From Liolophura sinensis (taxonomy: Eukaryota; Mollusca; Polyplacophora; Chitonida; Chitonidae): a DNA stretch of 64,000 nt. Below the pieces are notes generated by a model that saw only the letters and a program-made list of their open reading frames with translations, did no database searches and was not told where the DNA came from. Position numbers and translations under genes: made by a program. This document shows positions 1-64,000 of this stretch, one piece after another. The stretch is taken from contig NC_088295.1 of the NCBI RefSeq assembly GCF_032854445.1, positions 42,707,385-42,771,384 of the forward strand. The letters are read 5' to 3'. How positions within the stretch are numbered: the stretch's first letter is position 1; the number at the start of each line of letters is the position of its first letter.

Positions 1-262
1 ATTCCGTTTGGCTTTTTTATTCGGTGTTATTGGGTATCAATGATGCATGCGGCAGCTGTGGTTAGTGGTAAATGTTTAATATCGTGAATGGATCGAAACG
101 TCTACCTGTACTGATGCAGCGAAGACAATGGCACTGAGGATGCGTGAATAATCGAAGTGTAATCAATGACTTAATTATCCCCACGTTGAATTTTATGTAT
201 TGCTGTAGGTATTAAACGATTCATTGACATGTAGAATGGCCTTAATAGAATTCTGAATGCTG

Positions 263-299
<37 letters not shown>

Positions 300-1243
300 C
301 ATGTGTGTGCATGTGTGTGTGTGTTATTTTTGTTTGACATGGAAAAGATTGTAACTGTATAACTGACACAAGCCTTTCAACAAGTTCTGCCATCCATCGA
401 ATTAAACAAGGGTCAAGATGTACTGACATAATGTTTCAAATACTGGTGTACCACAAGAAAAAACATAGATACATGGAAATACATGTAAATCTATGGAAGT
501 AACAGATTACATGCATTCATGTTCAAAACCTAGTTGTAAGACTAAAATAGATACAATATTTATTGATGAGGTTTAGTTAAATATTGTTTCCTGCTCGCAT
601 AACTCCCCCCCCCCTCCCTAGCCCCAGATAAGTGATAAATTCTTGAGTATGCCATTAAAAGAACAATCAAATAGAAATAATTGAAGAAATGGTTAGATTT
701 TAAATATCTTTTCTGCAATAAAGCTAATGGTATAAACTGGTTAAAGGTACACCTATGATATGATGACAGCTAAAACTGCAAGATTCAACAACTGAGTGGA
801 CCTAAAATTAAACAGATGTTTTTATTAGCTGTCGTGGCAGCCTCACATATTTGTTCTCTGTTAAGATCTGACATTTTCACATTACCTTTCAAGACCTAAA
901 GATTATACCAAAGCATTAGAAGAGCCTTATGTTCATGATTAACTTGCTCCCCTGCTCTGACTGCTTACCGGGGTATCGGTGACATGATCAATGATGCCCA
1001 TGTGTCTGTTTGGGCCGTCTAACTTGCATTGAGAACCACTTGTCTTCCACCAATATGGCGACATATCCATCTGCCACATGCAGGAATTATGTAGAAATTA
1101 TCAGCAGTCTGATTGTTTATCTTCTGAACATCTTGCTGATCAACATCATTTTGCCATATTTTGACTTAAACATTGCCCATAGTGCTTGAAATCATAATGG
1201 CTCAAACAATCATTCATTTATTCTTCCCTTCAATCATTTTCAG
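1..1243. other. 5' flank or intron of SUPT3H, no exon recognised
   Basis: No coding exon is supported here. The first recognised SUPT3H exon starts at 1244 in the middle of a codon, so at least one upstream coding exon must exist. I searched this stretch for a donor that would end in the missing first two bases of a Met codon and found no convincing one. The N-terminal exon is therefore probably outside the window. The stretch holds one GT microsatellite and is otherwise unremarkable AT-rich sequence. Confidence 0.6.
265..325. repeat. (GT)n microsatellite
   Basis: An almost pure GT run is interrupted by a short GC run and a few CATGTG units. The open frame on the opposite strand here, with His/Thr repeats, comes only from this repeat. 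Confidence 0.95.
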
Positions 1244-4200
1244 GCATGGATTTGGAGATAGCAGACGGCCTCTGCTAGATTCTGCCATGTTGGTGGAGGA
1301 ATTGGTTCATCAGCAAATGACAACAATTGTAAGTATGTACTAATTTGCCTTGAAAATGCTCCCAAAATCATCTAAAAGTACATTTTTAGGGGGCAAAGAA
1401 AGGTCATTAATATTTCTTTTGGTCCTGAGACTTTTATTTTTCCGGTATGATATCTTCCTAACAGGCCTAAAACACCTTTCTAGGATCAATAGATATGTCA
1501 GAATTGGGCAAAATGAGTACTTTAGCTTTGTCCTGGACAAGGTTTTAGGTGATTTATGGTAAATACATCCATTTTTCAGGGCCACTTCAAAGAGTTTTTT
1601 TTGTGCAATTTGATTAAGTTCCTGTCAGAAAAACTTAAGGCTTGTATGTACTTCTGAAAGAGCATTTTTACAGGTTAAACTCTAGGTGCAAGACAGTAAA
1701 TGAAACTTCACAACCCCACCATACAACTGCTGTGGCTAAAACCTGGCTCGCAGATTACAAATGTGTAACTTGGCCAGCATAAGCTTATTGTCTGATTTTA
1801 GCTGTGATTTATTGGCCAGACTAGTGTGATGTATATTGCTTTATTTTTTATTGAAATGGGACTTTTCACACCAATTTTGTCCTGAAATAATCTGCATATG
1901 GGCGCACAAATGCATATTTCTGCTTACATCCAACTTTATGTTTTACTAAATCAATACAAGACAGGTTAAAGGTTCTTTATTGACAAGCCAGTAACCAGCC
2001 ACTGGCTTGTTCCTAAGTTTGCTTGTTGTGCATCTGTGGAAAGATTCAGATTTTTTGTAGTTTAGCGTTGAGAATTTTCCACTTTTACAATAGACTGAGC
2101 AAAACAGAGTTACAGGAGTAAAGCACAGACCTGTAGCAAGTTATACAAGCAACCTTTGTCACATGTGATTTGTGATGTGAACTTCATGTAATACTACACA
2201 AGAGGAATGCCAACTGTTTATTGCCACCAAAGGCCCCAAGAACAGTGAAAGCAGAGCAATGCCAAGGAAATTCCACAGAATATACATAGAGAATGAAACA
2301 TTAAGTGCAATAGGGGTCAAGAAATACATCATAGACAATATAGCTTTTCAGCTGACTGCCTGAATTTAAGTAGAAAGGGTTCAAGGACACCAAATTTATT
2401 CAAAGGTCAGAGGAATTTTGTTATGAAATCTTTGCGGTCAAGTTTGTATGAAGAAATGTGCCAAGGATGCATGATTTGAAATCATGTTTTGAACATTGTG
2501 TAACCTTGACTGTAAAGATTCCATTCTAGTCCTTGTTCGTATAAGGCTTCTAGCCTACCTTGGAGAAAGAGATGAATACAGTGAACTATGGCTTCTGTGT
2601 GAATGAAGGAATAAATAAACGCAAGAACGATTAGAGTTTAAGGCTGCTTTGTGCAAAAGGTGGAAAAAACAGACATACCGACATTTGTATGTTGTAATAA
2701 CATGTTATTACTGTCTCCTATTTTGGTCATATAGGTACTACTTTTAAGGCGTCTCACAAGGCTGTCTATTTCTATTTTTGTAATGTACAGGTACATGGCC
2801 GGTCTGTCCAATTATGAAACTTCCATCTTGTTGTGATAAATGTGGTGTTAGGCGAACTGACATTTTGTATTTTAGGGAAAGGGGGCGGGACGTGGAGGGG
2901 TTAAACATATTGATATTATCAATTGCTGTTATGACAGCAGTATTGCCTTGTGACTTTAAGCCATTATAAGTTACTCATTATTATCAAATATCAGGAAGAG
3001 CAATTCTGTATGTTCTTTATTAACTGCCATGTCTGTCGGATTTATTGATTATGTCACCCTATCAGTTATTTGTAGGTTGACATTTTTTTTACTACACTTT
3101 TTCGCCTAAATTTTTTTTCCTGTGACACATTTTACTTGGTTCTGATTGATATTAATCTCATAGGGCTTAACTTTAAGATATTTTTAAGGGATGTTAACTT
3201 AATTTCTTATAAGAAAAACATATGTGTTGGCATAAAAAAAAAACATCTTAATTCCTTTATGTGCTTCTGAAAGTGCATTTTTACCAGCCAAACTTTAGTT
3301 GAAATACAGTGATTAAGTAGGTTTTGTAAAACACCCCCAGGCAGAAAAACTCCTGGTAAGAACGCCCCAGGAAGATTTTGTATAGAATTTCTGAATTTTA
3401 GTTGATGGAAATGCAGTGTAATTGTTATCTGACCACTGAGGTACATGTACATGGATAGTCCCTTTTCAACATTTACCTACATGTATTAATGATACTAATG
3501 TATAATGGTAACTTTGTCGGATCTGGGACTATTTTATAGTTTACATATATATAATACTCCCATGTCAGACATTCATGTGGAATCACAAACTTAGTACGTG
3601 TGGTATTGTAAGAATCTTAAATGGGACTTGTCTGATCCGATTTTTGCAAAGTTATTCCCCTTTGAAACGATAGCTTGGGCCAACTGTTTTGTTCTATATT
3701 TACATTATGAAGAACATGTCCTTGTTAAATAATCCAAGCTAGAGCAGTGTAGTATGTTCAATCCTGCCTTTGCACTGACAGTTTGTGGGCAAATGGTTAA
3801 TGTAGTACTCCTGTGTTATTAGAGTGGTCAGTCCAGCTTGGACCTGAGCCACCATTGGGCAGAGAATGATATCCCTATAACCTTTTTGCTGGTTTGCTGA
3901 CCAAACCAGTGTGGCTGGCAAAGTTTCAATAGGCTGAATCCAAATCCAACCAAAAATGTATATTATATCTGTTTTCCAGGCCCAGCAAGCTGCTGGTGTG
4001 GCCATGAGTAGGAATGCAAGATTCATCGGCATTGAAGACTTTCTCTTTTTGCTGCGGAAGGATAAGGTTAGTCATAGTGATTGCCCAGGGGCTAACTCCA
4101 CAGAGCCCTTTTTGACTTGAACTCAATATTTTTAACTACAAGTGAAAGCATAGTTTATGGAACATTAACTTCAAGCTATGGCAAATTTGTCTCATGATAA

Positions 4201-7200
4201 TACTTGTTAGGTGATCCCCATTTTCATTCCAAATTTTCAAAAAAAAAAAGGCAAAACTGGCTTTGTGGAATTGGACCCTGATCATAATGAAATGCATACA
4301 TAATTGTCTTCTTAACACCCCAATTTTTTGGGCATTATGTTGCTTAAAGCAATACTTCAGCACATTCCACTTACAGTACACAATGGGTGGAGGAGATGGG
4401 ACTGCCAGCATGAACAATTTGCTGATGAACTCTCCCTTGTATGATATACAAACTTGCAGTCTTCATTGAATATAAATCTGCAGTGTGCAAAAGTCCCACA
4501 TGCTGTTTTTGTTTGCTTTGATCAGAATTGATATTTGTTTGATCTTGCTAAAGCGTAAGATTCATGAAGTTGTGAGTCTGATGTTTGGATTCCTGCTAGA
4601 GTTACTCCCCTTGTATTTGCTGATTTCCACTTGAGCAACCCTACCTCTTCAAAACTTGAAGCACGCCTAGACTTTTTTCCAGAATTTAAGGATTTATTTC
4701 GCAAAACTTTTTTCAACAGAATGCTTTGAATATTTCAGACGGACCTTTATGATATTAACCACATGGATTATTTATTTATTTAATTTAATTTGATTGGTGT
4801 TTTATGTCGTACTCAAGAATATTTCACTTATACAATGGCAGCCAGCATTATGATGGGAGGAAACCAGGCAGAGCGCAGGGGAAACCCATGACCATCCACA
4901 GGTTGCTGGCAGACCCCACAAAGATTAAGTCAGCTGCATTGCAAACCTGGTTTAGTATGGTGTATTCTGTATGATGAAGAATCATGTAATACTAGTTATG
5001 ATCTTCTACACTCTTGAATGTGTTGTTGCTGTATTTATTGTTCAGGTGAAGCTGCGACGCTTGTTGCGCTATATGATGCTGAAGGATAAGACAGCTACAT
5101 TAAAGTCATCACAAGATGAAGAGGAAGGGAATGAAACAGGTAATATTCTGATACAAATATTGATTGGTTGATTGATTGATAAATGACATAAGCTGCAAGA
5201 ACTTTTCACTGACATGCCTGTCAGTTTTATGAGTGGAGCAAGCCAGAGTGTCCAGAGTAAACTGTCGATGTTTAGCAGATGGAAATACATATATAAACAG
5301 GATCGGTAAAATGTATATTCGAACTTGAAGGCCACTGTTACTAAGCCCTTTCTTTTTTTTTATTGAGAGTTCTTAGGCACAATTAGCTGTATATTTACCA
5401 AGTATGACACACAATGATATTTGATTTTGTTTTATTGCTTGCTGCTCAGAATTTATGGGAAAATGCAGTGAATGATTAGGCTGATGTCACCATACTTTGA
5501 CGATATGTGGTGTCATGTCTGGTGTCAAAAATACAATCCTGCAGTTAGCACTAGAAATCTAACTGTGTTGAGACCACCCTGATACAAGAAGGCAGTTATA
5601 TCTCACCAAACTAGTCTTAAAAGAAAAGTTAATCTTAAAGCTAACAAACAAACAGTGGCATACAAAAATGACATTTTACCCACATTCTGAAGTTTGGAAT
5701 GACTCATCCAAATACTTGGTGTCCTACATTTTATTTATACAAATTAAGTTTTGCAGTTTTTTGCATCTTGCTGAGTTCAGTACATTCATGATTTTATTTT
5801 TTTTTTTTAATAAATATTTTTTCTTTGCAGGAGAAAAGTTATCTCAGCCATTAAAGAAGAGAACTAAGATGTGCCAGGACTTTCTGTCTAACATTGACCA
5901 GACTGGTAAGCTGTTTACATTTCAAAGAAAAGAAGACCAAAACTATTGAAAATTAGCATTGTTTCCATAATGGAGAGAAAAGTGGTATTAGAGTGCAAAG
6001 TGAGGTGCAGTTGATCCAAAGCAGGCATAAGTTGTATGTGTAAATTTGATTTCACTCACAGGATTTGGTTTATAACAAATTTTTGCTAAAGTACTGAAGC
6101 CAGTTTGTTATCAAGTATCAGCTTGTGGTTTGTTTGTTTTTGTTTCTTGAGAAGAAAAGACCTTAATCTAACTTAGTGTGTTAAAGTGAGAAGATTTTTG
6201 ATGTACACATAATTATGTCCTATTTTGTTCACATGCCTGTTTGATCCCTTGCACTTAATTGCAATTTTGTTTTTGTGGAGACATTTTACCACGACCCTGT
6301 TATTACATGTACATTATAAGTGTATTTATACATACCAAACTTTAGAACAGTAATGGTCACATTAAATTGATACGGTGTTTTAAGGTGCTACATGTCATTA
6401 ATATTTGTATTGCATTACCAACTGTTGTCTGTCATCGCTTTTTTTGGCTGTTTTCTACAGGTGAACTGGTTGCACTATTTGAGGACGATGGTTTGGATGA
6501 AGTCAAACATGACCGCCTTCTTGTGAGTTTATAGAACTCAAGTTTTGGATATAAAACTACATTAGCTGGATTAAAAGCAGCTTTACAAACCGTGTAATTT
6601 TTGTCAGTTTTGTCAGGTATTTGGCATGGTGGTATGGTTTTCTACAGGCTGTGCCTAGGTCCCTTTACCCAGAAACCTAACCATTGAGTACAGTGTAACA
6701 GATTATTTATTTATTTACTTGATTGGTGTGTTACGCTGCATTCAAGAATATTTCACTTATACCAGGGCAGCCAGCATTATGGTGGGAGGAAAGCAGGCAG
6801 AGCCTGGGGGACAGTGTAACGATTAAAAAAATAACTTTGATCCAGTAAATCTGTTTACATGCATGTACATGTAAAAACCAATGATGGCATATTGCTATGC
6901 AAATAGAGAGGAGATGGCAAGTTTGAAAAAAAATATTTGCCACACATTATTTTATGAATGATTTTTTTTAATTTAATGCTCATGTATGTACATCCTTTCA
7001 TTTGCCATACTCATTTTCTTATGCCATACTGAAGAATATTTCAATTGTGCAATTGTTAGGCAAAATTACTGACCAGTTTTCCTACTTGTGATGTACAGAC
7101 GTGCCCACCATACACCAGATGAACATTAAATTGTGCAGGTGGCATGTCTAGGGTTGCTAATTGCTTATTGTCACTTAGGCCCCCTTGAAGAATGAGAGTG

Positions 7201-10200
7201 CAGTTTTCCACTGCAAGGGCCTCACCTAGTGTGATATTCTTAAATAGCAGTGCCTTATAGTCAGATATACATGTACATGGCCTTCATATTTTTGTGAAAT
7301 GTTAAGCAATTTCAACACTCTAGATGCTCTGTGTTACAATCAAAAGAATTGCTTCTTTTATTCTATTGTATCTAAAGTTGTCATTTGTACATGAACAGAT
7401 GGGGCTAAAAGGTGAGTCAATAGCTTAGTTGTACACAGGTCCTGCATGAGTTCTCTCCCTTTCCCCTTACAGAGAGCAGAGTTGCTGACACGTTCTATGA
7501 CCCCAACCCAGTACCTGGAATTCTGTGAAGCCAGACAAGTTACTTTTTGTAAGTAGACTTTGCAGAAAAAATATTTATGTTATTTATTGGAAATACAAAA
7601 TACTGTAATAACTAAAAAACATGTGCTACCATGAAGCTCTCCTTTAATATGAAAATACTTTGTTAGAAAAGATTTACCTTTATTTAAGACTTTAATCACC
7701 TAGAATTTCATGGGGTTTTTCACCGACAAATGACCCTACTGAACTAAGATGTCAAAAAGTCATGTGAAATTTTATGTCACATACGATAAATAATGTGTAA
7801 CATTACAGCATTTTCCACTAGTTAATCTTCCTCCAGTACTATTGTTCCTACTGCAGGGTGATTAGTTGATGGAAACTTCCATGAAATTATATATGAATTC
7901 CTGTGTACCTGTTACTTTCAGATATTGTAGTAGAATATTCTTCTGTCTCAAATCTTGGTAAGTTATTTTATTGGTTTGCGATGATTCCTTCATTAATTGT
8001 AGGTAGAAAATTCAAGTCTCACCGTTTCAAAGAGTGGCTGTTGACAGGGCTACACTTAGAAGTCAAACCTAATGCTTTAGCGCTGGAGGTTCTCAGCTAC
8101 CTAGCTTATGAAACTGTTGCCCAGGTAAGTTAGGTTCTCCGTTATCTGGCTTATGAAACTGTCACCCAGGTGAGTTAGGATCTCAGCTATCTGGCTTATG
8201 AAACTGTCGCCCAGGTGAGTTAGGTTCTCCGCTATCTGCCTTATGAAACTGTGTCCCAGGTGAGTTAGGTTCTCCACTATCTGGCTTATGAAACTGTCAC
8301 CCAGGTGAGTTAGGTTCTCAGCTACCTGACTTATGAAACTGTGTCCCAGGTGAGTTAGGTTCTCTGTTATCTGGCTTATGAAACTGTGTCCCAGGTGAGT
8401 TAGGCTCTCCACTATCTGTCTTATGAAACTGTCGCCCAGGTGAGTTAGGTTCTCAGCTACCTGACTTATGAAACTGTAGCCCAGGTGAGTTAGGTTCTCT
8501 GTTATCTGGCTTATGAAACTGTCGCCCAGGTGATTTTGGATCTCAGCTACCTCTGTATGAAACTTATTTGGTGTAAAACTTAGGCACATATTTGATGGTA
8601 AAATCATTGAAAGTTTTTAGACAAATGGTTCTGTATTTTAGGTTGATACATGTATGTTTGTGTTAGAACAAAGTCTGTATCCTTTGTTGTACACCAGCAT
8701 ACTCCTTACAGCGCATGCCTCACTTCAATGCCACCTCTACAAAATTTTGTATGGAAATTAACTGGAAATTTTTGTATTAACACTGAGTTCAGTGGGATTT
8801 CTGTGATAAGGCTGGAAATGGTTTCAGAAACTCTGTGTCAACCTTTGTTTCTAAAAAATACTTTATACGCATGCATTTTTTTTTAAATTTAAAGTATTCA
8901 CAGCATAATTCTAACCAACAATTCTTAAACAATATTTAGCTCGCCTGAATGAAGAAAAGCGAGGTATTGTGAAAGGAGGGGAAAGTGTTGGTGTTGGTGT
9001 TGGTGTCAGGCTGAGTTTTTATTTTTTAACTCCTGTATAATGGGCTCTCATTTAAGGATTGAAGGTTAAGCTTTTTCTTTTAGCTCCTGTACATGTATAA
9101 TGGGCTCTCATTCATGGATTGAAGGTTAAGCTTTAGCTCTCTAGTATGATGTGTAAATGCACATTGTCGGATGGCAGGTTAAGCTCTGTTTTTCAGCTCT
9201 TGTATATTGGACTATCACACATGGATTGAAGGTTAGGCTTTTGTTTTTTGCTCTCTAGTTTAAGGTATGATGTGTAAATGCACTTTCTCAGATGGGAGGT
9301 TAAGCTTTTTTTTTTTAGCTCCTGTATAATGGCAGTCATGAGTGGATCTCCAACATACAGTGATTTAAAGTGTTTCATTTGTGTGTTTTTTTGTTTTGTT
9401 TTTTCGTCTGTGTACATCTACAAAGGGCCTAATGATGGAAGGTTGAACTGTTTTAGTGGTTTTAGTTTTATAGCCTTTGTAAATGTTCTTAATGATTTTA
9501 ATTGGTAGACTTTTCAATTCAAAAATTTTCAGTTATCTAGTCTGCCAGCAACCTGCGGATGGTAGTGGGTTTCCCCCAGGCTCTGCCCGGTTTCCACCCA
9601 CCATAATAGTGGCTGCCGTCATATAAATGAAATATTCTTGAGTACGGCGTAAAACGCCAATCAAATAAATAACCAGTTATATAAACTTAATTTGGTTTCT
9701 GTAGTAAACACATTCTCTCGAAATTAAGCCTTCATGAAGGGCACCAATTTCTTGTATACAGGGTTTCTGTGACTTTATTGCGTATGAGATTTATACCCAC
9801 ATGCCTCCCTACATTTAGGAGAACAAGAAGGGTAAAGGGTTCCTCTGGGGATTTTAGGATTTTCCTGTTTTGTGGACACACATTAAGATTGTCTTCATTC
9901 TGTTCTCCTGTAAACACAGATTTCTTCAAACCTTTCTTGTAGGATAACAGTTTCTTAAGCAATCACTTATTGGGATAAGCCTTTTGTCTCTCTAGCTACT
10001 TTTCCAGATTTGCGATTTTCCAGAGTCTAAGAATTTACCTTGGTGTATAACAATTTATTTTATATACATAGTATCTGTAGAAAGCTCTCCACATCTGTAT
10101 TAGTACTAGGAGCCTATGTCACTGGTTGATGCAGGTGCCTTCCTATAGTGTGACGGATTGTTCAAACCATCCCAGCAGACTGGTGTTGGCTGATTTTTTT

Positions 10201-13200
10201 TGTTCAGTCAATCAGAGGGCTGCAGTGGCCACCCCTTAGTACACGGGTAGCCAATCATGGGAAGCATTTGCATTTCAAAGACCACTACAGGGAGTTTGTA
10301 CTCAAACACTCCACAATGAAGTTTTTTTCAATACTATAGCTCAACATTTGCTCAGCCATTCACAGCATTGGAATTGTTTACGGATTGTCACATGGAATTC
10401 ATAAGTTGCATATCAAAGACCACGGCCTCAGTTTTGTGCACAAAATATCCACACTGACGTCTTTGCCATCACAACACTAGTGGGGGCAGTGATGCGAAGT
10501 GAGCATCACATAGAGAGCAGCACATGCACTGAATGGAATGTGGTATACCTGAATGTGGTAATACACTCGGTATATTAAAAAGGTAACCTGTTGTCATCAG
10601 CAGGGAACAAAACATGAAAGGGGTGTTATGCTCCACTGAAAGGAGCGTTATGCTCCACTGACAGGAGTGCTATGCTCCACTTACAGGAGTGCTATGCCCC
10701 ACTGACAGGAGTGTTAAGCTCAACTGAAAGGAGTGTTATTCTATGCTCCACTGACAGGAGTGTTATGCCCCACTGACAGGATTGTTATTCTATGGTCCAC
10801 TTACAGGAGTGCTATGCCCTACTGACAGGAGTGTTGTGCTCCACTGAAAGGAGTGTTATTCTATGCTCCACTGACAGAAGTGTTAAGCTCCCACTGAAAG
10901 GAGTGCTATGCTCCACTGACAGGAGTGTTAAGCTCCACTGGCAGGAGTGTTTAAGCTCCACTGACAGGAGTGCTATGCTCCACTTACAGGAGTGCTATGC
11001 CCCACTGACAGGAGTGTTGTGCTCCACTGAAAGGAGTATTATTCTGTGCTCCACTTACAGAAGTCTATGCCCCACTGACAGGAGTATTAAGCTCCACTGA
11101 AAGGAGTATTATTCTATGCCCCACTGACAGGAGTGTTATGCCCCACTGACAGGAAAAGAAAAATGATTTTGTGGCATGCATGAGGATTTCTAATAAAGGT
11201 GTTGACTTTTACTGTATTTGAGAGGATGAGAGTATACCAGAACAGTGTGTGTGTGTGTGTGGGGGGGGGGGGGGGATAATCAATATGTGTGCTTGTATAT
11301 TCCAAACATGTGGTTAGAAGCCAGAAAATTTTAGCCAGAAAAAACTTATGTTTTTGTCCTTTTCTCTTTGATTCTTTGTTGTTCAGATAGTGGACCTGTC
11401 TTTGCTGGTGAAGCAGGATCAGAGTAAATGTGTGGAAGAACCTGTGTCTGCCAGCCTACCCACCATCTGTATGAACTACCAAGATACTGTCCAATTTCCT
11501 GCTGGTAGTGTAAGTACATATAGCAGGGTTGAATTCATCTACTTCTGGGTTTACCATTTTATTCTATTAAATACAAGTGGTATAAAGCTGCATTCAAGAC
11601 ATAACAAAGACTTCAAGTTTGAAACAAATAATCAAGAAGAAAAGTCTGATGGATACTTTTCACGAAATGTCCTTACTATCGTGTGGAGCGTACAGAAATA
11701 TTACTGCAGGTTCATTCTTGCACGTTGTGGCCAAGTAGTTAAAGGTAGTTGCCTCTTAATCGCTAGACAAGGAGAGGCACAGGGGTCAGCCCTGGCCTTG
11801 AATAGGGAATTAGCCCCATGCTTTGTAATGGCTATTTACACAGTATAACATTCATTGAAGAATCATCTTCTGCCAACATGGTGTGCAAATCTGTACTTCA
11901 CTGGTAGAAACATTTATCTGCAGTACCAAAGGGCATTCTGGTCTGCCCAGACCACAAAAACTCATCACCACTTTGAGGGGAGGAAGTGAAGTGAGAAATA
12001 CTTCAGTAGGGTGCTAGGAAACAAATGACAAAAACAAATAGATAAGTACTGAGGCTCATTCGTATAGAGAGTTAAGAAACCTCATTTGGGTATTGGACCA
12101 TGCTAATGCATAATGTATTTGAATACATGAATCATATTCGTGTTTGTATCTGTTTGTGTCCCAGAGTCCTCCCTCCACCCCAACCCAGTCATCAGTGAAT
12201 AGTGGCGGGTCAAACCCTGCCAGTCACCAGTCCTCACAGAGCAGTCACAGCTCAACCAATGCTCCTCACTCCAGCAGCAAGAACCATCCAAGAAGAGAAA
12301 AAGGTAGGTGGCAGGTCTTTCAAAGTTGCTTAAGTTTCCATTGTTGTTTTTCGTTTTTCATTTGTGCTTTATTCGGAGTTACTAACCAGGGTGTATTAAT
12401 GAACCTATTTTGAAATGAATGATTGTCAAAGGGACAGAAATACGGAACTCGTATTATTAAACGCTCCATGCCGCCTGTCAAAATTAGGTCCAAAGCTACG
12501 AGCTCTTGTTCTTTCCTGTATTACGTCACTGTTATCAGTGTATGTGTACTCTTAAAACACCTAGCTAGTACTCAAGCACTGCAGTGTCACGACCAAAGCA
12601 ATGTGTTCTGCTGTGATTTGGACCCTTTGGGTTATCTTGCCCTTGCGTCTCCCATTGCATATTAATCATTAATAAACCCACCACCAACATGACACAGACT
12701 ACATTTGTGTGTTAACTTTAACATAGGATTCTAAACTGTGCCTCTTACTTTATGGTCAAGCCTCAGCCCATCAATATTAGTTTTTTTCTCTTTTTGATGT
12801 GACCGTACAACTTGTAATGTCACAGGTTCTATAGGCCTAGGCTACAGGCTGTGGTGAAAGTTGCATTTCATGACAAATGAACAATTGCAAGAAGCCCATT
12901 TCAAGCAACGGCAGTATATATGCATTTTGCTTGATTTCATTTTCATTTGATAATGATTTTTTTTTGTATCAGTGCCCAAGTAAGTGGTGAGTTTGTCAGG
13001 CAAGGTAGCCTGGCAACCAGGTTAAGCGCATAATGTCCTAGATTACAAGACCACCGGGAGCCTCTGTGGTTAGCGTGGCAGTACAGCATAATGACCTGGA
13101 GCTTCTCAATTTGTACCTTTCATGTCCTGACCGTCCTGTTACAGAGTGGAGTATCCACTGTGCTGGAATGGTCAGCCTCCAATACAATTCTGCCTAGTGA

Positions 13201-14076
13201 TATACGAGAGGCAATGAGGAGATACAGCCACTGTTTTGGTCCGTTCTCTGGACTGACGGTAAGCAACCAAAACCCTGATTTAATTTTTCCAAATACAATA
13301 AGAAATCAAAAGAAATAAAAACAGGCGTTTTCAGGTGTAACACCATTGAATACAGATCTACAGCAAAGAAAAACACCTTGAACAGAGAATGTGACCTTGT
13401 TTGTAAATGTACGTCTGAAACTACTCTGTGTTAAGTGGAAATCCAGCATTCAGAATAGTTTTGAAATTAGGTTGGCCATGTACAATAATCCTTCTTTTCA
13501 TAAAATCTGGCCAAGATTTTGCTTAAGTGTATCAGTTGCTTACTATCGTGTTAAAAAGCATGTTGTGATTGTGCCAATATAAAGAGCCACATGCAGACAT
13601 ATATTATTCGAAATAACTTCTGGACCTGTTTCTTCGGCAGTTTCTTGTCATTTGTGGCTATACATCAGTGATTAGTGACCTCAGGTGTTCATGCGTGATG
13701 TCACACCAGGCAAAATAGGAAACAACTGAAAAATTTTGTTTCCATTTTATCCTCCTAAACATATAATGCAGTTCCGACTATCTTGATTCTTATCGTTTAA
13801 CCTTGCTGTCAGGTCATATAAGTTTTGACACTAGAGTGGCTATTTAACTTCCATGACTGTATGTATAATGTTACCATGGTATTTACCTGAACGTAGCACT
13901 GCATGTGCTTTGTTAGATGGGATTCTGAACTAGGTAGTTACATACTTTAAGTGGAATACACACATTACTTGCATGCAAAAATGATTGGTTCACATTCATA
14001 ACATTTTTGTTCTTGTTTATATTTTTAGAAAAGAGACTTCTCTTCAGAACCTCTATCCAAGTTACTGTGCTGTTAA
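1244..14076 (+). CDS. SUPT3H: SUPT3H / SPT3, SAGA (STAGA) histone-fold subunit, 5' partial
   Basis: SPT3 is a nuclear subunit of the SAGA/STAGA co-activator that helps deliver TBP to promoters. Coding exons with GT-AG borders: 1244-1328, 3980-4066, 5046-5139, 5831-5905, 6461-6522, 7473-7548, 8003-8124, 11387-11509, (cassette 12165-12303), 13145-13258 and 14029-14076, ending in TAA. Phases join cleanly when the cassette is skipped, giving about 294 residues after the missing start. The first exons (GDSRRPLLDSAMLVEELVHQ, then IEDFLFLLRKDK, then KLRRLLRYM) match the N-terminal histone fold. Later exons give DFLSNIDQTGELVALFEDD, EFCEARQVTF, ALEVLSYLAYETVAQ, VDLSLLVKQD and PSDIREAMRRYSHCFGP, the second histone-fold half and conserved tail. 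The terminal exon (SKLLCC then stop) is supported by position and phase only. Length fits the short vertebrate isoform (about 317 residues) if roughly 30 N-terminal residues are missing. Confidence 0.93.
1640..1700 (+). repeat. Short dispersed repeat, copy 1
   Basis: A segment with the core CTTCTGAAAG-GCATTTTTAC and a following AAACT...ACAGT block recurs at 3250-3315 in the same orientation. Both copies are intronic in SUPT3H. The family is not recognised. Confidence 0.5.
3250..3315 (+). repeat. Short dispersed repeat, copy 2
   Basis: Second copy of the 1640-1700 segment, sharing the CTTCTGAAAG-GCATTTTTAC core. Unclassified. Confidence 0.5.
4769..4920 (-). mobile_element. tRNA-derived SINE fragment (tail and body)
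   Basis: The (ATTT)n tail lies at the left, followed by GATTGGTGTTTTA, CAAGAATATTTCACTTATAC, CCAGCATTATGATGGGAGG and GCAGAGC blocks, then CCATCCACAGGTTGCTGGCA. This is the reverse complement of the SINE seen full length at 52433-52693. The tRNA-like head is missing (5' truncation). Intronic in SUPT3H. Confidence 0.85.
6702..6810 (-). mobile_element. tRNA-derived SINE fragment
   Basis: Tail (ATTT)n, GATTGGTGTGTTACG, AAGAATATTTCACTTATACC and CAGCATTATGGTGGGAGG blocks are present. It is 5' truncated relative to the full copies in this window. It lies in an intron of SUPT3H just after exon 6461-6522. Confidence 0.85.
8088..8555 (+). repeat. 45-bp minisatellite duplicating an exon end and its splice donor
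   Basis: The last 37 or so bases of SUPT3H exon 8003-8124 and the first intron bases are repeated about ten times at exactly 45-bp spacing. Donor-like CAG|GTGAGT sites fall at 8170, 8215, 8260, 8305, 8350, 8395, 8440 and 8485, with a weaker GTGATT at 8530. The authentic donor (8125) is the only GTAAGT. Because 45 is a multiple of three, the opposite strand stays open for 168 codons of a 15-residue repeat; I regard that frame as a shadow. In the exon frame a TAG at 8131 follows the real donor at once, so use of any downstream donor would truncate SPT3. Confidence 0.95.
9020..9345 (+). repeat. Imperfect tandem repeat, 65 to 150 bp
   Basis: Units share the blocks AGCTCCTGTATAATGG, GGATTGAAGGTTAAGCTTTT and TATGATGTGTAAATGCAC. 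There are about four diverged units in the same SUPT3H intron as the 45-bp minisatellite. No coding content is seen. Confidence 0.75.
9541..9672 (+). mobile_element. tRNA-derived SINE, 5'-truncated
   Basis: Starts at CAGCAACCTGCGGATGGTAG, passes through CCACCATAATAGTGGCTGCC and GAAATATTCTTGAGTACGGC, and ends in CAAATAAATAA. Sense orientation, lacking the tRNA-like head. Confidence 0.9.
10616..11155 (+). repeat. 22-27 bp minisatellite, about 23 copies
   Basis: The basic unit is CCACTGACAGGAGTGTTATG plus CT, with recurrent longer units that insert TTCTA after GTTA. Runs of units recur in the same order (for example the block starting near 10797 resembles that near 10977), suggesting higher-order duplication. 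It ends about 230 bp before SUPT3H exon 11387-11509. The 102-codon open frame across it is a by-product of the repeat. Confidence 0.95.
11725..11830 (+). repeat. Possible tRNA-like SINE head, second type
   Basis: GTGGCCAAGTAGTTAAAGG resembles an A box of a Leu/Ser-type tRNA, followed by TTGCCTCTTAATCGCTAGAC and a degenerate B-box-like AGGGGTCAGCCCTGG. It lies in a SUPT3H intron, and the frame extended from exon 11387-11509 reads through it. It differs from the abundant SINE of this window. No tail was recognised. Confidence 0.4.
12165..12303 (+). CDS. SUPT3H: SUPT3H Ser/Pro-rich probable cassette exon with frame conflict
   Basis: The exon has a clean CAG acceptor and GTAGGT donor. Read in the phase left by exon 11387-11509 it gives SPPSTPTQSSVNSGGSNPAS, a Ser/Gln-rich stretch, and a basic end. 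At 139 nt it ends in phase 1, while the next exon (13145) must be read in phase 0, so inclusion gives a stop about 17 codons on. Skipping it restores the frame. One frame over, the last bases read PSKKRK, which would join smoothly to SGVSTVLEW if the acceptor 2 nt downstream (AG at 13145-13146) were used and one base were missing upstream. Alternatively a rare GAG acceptor ending at 13150 would keep frame with no indel. It may be an alternative exon, or the reference may carry a 1-nt deletion. Confidence 0.7.
13050..13105 (+). mobile_element. SINE tRNA-like head fragment next to an exon
   Basis: GGGAGCCTCTGTGGTTAGCG followed by GGCAGTACAGCATAATGACC matches the 5' tRNA-like part of the window's SINE. 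Body and tail are absent. It ends about 40 bp before the acceptor of SUPT3H exon 13145-13258. Confidence 0.6.
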
Positions 14077-14572
14077 GCAAAACACAGGCGATCACATGAC
14101 CTACAGGAGACAGTATCATTGGCCAGCAGAGTGACTGCATGTGCCAGTACTTTGACCACCATGAAACTCGACAAATCTGATCACAATCAGAATCAATGTA
14201 ATTGTCCAAAAGAAAAGATCTGAGTAAAAGCAGACCATGTTCTACGATACATGTTTATGTCGACCTCTTGATAAAAGGTCACATGGAGAATTATTTGAAC
14301 ATTGGTAGAAATGTGACTTATTGAATCTGACTTTTTCTAGGAATGTAGACTTTCGAAAAACCATTGATTTTTGTAGGTGAGCACAAAAGTGTTTCATATG
14401 TTTTGGGTGGAATTCTTATGACTGGAAACATTGTGTCCTTTCTGTGTGAACAGTTAACTCATAAACTGACCTTTGTTAAAGATTTATAGTGACCACTATA
14501 AATCATGATTATATAAAGGCATTTTGTGTCTCTGTCCATTGTCCTACAGATGTATTGTCTTCATCCATTGTA

Positions 14573-14578
14573 AATAAA
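14573..14578 (+). promoter_or_regulatory. Likely SUPT3H polyadenylation signal
   Basis: AATAAA lies about 500 bp after the inferred stop codon at 14074-14076 and before the next mobile element. It is a reasonable 3' end for the SUPT3H transcript. Transcript data are absent, so this is inference. Confidence 0.55.
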
Positions 14579-14656
14579 TCATTGGACTTCATCTATATGA
14601 CCTGATGTTTTAGACTCTTGATGTTTATATGTATAAAGCTTTGCTAAATGTTAAAT

Positions 14657-14806
14657 GGGGCCTTGGCGTAGTTAACATGCTAGTACAGCATTGCCCAGGG
14701 TCCCCTGGGCAATGTAATTGCTTTGAATGTAAGTCCAGTTTAGGACGGTTTCCTCTTACCATAATAAGTCAAATATTCTTGAGTGTGCCGTAAAACTCCA
14801 GTCGAA
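14657..14806 (+). mobile_element. Diverged tRNA-derived SINE with internal deletion
   Basis: A head-like GGGGCCTTGGCGTAGTTAAC is followed by a short body, then CCATAATAAGTCAAATATTC, TTGAGTGTGCCGTAAAACTC and a poly-A end. Part of the middle is missing compared with full copies. Confidence 0.75.
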
Positions 14807-15139
14807 AAAAAAAAACAAATATTACATTTGTGGACAACAAATTTGGAGCACATACTGAGAAGATCTGAAGTTCAAAGACACCTTGTATGGCCTTATTGGC
14901 CAAATGGTTCTTGACCATCTCAGTTTAAACCACCAGCCCTTAACTAGTGAGGCCACTTTTCAGTCAGGTCATGCTGGAATCAACTGTTCCAAGACATTCG
15001 CCTTAAGTCAACCAGACCGGAAGCCATCCAGATCAAAAGACTGAAGCCCAACCTGAACAGAGATCAAGGCATCTATCTCCCTTCGCCTATGACTTGCTAA
15101 TCCTCCAAGCCGACCAGGAACCCCACCGAGCCTAACTAG

Positions 15140-15380
15140 TACCCCCCGCCCACCACACCCTACCGAGCCTTGGGCAGTAGGACTTAATCCCCAAATCCTC
15201 TGAGCACTATTTCTCTACATAACCCTATTGTTTCTTACCTGCTCACACCTATAGCTCACTTGTTATATTTAAGCACATTATGTTATGATGTCAGTCACTT
15301 GATAACCTTGCTAGTACTGCATCAAAACGTGGTGACTATATTAAAACCAAGAAGTTGTAAATCCATAAGCAATGCCAACT
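15140..15380 (+). repeat. Penelope-like terminal repeat (pLTR), copy 1
   Basis: Shares with 16230-16398 the blocks CCACACCCTACC, AGCACATTATGTTAT, CACTT-ATAACC, and a perfect 31-bp end starting ACCAAGAAGTTGTAAATCC. A CAAAACG motif flanked by GTCAC and GTGAC could be a decayed hammerhead ribozyme, which such repeats often carry; this is weakly supported. Confidence 0.75.
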
Positions 15381-16229
15381 AAAACAAGTTATAAATACCA
15401 CTAAAACAAGTTATACGCCATCAGTATGGAGATGTGGCAATCCATGACCTCAACCGCTTTAACAACTTAGAGAAAAGATACATGAAAGTTCAACACCCTT
15501 GCCTAAACTACATGAGTGTCAGTCGGCCGGAACCAGCTCTCAACAGAGAAGACACAGTACCTCTCCAGAACTGTTGCTAACCTAAGCAGAAAAACCACTC
15601 AGCCCCCACCAAATGAGCCTATTGGCTAATGGTCTGAACTAACATCCTGACCACTAAGACCACACCGAAGGATAACTTCATTGTAGACATTGAAGAAGGC
15701 CTAAAGCAGCTAGCATCCGGTGGCCACATTGACTACCTCCGTCACCCAATTTCAGCCCTTCTAGACAAAGCCCAACCACAACACAGCAGCCTGACTAAAG
15801 AAGAAAATAAAGCATTGACTGAATTGAAGAACGATAAATCTATAGTCCATAGCACCGGCCAATAAAGGAAAAGCCACTGGCATTCTCGACATATCAACTT
15901 CAATGAAATAGTTGATAATCTGATGGGAAATGTGGCCGCATACTATAAGTTGAAAAACGATCCCACCAATAAATTTTGATCGCCAGCACACCCTCAACCA
16001 TCTCAAAGCCAGTAGGAAAATCACTCTCGATACACAAAGGAAGTTAACAGTACAACACCCCCGAGCTCCGTGTGACCATCAAAATCCACAAGGACCCTGT
16101 GAAAGCAGAAGACTTCTAGTATGCTCTAAGGGAAGTCTTAAACAACACGGCCCAGTTCCTGACAAGACTCCCGTCACCTTGGTCCAAAACAGCGGATTCC
16201 TTTATCAATGATTCAGCTGACTTCTATAC

Positions 16230-16398
16230 ACCCCGGCCTTCCCCCTCCCCACACCCTACCTAGCCTTAGCCGGTGTAACTTACCCCATAATATTTCAGCA
16301 CATTATGTTATCATTCACTTCATAACCAGGGTAGTATCTGCATCGAAACGTCCGTGACAAAATTGAACCAAGAAGTTGTAAATCCATAAGCAATGCCT
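16230..16398 (+). repeat. Penelope-like terminal repeat (pLTR), copy 2
   Basis: Direct repeat of 15140-15380 about 1 kb downstream, shorter by deletions. It carries GCATCGAAACGTCCGTGAC, closer to a hammerhead GAAA core than copy 1, and ends in the same CATAAGCAATGCC block. Confidence 0.75.
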
Positions 16399-17062
16399 TG
16401 TCTAGTGTACTATTTAAGGTGGAAAGATGGCAAGGTGCAAAGGTTTCTTCAGGAATGCTCGGTATCCTCTGCCCATAATACTAGCAAGACTTTAGCCAAT
16501 TTAGCCATGCAAGAACAGTATAAACAATTATATTCAGCTTTCTGTATTTCTTCAAACATCTCTGATCCGTTCATTGTTTTTATGAAGGTTATATTGAGGA
16601 AATGACAGAGCCTACTGTAAATCTTCAACCTTTTCAACCATTAAGGCACTGTTTCAGTAGAATTTATTATATACATTTATTATAAAAATGATGCAAATAA
16701 AAACTGTGCAAATTATTTCTCTACACCCCATAGTCTCCAAATATTTAAGTTGCTTGCAGAGGCAGATTAGAAGGTTGAAGACTTAGGGTAGGTAGAAAAC
16801 ATATTTCTCTGAAAAACTGAAACTGCACTTTGATTGGCTGGTTTCCAGGTAAAAGGGATACCTACATTTTTGATTTGAGAATTAACTGAAACAAGTGACT
16901 TGAAAGGATTGTTGATTGATTTGTGTTTCATGCTGTGCTCATGAATTTTTCTTTTATATGATGGCATGGAGGTTTTTGTGGGTGGCGGGGAAACTGGAGT
17001 GCCTGTAAAGAAATGTGTGGGGATATTTATGCTTCAGTATACATAACTTAAAATTCAGATAA

Positions 17063-17362
17063 AGGTTTTTTAGATAGACTGTATGTATTCAGATGTAGTT
17101 TTTTAGATAGACTGTATGTATTCAGATGTAGTTTTTTAGATATACTGTATGTATTCAGAAGTAGTTTTTTAGATAGACTGTATATATTCAGAAGTAGTTT
17201 TTTAGATAGACTGTATGTATTCAGATGTAGTTTTTTTAGATATACTGTATGTATTCAGATGTACTTTTTTAGATAGACTGTATGTATTCAGATGTAAATG
17301 TTTAGATAGACTGTATGTATTCGGTGTAGTTTTTTAGATAGACTGTATGCATTCAGATGTAA
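17063..17362 (+). repeat. 33-bp minisatellite, nine copies
   Basis: The unit is built of GTTTTTTAGATAGACTGTAT plus GTATTCAGATGTA, repeated nine times with small changes. It stops about 35 bp from the probable 3' end of the minus-strand CAP-Gly transcript. Confidence 0.95.
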
Positions 17363-17399
17363 AGCACACATACTAAAGCAACACCTCAGCTTTTGTCTA

Positions 17400-18681
17400 A
17401 ATGTAATTTATTTAATAACAAGTGTGTACAATATAAGCAGACACATTTGTTGGACGGATAAATGTATGGCAAAACCATGCATGCATTGTTACAGAAGCAA
17501 GCTGATGTACACGTATATTGAGAAAACAGCCACCATCACAGACAAATGACATAGATAAAAAAGGGGGTAACATAGTGTTTCCCAAATTCCAATCAAGATT
17601 TGAATGACTATCACAGAAATCAAAAACATTATTTATATGACAAGACAATGTAACAAACAAGAACTATACAAACTATGGATAAAATGTATTGTTCAATACA
17701 GCAATTGAAAACCAAATTCCAGATCAGTGATTAGAATCAAATCTACCAGGCACTCTTGGAACCTACCACTCCCTACCACATGTATCACCATTCTTCACCC
17801 AAACAATAAAGTAAAGAATAGCTATGCAAAAATATCTAAATCAAAGACATAAATCTAAAATGCAATCCTCTCCTCTACTAAAAATATTTCTGACTGTTAC
17901 ACAAAAATACACAAAACTCTAAATTATAAACTTGGAATTTTAATAAAAATAATCTCTGTACTTCTGTGTACAATGAAATTTTGGGATTCCCCCACAATTC
18001 ATTCCTTCAATTGAATTTTGTCCTTACAAAAGAATTCATATTGGTTATGGAAATAGCATTTTCGTATAGAATATCGTCTTATTATCTATGTACATCGCTA
18101 TGTTTGATGAAATTGAAAAATACCAAAAAGTTGCATGTGAAGTGATGAAACAACAGTGTTTCTTTTAGGACAAATATTTATTGGTGGCTAGGTTGGACAT
18201 GATTTTACAAAAAATACATGAACCTAAAGTTAAAAACTAGAAATAAATCTAGCCACTTAAAAGCTTATTATCAAGTGGCGAATGTACAATGTTACAGTGC
18301 CTTACACCTGGAATTAATACCTAGAGTAAGAGCTGAAGTGACACAGAATGAACATGTAGCTTTATGTTAAACTTAAGGATAACATTTCTCATTACTGACT
18401 GTTGGTCCAGATATTGTTCTTATGGGAAATTAAACCTCTGGCATTGACTTCCTATCACTGTGCATTTAATGCATTCATTTTACAACTTGTTGAAACTGTA
18501 AACCTGTTGTACATACAAAGTGTTTCATGAACTGTAATATAGCATAGCTTTACGGTTACAGTTAGCCTAAGCTGATATTTAATGACTTCATGAGGTGACA
18601 AGTATGATGTGTGCCCCCCCGGCCACCAGGAGTATGATTTATGTAAGACGCAGAGCACTACTGGTAATCACGGAGCTGTGA
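17400..18681 (-). other. Probable 3' UTR of the CAP-Gly gene
   Basis: Non-coding, AT-rich sequence after the stop at 18682-18684. A minus-strand AATAAA at about 17407-17412 lies near its end, just before the 33-bp minisatellite. No other gene is seen in this 1.3 kb. Confidence 0.5.
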
Positions 18682-20051
18682 TTACTCTGTAATATCGTAA
18701 ACCTGAACCTCTGGATTCGCCCACGCCATCACAACCTTGTTGAATGCCACAAACACAGCCTTGTTGGGTTTGCTGAAAAAGGAAAGGTTTCTTTTTTTAA
18801 TGGTATACAACAAAACAGTTTTTTCTTATCAGGCTGTATTTCAATTACCAAATAAAAACAAAACTACTGTATACATAGAGTTTATCAGTGTTTTCAAAAC
18901 ATTCCAACTCATTCCATATCCATTTAAGTTCAGATTTACACTCAAGCATTTCCTGATAACTCAAAAACCTCGCAATTAAGTTTCGATCAAGCAAAGAAAC
19001 GAAGTACATCCGAGGTAGTGTATTTTGACCTCACCCTTCCTTACATGGATCCAATAAGCAAGTAGGAGCATAATGACAACTTTCAGTGTTGTTTAGTAAC
19101 ACTATGCGTTTCAGTGTTGTTTAGTAACACTATGCTTTTAATAACAAATTCCTTTAAAAATCAAATAAAACCTAGTCACCATGATACCTGCATTAGATTT
19201 CATTTCATAATAATGTGAGGTTAATGAAAGTGCCAAAATTTTTCTTTTTATGTACAGGCATAGTTTATGCCCTTTCCCCAAGCATGAGTATCCAATAACC
19301 AGGAAAGCCTTGCTACCAAATCTATTTTTCATTTTGTGTTGCTAGATGCCCTAAAATGTCTTATTTCTTACCACTGGAAGTAGCGAACACCTTCAAACAC
19401 TCCATCATGCTTGCCCTCTGTTGAAGAGAAAAATACATAGTATATAAAAAGTCTATTAAAATAGAATATTTAAAACAAATAACATGGATATATTTAGTCC
19501 ACTACAGGCTTCAGAAATTTGTGATGACCATTTTTCAAAGTTTCTGTAGATTAGATGGTCTACAGTCTCTTGTAAACCATCAATGCACAGAGTTTCGCAC
19601 AATGTAAAAAAAATTCTTTGCCTGGCCGAATCCCCTGATTTTTTGTGCTAATGGTAGCTGTTGTCAGAAGCGGCATGTTGTTCTCAGCAAGAACACCCTC
19701 ATTTCCAAGAATAAAAATTTCTTGGATGTAAGTTATGCTCTTAATACCTGATTTTCGATACAGTGCTCTCAGCAGGTTTGCGCGCTTCAGGACATAATAT
19801 GTATAATTTTACCATCAACTTGAACTGAGAAATGTGTTAAATAATGAAAAGTAATTCCCTCACCATCTCTCTCTAATTCCACTCCGAGGTAAATGTCCCC
19901 ACGACCTGGAAGATGACCGACATATTTCACCCAGCCACGACTTATTTTTCCTCCTTGTCTGGAGAACTTTACTACATCACCAAGTTGAATATCATTAGGG
20001 CTGCGAGGTGCAAATGGCTTTAGACCAACTGTAGAATTCATCAAGGCATTT
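18682..20051 (-). other. CAP-Gly domain exons
   Basis: Three exons make the domain. Exon 20051-19864 gives IQLGDVVKFSRQGGKISRGW and VKYVGHLPGRGDIYLGVELE. Exon 19417-19372 gives GKHDGVFEGVRYFQ, with GKHDG in place of the canonical GKNDG. Exon 18772-18682 gives CKPNKAVFVAFNKVVMAW and then the stop. The glycines and the YFxC block typical of the fold are intact. The loop before GYVxY is short and the GKNDG Asn is His, which could alter binding preference; that is inference. Confidence 0.9.
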
Positions 20052-23000
20052 CTGCAATGAAAGGACACATTTAACCATTTGCTGTTTGATGGCTGTGAGT
20101 TTTATGAAAGAAGGAAATCAGAGTACCCTAACAAATTCTCTCGCATGTGACTTACAGATTTGTATGCCACATAGCTGGAAGGCGAGTGGTCCTAGCAAAT
20201 GCAAGATTGCTTAAAAGGCTTTGGCAAGTGATGTTGACTGCTTATAGTCATGAAGCCCCCACAAAAAAAACAAGATTGGGTGGTCTACAAATTCTCTGTC
20301 CAAGGCCCATGTTCAAGTATCCACACTTTGTGTCTGTATTTGGTGAGATCCTGTCCAAGGCCCATATAGTACCCACACTTTTCTTACAATAATTTATAGC
20401 AGTTTTCTGAAGTGTTTGAGTGTTAAACCCATTTGAGTCTGCTTAACTGAGTGATTGAGGTTACCTCTGTGACCTCTGTGGAGGTTTGTTTCTCTGTGTG
20501 TTGATTGGTGGAGGGCTGACAGTTCTGAAGCCTGCTGACGTAGAAGGGTCAGGGTTCACATGAGGGTGATCTGTACCCTCACTGAGTCTCTCTGTGGACG
20601 GGAACCTGAGGCTTGAGCGCTCTGACTGTTGTTGTGAGGGGGACATTCTATGTGGGGGGAGAGGACGAGACTGGGGACTCCCACGCATGTCTGAAACACA
20701 AAATTGATGTTGTCTCCTCCCTCATAATGTTTGACGTTTTGTCTTCTAAAAAACTGAATTCTTTTGTTCAAATTGACAAGTTCTGAAAGCAATAGTAGAA
20801 CAGAACACAAAATCAAGTCCGAAAAATACCTCTGAAGTCCAATGACCTTGACCTTCTTTTAAAGATGGACTTGTCTGTATCCATGGCCCGTTCTCGTACT
20901 GTCTGTCTGGGCCGTGCCTGACGAGAGGGCGGGGCTTGGCGGGATGGGGGCAGATTGTATAATAACACCTCTGTTTCTGTGTCGCTCAGATCATCTTTGT
21001 CTACACCACAGCTTCTTGGCTCTGCAGTTAAGAGGAGAGACAACCTTATTTGCTTTTTGTTCTTTATTTGTTTCCTATGAGTGTGGAGGACTACAGGTTT
21101 ACTCTTTGTCTGTCAACTCATTACAAAAAAGTTTTCTGGACTTTTTTCAAAACAGTTCATAGGGCCTAAACAAATTTTAAATTTGTTTTAAAAGCCATTA
21201 TTCACAGATACTGAAACTTTAATCAAGTAACTGGATACTTTCTTATCTTTGAGCCTGTTGTGTGGATGCTTGAAATACCACAAGCAGATAAAACACTACA
21301 GCTAAATCAAACAGTCAGGCAAACCAAGCTATTTTGGTTCAAGACTTGGAGTACAAATGATGGAATACCCACCTGGCAAGTTGCTGGTGTGGTGGGTGTA
21401 GTGAATCCTGGGCTGTACATGGCTGAGTGGGGCTGGAGGTGACCCTGCACTTCCTGAGGTGTAGACCAGGGCGGCGGTGGAGTCACTGCAGTCTGACAGG
21501 GCCGAGGTGCTTCTGGCTGTGTCATCACCATCTGTAAGAAGTTTTCACATGAATTAAAGCAACATTAATAGAATCAATGGGGCCTCTGTCACCTAGGGGG
21601 TTAGTGTGCCAGCACAGTGCAATGACCCAGGATGACCTGCTGTGAGTTCAAGTTCAGCTCAGACTGACTTCCTCTCGGGCCGTTCATGGGAAGGTCTGCC
21701 GGCAACCTGCAGATGGTTGTGGGTTTCCCTGAACTCTGCCCGTTGTGAAATATTCTTGAGTATGGCGTAAATTATGAATCAAATAAATAAATAAATAATA
21801 GTATCAAGCGTCTTGAGACATTTGCAATGATTAAACAAATTTTTGATTTGAATGGTCCTTAATTATACCATGCTAATGGTATAATTCATTTATATGAAAA
21901 CTGGAGTGCCCAGAGTTAACCAATGGTCTTCATCAGCTACTTGGCAAACCTTGGACAGAAAAGGAAAGAGCTAGACTTGAACATGCGACCTTATTGGTCA
22001 CAAACCTGATTGCTCCTGCAATCCAGTGCTGTAACCATCTCAGCCAGCAAGGCCCCGTAATACAAATGTTTTGAAGTTTGAATGCAAATACTTGTCATTT
22101 TGATTTCTTTTGGGATATTCCAAGATTTAACAATTTGTGTATTAAGAGAGTTACAGATTTACAGAGGACCAACAGGTTATTTACCGCCCCCCCCCCCCTA
22201 CCAAAAAAAAAATCGATATGCATGTTATTGGAAAGGCTGAGGCATTGTGCACATTATGATCACACATTCCTTACCAGGAACAGAATATCGTGGAGGTGAC
22301 AGGTGGGACACTGGCTCAGAGGGATTCCTAAACCCTGGCCTTTGTCTTGACTTGTCACCTGGTAATAAGTAAACAATGTTTCACCAAAGTGCCAATAATA
22401 CAAAAGTAATGCCATGTCATGAATTCGGCTTGATGGCGCCACGTAGTTTGAGAAAAAACACACATTACAGGACTACATGTAGCTAATTCAAGGAAAGTGC
22501 ATTTTTTTGCAGCACTGTACCTGTGAATATTAAGCTTCATGTCTGCATCCCTTTATTTTAAAGGACTCAATTATTTTTTTCAGGTATGAAAGCAACTCCA
22601 CAAGAAAATGGTTAAATCAAAACAGCATGACATTGATTTTTTTTCCATATATTTTCTTACAATTTATGATTGAGTTGAACTGAGAGCACTGGGGCAAGAT
22701 TGAATACTTTTGTTCAGGCTGATCAGCCAGTTTTCAGAACTTAAAGTTTCATGCCTCATATTAACAAGAACCATGCCTTGTTACACTATCCAGGCATGTA
22801 TGTCTCAGTGATATCTACCTTAATGTTAAACTACATGTAAGACTTACCCCTGTGTCTTGGTGGAGTCAGGTGTGGCAAGTGCCTGAACTCCGACCCTGCA
22901 GATCGGGGGGACAGGCCTCGTTCCACATTACCACCACTGACCCACTCATCCCCACCCCTGTGTCGCTCGTAACCTGCGTGGTGGTTGGGGCTCCCGTCTT

Positions 23001-26000
23001 GTCTGCCACTCAGGTGTATCCGGTTCATAGTGGAGGTCCTATGTGGCTGAGGGTACTGGTAGTACCTGTCTGATGTCTCCCTAAGGGCTGAGTGATCCAG
23101 GTAGCCATGAGCTGAGGAGGGCCGCTGCAGAAGGTCTCCTGCAACATATACACCAAATGGACAAGTTATGCTATAGTCCATAACCAGAGGATAGAGGAAA
23201 GTCATTGGATCTTTGATGAAACGGCACACTACGTAAGAAGCCTTTATCAGCTTTTTTCAGTATTGATCACACTGCCTAGATGAGTTCAATATCCAATGGC
23301 CAACTTGGATATTTATTGTCCTCTGTTTAATGCCATTCTAATTACATTATTTTCACTTACATAATGGCAGCTGGTATATTATGAGTGGTGGAGACCAGAG
23401 TGAACTGCTTAAACTTCCAATCTTTGGTACTTTTTACTGACAAACATTTTTAAGTGTGACAATCTGTCATACTGGTTGAAAGCAAGTGAGCTGCATGTAA
23501 AACTACATGAGTGAGCCTCATTGACAACAAGGCCTTAAAGCAAGGAATCTTGAAAATTCCCCGTTCAAGAATATTTATTTATTTATTTAATTGGTGCTTT
23601 CTGCCTTACTCAAGAATATTTCACTTATACGAAGACGGCCAGCATTATGGTGGGAGGAAACCGAGCAGAAAACCACGACCATCCGCAGGTTTTTGCCAGA
23701 CCTGTTCGAGAATAAGCTGAGATTTCAGTTCACTTCAAAGAACTACACTTTGTATATATGCCAATGAATATGAATGGTTCTTTTCATGGTTCAAACCTTG
23801 AGGTTGTGGGAGTCGTTGCGAGGGTCTTGTATAAGCAGGTCTTATCTGGCTTTCTCTGATACCCATCTCTTGTCTGTGTCTGGATGACTCTTCATCTAGC
23901 TTATCTATCCTCCCATGGCCCTCCAAGGAGGAGTCAAGCTTCCTCACATCCTCATGAGAGGATATGTAATGATGGGACTCCTGTCTCACTGAGCTGTATC
24001 CCCCAGTCACTTGCCTGTCCCACTCTGGTCTCAGTGAGTCGTGATTCTTGCTGCTGTCCCTCAGCTCCCGCTCCAATCCACGAGACTCCTCTCTAGAGGC
24101 GAAGTTCCTGTCTCCATTATAACGGTTACCAGGCAACTGATCCCACTCTCGCAACACCTATGACAAATATGTTCGCACATATTGAAAACAGAATGTTCCT
24201 CATTGATGGATAATAAGTAATAAGGCTATAAATTACCCACTTCTTCATAAGTTAATGTGACAAAAATGCAGTAACAGCTCAGACTCATATGCTATAAACT
24301 AGAAGATTTAGTGTTACCAGGACTAATATGCTTTTAATATGCAAACTATGGATTTATGGTCCACTTGCTTAATCAGCAAATGCAACAAATATCCTCCTTC
24401 ACCATAATGCTGGCTGTCGTCATATAAGCGAAATATTCTTGAGTACTGCAAAAAAGCACCAATGAAATAAATTGAATAAAATAACAACAAATATCCCAAA
24501 TGACGGTTTGTATAATAAATATAACATATGTATTGATAGAAACATATTACACAGCAGAATATTAAAGATATATTTGGATTTTCACTGATGGAGATAAATT
24601 AGGGAGTACAACATTACAGGTAGTAATTTCATTATGTCCTCTCAAACATGTCCAGACTGGTACCTTATGGTTGTTTGAGGAGACTTCAGTGGATGAGGCC
24701 AGGGCACGATTCTGTCTCTCTAACTCCGCAATCTTCCTCTCTGCCCTGTCCAGTTTCATCACTGCGCTCTCATTAGCTTCATGAAGGTCCTGTATCTGAC
24801 CCTCCAACTCCACTGTGGGCAAGACAAAGATTGAGATGACAGCATAAAGGGTGTAGATGTTTACTTTTGCACATTTATTTGCATGGCGCTCTGTTCTTGC
24901 CTTAACCATTACAGTATGTAATGTATATTATTCCAGACATATTTTTTTAATTAACTATACCATATGATGCCTTGCGAAGACTTGTCACTCTGTGGAGAGA
25001 AGGGGATTAATGAAGAGGCTACTGGCAATGACACTATATTGGTCCTATCCTGGTGGAGTCTCAGCCATTACAGGCCAATCAGATTACAGAGGGGATTGTA
25101 GTGCTGCCTCAATGGAACACCATACTGTCACACCCAGTCACAATATACTGACAATGGGCTAACTTAGCAGATGCTTGTATGTTTATTTGATTTTTGCACA
25201 TATAGCACTGTGCGTATCATAACAATTGTTGTTACCCATCAATAAAATTGGTCACAGTTCGGCATCTTTGGTTACAGCTTTCCACTGAAAATATTGTCTG
25301 CTGACATAAAAGAAAGGTGTACGGCAAATTTACATTTTACAAAAATTCTTTCCTTGTAGCTGAAACTTGAAAATTCTCAAAAGCTGGGAATAACGCTTAA
25401 GATCGGAGTTGAGTAATTATTTCCATCTCATACGACGCTAGATATATTGCTCTTTCCCAGAATACAACTGTTGACCCTGTGGGCTCACCTATTTTACGTT
25501 GCAGTGCCTGTGGACTGTTGGGCTCGTACGTGTTAATGGATGTGGAGAGGTGTGAGGTGGACGCCCGATCCCCACTCAGCTCCTCCACACGTTCTCTCAG
25601 CTTGACAACCTCCGCTGCCAGGATCTCCTTCTCCCTTCTCAGCTGCCGTACCTGCTCCTCACCCTGAGGCAGGCAAAAAACACAAGCAGAAGTTTTACTA
25701 GGACAGTCTGAGCTATGCATAATTATGACCATTGTTACCTTGACAAAGCAGTTAGGTCAACTCAAAGATTTGTTCTCTAAATCACATCCACACCACGTAT
25801 TTTCATTTCGTTTTATGCACCTATATGCTTTGTTCCAAAGCTTTGTGCATTTTGAGTGATCAATAAAATTGAAGTTTTAATCAATATGTAATGCATGTTA
25901 AACTGTCAACCAGGGGTGCACTTTATCATACTTTGGGGCTGATTGGTTGACTGATTGAGAGGTGTTTAACACAATGCCCAAGGATTTTTCACTTTTATGA

Positions 26001-27651
26001 CAGGGGTCAAGTTTACAGGTGGAAGAGACCAGAGTACCATGAGTAAATGGTTCAACCACACACGTACCTGACAAATTTCCTGTTATTTTCTTTTTACAAG
26101 TGATCAAAGCATGTGAGTGTTTAAGATGTTTACATCAACTTATAATGTTAAAGCTTTCAGTGATAAATTGAATTTTTCCTTACTCATCAAATATTATTTC
26201 AAAATTTCACACAGCTGTATTATAATACTTTCAGTTGAAAAATAATGTAATGTTTCAACAAGATCATAGACAATGTTACTTTCAGACATAGATAACATTG
26301 TCAGTTTCAGTTGGATCTCATCACCTGTATGTCTCACCTGGTCAGGAAGGTAATCTGTTGTTAAGGATATTGAATCTGACGTCTCATTCCTGCGTGTGCT
26401 ACGTCTAATTTCATACTCCCTGGACTGTCGGGAATATTCCAAGGGAAGAGAACTGTAACCATTATGCCCAGTGAGCTCACGTCGATCCCTGAGATATTCA
26501 CGACTGTATATGTTCTCCCTGTCCTCAGCTAGGTCCCTGCCTGTCTGTGTATCTGTTTGTACGTTTGTCTGCCTGTCTGTTCGTCTGTCTGCAGAAATGT
26601 ATGGCTCATACTTATCTCTCCAGGAGTCCTCCATACTGTCGCCAAAACCATTGCTGTGGCGGTCTCCAGGGTTGTGTAAACTGTCACAGATTATACCGCC
26701 GGACCGTACCTCTGATCCCTGATCCACACTGAGGCTACTGGGGCCTTGTGGGTAACCATTTGTGGAGGACGAATGCAATGGACGTGCCAACGTGGGGTCC
26801 GAGTACAACTCCTCTTTGCCATGCAGAGCAGAACCAGAGTTTTTCGGTGACAAACCGTTGAGTTCTGTATATCTTTTTTGTGTATTGGAGTTTTGTGGCA
26901 AGCCATTGTTACTGGAACAATTCGCTGGTGGATCACCATGATGTCTACTTAGACCTGCCTCTGATGAATACACAGGTCTGGATCCAGAGTTCTCTAGAAC
27001 ATCATCCACTACCTCATCTGTACTGTGAGGCTTCTGGGAACCATTCACTGCTTCATGGTGGTGGATGAAACTCTTTGATAACAGGTGGTCCTCAGTATGT
27101 CTGCTGAAACCTGGCGCTACTGCACCAGCATTTTGGTCATATCCTGACTCTTGTGCTGCACAAGGGTTGGCTGAGTTGGCCAGCCAGTCCTCAATATTAC
27201 CCTGATTTCGTCTACTGTAATGAACATCCTCCCTGAGATTCACACTTGAAGATTCCAGGCTTCTGTAACCATTTGTGGATACCTGTTTCTCTGACGACAG
27301 CCTGGTCTCCTTATAGTGGTAGTCATCAGATACCACATCATCCACAGTTTGCTTGCCTTCGGAGCGAACCCTGTCCCTGGTGTCCCGTACCTGCAGGGAC
27401 GGGACACTCGTTGAGGTCCCTGTTTCTGACCCTGTGGTACGGGGACCAGTGTTGCTCGCCTCACTCTGACTGAGATATGTCCTTATCTTCCAGTCTGTTG
27501 AAGCACCCCCAGTTGCTTCACTGTCCTTACTGTAGGCATCAGAACCTCTCAAACTGTCTTCAATGTCCATCGCCTCCTTCTGTAGCTGTTGTCGAACTAA
27601 AGACTCATATTTACTGGATAGTTTGATACCTGCCTCCATGTCTTCCGTCAT
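18682..27651 (-). CDS. CAP-Gly and coiled-coil protein, about 1,091 residues
   Basis: Twelve coding exons join in phase: 27651-26338, 25663-25489, 24812-24664, 24157-23797, 23138-22848, 22358-22275, 21531-21373, 21021-20830, 20690-20465, 20051-19864, 19417-19372 and 18772-18682 (3,276 nt with stop). The start is the ATG at 27651; the frame extends four codons upstream only to a GTG. Residues 1-438 are polar, Ser/Asn-rich and probably disordered. Residues 439-540 contain a coiled coil (QVRQLRREKEIL, then KLDRAERKIAELERQNRALA). Residues 547-983 are again disordered and basic. Residues 1006-1080 form one CAP-Gly domain, which in this fold binds EEY/F tails of tubulin and EB proteins. This suggests a microtubule or centrosome scaffold. 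The layout (single C-terminal CAP-Gly) does not match CLIP, dynactin p150, CYLD, KIF13B or tubulin cofactors as I know them; I leave it unnamed. Confidence 0.9.
19083..19138. repeat. 28-bp direct duplication carrying a small hairpin
   Basis: TTTCAGTGTTGTTTAGTAAC plus ACTATGC occurs twice in a row. Each copy contains AGTGTT-GTTTAGT-AACACT, a 6-bp stem. It is in the last intron of the CAP-Gly gene. Confidence 0.85.
21579..21798 (+). mobile_element. Nearly full-length tRNA-derived SINE
   Basis: The head GGGGCCTCTGTCACCTAGGG is followed by GGTTAGTGTGCCAGCAC (A-box region), GAGTTCAAGTTCAGC (B-box region), the body with GGTCTGCCGGCAACCTGCAG, a deletion around the CCACCATAATG block, then GAAATATTCTTGAGTATGGC and (AAAT)n. 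It lies in an intron of the CAP-Gly gene, antisense to it. Confidence 0.9.
21953..22056 (-). repeat. tRNA-like sequence, probable SINE head of another type
   Basis: On the minus strand, GGCTGAGATGGTTACAGCAC resembles an A box and GGTCGCATGTTCAAGTCTAG a B box, spaced as in a long-arm tRNA (Leu/Ser type). The anticodon arm does not fold cleanly by eye and no terminator is evident, so I call it tRNA-derived repeat rather than a tRNA gene. Confidence 0.45.
23573..23711 (-). mobile_element. tRNA-derived SINE fragment
   Basis: (ATTT)n tail, AATTGGTGCTTTCTGCC, CAAGAATATTTCACTTATAC, GGCCAGCATTATGGTGGGAG, then a body ending near CCATCCGCAGGTTTTTGCCA. Head absent. It is in the CAP-Gly gene intron, sense to that gene. 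Confidence 0.9.
24399..24475 (+). mobile_element. SINE 3' end fragment
   Basis: CACCATAATGCTGGCTGTCG, GAAATATTCTTGAGTACTGC and CACCAATGAAATAAATTG. Only the last third of the element is present. Intronic in the CAP-Gly gene. Confidence 0.85.
26537..26591 (-). repeat. Coding CAGA-type microsatellite in the CAP-Gly protein
   Basis: On the coding strand, degenerate CAGACAGA/CAGACAAACG repeats encode residues about 354-372, reading RRTDRQTNVQTDTQTGRD. A 4-bp unit read in a 3-bp frame gives a four-residue periodic Thr/Asp/Arg/Gln pattern. The reading frame is kept through it. Confidence 0.85.
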
Positions 27652-27744
27652 TATATTTTTCACTCAAAAGTATTCCAGAAATGTAATATACACAGAACTG
27701 TCACCTTCTCTGCCCATCTGCTGAATGTTTCCCTAATGATGAAT
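27652..27744 (-). other. 5' UTR part of the CAP-Gly coding exon
   Basis: A pyrimidine-rich acceptor (TTTTTACTTTCCAG on the minus strand) lies at 27745, so the first coding exon probably begins at 27744 with about 93 bases of leader before the ATG. An upstream non-coding first exon is implied. Confidence 0.65.
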
Positions 27745-28359
27745 CTGGAAAGTAAAAATACATTGGTGCTAAGTATATTACCAAATCTTATCTTATTATA
27801 AATTCAATTTTCAGAAGGGTAATTGTAAATTTAAATACAAAACAGACTGCCAGTGACAAAAAGCTGTCTTCCAATAAATTTGTGAGAAGTTAATTTTAAG
27901 TATGCTGTATTCTCTGCAACATATTAGTGTATGTATTGTATGTAAAAATTCAATGGGAAATGCTTCAGAAGGTTAGCAATGTTATACACATATACATGGA
28001 ATAACTGAAAAAGCTTACATTAAGATTCCAAGGGAATTCCATCACTATGTCAAGAGCTTCCGAACCTTCCAAGTTCAATATATTCTATCACATTTTTCCA
28101 AATTGCGAGTCTTCATTCACTTACATATTTAAAAGCAAAACAACATTTCTCACTAAAAGGAGGCTACATGTAAATCGGTGTTAAATTTACTCATAACTGC
28201 ATGCAAATGAATAAAACAGTTATGTCGCATCACACATATAGGTTGTGTCTGCTAACCTACTTGTGTATACTGCTTCTAGATCACGTGATAATCCAGTCAA
28301 CTTTCTCACTAGCTAACGGTAACAGTGATGTATTAGCAAACAGAAGTCTCATAACTTAC

Positions 28360-28460
28360 CCTCACTCTCAGATTTTGTAGAATAACATGTAACACTTCAA
28401 TGGGTAATTTGTGCGCCAAAATGACATGCATGATTTAAGCCAGTTTACTATAAGTAAATA
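28360..28460 (-). promoter_or_regulatory. Candidate alternative first exon of the CAP-Gly gene
   Basis: A strong minus-strand donor (GTGAGG|GTAAGT) lies at 28359/28360. Sequence upstream of it has no long frame. It could be the donor of a non-coding first exon spliced to 27744. The upstream edge is arbitrary; without transcripts this is only a candidate. Confidence 0.35.
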
Positions 28461-29922
28461 AAGATCTCAAAAAAGCCAGTGAGAGGCCTTTATAAAGTGG
28501 TTGGGGAGTTACAGTGTGTTAGGAATATTAACTATACCCTACCTGGCAACATGTACATTTAGCAGCTGTAAATTTCTCCAACCCACCTGTCAAATCACCC
28601 ACCACCAGGTATGCCAAAACTGTGAACAGTTAGTTACTAGCCTGCTCAGCTACCCCAAGGTTTACTCACTGCCTATTGTTATGTAACAAGGCAGCAGACA
28701 TGTCAAGGCAAGACTGAGGTGGTAAGTTTTAACACAACAAACAAGCTAAAATCCTCCCGTTATAATCTGCTAATCCCTTACATGTGGTTCACTGAAAATT
28801 TGATCTTCTGTTTCTTTACATTTTTTTTGCTTGTTGAGGCCATATTGTAAAATGGAATGATCACAGCATGTTGTGTATTTATTTGTTGCAGCTAAAGACT
28901 AAGGATTGCCATTTGTAAAATCCTCACAAACAGATTGCCAGTGCAGAATTTTAGGAACAGTATACATATTCTATCCAGAGATTATTTTCAGTATGTTCTT
29001 TTTTTTCAGACATTTGTATTAAAATGTCTGTAAAGCTGTCCTTAATGTAGGTATAATTCATCAAATACACCTCATTTCATAAACATGGACCTATAGGTAT
29101 ATATGTGAATTTATACCATGGTCTCCAAAATTATATAAAAAATGTCATTTCTGAGATAAATTTGTTGGTAATTAATTGAAAAGTGAAAATTGAAGGATCA
29201 TTGCACATAGATAAAACAGACATAATTCAGTTTCCCAAATGCCTGAAATATGCATGTTGATCACTGATGATTCATTCATGTCTAAATACACTAAGAAATA
29301 ATAAATGACATCATGATGCATTTGAATGTAATTTGTGCAGCCCATGATATGCCATTATAAATCTAACCTACAACAATTGTGCAGATCTTCTAATGATTGG
29401 ATTTATAACTGTTTTATATACAGGGTAAAATTTCGACAGTTTTGACAATATCGGTGCTCAATTTATCTTGCATCTGACTTAACATACCACAGAGCTTTAG
29501 CACCTGAACTTAACACTGCTGAGAGTGACAATTTGCTCAGAGCATCCAGCAGTAATTCACTGGGTATAAAGATCGGCACTTGACAGATAAGCCAGGAAAT
29601 GTATAGTATCCATATACTAGTCTTCATGAACATGTATTGATTCAGTTCGGAAGAAACGAGCGCATATACTTATATATCTGAGATATTGCAGACTCGAACA
29701 GGTATTGCGGACTTCTGGTTGGCAGCGTCATGGAGGCCGTCTGTCTGTAGAGTATGCGGTTTATCTCAGTATGGGTACATGGAGTTTGTATGGCCGACCA
29801 TGTTTAAGCTTGCTGGCACTCGACCACAAACCCTTGTTATATCTGAAGAGCTAATTTCTATCACGCATTAAATCGAACGCGTCTTTATCTTCGAGCAATA
29901 TATCATCCTTTTATACACCTAC
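28461..29922. other. Probable first intron or 5' flank, nothing recognised
   Basis: AT-rich sequence with no convincing exon, RNA gene or known repeat. If the 29.9-kb promoter is right, this is the first intron of the CAP-Gly gene. Confidence 0.5.
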
Positions 29923-30080
29923 CTCTAAAACCGATAATAAAATTTCGAGAGGCCAGCCCGTTTGAAACAAAGCTATCCAGTCATTCTCCTCGACGGCGTA
30001 TCTCAAAGCGCGCGCGCCATTATCGCTGTTTAGACACGTTGCTAGGGCATGTTGAAACCGCTCACCTGTGACCTTTGACC
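29923..30080 (-). promoter_or_regulatory. Candidate main promoter and first non-coding exon of the CAP-Gly gene
   Basis: A minus-strand donor (TTAGAG|GTAGGT) is at 29922/29923, and just upstream on that strand lies a locally CpG-rich patch with GCGCGCGCGC at about 30009-30018, unlike the AT-rich surroundings. This looks like a CpG-type promoter. The start site cannot be placed by eye. Confidence 0.4.
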
Positions 30081-31194
30081 TTCACAGGTAAACTGTATGG
30101 CGGGATTTTAACCGACAGGCGGTTTAGCGGCTCTCGGTAGTCATCTATCACACTGAAACTGTGTATGATAGGACAAAGTAAACACGAAAGAGTAAACAAA
30201 TGGTCACAATAGCCTTTCTGAGAGGTTTACATTAGATTATTGCCCGAGATATATACAAGACCAAGTCAGATATATCTTATAGATCCAGAAGTAAAGATAC
30301 CGATACAAGCTTCTCGTTGGAGGCAAGAAAATACCATAAATGTGTGTAAAATGAAAGACCATTGGACAGTGTCCAAGAAAAAATATAGTTCAGTTTATTA
30401 TTTTATTTATTTATTTTATGTTTTTGTGCGAATTTTTTAAACGATGTAAAATACATTTGAAACATTGGATTCAATGTGAAAACATTTACCGAACAGACCT
30501 TTAAATGAAGTATGTCAAGCAATAAATACGGATGGGGTGTCCTGAATAGAAAACAGACCATTGTAAGATCCGATGCTTTAGACGCATATAAGTGTGGAAA
30601 AGTTGGAATAAAGAAATGGATTCGTTGTTGCCCAGCTAGGACAGTGTTTAATGGCCTTTCATCTGATTAATCATATCTTTGCCTTTAAATTTTGATAAAA
30701 TCACCCGTCTATTAATGATTGCTGAAGACTTCATTTACTATGTATCTGCTCACAAACACGTTGACAAATTAGCATACATGCCAATAATAGGCTGCACATT
30801 TAAACGTCAGAAACTTTTCTTGGAAAATGTAGACGTAGCTCTGTATACCTAACTTTGTCTTAATCAAATAACAATAATAAATCTGCCATTATATACCAGT
30901 ACTCATTTTATGTAAACCAAGTACCCACTTTATGCAAACCGAGCACTTATGCATCGTCTTATCAGCTTTGGGGGTGTATCCATGTATTAAATTTTACTCA
31001 GTTGTTTTTTGTTTGTTTTTTTTTTGTTTTTTTAAATGGGTTCAAACTTGAGGACAAAAGAGTTCTTGTCTCAAACTTTAAAATCGGCAACCTTGCTGCA
31101 TTAACCACCCTTGTCTTTGCGGCAAAGGCTACTGGCCACGTGCATGAATACCGGCACAGGTAGGCTCTGTGCCAGTATATGGTGTGATTGAGTA

Positions 31195-31275
31195 TTGTGT
31201 TATTGTGTCAAATGTCTTCAGCACGGTGTTCCAGTGAGGCAGCACCGTGAATATGTCAGCACTGGGACCGGCCGG
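31195..31275 (+). repeat. Single copy related to the 36.9-kb tandem array
   Basis: GTCTTCAGCACGGTGTTCCA, GAGGCAGCACCGTGAATATG and a following GCACTGG resemble the units at 36897-37420. Confidence 0.5.
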
Positions 31276-32144
31276 GTGCACGAAGACACCGCTGCATGTG
31301 AGCAGTCCAACTTGGAAAGGTATATATTCTCGGATAAATTTATTTACCCTCATGAACTCAGTCTACACCGTTCGTTCAAAACAAGCCGCCGTATATTATA
31401 TACCTGCTAACGGTCAGATTATGTCACGGATATCAGTCTGATTATTACATCTATAGAACTGTGCCAAGTATACTAGTTCGTTTCAGTCAGCTTTGTGGAC
31501 ATGTCGGAGAAAATAAAACTGTAGAGAAATGAAGGAAACCATCTTAAGGCTAAAATACCGATATGTATGCCAGTTGTCCAGGCTGTAGCCGGAATGTTTT
31601 GTTCAAATGATGTGAATTGACTGGTCAAGTAATTCAAGGGAAGTAACTTGTAAGACCTCAAAGTGGATGAGATGGAAAGAGGATTACTTCCCTTCACGTA
31701 ACCTTCCAGTTGAACCTATCGGTGATTCAAGAACCGGTGGCCACACAGTGAAGATTATGGTGTTATTTATTGGCAGTAAAGCAGAGATAAGCCTCTCTCA
31801 GACGAACTTCTAAATATTCCCTGTCCAAGGCCGGGATTAACCGACACCTCGTGCTTCAGCTGTTGAGATTTGTGCTCCAGAGAGCTGTATTCCGCTGCCT
31901 GAATGTACCCTCTAATGCACTACTACAAAAGCATTACCAATGACAATAGTCACCATGCCGTGTAATGTTTTTCAAACGCCGGTGAAATTGCCAGCAAGTT
32001 TAAATATATCTTGACAGTGTCCGCAATACTAAATAGGTACGTCCAGGCCTAAATTCATTAGACCTCTGTATATGTAGGTATATACTGTTTTAAAATATTT
32101 TTTGAACATTTCTGGAATACTACTGTATTAATTGATTCAGCTTT

Positions 32145-32215
32145 AGTGTTATGTTCACTTAAATGAGGTCGTGTGTTCGAATCCAGCTATGCTGCGGCCG
32201 CAGTTTATATCAGGT
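32145..32215 (+). repeat. B-box-like tRNA-derived fragment
   Basis: GGTCGTGTGTTCGAATCCAG matches the B-box/T-arm region of a tRNA-derived SINE. A convincing A box is not seen upstream. Probably a degraded SINE head. Confidence 0.35.
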
Positions 32216-32595
32216 GCCTGTATGTTCTGAATGTAATGCTATGTAATTGTTTTTATGGTGACCAGGTCTAGCTCACCTGATGGTCACTGTTACACGAGGA
32301 TTAACCTAATTGTGCAGTCATGTTGGAAATACAAAATGTCATGGTTCTGAGAGGCCCTACAGCCATTTCAAAATTGGATGTTCGCATGCGTGTTTGGGAA
32401 CAGTGTGGAGACATTTACTGCCTGTCCCGAGAATAGTCAGTTTTTGTGATAGGTGTCCTTCTAATCTTTCTACACGATATATCAACATATATAAATAATA
32501 TAGCCCTTGTGGCGCAAAATTGTATTTCTTCCAGCTTCAATAATCCCATCGGATTTATATGCATGGTATATATAAGCTGCTTATGTTCTTCGTTC

Positions 32596-32946
32596 TAGTG
32601 TTTTTCGGTGTTGTGTTCTCCTTTCCAGTGTTGTCCCTTCTAGTGTTATCTGTCAAGTGTTGTCCGTTCCAGTGTTGTCCGGTTCAGGGTGGTCCGGTTC
32701 AGTGTTATCCGTTCTAATGTCATCATTTCCAGTGTTGTCGGGCTCAATGTTGTCCGTTCCAGTGTTATCCTTTCCAGTGTTATCTGTCCCAGTGTCCTAG
32801 TGTCCGTTCTATGCCGTGTTGTCCTTTCCATGCCCATGTTGCCCATTACATACAGCGTTTTCCGTTCCATGTAGGGTTGTCTGTTCCTTGCAGTGTTGTC
32901 CGATCCAGTGTTGTCCGTTCCAGTGTTGTCCGGTTCACTGTGGTCT
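32596..32946 (+). repeat. 15-bp minisatellite (CCAGTGTTGTCCGTT)
   Basis: About 22 imperfect copies of CCAGTGTTGTCCGTT. The length keeps frame, so the minus strand shows a long run of LERTT/LDRTT repeats. I regard that frame as a by-product and not a gene. Confidence 0.9.
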
Positions 32947-34574
32947 GTTTATTCAAAATGCTTATTTCATGCAGTGAAGCTCGCGGGTCGAGTTTCCTTC
33001 CATTGGTGTGTGTGACATTTTGAATTCCTGGTTTTAGAATGATTTTATATGTACATAACATCCGAGAATGGATCACAACAAGACTGTATGTTATAGTTTT
33101 ATGTACATACTCATTTTGTCAACACATAAGAAAGAAAAGTGTTTTCTATACATGGCTGAATCACTTTGCTGATGTGATCTTCCATTCGACAAATTGTGTT
33201 ACCTGCTTGCAAGCGTTTTGAAATTGTGTGGTACACCAGTGTAATATTGCATGATTTACATAAAGAAGACATGGACATAAAATTTAATTATCACAAGATG
33301 TAGTCTTTTACAAAAATTGTTTTTATATTGTCACAGAGTTAAGGTTTAGTGCGGGATAATGCATACTTAAACTTATATATATACATCTGTACGGAAGGAT
33401 GTTCATCCACCCTTGACGTTTATACAATGGTCTTTGGACAGGATTCACCCTGAGGTAAAACAGTCATACTTCATTGTGACGGCTGAAGCTGTTGATTTCA
33501 TGACGTCTCCAGATTCCACATTGCACAGTCAGTGACATTAATGGCCATTAACTGGCTCTCGTTAATGTCTATCAGAACGCTGACAAAGCCTTGATAATGC
33601 TCCTCCCAGTTGTAGCTTTGAGCGCTACAGACATAGAAGAATACCGCTATGGCTATGTGTATGTATGAGAAGAGAAGGGGTATAAATACTGAATAAAGAC
33701 AGTGTGGAAGATATTCTGTATAAATGAGTCACAGCGGCTAACATTCAATTATCTTTTAATTCGATGAACAGTTTATCAATAACACGGAGATATCTGATTA
33801 AGGAAAGATATACAGGTTAGATTCAGTCAGGATTTAAGAATTCTTTATGGACATTGAGAAGTTAACGATCATCATGATGTGTCGTGAACACCCCATATGT
33901 ATATTCTTTACTCAGTTCGCATTTATACCATCGTGTTTTCGGAAAACATCAACATAAAATGGAATGTCTGTATATTTAGTTTATATACGTGATCGGATAA
34001 GCGATCAAATTCAATGAACATTATTTTCTAATTGATCATCTTGAGAGGTAAGAGATGATATGAGCGTGTGGTGAGCATGTTTTACAATGCCTCCTATCTG
34101 TTCCAAACTGTAGACAGACAGTGTGAGATTTTTTTCGCCGGTCATTCAGATAGGCCTATACAGATATTCTATTTTGTTAATGTTTTTCTGCAGATCTGCG
34201 TAAACAACATACAATAAAATCAGAGCAAAGATCATCATTTTGGAGTTATTTAACATAGTATTTATATAGGGACTGCATATTAGGACCAGCAAGATAAATA
34301 ACCAGCAAACATAGAGATATCCAAGTCCCAGGAAAGCACATGTAGCCATATAACATTGACAAAAACATTCCTTAAATATGAAGGCGCTGGTAAAATAAGA
34401 CTTTTGTCTGTACATATAAGAAATTGTGAAAATTTAGCTTGATCTGCTTCAGTGTATTAAGGAAATGCGGCCCATTCACCAAGCCACACTATATAACAGA
34501 CGTGCAATTCGTCTTCCACATGTGCACTTACAGACTAATTTACTAATATTCTTGTAAGCTATATAGGGTTCTCC

Positions 34575-34828
34575 CTGGCCAAGTTGTATAGCGTGACGCC
34601 AGCACAATGGCACAGGAATCTCCTACCAAATTATACAATAGCTATGTGTTTAAGTCCAGCTAATGATTGGTTCTTCTCTGGTTGTACGCGTGGTAAGGTT
34701 TGTCTGCAAGGGATGGTCGTGGATTTCCTTCGTGGTCTGCCCGCTTTCCTTTCTCCATAATGCTGGTCACCGTGGCATAAGTGTAATATTCTTGAGTATG
34801 GCGTAAAATACCAGTCAAATAAATATAG
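34575..34828 (+). mobile_element. Diverged full-length tRNA-derived SINE
   Basis: Head region with GCCAGCACAATGGCACAGGA, B-box-like GTTTAAGTCCAGC, body with GGATGGTCGTGGATTTCC, CATAATGCTGGTCACCG, TAATATTCTTGAGTATGGCG, and CAAATAAATAT tail. Confidence 0.85.
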
Positions 34829-35847
34829 GCTATATATTTATGTAAATCGACACGCACAAAAAGGCAGATTCTGACTGTTTCTGTTCAGTGATTCGTTAAA
34901 CCCACTGCATGTCTTCAAGGAAAACTAACGATTTAAACAGTCACGTAATAGTCACGTGATTCCTGAGTGGACGAATACCTGCACAAACCACTCAGTTGAC
35001 ATGTGAAGCGCATATGAGTTTACACCACCCAGTTATGGAGGATACTGGGAGGAAGGATTTGTCAAAGGAAGACACCCAGCATTGTTGCGATGGACAGTCC
35101 GCATAGACAAACCATCTGTTCCCGGAGAAAAAAAGTCTGTTTTGTATCAAGCAAAATAGTTTATAAGTGGAAAATCATCCGTTCACGTATGCAAATAACG
35201 TTAATTAATCTTGGATTAGTGGGTGAAAGGGTAATTTATCCTCAAAGGAAAAGGGTTTAATTTGTAATACTATACTGTATAAACGAAAAATTCGTCTGAC
35301 AGAATCAAGCTGTTTGGCATTATCAAAATTGGGAAGCATTTCTAGATTCACTGATACCGTTGAAAGACGAGATAAAGTGACATATTTTTTATTTCTTAAA
35401 GATAATTATTTGTATTAATGTGTGTTTAATGGTAATTTTTTGAATTTGCAATTAATGCGTGTGCGGGAATGATTTTGTAAGATGTTTATGGCTGCTAAAG
35501 AGGTTTATCGATGAGAACGTATACTTAAATGTTTGCAGAATATATTGTCAGGCTATGAAGACGAAATAACTTGAAACATCAGAAAAATATTTACCTTGTG
35601 CCTTTCATTTTAAAATTATGATTTATTATTATTATCAATTCTTTTGGAGAATTGTGCTGGGAGTTGTTTTGGCACTTTTATCTTGAGGTTATGATTTCTT
35701 TTGGAGTATCCTTCATCTATTAGGTGTATTGCGGTTGTTTTACGCATGTCTGGAGATATTGCCTATCCGAACCAGCAGGTATACAATTTTACATTCTGTG
35801 AACTTTGACATTAGTTCTTGAGATTACATCATACTCTAGAATGCATA

Positions 35848-36122
35848 TATTTATTTATGTATTTATTTGGTTTGTGTTTTACCCCGCACTCAAAAATATC
35901 TTACTTGTACGACGGCGGTAAGCATTATGGTTAAAGGAAGCCGGGCAGAGCCCGGGCAAAACCACGACCATCCGCAGGTTGCTGGAGGCCTTCTTCCCAC
36001 GTACGGCCAGAGAGGAAGCAAGCTTGAGCTGGACTTGAACTCACAGCGACCGCATTGATGGGAGGCTCCTGGGTCATTGTGACGCGCTGGCGTGCTAACC
36101 CCTCGGCCACGGATGCTCCTGA
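35848..36122 (-). mobile_element. Full-length tRNA-derived SINE
   Basis: Complete copy in reverse: (ATTT)n tail, body, CCATCCGCAGGTTGCTGG, GAGCTGGACTTGAACTCACA (B box reversed), and GCGTGCTAACCCCTCGGCCA (A box reversed) ending in CGGATGCTCC. A good reference for the family here. Confidence 0.93.
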
Positions 36123-36896
36123 GAATGCATATAATGCTAGTTTCTGACCGAAAAACACATCCGTTTAAATAAAGCTGAACCCCCTTGCGTAATTGAAAAT
36201 CGTTATTAATTGTCCACATAGATTTATATTCATGGCTGCTATATTGCGCATGCTAGTGTATTTGGGCGTGCATTAAAGGCTAACGCAAACATCTGGCCAC
36301 ACATGATATATGGACAGAGGCGTGGATTGTCTGCATAGGTATTATCTGCATCTACGCGATCGTCCTGGTACTATTGTTGTAACGTTATGCAAAGGCTTAC
36401 CACCTGTCTGCTGATCGCACTGGTTGCATTGTAGCCTTTTAAACTCCCTGCAAATAGACACAGTTGTAGGACGTAATATTGCTAGTTGTGAGTGAGCGTA
36501 ACCTGTTCAATAAGACATGTCATTATAAATATATTAGTGGAGGGTCTGCCCCATGCTGTAAATAACATGCCTCTACTTAACACAGTATTCCTTCCACACC
36601 TAAGGATAATATGCACGTAAAATTGAAACATTTGTATTGTCATAATTGCCCTATCTGCATACGCAATACGCAACTTTTTCCACTACTCGTCTTGAGCGTT
36701 TATGGAGAAAGCCAATAAACAGACAAACATTCCTTTCTTCCTCCCTCTCTGTCTTTCTTTCTTTCTTTCTGGCTACATCTTCTTGCAGCCAATTTTTTTA
36801 ACAAAATACTTAAATGTACATTTAAGTACCGGGTCAAATTCAGAACGCAGGTGCCTGTAACTGAAACCCACATTTACCAAAGACTTTATGCACTGT

Positions 36897-37420
36897 GGAT
36901 GGCGGGAGTGTCATGTCTGGTGTCTTCGGCATAACGTTTTCATTCAGGTATCACTGACAATACGACCGCATTGGTTCCGCAGTAAGAATGCAAATGTCTG
37001 GGTCTGTTGTCATGCCTGGTGTCCACGGCATGGCGCCTCACTGAGACAGCACTATAAATGTATGGTATTGTTTCCACTGTATAATAATACAATTAGTCTG
37101 ATGTCAGGTCTGGTGTCTCTGGCATGACGCTTCATTCATGCAGCATTGGAAATATGAATGTACGTGCCTGATGTCATGTCTAGTGTATTCGACGTGGCGT
37201 CCCTTTTAGGCGGCGCTGAAAATATGAAGCTATTGGTTCCGCAGTGAAATAAACTAGTGTCTGAGTTTGGTGTCCTCGACATAAAGCTTCATTCAGGTAG
37301 CACTGGATATAATAAGTAGTAAGTGTCTGGTGTCAGTGTCTAGAGTCTTCGGCATGACGTTTCATTTAAGCGGCACTGGACATGTTTCAGTGGTGTCATG
37401 CATGGTGTCTTCGGCACTGG
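36897..37420 (+). repeat. Tandem array of 65-95 bp units
   Basis: Seven imperfect units share the blocks GTCATGTCTGGTGTCTTCGG, CATGACG-TTCATT and GGCAGCACTGGA. Some units also carry TTGGTTCCGCAGTAA. Unit length varies because of internal insertions. No coding content is supported. Confidence 0.8.
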
Positions 37421-39900
37421 AACTCTCATATTACAAGGAGTCGCCGTGTCGTCGCCGTTTAAGGGCAATGATGTGGAAAACCACTATATAAAACACAATG
37501 TAACAAGCGAAACAACCTTTGATTGCAAACATATGAAGTATAAGCTTACCTTAACATCCGCTAAAGAAGCGCTGTGTATGTGTTTTATGTTTATTACATT
37601 TAAGAGAATTGTAAAATTAAAACTTTACAGTTTGAATTTGTGATATGGTGCAAAAAGCTGTTCCATAAAGCGATCAGTCTAGTGTTCGCGTGGTCTTTTT
37701 CTATCGATACAGGGGTTATAGGGAGAACTTCTGATACGCATGTGTAATAAACGCATATTACCATGTTTTAACAATCCATTTTGAGAACTTGAATTAGTGC
37801 TTTGTGCGCGCCTGGTACAGACATGTATCCTTTGTGGCCTGTGCTAAAAGCATTATATAGTTCTAACAATCGTAGACGACGTATCCATTTTCTCCCCGAA
37901 TCGATAATTAATTAACATTTCGAATCAATTCCGGGTATAAAACATCAAATTTTATTCAAATTTTCAAGAGTAAGACAAATAAATCAAATTAGCTTATTAA
38001 GGAAGTTGAAGGATGGCCTTTTTATAACACGAAATCGATTAAACTGCACTGTGTACAAGTATCCACAATAGAAAAAAATATCAAAGAACTATTACCACAT
38101 AAAACACATTTTATCTCATAAAACTGCAACAATGACGTTTAACAAATTCAGTTTTATTACGCTTAATGCCGGTATAAAATCCATTCCTTTCAGCGGTGGA
38201 CGCTGTGGCATGATTCATGCCATTTACATCTGTCACATACAATAAATATACACGTTTCCGGTAATATGTATATGCTAATCCATCTGAATATATTATCGCT
38301 TTTGTCAAAATGCCTTTTGTACTTTGTTATTTAGTTGCAACGTGAGTGGTCATTTGCCCAGGATATAGTTGCATTTACTTGTCATTACAGAGTATGATAC
38401 AGCTTTCAACTTCGATTCAGCAGCAATATTTGCACCGATTGTATATCTGTTAAAATTGAAATTCCCAATACTTGTTAGAGTTTGCAATACAAATAAAATT
38501 TAAGCGGCCACCAACAAGAGCGTTTCATTATTCCTATGGGGGTGGGGTGTAGAAAAATAAAGGTGCACCTAAATTAGTATTAGTGTCTGAAAGAAGCTGA
38601 AAACCGCTTGTATCATCATTCAGAGCAGGAGAAATTAATTTACGGCCATAATATGACATGTTAAAACTTCAGCTGTTTAACTTGATTAACACATGTTGAT
38701 GTGAATGTTTTGTTTCACTTAAAGAAAACTCTCCTTCCCATTTCAATGTTTACTCTTGAGATTGCGGATTGTTTTCCCGATCACAAACCCTTTCGTATTT
38801 TTAACCGGCCAAGACTTTTTTTTTTATCCAGTCAAACCAAGTCTTGTTCGCTTCAAGAGGTCGTCTGATGATGAATTAGTGTTTATGACTGGACACCCTG
38901 GGAGTGGTCAGCTGCTGGATGACCAGTACAAAGTGACCAGCGGATTGACAGTTGTCCATCTATAGTGGCTGGATACTCGAGATAAGAGAGGGTTAAGCCC
39001 ACCACGGCGGCAAAGTGCGAGTCTGCCAATGACGATAACGCTAATCTCTTGCTGACAATGGCTCCTTTGAGAGCTGTTTTCAAACTTGCCTCCCACAATA
39101 GCACCTGGTGTTGCAATGATCCATGCTGTCTAATGGGCCATTTAGAGCATTAGAGTCATTCCTACTTGTCAGTCGGGGCCATTCTACACGCTCTGTTTCC
39201 AACTCTTCCAAATGCCATCAATTAAACGAGGAACACAGGCAGAAAAACACTTAGTTCAGCTAAATTTAACAACGCTTTGAGTATGTCAAAGAGGGCTTTC
39301 AAATTCAAAATACCGTAGAAAACTGGTGCTGATACTATAGAGAAAGCATTCTTTTTCAAGTTTTCTTGCTTCTTCAAGAAAATGCTTTTTTTTTTCATCA
39401 AACAAAAATTTTTCAGTCGTTAGGACTGGAAAACCTTATAATGCATGTGTGTATGTATGGTTGAAATATATAACAATGCCATCTCAGCAGTACTGTCAGG
39501 TATTCGCATATATAGTCAGTCACTTAGCAACTTGTGACTTTTGCACACCCGCTGTTGCGTGTTTTTGACGGAAAGCACTGTCCATTATCTAAAGGTGGCG
39601 TTATTCAGCTGCTCATGTCCCGGGCTTACCACATGAAAGACCTACTCCAAAGAGGCGGGACCGCTGTCGTCCGGATGGGGCAATAAATTTCGCTGATTGA
39701 CAGGCTGTTATGGTACAGGACGTGCTTTAACTGTATGTAAACCGCCCACTAGGAAGCCAACGTGCTCATTCGTATAACTGCGTGCGCGAGGTAAAATAGT
39801 GCCATTTTAAGATGCTCAAATGAATTGTAGAATTAATGACACGGCAAGTCGAAGCAATGCAGTGTTAAATAGTAGACGCAAAAGAGGAACAAGACTAACT

Positions 39901-40235
39901 CCAAGATTAGCCAGTCGTTCGTTACACTCTCTGCTCTGATGAGCCGGATCAATTTCATGTAGTGTTTGTTTTCCCGGTGATACGGTATTCATACGACCCT
40001 CTCTCTCACAGCAAGACTTCACTGGGACGGCTTAAGACGGCTGTGTGGCAGTGTAAGTGATCTCCTTGACAGAGGCGGTTCTCCCGCCGGGCGCAGTTCA
40101 GCTGAAGAAGCCGTGAGCGAAGGTACGAAGGCAAAGAAGGACCTGCCGATGGTGTGACAGGCAGAAGTTGTCAGGTCCCGTTTACTGCAAACAACACTTC
40201 ATCTCTCCAGACTTGTCAGCAGGACTTGAGAGAAG
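39901..40235 (+). promoter_or_regulatory. Probable promoter and 5' leader of Frizzled
   Basis: GC content rises from about 39.5 kb towards the ATG, with CCCGCCGGGCGCAG at about 40083. No TATA box is convincing. Stops in all frames before 40236 fit an untranslated leader. The start site is not defined. Confidence 0.4.
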
Positions 40236-41981
40236 ATGTGGCGTTGGGTAGTTCTGGTGTCTCTGTCCTGTGTGGGGTACTTCCCTTGTGGCCAGGGTTT
40301 AGCCAGGCACGGTCAGCACAGCCGCTGTGAGAGGATCACCATACCTATGTGCTTAGACATGAGATATAACATGACACTGATGCCTAACTTCATTGGCCAC
40401 ACCAACCAGAAGGATGCGGCCATCCAGGTTCACGAGTTCATACCTCTAGTACAGTTCGGCTGTTCGCGATTATTAAAGTTTTTCCTGTGTTCGCTTTACG
40501 CTCCCATGTGTACGGAGCAAGTTGACGAGACTTTAGTCATTCCGGCCTGCAGATCCATGTGCTTAGAGGTCAAATCGAAGTGTGAACCCGTTTTAGAAAA
40601 ACTTAATTTTAAGTGGCCTTCAATTTTGGATTGTTCTAATCTTCCTGAGAGAAGTGAACGAGGTAATTTGTGCATGGAAGCACCTAACGTAACCGGAGAG
40701 TCGGACCACGACAAAGCTGCTCATGGCAATAGGCCTGGCAACGAAGACATTTGGAAGCTGCTGGAGTCCCTCCGGGGTAAGACAACCACTGCCCCCGGGG
40801 GAGAGGATGGGGCGACCTCGACGGACTACCGATGTCCCGATCGCTTCGTGCATGTCAACAAAAAGAACACATCTGCCTCATGCGCCCCGCGATGTAATAT
40901 GGAAGTTTACTTTCGCCAAGAAGACAAACGATTCGCGGAGATTTGGATGGTTGTGTGGGGGTCCCTGTGTTTCTTTTCCACTATGATCACTGTGCTGACG
41001 TTCGCCGTGGATTCCTCCCGTTTCAAATACCCGGAACGTCCCATCATATTCCTGTCCTTGTGCTACGCCGTTTATTCTGTGGCTTATATCATCCGGGCGT
41101 GCACGGGGGCGAACGCCATCTCCTGCGACAAGGGCATCGCAGGTGTGGAATTTCTTATACAAGAAGGTTTAGAGAACACCTGGTGCATTATAATCTTTCT
41201 GATTTTGTATTTCTTCGGTATGGCCAGTTCTCTATGGTGGGTTATTTTGACTGTCACGTGGTATTTGGCAGCAGGTAGAAAGTGGGGACAAGAAGCTATC
41301 GAAGCCCTCAGCAGTTATTTCCATTTCGCCGCATGGGCAATACCCGCAGTGAAGACCATTGTGATCTTAACGATGCGGAGGGTGGACGGGGACGAATTGA
41401 CGGGGTTGTGTTATGTGGGCAACCAAGACATTAATGCCCTTACTTACTTTGTGCTGGCCCCCCTCTTGACTTATCTGCTAGTCGGTACAGCTTTTATTCT
41501 GGCAGGTTTTATTGCCTTGCTACGAATAAGGAACAATTTACGGAGTCGTGACGGCACCAATATCAGAAAATTAGAAAAACTGATGGCCAAAATTGGCGTG
41601 TTTTCGGTGCTGTACACGGTTCCCGCTACCTGTGTAATTGGCTGCTACTTCTATGAGCGTATCAATTTTGAGAATTGGCGCTCTATTGCCATGAGAAGCG
41701 AGTGTGACTTGTCTAAAGACACTAAGAAGGAGTGTACATTGAGTCAGTCCGTGCCCACGGTGGAGGTCTATATGCTCAAAGTGTTCATGTCTTTAGTCGT
41801 GGGCATCACCAGCGGAATGTGGATATGGAGTTATAAAACAGTCAGCTCCTGGCGAAACTTTTGCTTCAGGCGGTTAAGCCGTCGAAAATCCGCCCTGGGC
41901 AACTATCAGCAGGCTCCCGTGGTAGTCATGAAACCGGGCAGCCAGAAGTGCGTGTCTAAAGCTGCCACATCTCGCTTGTGA
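40236..41981 (+). CDS. Fzd9/10: Frizzled Wnt receptor, FZD9/10 group, intronless
   Basis: This is a seven-helix plasma-membrane receptor for Wnt ligands that signals through Dishevelled. The 581-residue frame has a signal peptide (about 1-20), a cysteine-rich domain with all ten cysteines (31, 39, 76, 85, 92, 105, 109, 116, 133, 146), a linker, and seven membrane segments (about 234 to 531). The KTxxxW Dishevelled-binding motif is KTVSSW at 534-539. N-glycosylation sites are at N45, N151 and N211. Blocks such as FFLCSLYAPMCTEQV and WGQEAIEALSSYFHFAAWAI place it with FZD9/10 rather than FZD4, 5/8 or 1/2/7. The C-terminal SRL could be a class I PDZ ligand, as in FZD10. The gene is intact and has no introns, as usual for this receptor group. 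The first in-frame ATG is taken as start because the signal peptide follows directly. Confidence 0.97.
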   Translation: MWRWVVLVSLSCVGYFPCGQGLARHGQHSRCERITIPMCLDMRYNMTLMPNFIGHTNQKDAAIQVHEFIPLVQFGCSRLLKFFLCSLYAPMCTEQVDETLVIPACRSMCLEVKSKCEPVLEKLNFKWPSILDCSNLPERSERGNLCMEAPNVTGESDHDKAAHGNRPGNEDIWKLLESLRGKTTTAPGGEDGATSTDYRCPDRFVHVNKKNTSASCAPRCNMEVYFRQEDKRFAEIWMVVWGSLCFFSTMITVLTFAVDSSRFKYPERPIIFLSLCYAVYSVAYIIRACTGANAISCDKGIAGVEFLIQEGLENTWCIIIFLILYFFGMASSLWWVILTVTWYLAAGRKWGQEAIEALSSYFHFAAWAIPAVKTIVILTMRRVDGDELTGLCYVGNQDINALTYFVLAPLLTYLLVGTAFILAGFIALLRIRNNLRSRDGTNIRKLEKLMAKIGVFSVLYTVPATCVIGCYFYERINFENWRSIAMRSECDLSKDTKKECTLSQSVPTVEVYMLKVFMSLVVGITSGMWIWSYKTVSSWRNFCFRRLSRRKSALGNYQQAPVVVMKPGSQKCVSKAATSRL

Positions 41982-43970
41982 ACTTCATCATTCATCAAAG
42001 CCGTCATCTTACATAGAACTACTTCGGCGCAGTGCATATCATCATCCCCCACTTTCCCCAAACTACTTTCATCCTCTCGCACGTGTTGTACTCAGTACGG
42101 TATACATTTCCACTTGGCTTTAAAATCCCCAGCATGTGATAACCCCTAGCCCCGATAACTTCAACACTATCCACGGCGTGAACTCACTCAGCAGACTTGT
42201 TGTTACAAGAGTGTTTCTCTCTCCGATAGAAGGCATTTCACCGGCGACTGTTAAATGAGCAGTGGGTATAGGCTGACAGTAGAAAGGGGCCCTCTCGGTA
42301 AACTAGGTCAGCTGAGGTAAATAGAAAGAGCGTGGTCGAGCTTTGTGCGGACTCAGATACAGTAATAGCCCTTGTTACAAACACCAACTTAACGGAGAAA
42401 CACTAGCACAGTGCAGAATTGAAACACTCGAGAAAAGGTTAATTAAAGTGATTATCTTGAGCCTGTTAATGATGAAGTGTTTGGAGAGGCTATATTGGAT
42501 CGCATGGCTTATCTAACACTGTGTATATCGATATACACGGAGAATGGAACAGCGAGTCTTTCTCTACACTTTTCCCCACACATGACGCCTGTATGGTTTT
42601 AAAAGTCAACTCAACGTCGCGTCCTTGTGAATTGTAAAACCTGCTACTTCGATATGTGATTTAATCGGAAAATTATGCAGTGAACACCTTTGAAGTAGGA
42701 CTACAGTGATTCACGCGTGAAAGTCAGCTGCGCAAGATCTTGTGTGCAAATTAATTTCTTGGGCTTCGGTTCACTCTCGACATGGGCTCATATCGCCGAC
42801 GGCATGGTGATCATTGATTTAAACAAGCCAGAAAAAATATCTTTTCTTAAGTACCTGTTTAATCAGGGCAGTCCCTCGCTGGAATACGTTTTCCATTACG
42901 ACATTGTATATATGTGCTAATGTGATTGTAAAGGAATAGAGATATATCGATGTAAATATATATATTTAAACACATATAAATGATCGTCCAGAAATTATAC
43001 GCTCTTAAAAAGATGTGCCTATAAACGTCACTCACCAAAACAGCCCTCATACTTTAGACGAGTGTTAGTCTAAAACACGTATAGATAATTTCAACGTATC
43101 CAGCTTTTGGTAAACGAAGTAAGGAATTGAGCTTGTTTTTGTTGATATAAGGTCAATAACTTAACATTGGTGCTTCAAATGTAATTCGATTCATGATCAA
43201 GAACTTCCTCTATAGAATTGTAACGTTTCCTTTTCAACAAACTGAAGCAATATTCTGTGAAGTGTATATGTTTAGATGTTAAACACGTGACTTTCTGTGA
43301 AACTCACGAAAACGTACATGTGTCCTCTACACGGAGGACTCGTCTGCCAGAATTGTTTGTATTGTTAACTTTATGTGTTCTCGACAATATAATTTTGAAC
43401 TCAAGTCATTCATATTGCGTTTGTTGATCAGTTGTTCTGTTAGTGAGTTTGCATTTTTCGTGTAGTACATTCTCTTTATGTGGCACTCTTTATATGCTGT
43501 AATCATCCCATCTTGTCATGTGTGATCACGTATTTTGCGAGCTTTCTACCCATGCAGTACTTTCTGCATCCTCTGTGAAAGCGCATGAATCGCATTCAGT
43601 TTAAGATGTTGTCGTAAGTTCAAAGGTTGTACACTAAGAATGATGGGATGATTGTAGCATTCACCACGTTAAATCTGGATTTCAACCTTAAACGTGGGCA
43701 GGATGAGCATGAATTTATATCTTATAGACTATAGAGCCAGTGACCAGAAGTTCTGAAGTTTGTGAACCTTTTGCTGAATTTATATCTTAGACTTTAGAGT
43801 TACTGTCCAGGAGTTTCGAAGTTGAAGAATGGTGATTCGTTGAATCATGTATTTTTATAAGTGCAAACCATTTGATAAAGAATCCCCACTGCTCTGTTTC
43901 ACAATTGCGCCATATGCTTAACCCGGCGCTAGGGGGCGATATATGCATTGTGCTGAATAAACTCGTCACG
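41982..43970 (+). other. Probable 3' UTR of Frizzled
   Basis: No coding content. The first clear AATAAA on the plus strand is at 43956-43961, inside a dispersed repeat copy. GC content falls steadily after about 42.4 kb. A shorter UTR using an ATTAAA-type signal is also possible. Confidence 0.35.
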
Positions 43971-44012
43971 TTGGATGTATGAACAGTTGCAACCAATGCA
44001 CAGCTGAGGTAC
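43884..44012 (+). repeat. Dispersed repeat family A, copy 1
   Basis: Shares with 45860-45985 the blocks CACTGCT-T, ATTGCGCC, GCTTAACYC, CTAGGGG, CACGTTGGAT and GAACAGTTRC. With 45150-45270 it shares GTTGGATATATGAACAGTTG and CAGCTGAGRTACA. Unclassified. Confidence 0.6.
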
Positions 44013-44994
44013 ACATTTTGTGATTATCGACAAGTTATAAATTAGAATGGTACACCATTTGGACGCTAATTAAATGTATTGGCCTGGAACTTCCCTGGCG
44101 TCTGTTTGGCATCATTGTCAATGTTTCACATACTCATAACGTACTCACCTCTATATTAATGTCTAGGGTTGAAATGTGCATGTCAAACTACATTTTAAAA
44201 ACTTCTGTCATGACAAGGTCCATTTTCAAACCAATTATTATAGTAAAGTCCATTATCTAACTTGAAAATTCCTCTGTGTGTCAATATTTTCATATAGTTG
44301 TTTTCCTTTTATCGGTTGAATTAGTGGTGTATATTGCATTTCTAATTGCTAGGTCAACATCCAAAACGAATTTCCAAACATATCTTCAATATAAATCAAA
44401 AAGTAAGGGAATAAAGAAATTTAGATCGGCGTGAGTTCGAACAAACGAAATCAGAAGTCGTTAGTCGCGAAGGGAAAAAAAACAAGGTGATAATGGTTTA
44501 TCTTGTGCTGCAATTGTACACAACCAATAAAACTTAAGCCTTGTTTCAAACTTGAAGCAGATGATGACAGTTGGCATGGTGACATTTAGCGGCACATGTA
44601 GGCCTATGATTCACATCTACCTGCGCGGATTCGTAGAAAGGCAACTGTTCTTTCAACTGCCATACATGTGGTGTGCGTACCTCTAAACTACATCAGTTAA
44701 AACATTGTAGACGCGGCTTTGGTTCAGACCCGTTTTGCACTTTTTTGTTTGTTTGAATGATGCGTTTACAGCATGCAGTAGGTAAGAGGCCAGGCATACA
44801 ATCACGATGTGCAAACTCTTTCCATATAGTTGAGTTTATTTTGATCGGACTCCGACTCTTGAATTGCGCAAAAGTGTGAAGGTTATATTTTCTTTAAATT
44901 TTTATCCATAACAGAATTTTATTTAATGCAAATAAGGTTTTATGTGTGTCCCTTTGTGAGTTGCAAACTACATTACAGTGCAATTAAGACGTAC

Positions 44995-45095
44995 AGCATA
45001 CAGAGAAAATCGAGAGCAGCGACAACAGTGTGATAGCTGGCAAATGGTCACACGTAACCTGTAAAATACGGCCTCTTATGAATTTACCTCAATAA
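44995..45095 (-). repeat. Dispersed repeat family A, copy 2
   Basis: GAGCAGCGACAACAGTGTGA, TAGCTGGCAAATGGTCACAC and AAATACGGCCTCTTATG, the reverse complement of the segment at 51060-51150. Confidence 0.65.
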
Positions 45096-45149
45096 CGATT
45101 TTATTCTAACCGTTCAAGTAAATGCGTATTACGTCCGTATACACTGCAG

Positions 45150-45270
45150 TGTTCGGCGGCTACGGCATAATTGTGTCTAATTCCTCTTAACCCTGCTGCA
45201 TCGTACTTAACCACATGGTTGGATATATGAACAGTTGCATTCAAAGCCCAGCTGAGATACATATTCTGTT
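45150..45270 (+). repeat. Dispersed repeat family A, copy 3
   Basis: GTTGGATATATGAACAGTTG followed by a CAGCTGAGATACA block, matching 43884-44012. Confidence 0.6.
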
Positions 45271-45859
45271 TATAGACAGCAGGCTGACGGCTGGTATACG
45301 AATGTCTGTTTTGAGGCCAACATTCTGTTAGATGCGGAAGCATGGGATACAACGCTACCTTAGCGCATTAAGCGAAGGTCATAGAGGACAGCATCTGTTG
45401 AAGAACTATGTACAATGCTGAGACTGTACAGGTGATTTCATCGACAGCACTGCCATGTACAGGGACTCGTGGTCAATAGCTTGGGCGACATGTAAAAAAA
45501 GCATCGACTTGGGGTTTCAAAGTTGATAAGTGATCCTTACCTGGGATTACATGTATTTTTCTTCTTCTTTGGAGCGAGCCATCTATTTTGTGATCGCGCA
45601 TTTCTTGTTTCCTTCGTCAACCCTGTAAATATCAATGGTTACTTTAATGCGCATGTTCTTAGCTCTGAATTACTAGCGTTGGATTGGTATGGTGCTTTCG
45701 ATTTTCAGTTTGAAAGATTGTTTTCTTTTCCTGGCTGCCAGTCAAATGTCAGGTTTGACGCTTAGATTACTTTTCATGTAATAGAGACAAGTTCTTCAAT
45801 TTTTTTTAAGTCGATGAGTATAATCAGCTTGTCAGTTAATATGGACAAAGCGTCTAGGA

Positions 45860-45985
45860 TCTCTGACCCACTGCTTCATGATTGCGCCTAATTCCGCTTA
45901 ACTCCGAACTAGGGGCATTATATTCATCGTGTTGAATTAGACCGCCACGTTGGATATGTAAACGGTTACCATGACGATTTAAATA
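45860..45985 (+). repeat. Dispersed repeat family A, copy 4
   Basis: ATTGCGCCTAATTCCGCTTA, ACTAGGGGCATTATA and CACGTTGGATATGTAAACGG. The CCTAATTCYGCTTAA core also occurs at 50970 and 62306. Confidence 0.6.
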
Positions 45986-46194
45986 CTGATTTCACTGTGC
46001 TGCAGTTAAGTTTCTCCACCTAACAGAGAGGGGATTAATTGTTGTCTAAAGGCTTCAATCCCTTTGCGCGAAAATCCCTGGTTTATTACAATATTGTGCA
46101 TCTTTGTGGAGATATATTATCATTTAAACCTAACCTCTGAGGACACTGTGTACTCTGCATGAGAGCAGAAATATGGTATTTATATTGAATCCAT

Positions 46195-46275
46195 TGTTGT
46201 ACCAGCGATCAAGCTGTTTATTACCAATCCTCCTGGTAATGGCTGTTTATTACAAATCCACCTGGCAGTGTAGCT
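46195..46275 (+). repeat. Local 40-bp direct duplication
   Basis: GCTGTTTATTACCAATCCTC-CTGGTAATG is followed directly by GCTGTTTATTACAAATCCAC-CTGGCAGTG. Confidence 0.7.
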
Positions 46276-47394
46276 CTCGGTTCTTTGCTAGATGGCACGA
46301 TGTTCGTGAATAGACTTCACAGCTTCTGTTCAGATTGCCAGTGAATAGAGATCGGCCAGAGAACACGGTGGAGAATGTGTCGGGGTATCGGATGAGGGGA
46401 TAGGACATTAAGTTGATAGGCATACGCCATAGAGTGGTATTATTCACCGGGAGCAATGTGGGGATCAGCAACAGTGTGCGACGTAAGGCGATGTAAGGTG
46501 ATATGGGGGACTACCTGTGGCCAGGACAAAGCCAGCCCAGGCCTCCAGATTGGGCACTGTCTGCCAGATATCTTATTTCACGGCCTTCGCCCGTCACCTA
46601 TCCAGTTCCTGTCACGTTGACATATCATGGCTTCATAGCCTACGAAATGAAATTCAAGCATAATGGCGATTATTTACTTTCCCGTAACTTTTACACCGTG
46701 TGTAAAGCCAGCATATATATGGCTCATTGTCACCTCTATATAGCCCATTTTTCGGCTCTTTTCAATCTGTTCGTTAAACGCAAGCGAGAATCCTCGAGGA
46801 TCTTTTCATATGGAGGGGAATATGGCGAGCGAGTTTTTTTCTATGATACTTATTGCTGCCAGCCAACAGGGAAAGGCCCGCCTGAAATATTAGCTTTGCG
46901 TCACCATCACAATGAAAATCCTCTCTTCGATTAGAAATAGTTCAACCTTGAAATAAGATTTAAGAAACTGTATTACAAAAGCGGTGTGAATGGAGTATAT
47001 GGGATATTGCAAGAAAGTATTGCACTCTGTCTAGGATGTTATTATAGCAATGAGCTTGACTTCAACTTGTAAACACGTGACGTGTTATATCTCCGTAACC
47101 TGTATCCACAATGCTGCTCTGAACGGCGCTATTTGCATAGTAACTTTTGCAGGCATACAGAATGCTACAATCGGTTGCATGGAGCAGTCATGATGTGTCT
47201 TTAAAGAAAATGTACAGTATGGATGTGAGAGGACTTTATTGTGGCATCTTTAAGCTTCGATCGGTATAAGTTTACTTTACGCCAATTTAACGAAATCATG
47301 CAGACGGGCACAATTAAACATCAGCTTAGTACGTCGGCGCAAAGCTCTGTGTACTAACACTAGTCAATAATATAAGAGTCGTAAAGCATAGAGA

Positions 47395-47480
47395 GTAAAA
47401 CCAAAGCAGCGACGACAGTGTGGCAGTTGGTAAACTGTCACAAGGACCCGGTGAAATACGGCCTCTTGTCATTTCACAAA
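47395..47480 (-). repeat. Dispersed repeat family A, copy 5
   Basis: AGTAAAACCAAAGCAGCGAC, GACAGTGTGGCAGTTGGTAA and GAAATACGGCCTCTTGTC, same orientation as the 44995 copy. Confidence 0.7.
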
Positions 47481-47653
47481 GTGGAGGTCGGTAAGAAATT
47501 CCAAGAATTAAATGTTGCTTGGAAATTGCTTGCTGTAATATTCTGGTCCGTAATGTCCATTATATGGATGACGATTGACGAATATCGAATATTACGACCC
47601 CTACAGATTAACTATGGCTGCAGTAGGTTTCAATCACATAACTGACATCAGTT

Positions 47654-47770
<117 letters not shown>

Positions 47771-47789
47771 TACACACACAGATATGTAA

Positions 47790-47880
47790 ACATGGAGTAA
47801 ACCGGAGCAGCAACGACAGTATGATATTTGGCATATTGTCACACGCATGCTCAGCCAGTGAAATCCGACTTCTTCTCTGT
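47790..47880 (-). repeat. Dispersed repeat family A, copy 6
   Basis: GGAGTAAACCGGAGCAGCAA, CGACAGTATGATATTTGGCA and GTCACACGC blocks. Confidence 0.65.
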
Positions 47881-49302
47881 TGTCTTATTCCAGCTGTACG
47901 TGTGAATGCTTAAGTACAAGTAACTTACACATCCTATAGCATCTATATTCTTTGGCACCTTCCTTGACTATGCAATAACCCGTCTAGCAACGTATAGACC
48001 AGACTAGCTGAACTCGATTCGGGGGGAAATTCGATGATGTTAATTGCAATTTACCAGACGCCACTGTTCTGGAATTACTCAGAATGTTGTGTCGTAATCA
48101 CATTTTTATCAGTCATACACATCAAAGCCATGCTATGTCATCAGGAAAGCACATAAATGTGTAACCTGAACATGGATAGTCCTTTGCAAATGACGACAAT
48201 GTTTTCTGGTTCGTCTTATGGAGACACTGGAGCGATAATATACGGATCCACAAAAAAAAAAAAAACAATTGTTCATCCAGAAAAAGTGAACAGTTTTGCG
48301 CGATACTTGTGCTCATGGTTTAGAATGTCTAGATAATATTACATCTTGTTATGTACTAAGTTTTATCCGTAAAAAAGATCACTGATATCGGCTGTGATAA
48401 AATGATAAGATGCCGTATCGATATTTCTGATGCTTTTGTTCCTTCTTTACGTTGAATCTGTTAATGAGTTTTATGATTATGTAGTTAGACTTTTTCTTGC
48501 AATGGACAAACGTCTTGGCAGCACCATAAGTACTCAACAGAATTGTAAAGGTCGAAGGCTTTTCATAAACTCTCTTGAGAAATGTGAAATGCTGATTATA
48601 TCAGCTTTACACCTTTAACGTTAATCTTCCAAATTCTGCTGTAAGAAATGTAGTACAGTGAGTTTGGAAGTTCATACAGTTGAAAACCATCCATGCCTAT
48701 GTATGAATACATAATGTGTCGGTGTAAAGTGCGTGTCGGTAAACTGTACCAGAAAAATTTTTGCAGTAGGCTTTCTCGCCGTTCACTCGATTTACTGATC
48801 AAAAACGTTTGTTTCGTTTGTATCGGACAGCTTTGTCGCCTAGACCAGATATGAGTGTACCGTTTTCATTAGCATAAGGTTGAACGCCTCACTATGGGTC
48901 ACTATAGGTGGCCGGCTCACGACACATGCATGTCCCTTCCCATATTTACTGACAAACATGAAGGGTGGATTTTGTGTGGTTTTACGAGGCGCCTGTCACT
49001 TGATATAACAATCATAAATCATTAGAAATTGCCATGTGTCGCCGTGGCCTATCTGGCCGAGCTTGGTCCTGGTTAGGGGTCAGACAACCCACCAGTTCTG
49101 TGGCTCCACACCCGCTCTTATCAAACCCTTTAATACCCTCTTGCCCTCACATCCAATCTGCCATTCAGCTGATCTCCGCCGATCAGTTCTATATAATATC
49201 CGACAGGTACTATACATCGTGACTAGATAACATTGGGTTGTGGACACCTTTTACATGCCAGCGACTTGCTGGTCTAGACAATCTCCTTCCAAAGCGAATG
49301 TC

Positions 49303-49406
49303 CCGAGCTCTGCCCGGTTTCCATCCACTATAATGATGGCCGCCGTCGTATAAGTAAAATATTCTTGAGAACGGCGTAAAACACTAATACAATAAGTAAA
49401 TAAATC
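49303..49406 (+). mobile_element. tRNA-derived SINE 3' half
   Basis: GAGCTCTGCCCGGTTTCCAT, CTATAATGATGGCCGCCGTC, AAATATTCTTGAGAACGGCG and CAATAAGTAAATAAA. The head is absent. Confidence 0.9.
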
Positions 49407-50804
49407 CAAAGCGAATGGACAAGGCCCGAGCAAAACCGCATATTGTGTCATCATATACACAAGAGACATACTGAATGTGAGAAGCAGTTAAAATAAGAAT
49501 TGATCGAACATTTTGTCACAGCTTTCATATAAATATAGGTATATTATGCCAGCTGACTCTTTACATTGATTCACTGTTAAAATTTTAGTTTATGGAACCC
49601 ACACTTAAATGGTCAACCGGGCATAACGCAGAATATAACGCAATAAACCAAGGTACAATGTTTCTTAGAAAATATTGAATTGAAAGGACAATATTTTGGC
49701 GCTCGTTTAAAGAACAGAATGGTAAGGGTAGTATAGAACATTTAACCCGTGTGTCGAACCCGTACACCAACTGATACGACCTTTTCTCTTGCGACACGCC
49801 TTAGCCTGTTTCCATGTCCTGCTAAAGAATTGCAAAACGTTTCAGAACAATTTTTAAAAGGCTTGGATTTGAATACATGTGTTAGGACTCTGTTCGGCGA
49901 CAATAAGTCAAACTGGAATGTTTATTTAGTTAATTTATCATGATGTCCGACTATGTCTTGAAACATTTCTTGGCTATTAAAGCCCAACGACAATATACTC
50001 TTCATAAAAACAAGTTCCGAAACGTCATCTCACACATTTTTTATCAATTGAACTTTAGCTAATGGAATCGTCATTACCTGTTACATTGGAAGCATGTTTT
50101 TGTCTGAAAAGTCGAGTCTGACAGCTCTTAACGCATGTCACAAGCTAAATTTGAATCGTGTGTTAAATTCAGATGTATAAGTAAAGTGTGTCGTATTCGG
50201 GAAGCTTCTAAGTATGTGTTTAAAGGTGTAGAAGAAAATAAATATGAAAAAAAGTCAACCACTCCAGAGAATTAAAAGAGCTCGTTTGATAAGAACTTTC
50301 CTGTAGATGCAGCTTATTACCTTCTGTATGTACACTTCAGGTACTGGCTGTAGAACGAACTAGATTTTATAGATTTCAACTATATGGCAAACTGATTGTT
50401 TACGTTATGCTTTACCAAATGTAAGCCGAGGCAGATTAATTTCGATCCCTAAATTGACTTACCCGCCATGCGTCCGTGGTTGCCGTAGCACAGGTTTTTT
50501 TTTTTTACCACCTTTATGACGTAAACCGTTAAGTTGAAGAAAGATTATTTGCTCTCGTTTAATGAAGTAAGCCCTTTTATGATGGGCTGGGATTTAATGT
50601 CAAGCATTTTATCGGTTACTGTGACGGTTTCTAAGAACCATAGAATTTACTGGCGTTGTTTAGATTACTTGTGTCCATAGTAAAAGTGCAAGTAAAGACA
50701 GTTTTTCTGATTCTCTTCGCAACCCAAATCTGATTGCTAACAGATGGAGAAAATTTAGGTATTACCAGATATAAAACAAAAAGAGAAAAATATAAACGAC
50801 AACA

Positions 50805-50865
50805 GCGTTGATAGTAAAACCAGAATAGCGACGACAGTGTGATAGTTGGCAAGCGGCCCCTTTTT
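50805..50865 (-). repeat. Dispersed repeat family A, copy 7
   Basis: AGTAAAACCAGAATAGCGAC followed by GACAGTGTGATAGTTGGCAA. It lies in opposite orientation to, and about 65 bp before, the long copy at 50930. Confidence 0.65.
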
Positions 50866-50929
50866 ATTCTTTTAATGGTGTTGTATATTAAATGTGATGG
50901 CTAAACAGCATTTTGAGGAATTCTAGTCC

Positions 50930-51235
50930 AGGGACGTGTGATAAATTGCAATTAACATCATTACATTTTACCTAATTCTGCTAAAGCCATTGTGCTAGGG
51001 CGGGGAGGGCTTGTAATTTGGTACTATTTATGCATTTACATGAACAGGTAGAATAAAACTTTAACTGAGGTAAACTGACAAGAAGACGTATTTCACAGGT
51101 TACGTGTGACTATTTGCCAACTGTCGCACTCGTCGCAGCTCTGGATTTACTCTGCTGTACGTCCTTTACCGTAGAAGTAAAAAATACCGATGAAATCTGG
51201 TCTCCTGTCAGTTTACCACAGTATGGGTCATTTAA
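50930..51235 (+). repeat. Dispersed repeat family A, long copy
   Basis: Aligns by eye with 62240-62530 through AATTAACATCA, CCTAATTCTGCTAAAGCC, TTTGGTACTATTTATGCAT, ACTGACAAGA-CACGTATTTCA, CAACTGTCGCACTCGTCG and GGATTTACTC. About 300 bp, no coding content. Ends are not defined. Confidence 0.75.
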
Positions 51236-52432
51236 TGTGGATCCTTGTTCCTAATACGACGCCTTTTTGACGTCGAATGAAAGTGCATTTTTGTGGATTA
51301 GCTACACGGATCGTATTTGTGTTTTTCCAATTGTGAGTGTCTTCATGCTTCAAGAGTTTTTCCAAGATTCTGCAATAGATAGTTGTTTTATTTTTCTTCT
51401 TGATAGATCTGCGTGCAAGAGAGGTTGCTTCGTACATAGACGTATATGCGATCAAGCTAAAGCACTGAAGATACCCGTTACCTGTTAACAGAGAAGTCCG
51501 CCTGCGTACGTGTCTTATGTTCACTCCAGCAACTACACTGTTACGAATATACCACTTATATATGTCGGACACGCAATGGAAAGGGACAAGGGCTCCACAA
51601 CAAAGGGAGAGTAGGGTAATACGTACGCTGCACCTAACATTGCTGAGATTTTGCAAGCAGCACTCAAGAGGATAGATCTGTTTAGGGAAGTGGAACGTCA
51701 TTATGCGTATTAGGTTCTTTTATCTCTGTGACCTTGTGGGACTAAGCTTAGCGTTTCTAATACTTCATTGTGACTGTGTGAGAGTATAGGGATAGACGTC
51801 TGCTGCTTGTTCCTTCGTAAATATAACTAGCTCTGTCGTTTTGTTTTTGGAATAGGAGTCCTGTTTCATTAGTGACCACCTAATTACCACTGTGTCATAT
51901 AGTGTGATGGATGCTGTGCGCCAAAACACATGTTGTGAAAACAGTTTTCTCAAGGATTTGAGGGATTAACTGATTTACCGTTGAAGTAAATGCTTTCTAG
52001 ATAATTTATAGATATATTTTATTTTTGTAACCAAGGTTTTACAATACGGTTGCAATTGCTTTTCACTACAATTTTTTCTCTCATTTTCTCGCACTATTTA
52101 AATGTCGTCTACATTGGCTTAAATTGTGTCTACTTCATACATGAAACGCCCTGAAACGTGTAGGTATGTTTGCCCAGATTAGTTCAAGCTCGGCTGAGAC
52201 ATTACTTACTAACGTAGTGCTTCACATCGGCCCAGCCTAACTCTACGCGGACAGTTTCACTAATTAACGCTAAACGGTAACACCTCGAACCCTTGTACTT
52301 TGTATGCACCGATTCGGGAGTCATCCGAACTGTAGATATGTCAAAGCCAACTACGTCATCCAACCGTTTTTACCTTAGTTTCAAACAGGTCAAACCAACG
52401 TCCGCATTGGTTTGAATTCGAACTTGTGCTAA

Positions 52433-52693
52433 GTCCCAGCACTGTGGATTACTGTTGAAAGAGCAGCGTAATGACCCAGGAATCTCTCACCAATGTATTC
52501 GCTGTGAGTTCAAGTCCAGCTCATGCTGGCTTCCTCTCCGGCCGTAAGTGGGAAGGTCTGCAGCAACCTGCGGATGGTCGTGGGTTTCCCCCGGGCTCTG
52601 CCCGGTTTCCTCCCACCATAATGCTGGCCGCCGTCGTATAAGTGAAATATTCTTGAGTAAGGCGTAAAACACCAATCAAATAAATAAATAAAT
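52433..52693 (+). mobile_element. Full-length tRNA-derived SINE
   Basis: Clean copy: CAGCGTAATGACCCAGGAAT, GAGTTCAAGTCCAGCTCATG, GGCTTCCTCTCCGGCCGTAA, GCAACCTGCGGATGGTCGTG, GGCTCTGCCCGGTTTCCTCC, GAAATATTCTTGAGTAAGGC and (AAAT)n tail. The low divergence of its 3' part suggests relatively recent activity. Confidence 0.95.
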
Positions 52694-55600
52694 ACTGTTG
52701 AAAGATGGTTTACCGATACTGGTTTTGACATATCTACAATGACTTAGAGAGTCAATGCATTTTAAATATGGGGACGGATTAACCTTAATGGTAGTAAAAT
52801 TGCCGTCGTGTAGGTAGGTTGGTTGGATCGACGCTGAGCGGTAGGTTATAGGAGCTAGCCCAGATATAACTTTTGATATCAAGACTGAATTCATGTACAG
52901 CTTTTTTCCGGCGTCTTGGCATCGGACGTCCAGCGAAATGGCACTCTCGTTAAAAACGCAAGCTACAATCCTCCTGCAGCATCCTGTAGATATAAGCCAG
53001 CAGGGCTTCTTATCTGGTACAGCCCTTTCACAACTCTGCACATCGTATCCAATCTGATACCATACTTCGCGCGGATAAATAAACACTCTGTGAATCGCAG
53101 AAGGAGCCAACAGCCTGTTGTTTCTAGATGCCTGTCGGTATCTGGTGGACCCATTGAGGTTCGTCGGCAGGGGTGTGGGGATATATGTAACGACGGCCTC
53201 TCTACAGCAGGCCGTTAACCTGGCTCTGTACGGACATAAAGCCAGCACTAGTCCCTCTGTATACACGATAGGTTTATAAAAGTCCGGGGTTCTGTATTAT
53301 CAGCTACTTGTTTATTGAGGCCATCTGTTCTCGGTCGAGGGATGTAAGAAAAACCCAGGTAATTATTTTGCGCCTCTGTTCTCGGGGATAGCTTTCGTCT
53401 TCAAAGAGCGGTTGTACTTCAGTTTTCCCTGTCCCCGTCTTCGGGTGAGTGTATATATACATACATTATACCAGACGTCCACTGTTTATTACTCTCGCTT
53501 TAAGTAGCACGGAATCCTAACTATCTGCCTGTTGACGATCCGCTCCTCTCATACAAGGATCATCTTGGAGGACGCTCATGTTGAATTCTAGCGGCGTCGG
53601 CGAATTAGCAACGACCCGATAAGTTTGTTCTCAGTTTCAGGCTTGAACGTGGTATAGTGCTAAAAGATCTGTTCTCGGCGGTACTTGGCTTATGCAAGGG
53701 GAGGGGTGCAGGCCTGTTAAAAGGATAGATTGATGTGTACACTCGGTTAACAAGCTGCATATGGAATGTATATATCAGTTTATTATCAAACGTGCTTGAG
53801 GTAATATGAGTTTAGGTGACTAAAGTAGGCCTAGAGTTATATTATGTTAGTTTCAATGGTTGGATTGGAAAAGAATTCAAGCCGTTTCTTGAACTTTTCG
53901 TTGACTCCAAACGGGATATTTTAACTTTATATTCACCTTTCCGTTTACATGCACACATGGCATATTGATTAAAGTATAGAAAGGTGTGTGACCTCATTAA
54001 CGTCATTATAATAAATATGCATGGTTCTTAAAGCCCTTTAATGTAGAAGGAAAAAAACATAAAATAAGAAAGAAGTGAAGGTATTTAGAATTTGAAATGA
54101 TCTTTCAATTGATTCTTACTCCTTGGTATTCATGTTTTCTTTCGCTTTAATTATTTGAGACTCTCACACTGAAATTAAATCTAAATATGCTCATTTCATC
54201 AAGAAACGCAATCTGATCATTGTGCTAGTGTTAGAACCTGTTTTAAAGTGCAATGACGTTTGGTTCACACTTGGGGCTCTTCGGTTGGGGAGTTGAGAAG
54301 TTACAGAAAAGACTGTAACTGTAGGCCTGGCGGTTTGTACAGCAAGCTCCGTATACAGGAGTTTATTGTGGTGCGTGGAGATCAGGGCCACGAGGGTTGG
54401 TAGATACCAGGGCTAGAGGAGAAAATAAAAGTAAATCGTTAACAAATCTTACAACAAACATTCCGGCGATTCCCTCCGCCAGTCGCGGCCATTTGTAGCG
54501 GTAGATGATAAAGAGATGGCCTTACTGTAGTGATTAGCACACCGGGACTCTGTAAATGTCAACCATTTCTCTTTTCCTCAAGGACTGCTTCCATTTCCAG
54601 TTGCTATTTAACCGGAGTGAGCATCAAACAAGCGGCATAAAGATGGCATAAATCATTTCCGTATCTAACAAGCTCTCTAAACTTGTGAGATAAACAGGGG
54701 TGTTTGTATACCTCTCCCATTGACCATATGCTGCATGGTTACAGCCCGACCACTCGTGCAGTTTGTTACCACCTTGAATTTCACAGCGTGACTTTAAGCA
54801 CCAACAACAAATGTTCGTCAACAGCTGAAGTGGCGCAACCATAAACCTTAACTGCACAGATTCGTGGGGTTAAACTTGAGTCGTATGTGTTCAATTGAGT
54901 AGTGTATACCTTTCCCGTGCCATGGCGATTCGGGTCCGAGCCAGATTGGCAATGATTCTCTTGTAAAACGTGAGTACTACATCACCAGTTTGCCCACAGA
55001 TCGTCCCCGCAAAAGTCGAAATGAAGAATTGATAACACGACTTGGGCTCGAATGACTTTACACGGTGAGGGTCTTTCTCAATTTCTTGGCTCGTGTGTTA
55101 AATAAAGTCATTTGGCATTGTGATATATTACGGTTTGTGCAAACTTCCTGCCAGTCCCCGCAATAATGGTCCAGGAGTTGTGTCTTTTTAATATAAATTC
55201 TAACACTTCCATATCAAAAGCTGCTCCATATTGTTTTTTTTCGTAAAAGAGTGGTAACGAGAATACACGCAGGTTAAATATTAGCGATGAGGCGTCTCAG
55301 TCGGTTTTTGCCAACATGTACATACGACACGGTTTTAATCTTCCAGGGGATTCCCCTGTAGAACTCCTACTTAATCATAACGTGGCCTACAGCTTTTAAG
55401 TTCAAGCATTGATCCAGTCTGCATGTATTAACAGTGATCAGGCGTAACTTCTTTTGTCCATAACATCAAGATGCTTATAATTCCCAGTTCGATTCTTACA
55501 ATTAACTGAAACTGACTTCTCTGATTCAGTGTTAAATATTGAATAGAGAGAGTATATGTGTGTGCTCGACATGAGAGAGGTAGCTGTATGTTTCTAGCGC

Positions 55601-57520
55601 AAGTTTCGGACATTTCCCAATTACTACCGATTTCAAGTTACGGAGATTTTTCTAGCGGTTACATACTACTTGAAAACATACCAAAGTTTATATATCCAAT
55701 GTGTACATTGGACGAGATCCCTTTTCCATGCAGTCAACAGGAGCACATACCCGACCAAAAAAAATGGATATATTACATGTAGTTTTTACGCTTAATATAG
55801 TGTTCACAAATTTAGTGTGGCGATTTTGCTAGACAGTATATTATATCATATAACTGAATGGCAGGTTAGGGGTAAATTTACTGCCTTGTCCACAACCTAG
55901 ACATAGGTTTTACCTGTAGAATGTGAATTTGTATGGGTTTTGTGGAATATTTGGAAGATTTTGAACATATTGAGACAAGATATGTTGTGGACTCATAAGC
56001 GCAAGTTATTTTTGGCGCCTTGATATAACTTTTGAAGGACACAGTTTCCGTGGACCCCTGACCTTTCCAACGTAAGAACTTTAATATTTGATGATTTAAT
56101 TAGATGATGATATTTCACGTATAACACATTGACATGTTGAAGGAGTTTCTCTCCAAGTTTGCTGATCAGATATAGTTTGGCCAGGTTGCATACAGCATTT
56201 TTCTAGCGACCCTAAGTTTGGCAAAATATCCGCCATTGTTAATATTTTGAAGTGAGAAATTCGAGAAGAGTTTCTATTACTTTTGGACAGATTCTTGTTT
56301 TAACAAACTACGTACTGCATCTTTCCCGTTAAAACAACATTAAGACTCACTAACTTGCGAAAGTAAATATTTTTGCTCTACAGGCTCATCTCCCTTTTAC
56401 CTATAAGTTATTGTTCATCTTTTCGTTATTTAAAATCTATTTACAGTTAGATTTTTGCGCCATAAGATTAGATACGCATGTACATGTATAGTATTTCTAT
56501 ACATAGATGTTGTGACTTTGGTATTAGCCAATCAGTGCCCTGATTCATTGGTACTCATGAATAATTATGAGGGTAGACAATAAATACTGGGCAATTTAGT
56601 CTCAAGGGCTTGGAAAACGCCAAATTTATAATTTCACTCACTTTTAGTCTCATGTGTTAACATTCCCCCTCTTTACTGTCCACGTGTGTATCGTTATACT
56701 ATCGGAGTTCTTTACGACAGCTGTGTAAAGGCTTAGTTCTCATGAGTACTGGACATTTATGTAAAGCAGCCTCAACTGGCAGCTTACTTGGGAGAACAAT
56801 TTATTCAACGTTTCGTTATTGGCATGCATCATTCCACTTGGGTAGGGAAACGCCATTACAACCTAATCTCCCCCCCCCCCACACACACACACCTACCCTC
56901 CCACTTTTAGTCTCAGATGATCTCGGACCACCGTCGTGTTAACATCTCAATTTCCAGCTAGTTAGCTTTCTAAGGCAGGTATTATATATTTATATCAGCA
57001 GTTAAAGTAGTAGTTAGACAAGTTGTCAGCACTGAAGTGGGATTTCAGCTTTTGAGCATACCAAGAGACTGTTAGTTGCAAATTGTGACACAAGTGTTCC
57101 CAGGCTGTGGGACTGATATTCCCAATCATGATTGAGACATTATATCTCAATAGTTTGTAACTGGGATTTTCTGGACCAAAAGTTTATAATTCCCAAGCAT
57201 GTGCTGAAACATTTATACGGGGAGAAGTTGTCTATAAGTGCCCCTGAGCAATAGTGGGACTGGGATTCCTAGTTTCTCACAATGAGACGCAGAGTCCCAG
57301 ATTTTGGAACCCGTCTTCCCAAGTTCTTACTGGACCGTTTCTGAAACTGTTACTCCCAGAGAAGACCTGGAAGTATTATTTGCTGATTATTTCCCCACAC
57401 ATGGGTGACGTATTGTCTATATAACAACAGTTGGACATACCGGTATCACAACAGACTTACCCGCACAACTTAACAACTTAAGTACAGATGCCATGTGCCT
57501 GTATACAGTATATGCACCTT

Positions 57521-57523
<3 letters not shown>

Positions 57524-57592
<69 letters not shown>
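57524..57592. repeat. (AT)n microsatellite
   Basis: About 68 bp of uninterrupted AT. Confidence 0.97.
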
Positions 57593-57596
<4 letters not shown>

Positions 57597-57760
57597 ATAC
57601 TCCTGTTACTTTATTTTAATTAAACTGTTCCTGATGTGTGTTGAACCTTGAAATGGGACTTTTCTTGGTTTTCCCGAACGTTTCCAGACATTCAAAAGAA
57701 TCCATAGTTGCTGACGTCTCCAGAAGTATTGAAACTGGGATATCTATATCGTTAAGAAGA

Positions 57761-57761
<1 letters not shown>

Positions 57762-57850
<89 letters not shown>
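57762..57850. repeat. (AT)n microsatellite
   Basis: About 88 bp of uninterrupted AT, 170 bp after the previous one. The Tyr/Ile open frame across it is a by-product. Confidence 0.97.
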
Positions 57851-57855
<5 letters not shown>

Positions 57856-58557
57856 CGCTACAATAGTATTGTCTTTTTAAAACTATGAGAACATTTAGGC
57901 AAAAGCATTGTGAACTTCATGGAACTTTATCTTGGCCATCTTATTGTTTGAAATGTATGAACTATTTCACTTTCGCTATGAATGTGAGGGATTAGAATGT
58001 CGTTTAAATAATGTCATAGTGTTCAAGTCAACAAGACTGGTGTGGATATAATTTCCTCTGTTCCAGCCAAAGTTATATGACCCGAAGCATAAATTAGATA
58101 TTTGTCGAAACTGGAAAGTCCGAAACGTACGGGCTGATATCCAAATTGTTCGACTTTTAGATTTATTCGAACAATTAGTGGCAATCGTCCACATCTTTCC
58201 ATGCTACAATTCCGAAAGCAATCAGCGGCGGTCTAATAAATCGTAACGATTATAGTGGTTGGTTTGATGTCCGTAACTACCACTGGAGCCGGGGAGCCCA
58301 GGGAAACGGAGAGGCAGCGGTGAAGGACGAGGATTTATTGTCGTGGCAATATCGTTTTTACCATCAGGGAGGCTGGTACAGCGGTGGGGTGGGGCCGGAG
58401 ATAGTTGGCAGGGTGCTACAGAGATAAGAATCTGCCAGGAAGAAGTCAAGCTGACATTGGCTGTCTTCGTTATACCGATTCTGTTAGCTTTATCTTTTAT
58501 TATTGCACCTTATACATTGGGTCAGCGGGGTTGTCAAGACATCACTATTTTGCACAA

Positions 58558-58809
58558 TTTATTTATTTACTTGATTAGTGTTTTACGTCGTACTGAAGAA
58601 TATTTCACTTATTCTACAGCGGCCGGCATTATGGGAAACCCACGTCCATAAGCAGGTTGCTGACAGACCTTCCCAAGTAGAACCGGAGAGGAAGGTGGGT
58701 TCCCCCGGGCTCTGCCCGGCTTCCTCCCACAATAATGCTCACCGCCGTCGCATAAGTGAAATATTCTTGAGTACGGCGTAAAACACCAATCAAATAAATA
58801 AATAAATAA
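58558..58809. mobile_element. Head-to-head pair of truncated SINEs (inverted repeat)
   Basis: 58558-58696 is a minus-sense SINE fragment running from the (ATTT)n tail to GGAGAGGAAGG. It joins directly to a plus-sense fragment, 58697-58809, running from GGGTTCCCCCGGGCTCTGCC to (AAAT)n. The arms can pair over about 90 bases, giving a long hairpin. It lacks the tRNA-like head on both sides. Confidence 0.9.
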
Positions 58810-61800
58810 TGTGTGTGCTTTATTGCAACAGCGATCTATAAAAGAAAACGAGAAGTACATAAGAGTATAATCAATTTGAAATCCACCAAAAACACGAACT
58901 TGAAGATGGATGGTATAGGGTTGTTTCGTTTTTTTCTTAAGCAATTTTCATGGAAATTTTAACAAGACAGTCATCACATAGTTACTGGTAGGTTTTTGTA
59001 ACTACGCATGGTTCTGTAGCAGAGTAAGATTAAGTTAATTATAGGCTTCCGTAACTCTGGGCCAGGTATAGGGGCGTGCACAGACCATTCCTCAAAACTC
59101 ATTTATCTTGGACCTTATACAGGAATGTTAATTATGTATACCTGGTTGTCAGCACGTGGTCATCAGCTGGTTAAGCATGTTATATAATCGGACTGGTCAC
59201 GCATCTGTGTATAATCATTGGTATCATGATGTATAACTGTTGTCCATGAAATGCACTCGATGACTGTTGACTGGAAACTACACAGATACCGCATACATCA
59301 CTTCAGTAACATTAAATTATCCTATGAAGCTATACAACCAATATAAGAATTCAGTATGACATTCGTATACCACTTGTACACTATGAAGGGGCCTTTCAAG
59401 CCGATAAGACCTTTTCCGAACAACCCAAAACTCTAGAGTAACACCCAAAGAAATATGTTAGGAATGAAGTGTAAATAGTAAATAAAACTGGTGACTTGTA
59501 AGAGAAATGCAGATATCTGTTTTCATTAATGCAGGGAAGACAGTCAATATTCTGCATGGACATGACATACGATGTGTAACAGCACTAAATTTAAAAGACC
59601 CAGCATTATTGTAAGGGAAGGTAAAATATTCAGATTTGTGTATATTGCCACACTTAATATGTTGGTGCAGCTTTCCTTTAACTCGGTATATATGTTTTCC
59701 TCCGTATCTTAAGGGGTAAGTAGCAGCAGTGCCGCCAAGGATTTTATCAACGAACTCTGAGGCTGAGTTATTATTTTTGAACATTTCCTCCAACAAACTA
59801 ATTAAAGTATATGCGGCCGATACATCAACGTAAAGCTACCTGTTTTTTTTCTAAATACGTAAATCATTTGTAAATTTGTAAATCAAGCTTATATCATGGA
59901 ATTGCTTTAAAATATGAAAGAGTTGAATATATTATTGGAAAGTCAGCATGATAATGGTTTCTTCAATTCAGAGATAAGTAAACGTAATACAGATGCCAGC
60001 AGAAATGAACACCTATGTGGGGATCTGAAATTGATGAATGCGGCTGCAGTTGTATGCCGAGTGAAGTCGATTAATTCAAACATGGTAGTAACCTATACAG
60101 CAGAGCTGAACTTTTCACGGTATAGATATTTCTAGACTAAGTAGCTCAGTGGAATGGATTATAGTGGAATATGGTACGCCATAGTGAATACCCCAGATGC
60201 TGTATATCGTTGGGTCTAGGACAGCGTTTTGATAGATGTGTATAAAATCTATGCGTTGAAATAGACAACCAGGTCAATAATCCTATGTCAGTAAAGAAGA
60301 CGTAGGTAAATAGAGGAAATAAATTAATACTAATACGACATTGGTTCGAGTTTGGTCTGTCATAATAGCATTGATTGGTATAGTTGATTCCCACTGTCAC
60401 CATATACCGTAACTTTGGTTTAAAGCATATATAGAACTGCGTTGATACGCATAAAATGTCACAGAAAGCTTAATACAGCACGGTCTTCATACGTGGGTAC
60501 CATGGCTTATGTACTTTAGAAGCCAATAAATAAAGAAAACGGCGTATTTGAAACTCTTTGCGATCGTCATATAGATATATGTACATGTATAGAGTGACAG
60601 ACAGAGAGGTGTACCATATACATAACTGGCTGTACATGTAATAGTATTTTACGAGATTTTGGACTTTACATTAGAATAGAGTGATAGATAGGTTTACCAC
60701 AAGGAGCTGTATACGAGGTATAAGAGGTCACGCTAGATAAGTCTACTTCTGGTATACAGGGAACTGGTGACTGTATAAAATATAGGCTGATAGTGGAGAG
60801 CTGGGCACAATTTGAGGCGATCCAATAAGACACGGCGTCCCATATATACTCGTACAGCGAGGTCTAGTCGAGACTCTGAAGACGGGCCTTTGTCATTCAT
60901 AGCGCGGGTCTTATCCTGAGTTGAACCCCGTAACAATCAATAGAACTGCACCATATGGAGTGTCAGTGTTGAGTTTAACGGGGGATTTATTCTCTGCACG
61001 CATGTTCCAAGGGTTTGGGCGAGGCGGATAAATGTGGCTTGGTCTTGTCCACAAATTCAAGCCGACAACTAACTGACCGTGTGTTTTTGCACTGAGGTAC
61101 TCCGGAAATGCTAAGATGATCGCGATGCGTGAGGCATTCTTTTTCCGAACGCTCGTAATCCCCTTGAAACTTCTCCAGTGTGATTTAAGGGCATGAAGCA
61201 CTGGTTGAGAGGCCGGCTCAACACTTGATGTCAGTTGTGATAACAGAGCGACGGGAGCGAGGTTTGTTTGATCTGGCCGACTCGGACGACCGCTGTTGTA
61301 CCCCTTGCGCTCTGAAGCTCTCTACCTCCGATACAGAAGATTTACGACACTACGAAGTCATCTGTGCAAACCTTCAATACAACATGGTTGGCAGCGCTGC
61401 CAAGTAAATTATCTCCGATAAAAAAAAGGAAAGAAATAGAGAACGAGAGGCGAACGTTTTGTTTAAAGTTTAGCGGAACAAAGAAAATACATTAATCAAA
61501 ATCCATGATTGATGCCTAATACGTAACCCTAATTAAGAAGTTGGCATAAACGCTGGAACATTTGGCAGTGATCAAAAACAACCGTATTTTCCTTTAATAA
61601 CACGCAGAGTGGAAATGTAATCTGCTATACGGTGTGAAATATTTCCCTTTCCCTTACATTTTTTTTCACCCGCTCTCACTCTGTTCTTAAGTAATATTCC
61701 AGACGGCAGTGGTTTGTGGAAAGAAACACTGTAATTGTATTTGACGTGTGGGTAGAGGAGGCTATAGACCCAGCTGAGAGTTACTGCTCATGCTAACATC

Positions 61801-62239
61801 ATAACGTTCTGTAGGGGGGCGCTTACCCCACTTGACATCCCTCGACGACGTTGATTAAATCTGGTCTCTGGTAGAACATTTCAACAGTTCTACAAACAAG
61901 CTCATCAACTGGAAATTACCCGCACTTTTTATACTATTAGTTATTATCAGAAATAATAGTTTAATACAACTGATAAGCCAATGCACATGCAGATAGCGAG
62001 TTAACAAGGTTTATTATAATAAAGAACTAACTAGCTTTTTATGTAAACATGTGTGGTAGCCTTAAGACTTCCTATAATCGTCGACTAAGTTAATTACCTC
62101 TCAAGCTATTTCAGGACCTCCCCAACATATTCTGTTCTCATGGACGCAACAACTAAGATCCCAGTATGATGTTGGCTGTTACAATAAGATGGCACATAAA
62201 CGTGTTTGTCCCAGTCACTGTTACGTCCTTTTTTTCTTA

Positions 62240-62530
62240 ATGCATCGTTCGCTGCTGTAATTAACATCACTGCATTTGCTTTGTTTGTTTTTTTTTTTTT
62301 TTACCTAATTCTACTTAAGCCTTGGTGTTAAGGTATGTGTAGTTTGCTACTATTTAAGCATTATGATGGAACGCCACCCAGGCCCACTTTACATGACTAG
62401 TTAGGTCTACTCTGATGTAGACTGACAAGAGCACGTATTTCAGCGGTTATAGGTATGACCGTTTCCCAGTTATCACACTGTCGTCGTTACCCTAGATTTA
62501 CTCCTAATGTTGTAAGTCTTTTATTATAAC
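62240..62530 (+). repeat. Dispersed repeat family A, second long copy
   Basis: Counterpart of 50930-51235: TAATTAACATCACTGCATTT, CCTAATTCTACTTAAGCC, ACTATTTAAGCATTATG, GAGCACGTATTTCAGCGGTT, TATCACACTGTCGTCG and TAGATTTACTCC. Confidence 0.75.
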
Positions 62531-62594
62531 TAACGCACCAGACAGTGTCCTCTACTAGACCTCCCTAGACAAACCTAAATCTAAACTGAATCTA

Positions 62595-62883
62595 AAAACA
62601 GTCCACCTGTATCATATAATTTGTGAAAAATGTTAGGCAACCTTTGTAGACATTACTTTATCGATCACTTGTCTCACTGTGTATGAAGGGGAAAATGATA
62701 TCTCTTTCATTTAGAAACTTCTCAAGTTCACACACGTCCAGCTCCGCAATTTTCCCCTTCATATGCCTGCTCAACATGACTTTTTGTGAATTTTTTTTCA
62801 GACACCCAATGTTCTAGTAAGTGTGATCCTGTAATAGTTGCCTAACATTTGTGATAGGTTACATGATACAGTAGGACTGTTTT
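62595..62883. mobile_element. MITE-like foldback element with 47-bp inverted repeats
   Basis: The left end (62595-62641, AAAACAGTCCACCTGTATCA onward to TGTTAGGCAAC) is the near-perfect reverse complement of the right end (62837-62883, GTTGCCTAACATTTGTGA onward to GGACTGTTTT). Inside, TATGAAGGGGAAAAT and ATTTTCCCCTTCATA form a second nested pair. There is no coding sequence. A target-site duplication is not clear by eye. This fits a non-autonomous DNA transposon of unassigned superfamily. Confidence 0.85.
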
Positions 62884-63056
62884 AGCTTTAGCGATAAAAG
62901 AGTTCGAGTTCGAAACTTCCCTATTGCTATATCCTTCCCCATTTTCATTTCTTCATGTCAATGAAGCGGATAAGAATGTGCACTGGCCCTCCTCTGGGGG
63001 AATGCGTAGAATACCCTATGTACCTAAAATATGCGACCACCGGTTACAGTGGTAAA

Positions 63057-63122
63057 AACGTAAACCCTACACACGATAATATCTTCGTACATGAAGATAT
63101 TATGTTATCGCAGTAATTACGT
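63057..63122. repeat. Short palindrome
   Basis: CGATAATATCTTC and GAAGATATTAT(GT)TATCG pair around GTACAT, with outer AACGTAA and TTACGTT. It could be a tiny foldback element or a chance hairpin. Confidence 0.6.
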
Positions 63123-64000
63123 TCACAGCCAGATATCAACCCTTGTTATCAGCAGGACTCCAACACACGTGCACATGTTCCTGATATCTTTACATACATT
63201 TACGTATACCGCCAGAACGGTGTATATCTGCCAATGAGCCAGTTTACGGAAGACCACATCAAGCATGTATCATTGACCTGCGCTCATAAAACTTGAACTC
63301 TTTCGCGAAGCTGTTACCGATGGTGTAAGAACCCCGTCGTCTGTGAATATGACTTTGGAAGAAAGAGTCCATACTCAGGCTGTGCCTCAGATATTTCAGA
63401 AGAAAAAAAATGGATATAATTAAAACAGGACCCTTTTATTACAACGAGATATGATTTGAAAAGACCTGGAAGTTGCATGCACAGTATCTACAGCCACTGA
63501 GTGTAACACTGTTTATATTGTTGAGAGCTAATAAGTTCATAAACTTTGAAAGTTTTAAACCTTGGGAGCGTTGCTAGTTTTAGAACAGCTGGTACTTCCC
63601 CACGGCGTGCGGCAATTCATTATAGGAGCAAGATTGAGGGAAAGGCAAACAGGCAGAATACACCATGCTTCGCAAGATTTTCGATATCACTTGCTTGGCG
63701 GTTGGCTTGACGACCACATTATGGCTCGGCTTGCCGAGGTGGTCTCGATCCCCATTGAGGCCAACAGCAAACTTCATTAACTCTTACTTGTTTGTGGTTC
63801 CAGTTAAAAAGTTAACTTGTACTTACTGGAGGATGGAAATCCATCAGCAATTGCGACTAAGTCATTTTCCCAAATATGTATCATGCACTAATCTCTGCGA
63901 TGTCCCATTGTCATAATTTAGAAGGAAACACAGACAGGTGGGCCAAGTTTCATTGGTATAAAACTGCCTGAGTTTGGTGTCGCCGTGTACAATGTCATTG

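Follow-up and report, generated by a model that had tools for sequence, protein, structure and literature searches.

The SPT3 exon end and its repeated donors

Within the window, by which we mean the whole 64-kb stretch of DNA analysed here, located at 42.7 Mb of contig C1 in a 609-Mb genome, nine exons of a SUPT3H/SPT3 gene were placed with a human SPT3 sequence as guide. The gene continues past position 13258, because the ninth exon, which extends to that position, ends in a splice donor. Its identity, proposed in a preliminary description of this DNA, was confirmed by the match of the peptide joined across the intron considered below to human SPT3 over chain residues 178-250 (7ktr_I, E 1.2e-14). 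The Pfam family TFIID-18kDa is recovered with the upstream exons, once joined (E 8.5e-20), and the peptide of the exon at 8003-8124 plus the next exon gave no Pfam family match. We take the helix interrupted by this intron to be part of the second histone fold of SPT3. The start of the next exon at 11387, given in the preliminary description, is retained, but the exon end lies at 8124 and position 8125 is the first base of the intron.

At this exon end, TRF detects a single array with a period of 45 bp, 10.6 copies, 86% match and 0% indels (Table 1), in agreement with the earlier statement that the exon end and its donor have been amplified to about ten copies at 45-bp spacing. The units start at 8088 + 45k, giving ten complete units and a partial eleventh. 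Copy 1 consists of 37 nt of the SPT3 exon end (8088-8124) followed by GTAAGTTA, and the repeat unit crosses the exon-intron boundary; the extra copies are intronic and carry splice signals. CAGGT recurs every 45 bp, at 8122, 8167 and so on to 8527, and three donor types are found among the ten copies: CAGGTAAGT once (8122), CAGGTGAGT eight times (8167-8482) and CAGGTGATT once (8527), which reproduces the eight downstream CAG/GTGAGT and the true GTAAGT counted before. The damaged donor (GTGATT) occurs in the terminal copy 10 only. Across the 64 kb, CAGGTRAGT is present nine times, always within the array, a number reached in none of 100 shuffles. The same SPT3 intron contains a second, unrelated minisatellite at 10615-11154 (22 bp x 23.4); TRF places others in the window at 17053-17361 (33 bp) and 32584-32932 (15-19 bp). 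The window also encodes a Frizzled receptor in a single open frame on the plus strand, at 40233-41978 (Pfam Frizzled E 1.5e-129, Fz E 6.2e-32).

Table 1. Features of the SPT3 array and its flanking exons, in window coordinates.
Feature	Position	Strand	Basis
SPT3 coding exon (called exon 7), 122 nt, ends ...YLAYETVAQ	8003..8124	+	SPT3 match
SPT3 45-bp minisatellite, copy 1 overlapping the exon end	8087..8564	+	TRF, unit alignment
Predicted RNA hairpin around the authentic donor, 14 pairs	8099..8135	+	MFE -13.1 kcal/mol, z -2.56
Authentic donor CAG/GTAAGT, intron from 8125	8122..8130	+	9-nt U1 pairing, -12.1 kcal/mol
In-frame TAG, included with any later donor	8131..8133	+	sequence
Extra donor CAG/GTGAGT, copy 2	8167..8175	+	motif, U1 pairing
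Extra donor CAG/GTGAGT, copy 3	8212..8220	+	motif
Extra donor CAG/GTGAGT, copy 4	8257..8265	+	motif
Extra donor CAG/GTGAGT, copy 5	8302..8310	+	motif
Extra donor CAG/GTGAGT, copy 6	8347..8355	+	motif
Extra donor CAG/GTGAGT, copy 7	8392..8400	+	motif
Extra donor CAG/GTGAGT, copy 8	8437..8445	+	motif
Extra donor CAG/GTGAGT, copy 9	8482..8490	+	motif
Degenerate donor CAG/GTGATT, copy 10	8527..8535	+	U1 duplex -8.2 kcal/mol
Next SPT3 exon (IVDLSLLVKQD...)	11387..11509	+	SPT3 match

Donor strength was estimated as the predicted energy of the duplex with the U1 5' end, giving -12.1 kcal/mol for CAGGTAAGT, -12.2 for CAGGTGAGT and -8.2 for CAGGTGATT. The nine intact array donors are thus equal by U1 pairing, and they surpass the gene's eight other placed donors (-5.5 to -8.2 kcal/mol) by about 4 kcal/mol. 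This agrees with the view that U1 would face an array of competing donors, and removes the suggestion that the authentic GTAAGT is weaker than its GTGAGT copies. As had been noted, use of any later donor reads GTA AGT TAG in frame; nonsense-mediated decay would be expected for such transcripts because at least two further exon junctions lie downstream of this TAG.

Variation among the copies and predicted folding

Copies 2-9 differ pairwise at 2 to 7 positions, and eight of the 45 columns vary, none of them among the nine donor columns. This protection of the donor 9-mer is not significant in copies 2-9 (P 0.14): variation-free circular windows of nine columns number 12 of 45, the donor window among them, and the non-donor stretch CTTATGAAACTGT, of 13 columns, is equally invariant. 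The copies are not maintained as code, since codon positions 1, 2 and 3 vary alike (3, 2 and 3 variable columns of 12 each). All of copies 2-9 differ from copy 1 at three sites, namely the third base of a leucine codon (CTA/CTG), the third base of a valine codon (GTT) and donor position +3, and G+1 is retained in all ten copies. The changes in copies 2-9 are clumped beyond chance, with at least 14 changes on 8 columns (P 0.0015), and two other minisatellites of the window, used as controls, show no such clumping (P 0.93 and 0.99). CpG-like alternatives (CG/CA/TG) are seen at two variable places, and CpG decay could account for some of the clumped changes but not for the whole of them. Similarity is highest between copies three apart (P 0.005 before and 0.075 after correction for choosing the lag), a pattern that block duplication would produce; given this suggestive three-unit periodicity, variation in copy number is plausible.

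The hairpin predicted around the authentic donor, one of nine donors tested, is matched in stability by about 7 of 500 shuffles and by 1 of 250 random GT sites. A similar fold appears in seven of the ten copies, with copies 4, 8 and 10 folding less well, and its base pairs are preserved in 95% of cells across the ten copies, among which no pair has changed on both sides. Pairing of a donor with the beginning of the following copy likewise gives stable predicted hairpins, in six of the ten copies (z -2.8 to -4.4). Folding of the whole array was unremarkable against shuffles (z 0.31; 62 of 100 shuffles at least as good), and two two-unit stretches revealed no unusual DNA folding. As the array as a whole behaves like its shuffles and no pair has changed on both sides, RNA structure was rejected as its function. 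All ten donors are predicted to be poorly accessible, so this measure does not single out copy 1. On the minus strand, a 171-aa frame (8101-8616) scores 48.4 bits against Pfam Bromo_TP, above the cut-off of 24.6, a match taken as an artefact of a repeat with a period divisible by three.

Donor arrays elsewhere in the genome

In a genome search the SPT3 array region matches its own locus only. The genome-wide count of CAGGTRAGT pairs is 1451 at a distance of 20-50 nt, where the reversed pattern gives 329, and 305 at 32-37 nt, where it gives 46; these figures refer to pairs rather than arrays, with the reversed pattern as the sole control. We examined 22 arrays, comprising SPT3, 11 regions of C1 (0.5-5.5 Mb) and 10 regions on C1, C2 and C3. 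The 21 arrays other than SPT3 are a non-random sample drawn from the head of position-sorted lists, the second set excluding places with a single pair. Open frames and splice signals, judged by eye, defined the exon ends, and the peptides were then used in searches.

Eight of the 22 arrays, one of them weakly supported (L049), begin at an exon end whose peptide a search tool matched to a protein, and several genes of one genome are affected, as reported for amphioxus. Besides SPT3, these are a Mot1-like helicase (L036; PDB 'helicase-like protein', E 1.6e-17), presumably BTAF1; an alpha-L-fucosidase (L041; PDB E 1e-10, Pfam match below cut-off); an iron-hydrogenase-like protein (L042), which we take to be CIAO3; LACTB (L046; PDB E 1.7e-8, Pfam below cut-off); an animal haem peroxidase (L047); a Tex-like protein (L048); and ABCC3 (L049; E 0.0026). 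Intact CAGGTRAGT donors number 20 in L036, 35 in L041 and 68 in L042, where a 40-bp exon-end unit is present 94 times (2544-6319) and the intact donors are of the type CAGGTGAGT. Since other genes carry such arrays, with up to 68 intact donors each, exon-end donor arrays seem to be tolerated. The exon peptide of L050, presumably deoxyribose-phosphate aldolase-like, had no tool match, and in L035 and L038 open frames run into the array, with peptide searches that returned no match. An exon-like end lies close to the array, not at it, in L040 and L051, and no clear exon end in donor orientation was recognised by eye in L032, L033, L034, L037, L039, L043, L044 and L052; the array of L045 starts outside the stretch examined. 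In L035, from 2989, the frame before the array may end in CAG/GCGAGT, a putative GC donor beside GTAAGT copies. The regions L032-L042 (77 kb, picked for donor arrays) contain many more minisatellites, most of them without a donor motif.

The larger arrays differ in how often the first intron base has been lost. A copy was counted if 70% or more of the unit was aligned, and an array if it had at least 20 such copies. On this basis, G+1 is lost in 2/54 copies of L032, 2/21 of L035, 14/38 of L036, 10/21 of L038 (a rough count, the array being poorly conserved at 69% match), 20/46 of L039, 15/61 of L041 and 25/94 of L042 in the first set; the second set gives 3/64 for L043, 0/25 for L045, 8/25 for L046 (one of the eight losses being a gap), 8/25 for L047, 1/30 for L048, 4/44 for L049 and 9/26 for L050. 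The loss affects at least 24.5% of copies in 8 of these 14 arrays, a level that T+2 reaches in none (maximum 0.24, in L038). Variability at G+1 exceeds that at T+2 in 11 arrays, is smaller in two (L035, L043) and is tied in one (L045), corresponding to a two-sided P of about 0.02 in a sign test done by hand. The pattern was noticed post hoc in the first set, where Fisher's test gave P 0.0059 for the seven arrays of at least 20 copies and 0.10 for all 12, and the second set replicates it weakly (P 0.16 in seven arrays, 0.45 in all 10). The replacing base depends on the array, being T in L036, A in L039, L041 and L050, and mostly C in L042. Five of the eight arrays with G+1 loss lie at tool-matched exon ends (L036, L041, L042, L046 and L047), and L048 and L049 are exon-end arrays with little such loss.

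These counts would fit a genome-wide class of donor minisatellites, born at exon ends, that multiply active donors and then, with growing length, lose G+1 in many copies through array-specific bases, silencing the decoys, with SPT3 as a young member; we advance this only tentatively and consider it doubtful. A mutational cause, or chance spread through array turnover, is as likely as selection against the donors: selection should also have hit T+2, which is spared, and G-1 is variable as well in some arrays. If the proposal were true, the arrays would provide a graded natural series for studying how the spliceosome chooses the first among up to about 70 equal donors.

A probable passive exon-boundary minisatellite and its alternatives

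We interpret the SPT3 array as a passive exon-boundary minisatellite of the 'mirage' type, with possible low-level misuse of its donors, and assign this reading a probability of about 0.75. The founding 45 bp would have comprised 37 nt from the end of the SPT3 exon plus 8 nt from the start of its intron, duplicated in tandem, and the extra copies, all intronic, would have turned over through unequal exchange or slippage. Copy 1 would be held by coding and splicing constraint while copies 2-10 drift. All nine intact donors are predicted to be bindable by U1, and most of the splicing probably falls to the first, since transcription completes the 122-nt exon there before it reaches any later donor; transcripts made now and then from later donors would carry the TAG and should be removed by nonsense-mediated decay. 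No selected function is required. The similarity of copies three apart, the damage confined to the terminal donor, the even variation over codon positions and the arrays at other exon ends fit this account. The clumping of changes, which the window controls do not share, argues against this account, with CpG decay as a possible partial explanation. Preference for the intron-proximal member of two comparable donors, for reasons described as not understood (PMC6002489), also speaks against a main role of the first donor, since under it the last copies should be the ones used.

The closest precedent is found in amphioxus, where minisatellite-like repeats termed mirages extend across exon-intron boundaries of Adh3 and globin genes (BflGb6/BflGb9), are unstable in length and carry AG/GT in many, not all, copies (PMC3087553); mirages also occur in troponin C, and similar repeats in PGBD5 (PMC3902484). 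The SPT3 array shares with them an authentic copy at the gene edge and many extra copies with AG/GT signals. The amphioxus clusters undergo concerted turnover that leaves out the copies at cluster boundaries (PMC3087553, PMC3902484); the corresponding observations in SPT3 are the similarity at lag three, at its corrected P, and the damaged donor of copy 10. The SPT3 array differs in affecting another gene. A search of this genome for the GFP family, which is typical of lancelets, gave no hit, but neither did the control genomes. It is an added case of a known class, and the class is more interesting than the single array.

Among the alternatives, the one to be taken most seriously, although still unlikely, is a leaky decoy, in which later donors are measurably used and the length of the array determines, without selection for it, how large a share of the SPT3 transcripts the TAG removes. 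The equal U1 pairing of the nine donors favours it, and so do two human cases. Two downstream units of the IFI6 (6-16) minisatellite are reported as used donors (PMC4526556 citing Turri 1995), which also argues against a purely passive array, and tandem repeats at exon-intron boundaries of segmental-duplication genes can change splicing (PMC2812944). Like SPT3, IFI6 has minisatellite units that offer splice donors, but the units used there yield different isoforms, whereas later donors in SPT3 lead to a stop; the segmental-duplication genes likewise have boundary minisatellites that may alter splicing, but theirs vary between recent paralogues, whereas the SPT3 stretch has its sole genomic match at its own locus. 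Against leakage stand the 20, 35 and 68 intact donors borne by the exon ends of L036, L041 and L042, and the amphioxus data, which are said to suggest no interference with regular splicing (PMC3087553, PMC3902484). The same amphioxus statement, the P value for the donor 9-mer and the similar arrays at the exon ends of other, unrelated genes lead us not to retain the earlier proposal of a selected decoy or length-variable splicing switch. The eight extra donors are indeed letter-perfect although other columns vary, but CTTATGAAACTGT is as invariant as they are; with nothing but the strong donors themselves in its favour, we regard such a function as improbable.

The remaining readings are more remote still. 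A recursive-splicing ladder, in which CCCAG/GTGAGT would serve as both acceptor and donor and the intron would be removed in 45-nt multiples, leaving no trace in the mRNA, draws on the AG immediately 5' of GT in every unit, whose removal would regenerate a donor. An intron of 45 nt is very short, however, and the AGs fall short of a strong acceptor, their preceding pyrimidine fraction being 0.53-0.59 against 0.65-0.94 in six SPT3 acceptors; we rejected the units as recursive splice sites and rate the ladder very improbable. An assembly artefact is hardly more credible: tandem arrays are hard to assemble and this one was judged from assembled sequence, but false multiplication of one unit would not produce copies that differ as copies 2-9 do. 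Least credible of all are alternative 36-nt coding mini-exons (variants of VLSYLAYETVAQ). None of the ten CAG-ending 36-nt segments has a stop in the exon frame, as judged by eye, but they show no third-position excess of variation, they are separated by only 9 nt, and the preceding TTAG, with a pyrimidine fraction of 0.47-0.53, makes a poor acceptor in every case.

Taken together, donor arrays amount to natural minigenes that set one exon against nine to tens of equally strong donors, and they could help to decide between transcription order, exon definition and proximity in donor choice. For gene finders, they can produce false exon ends. Duplicated AG/GT segments are also the substance of the Rogers model, in which introns are gained through tandem duplication of AGGT-containing segments (PMC4974935); the SPT3 array differs in lengthening an existing intron. 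In the LACTB array (L046, 769-1568), the first 32-bp unit is apparently exonic, since the LACTB match extends through it, and the CAG/GTGAGT donors form at the unit junctions, which resembles the AGGT duplication model of intron gain.
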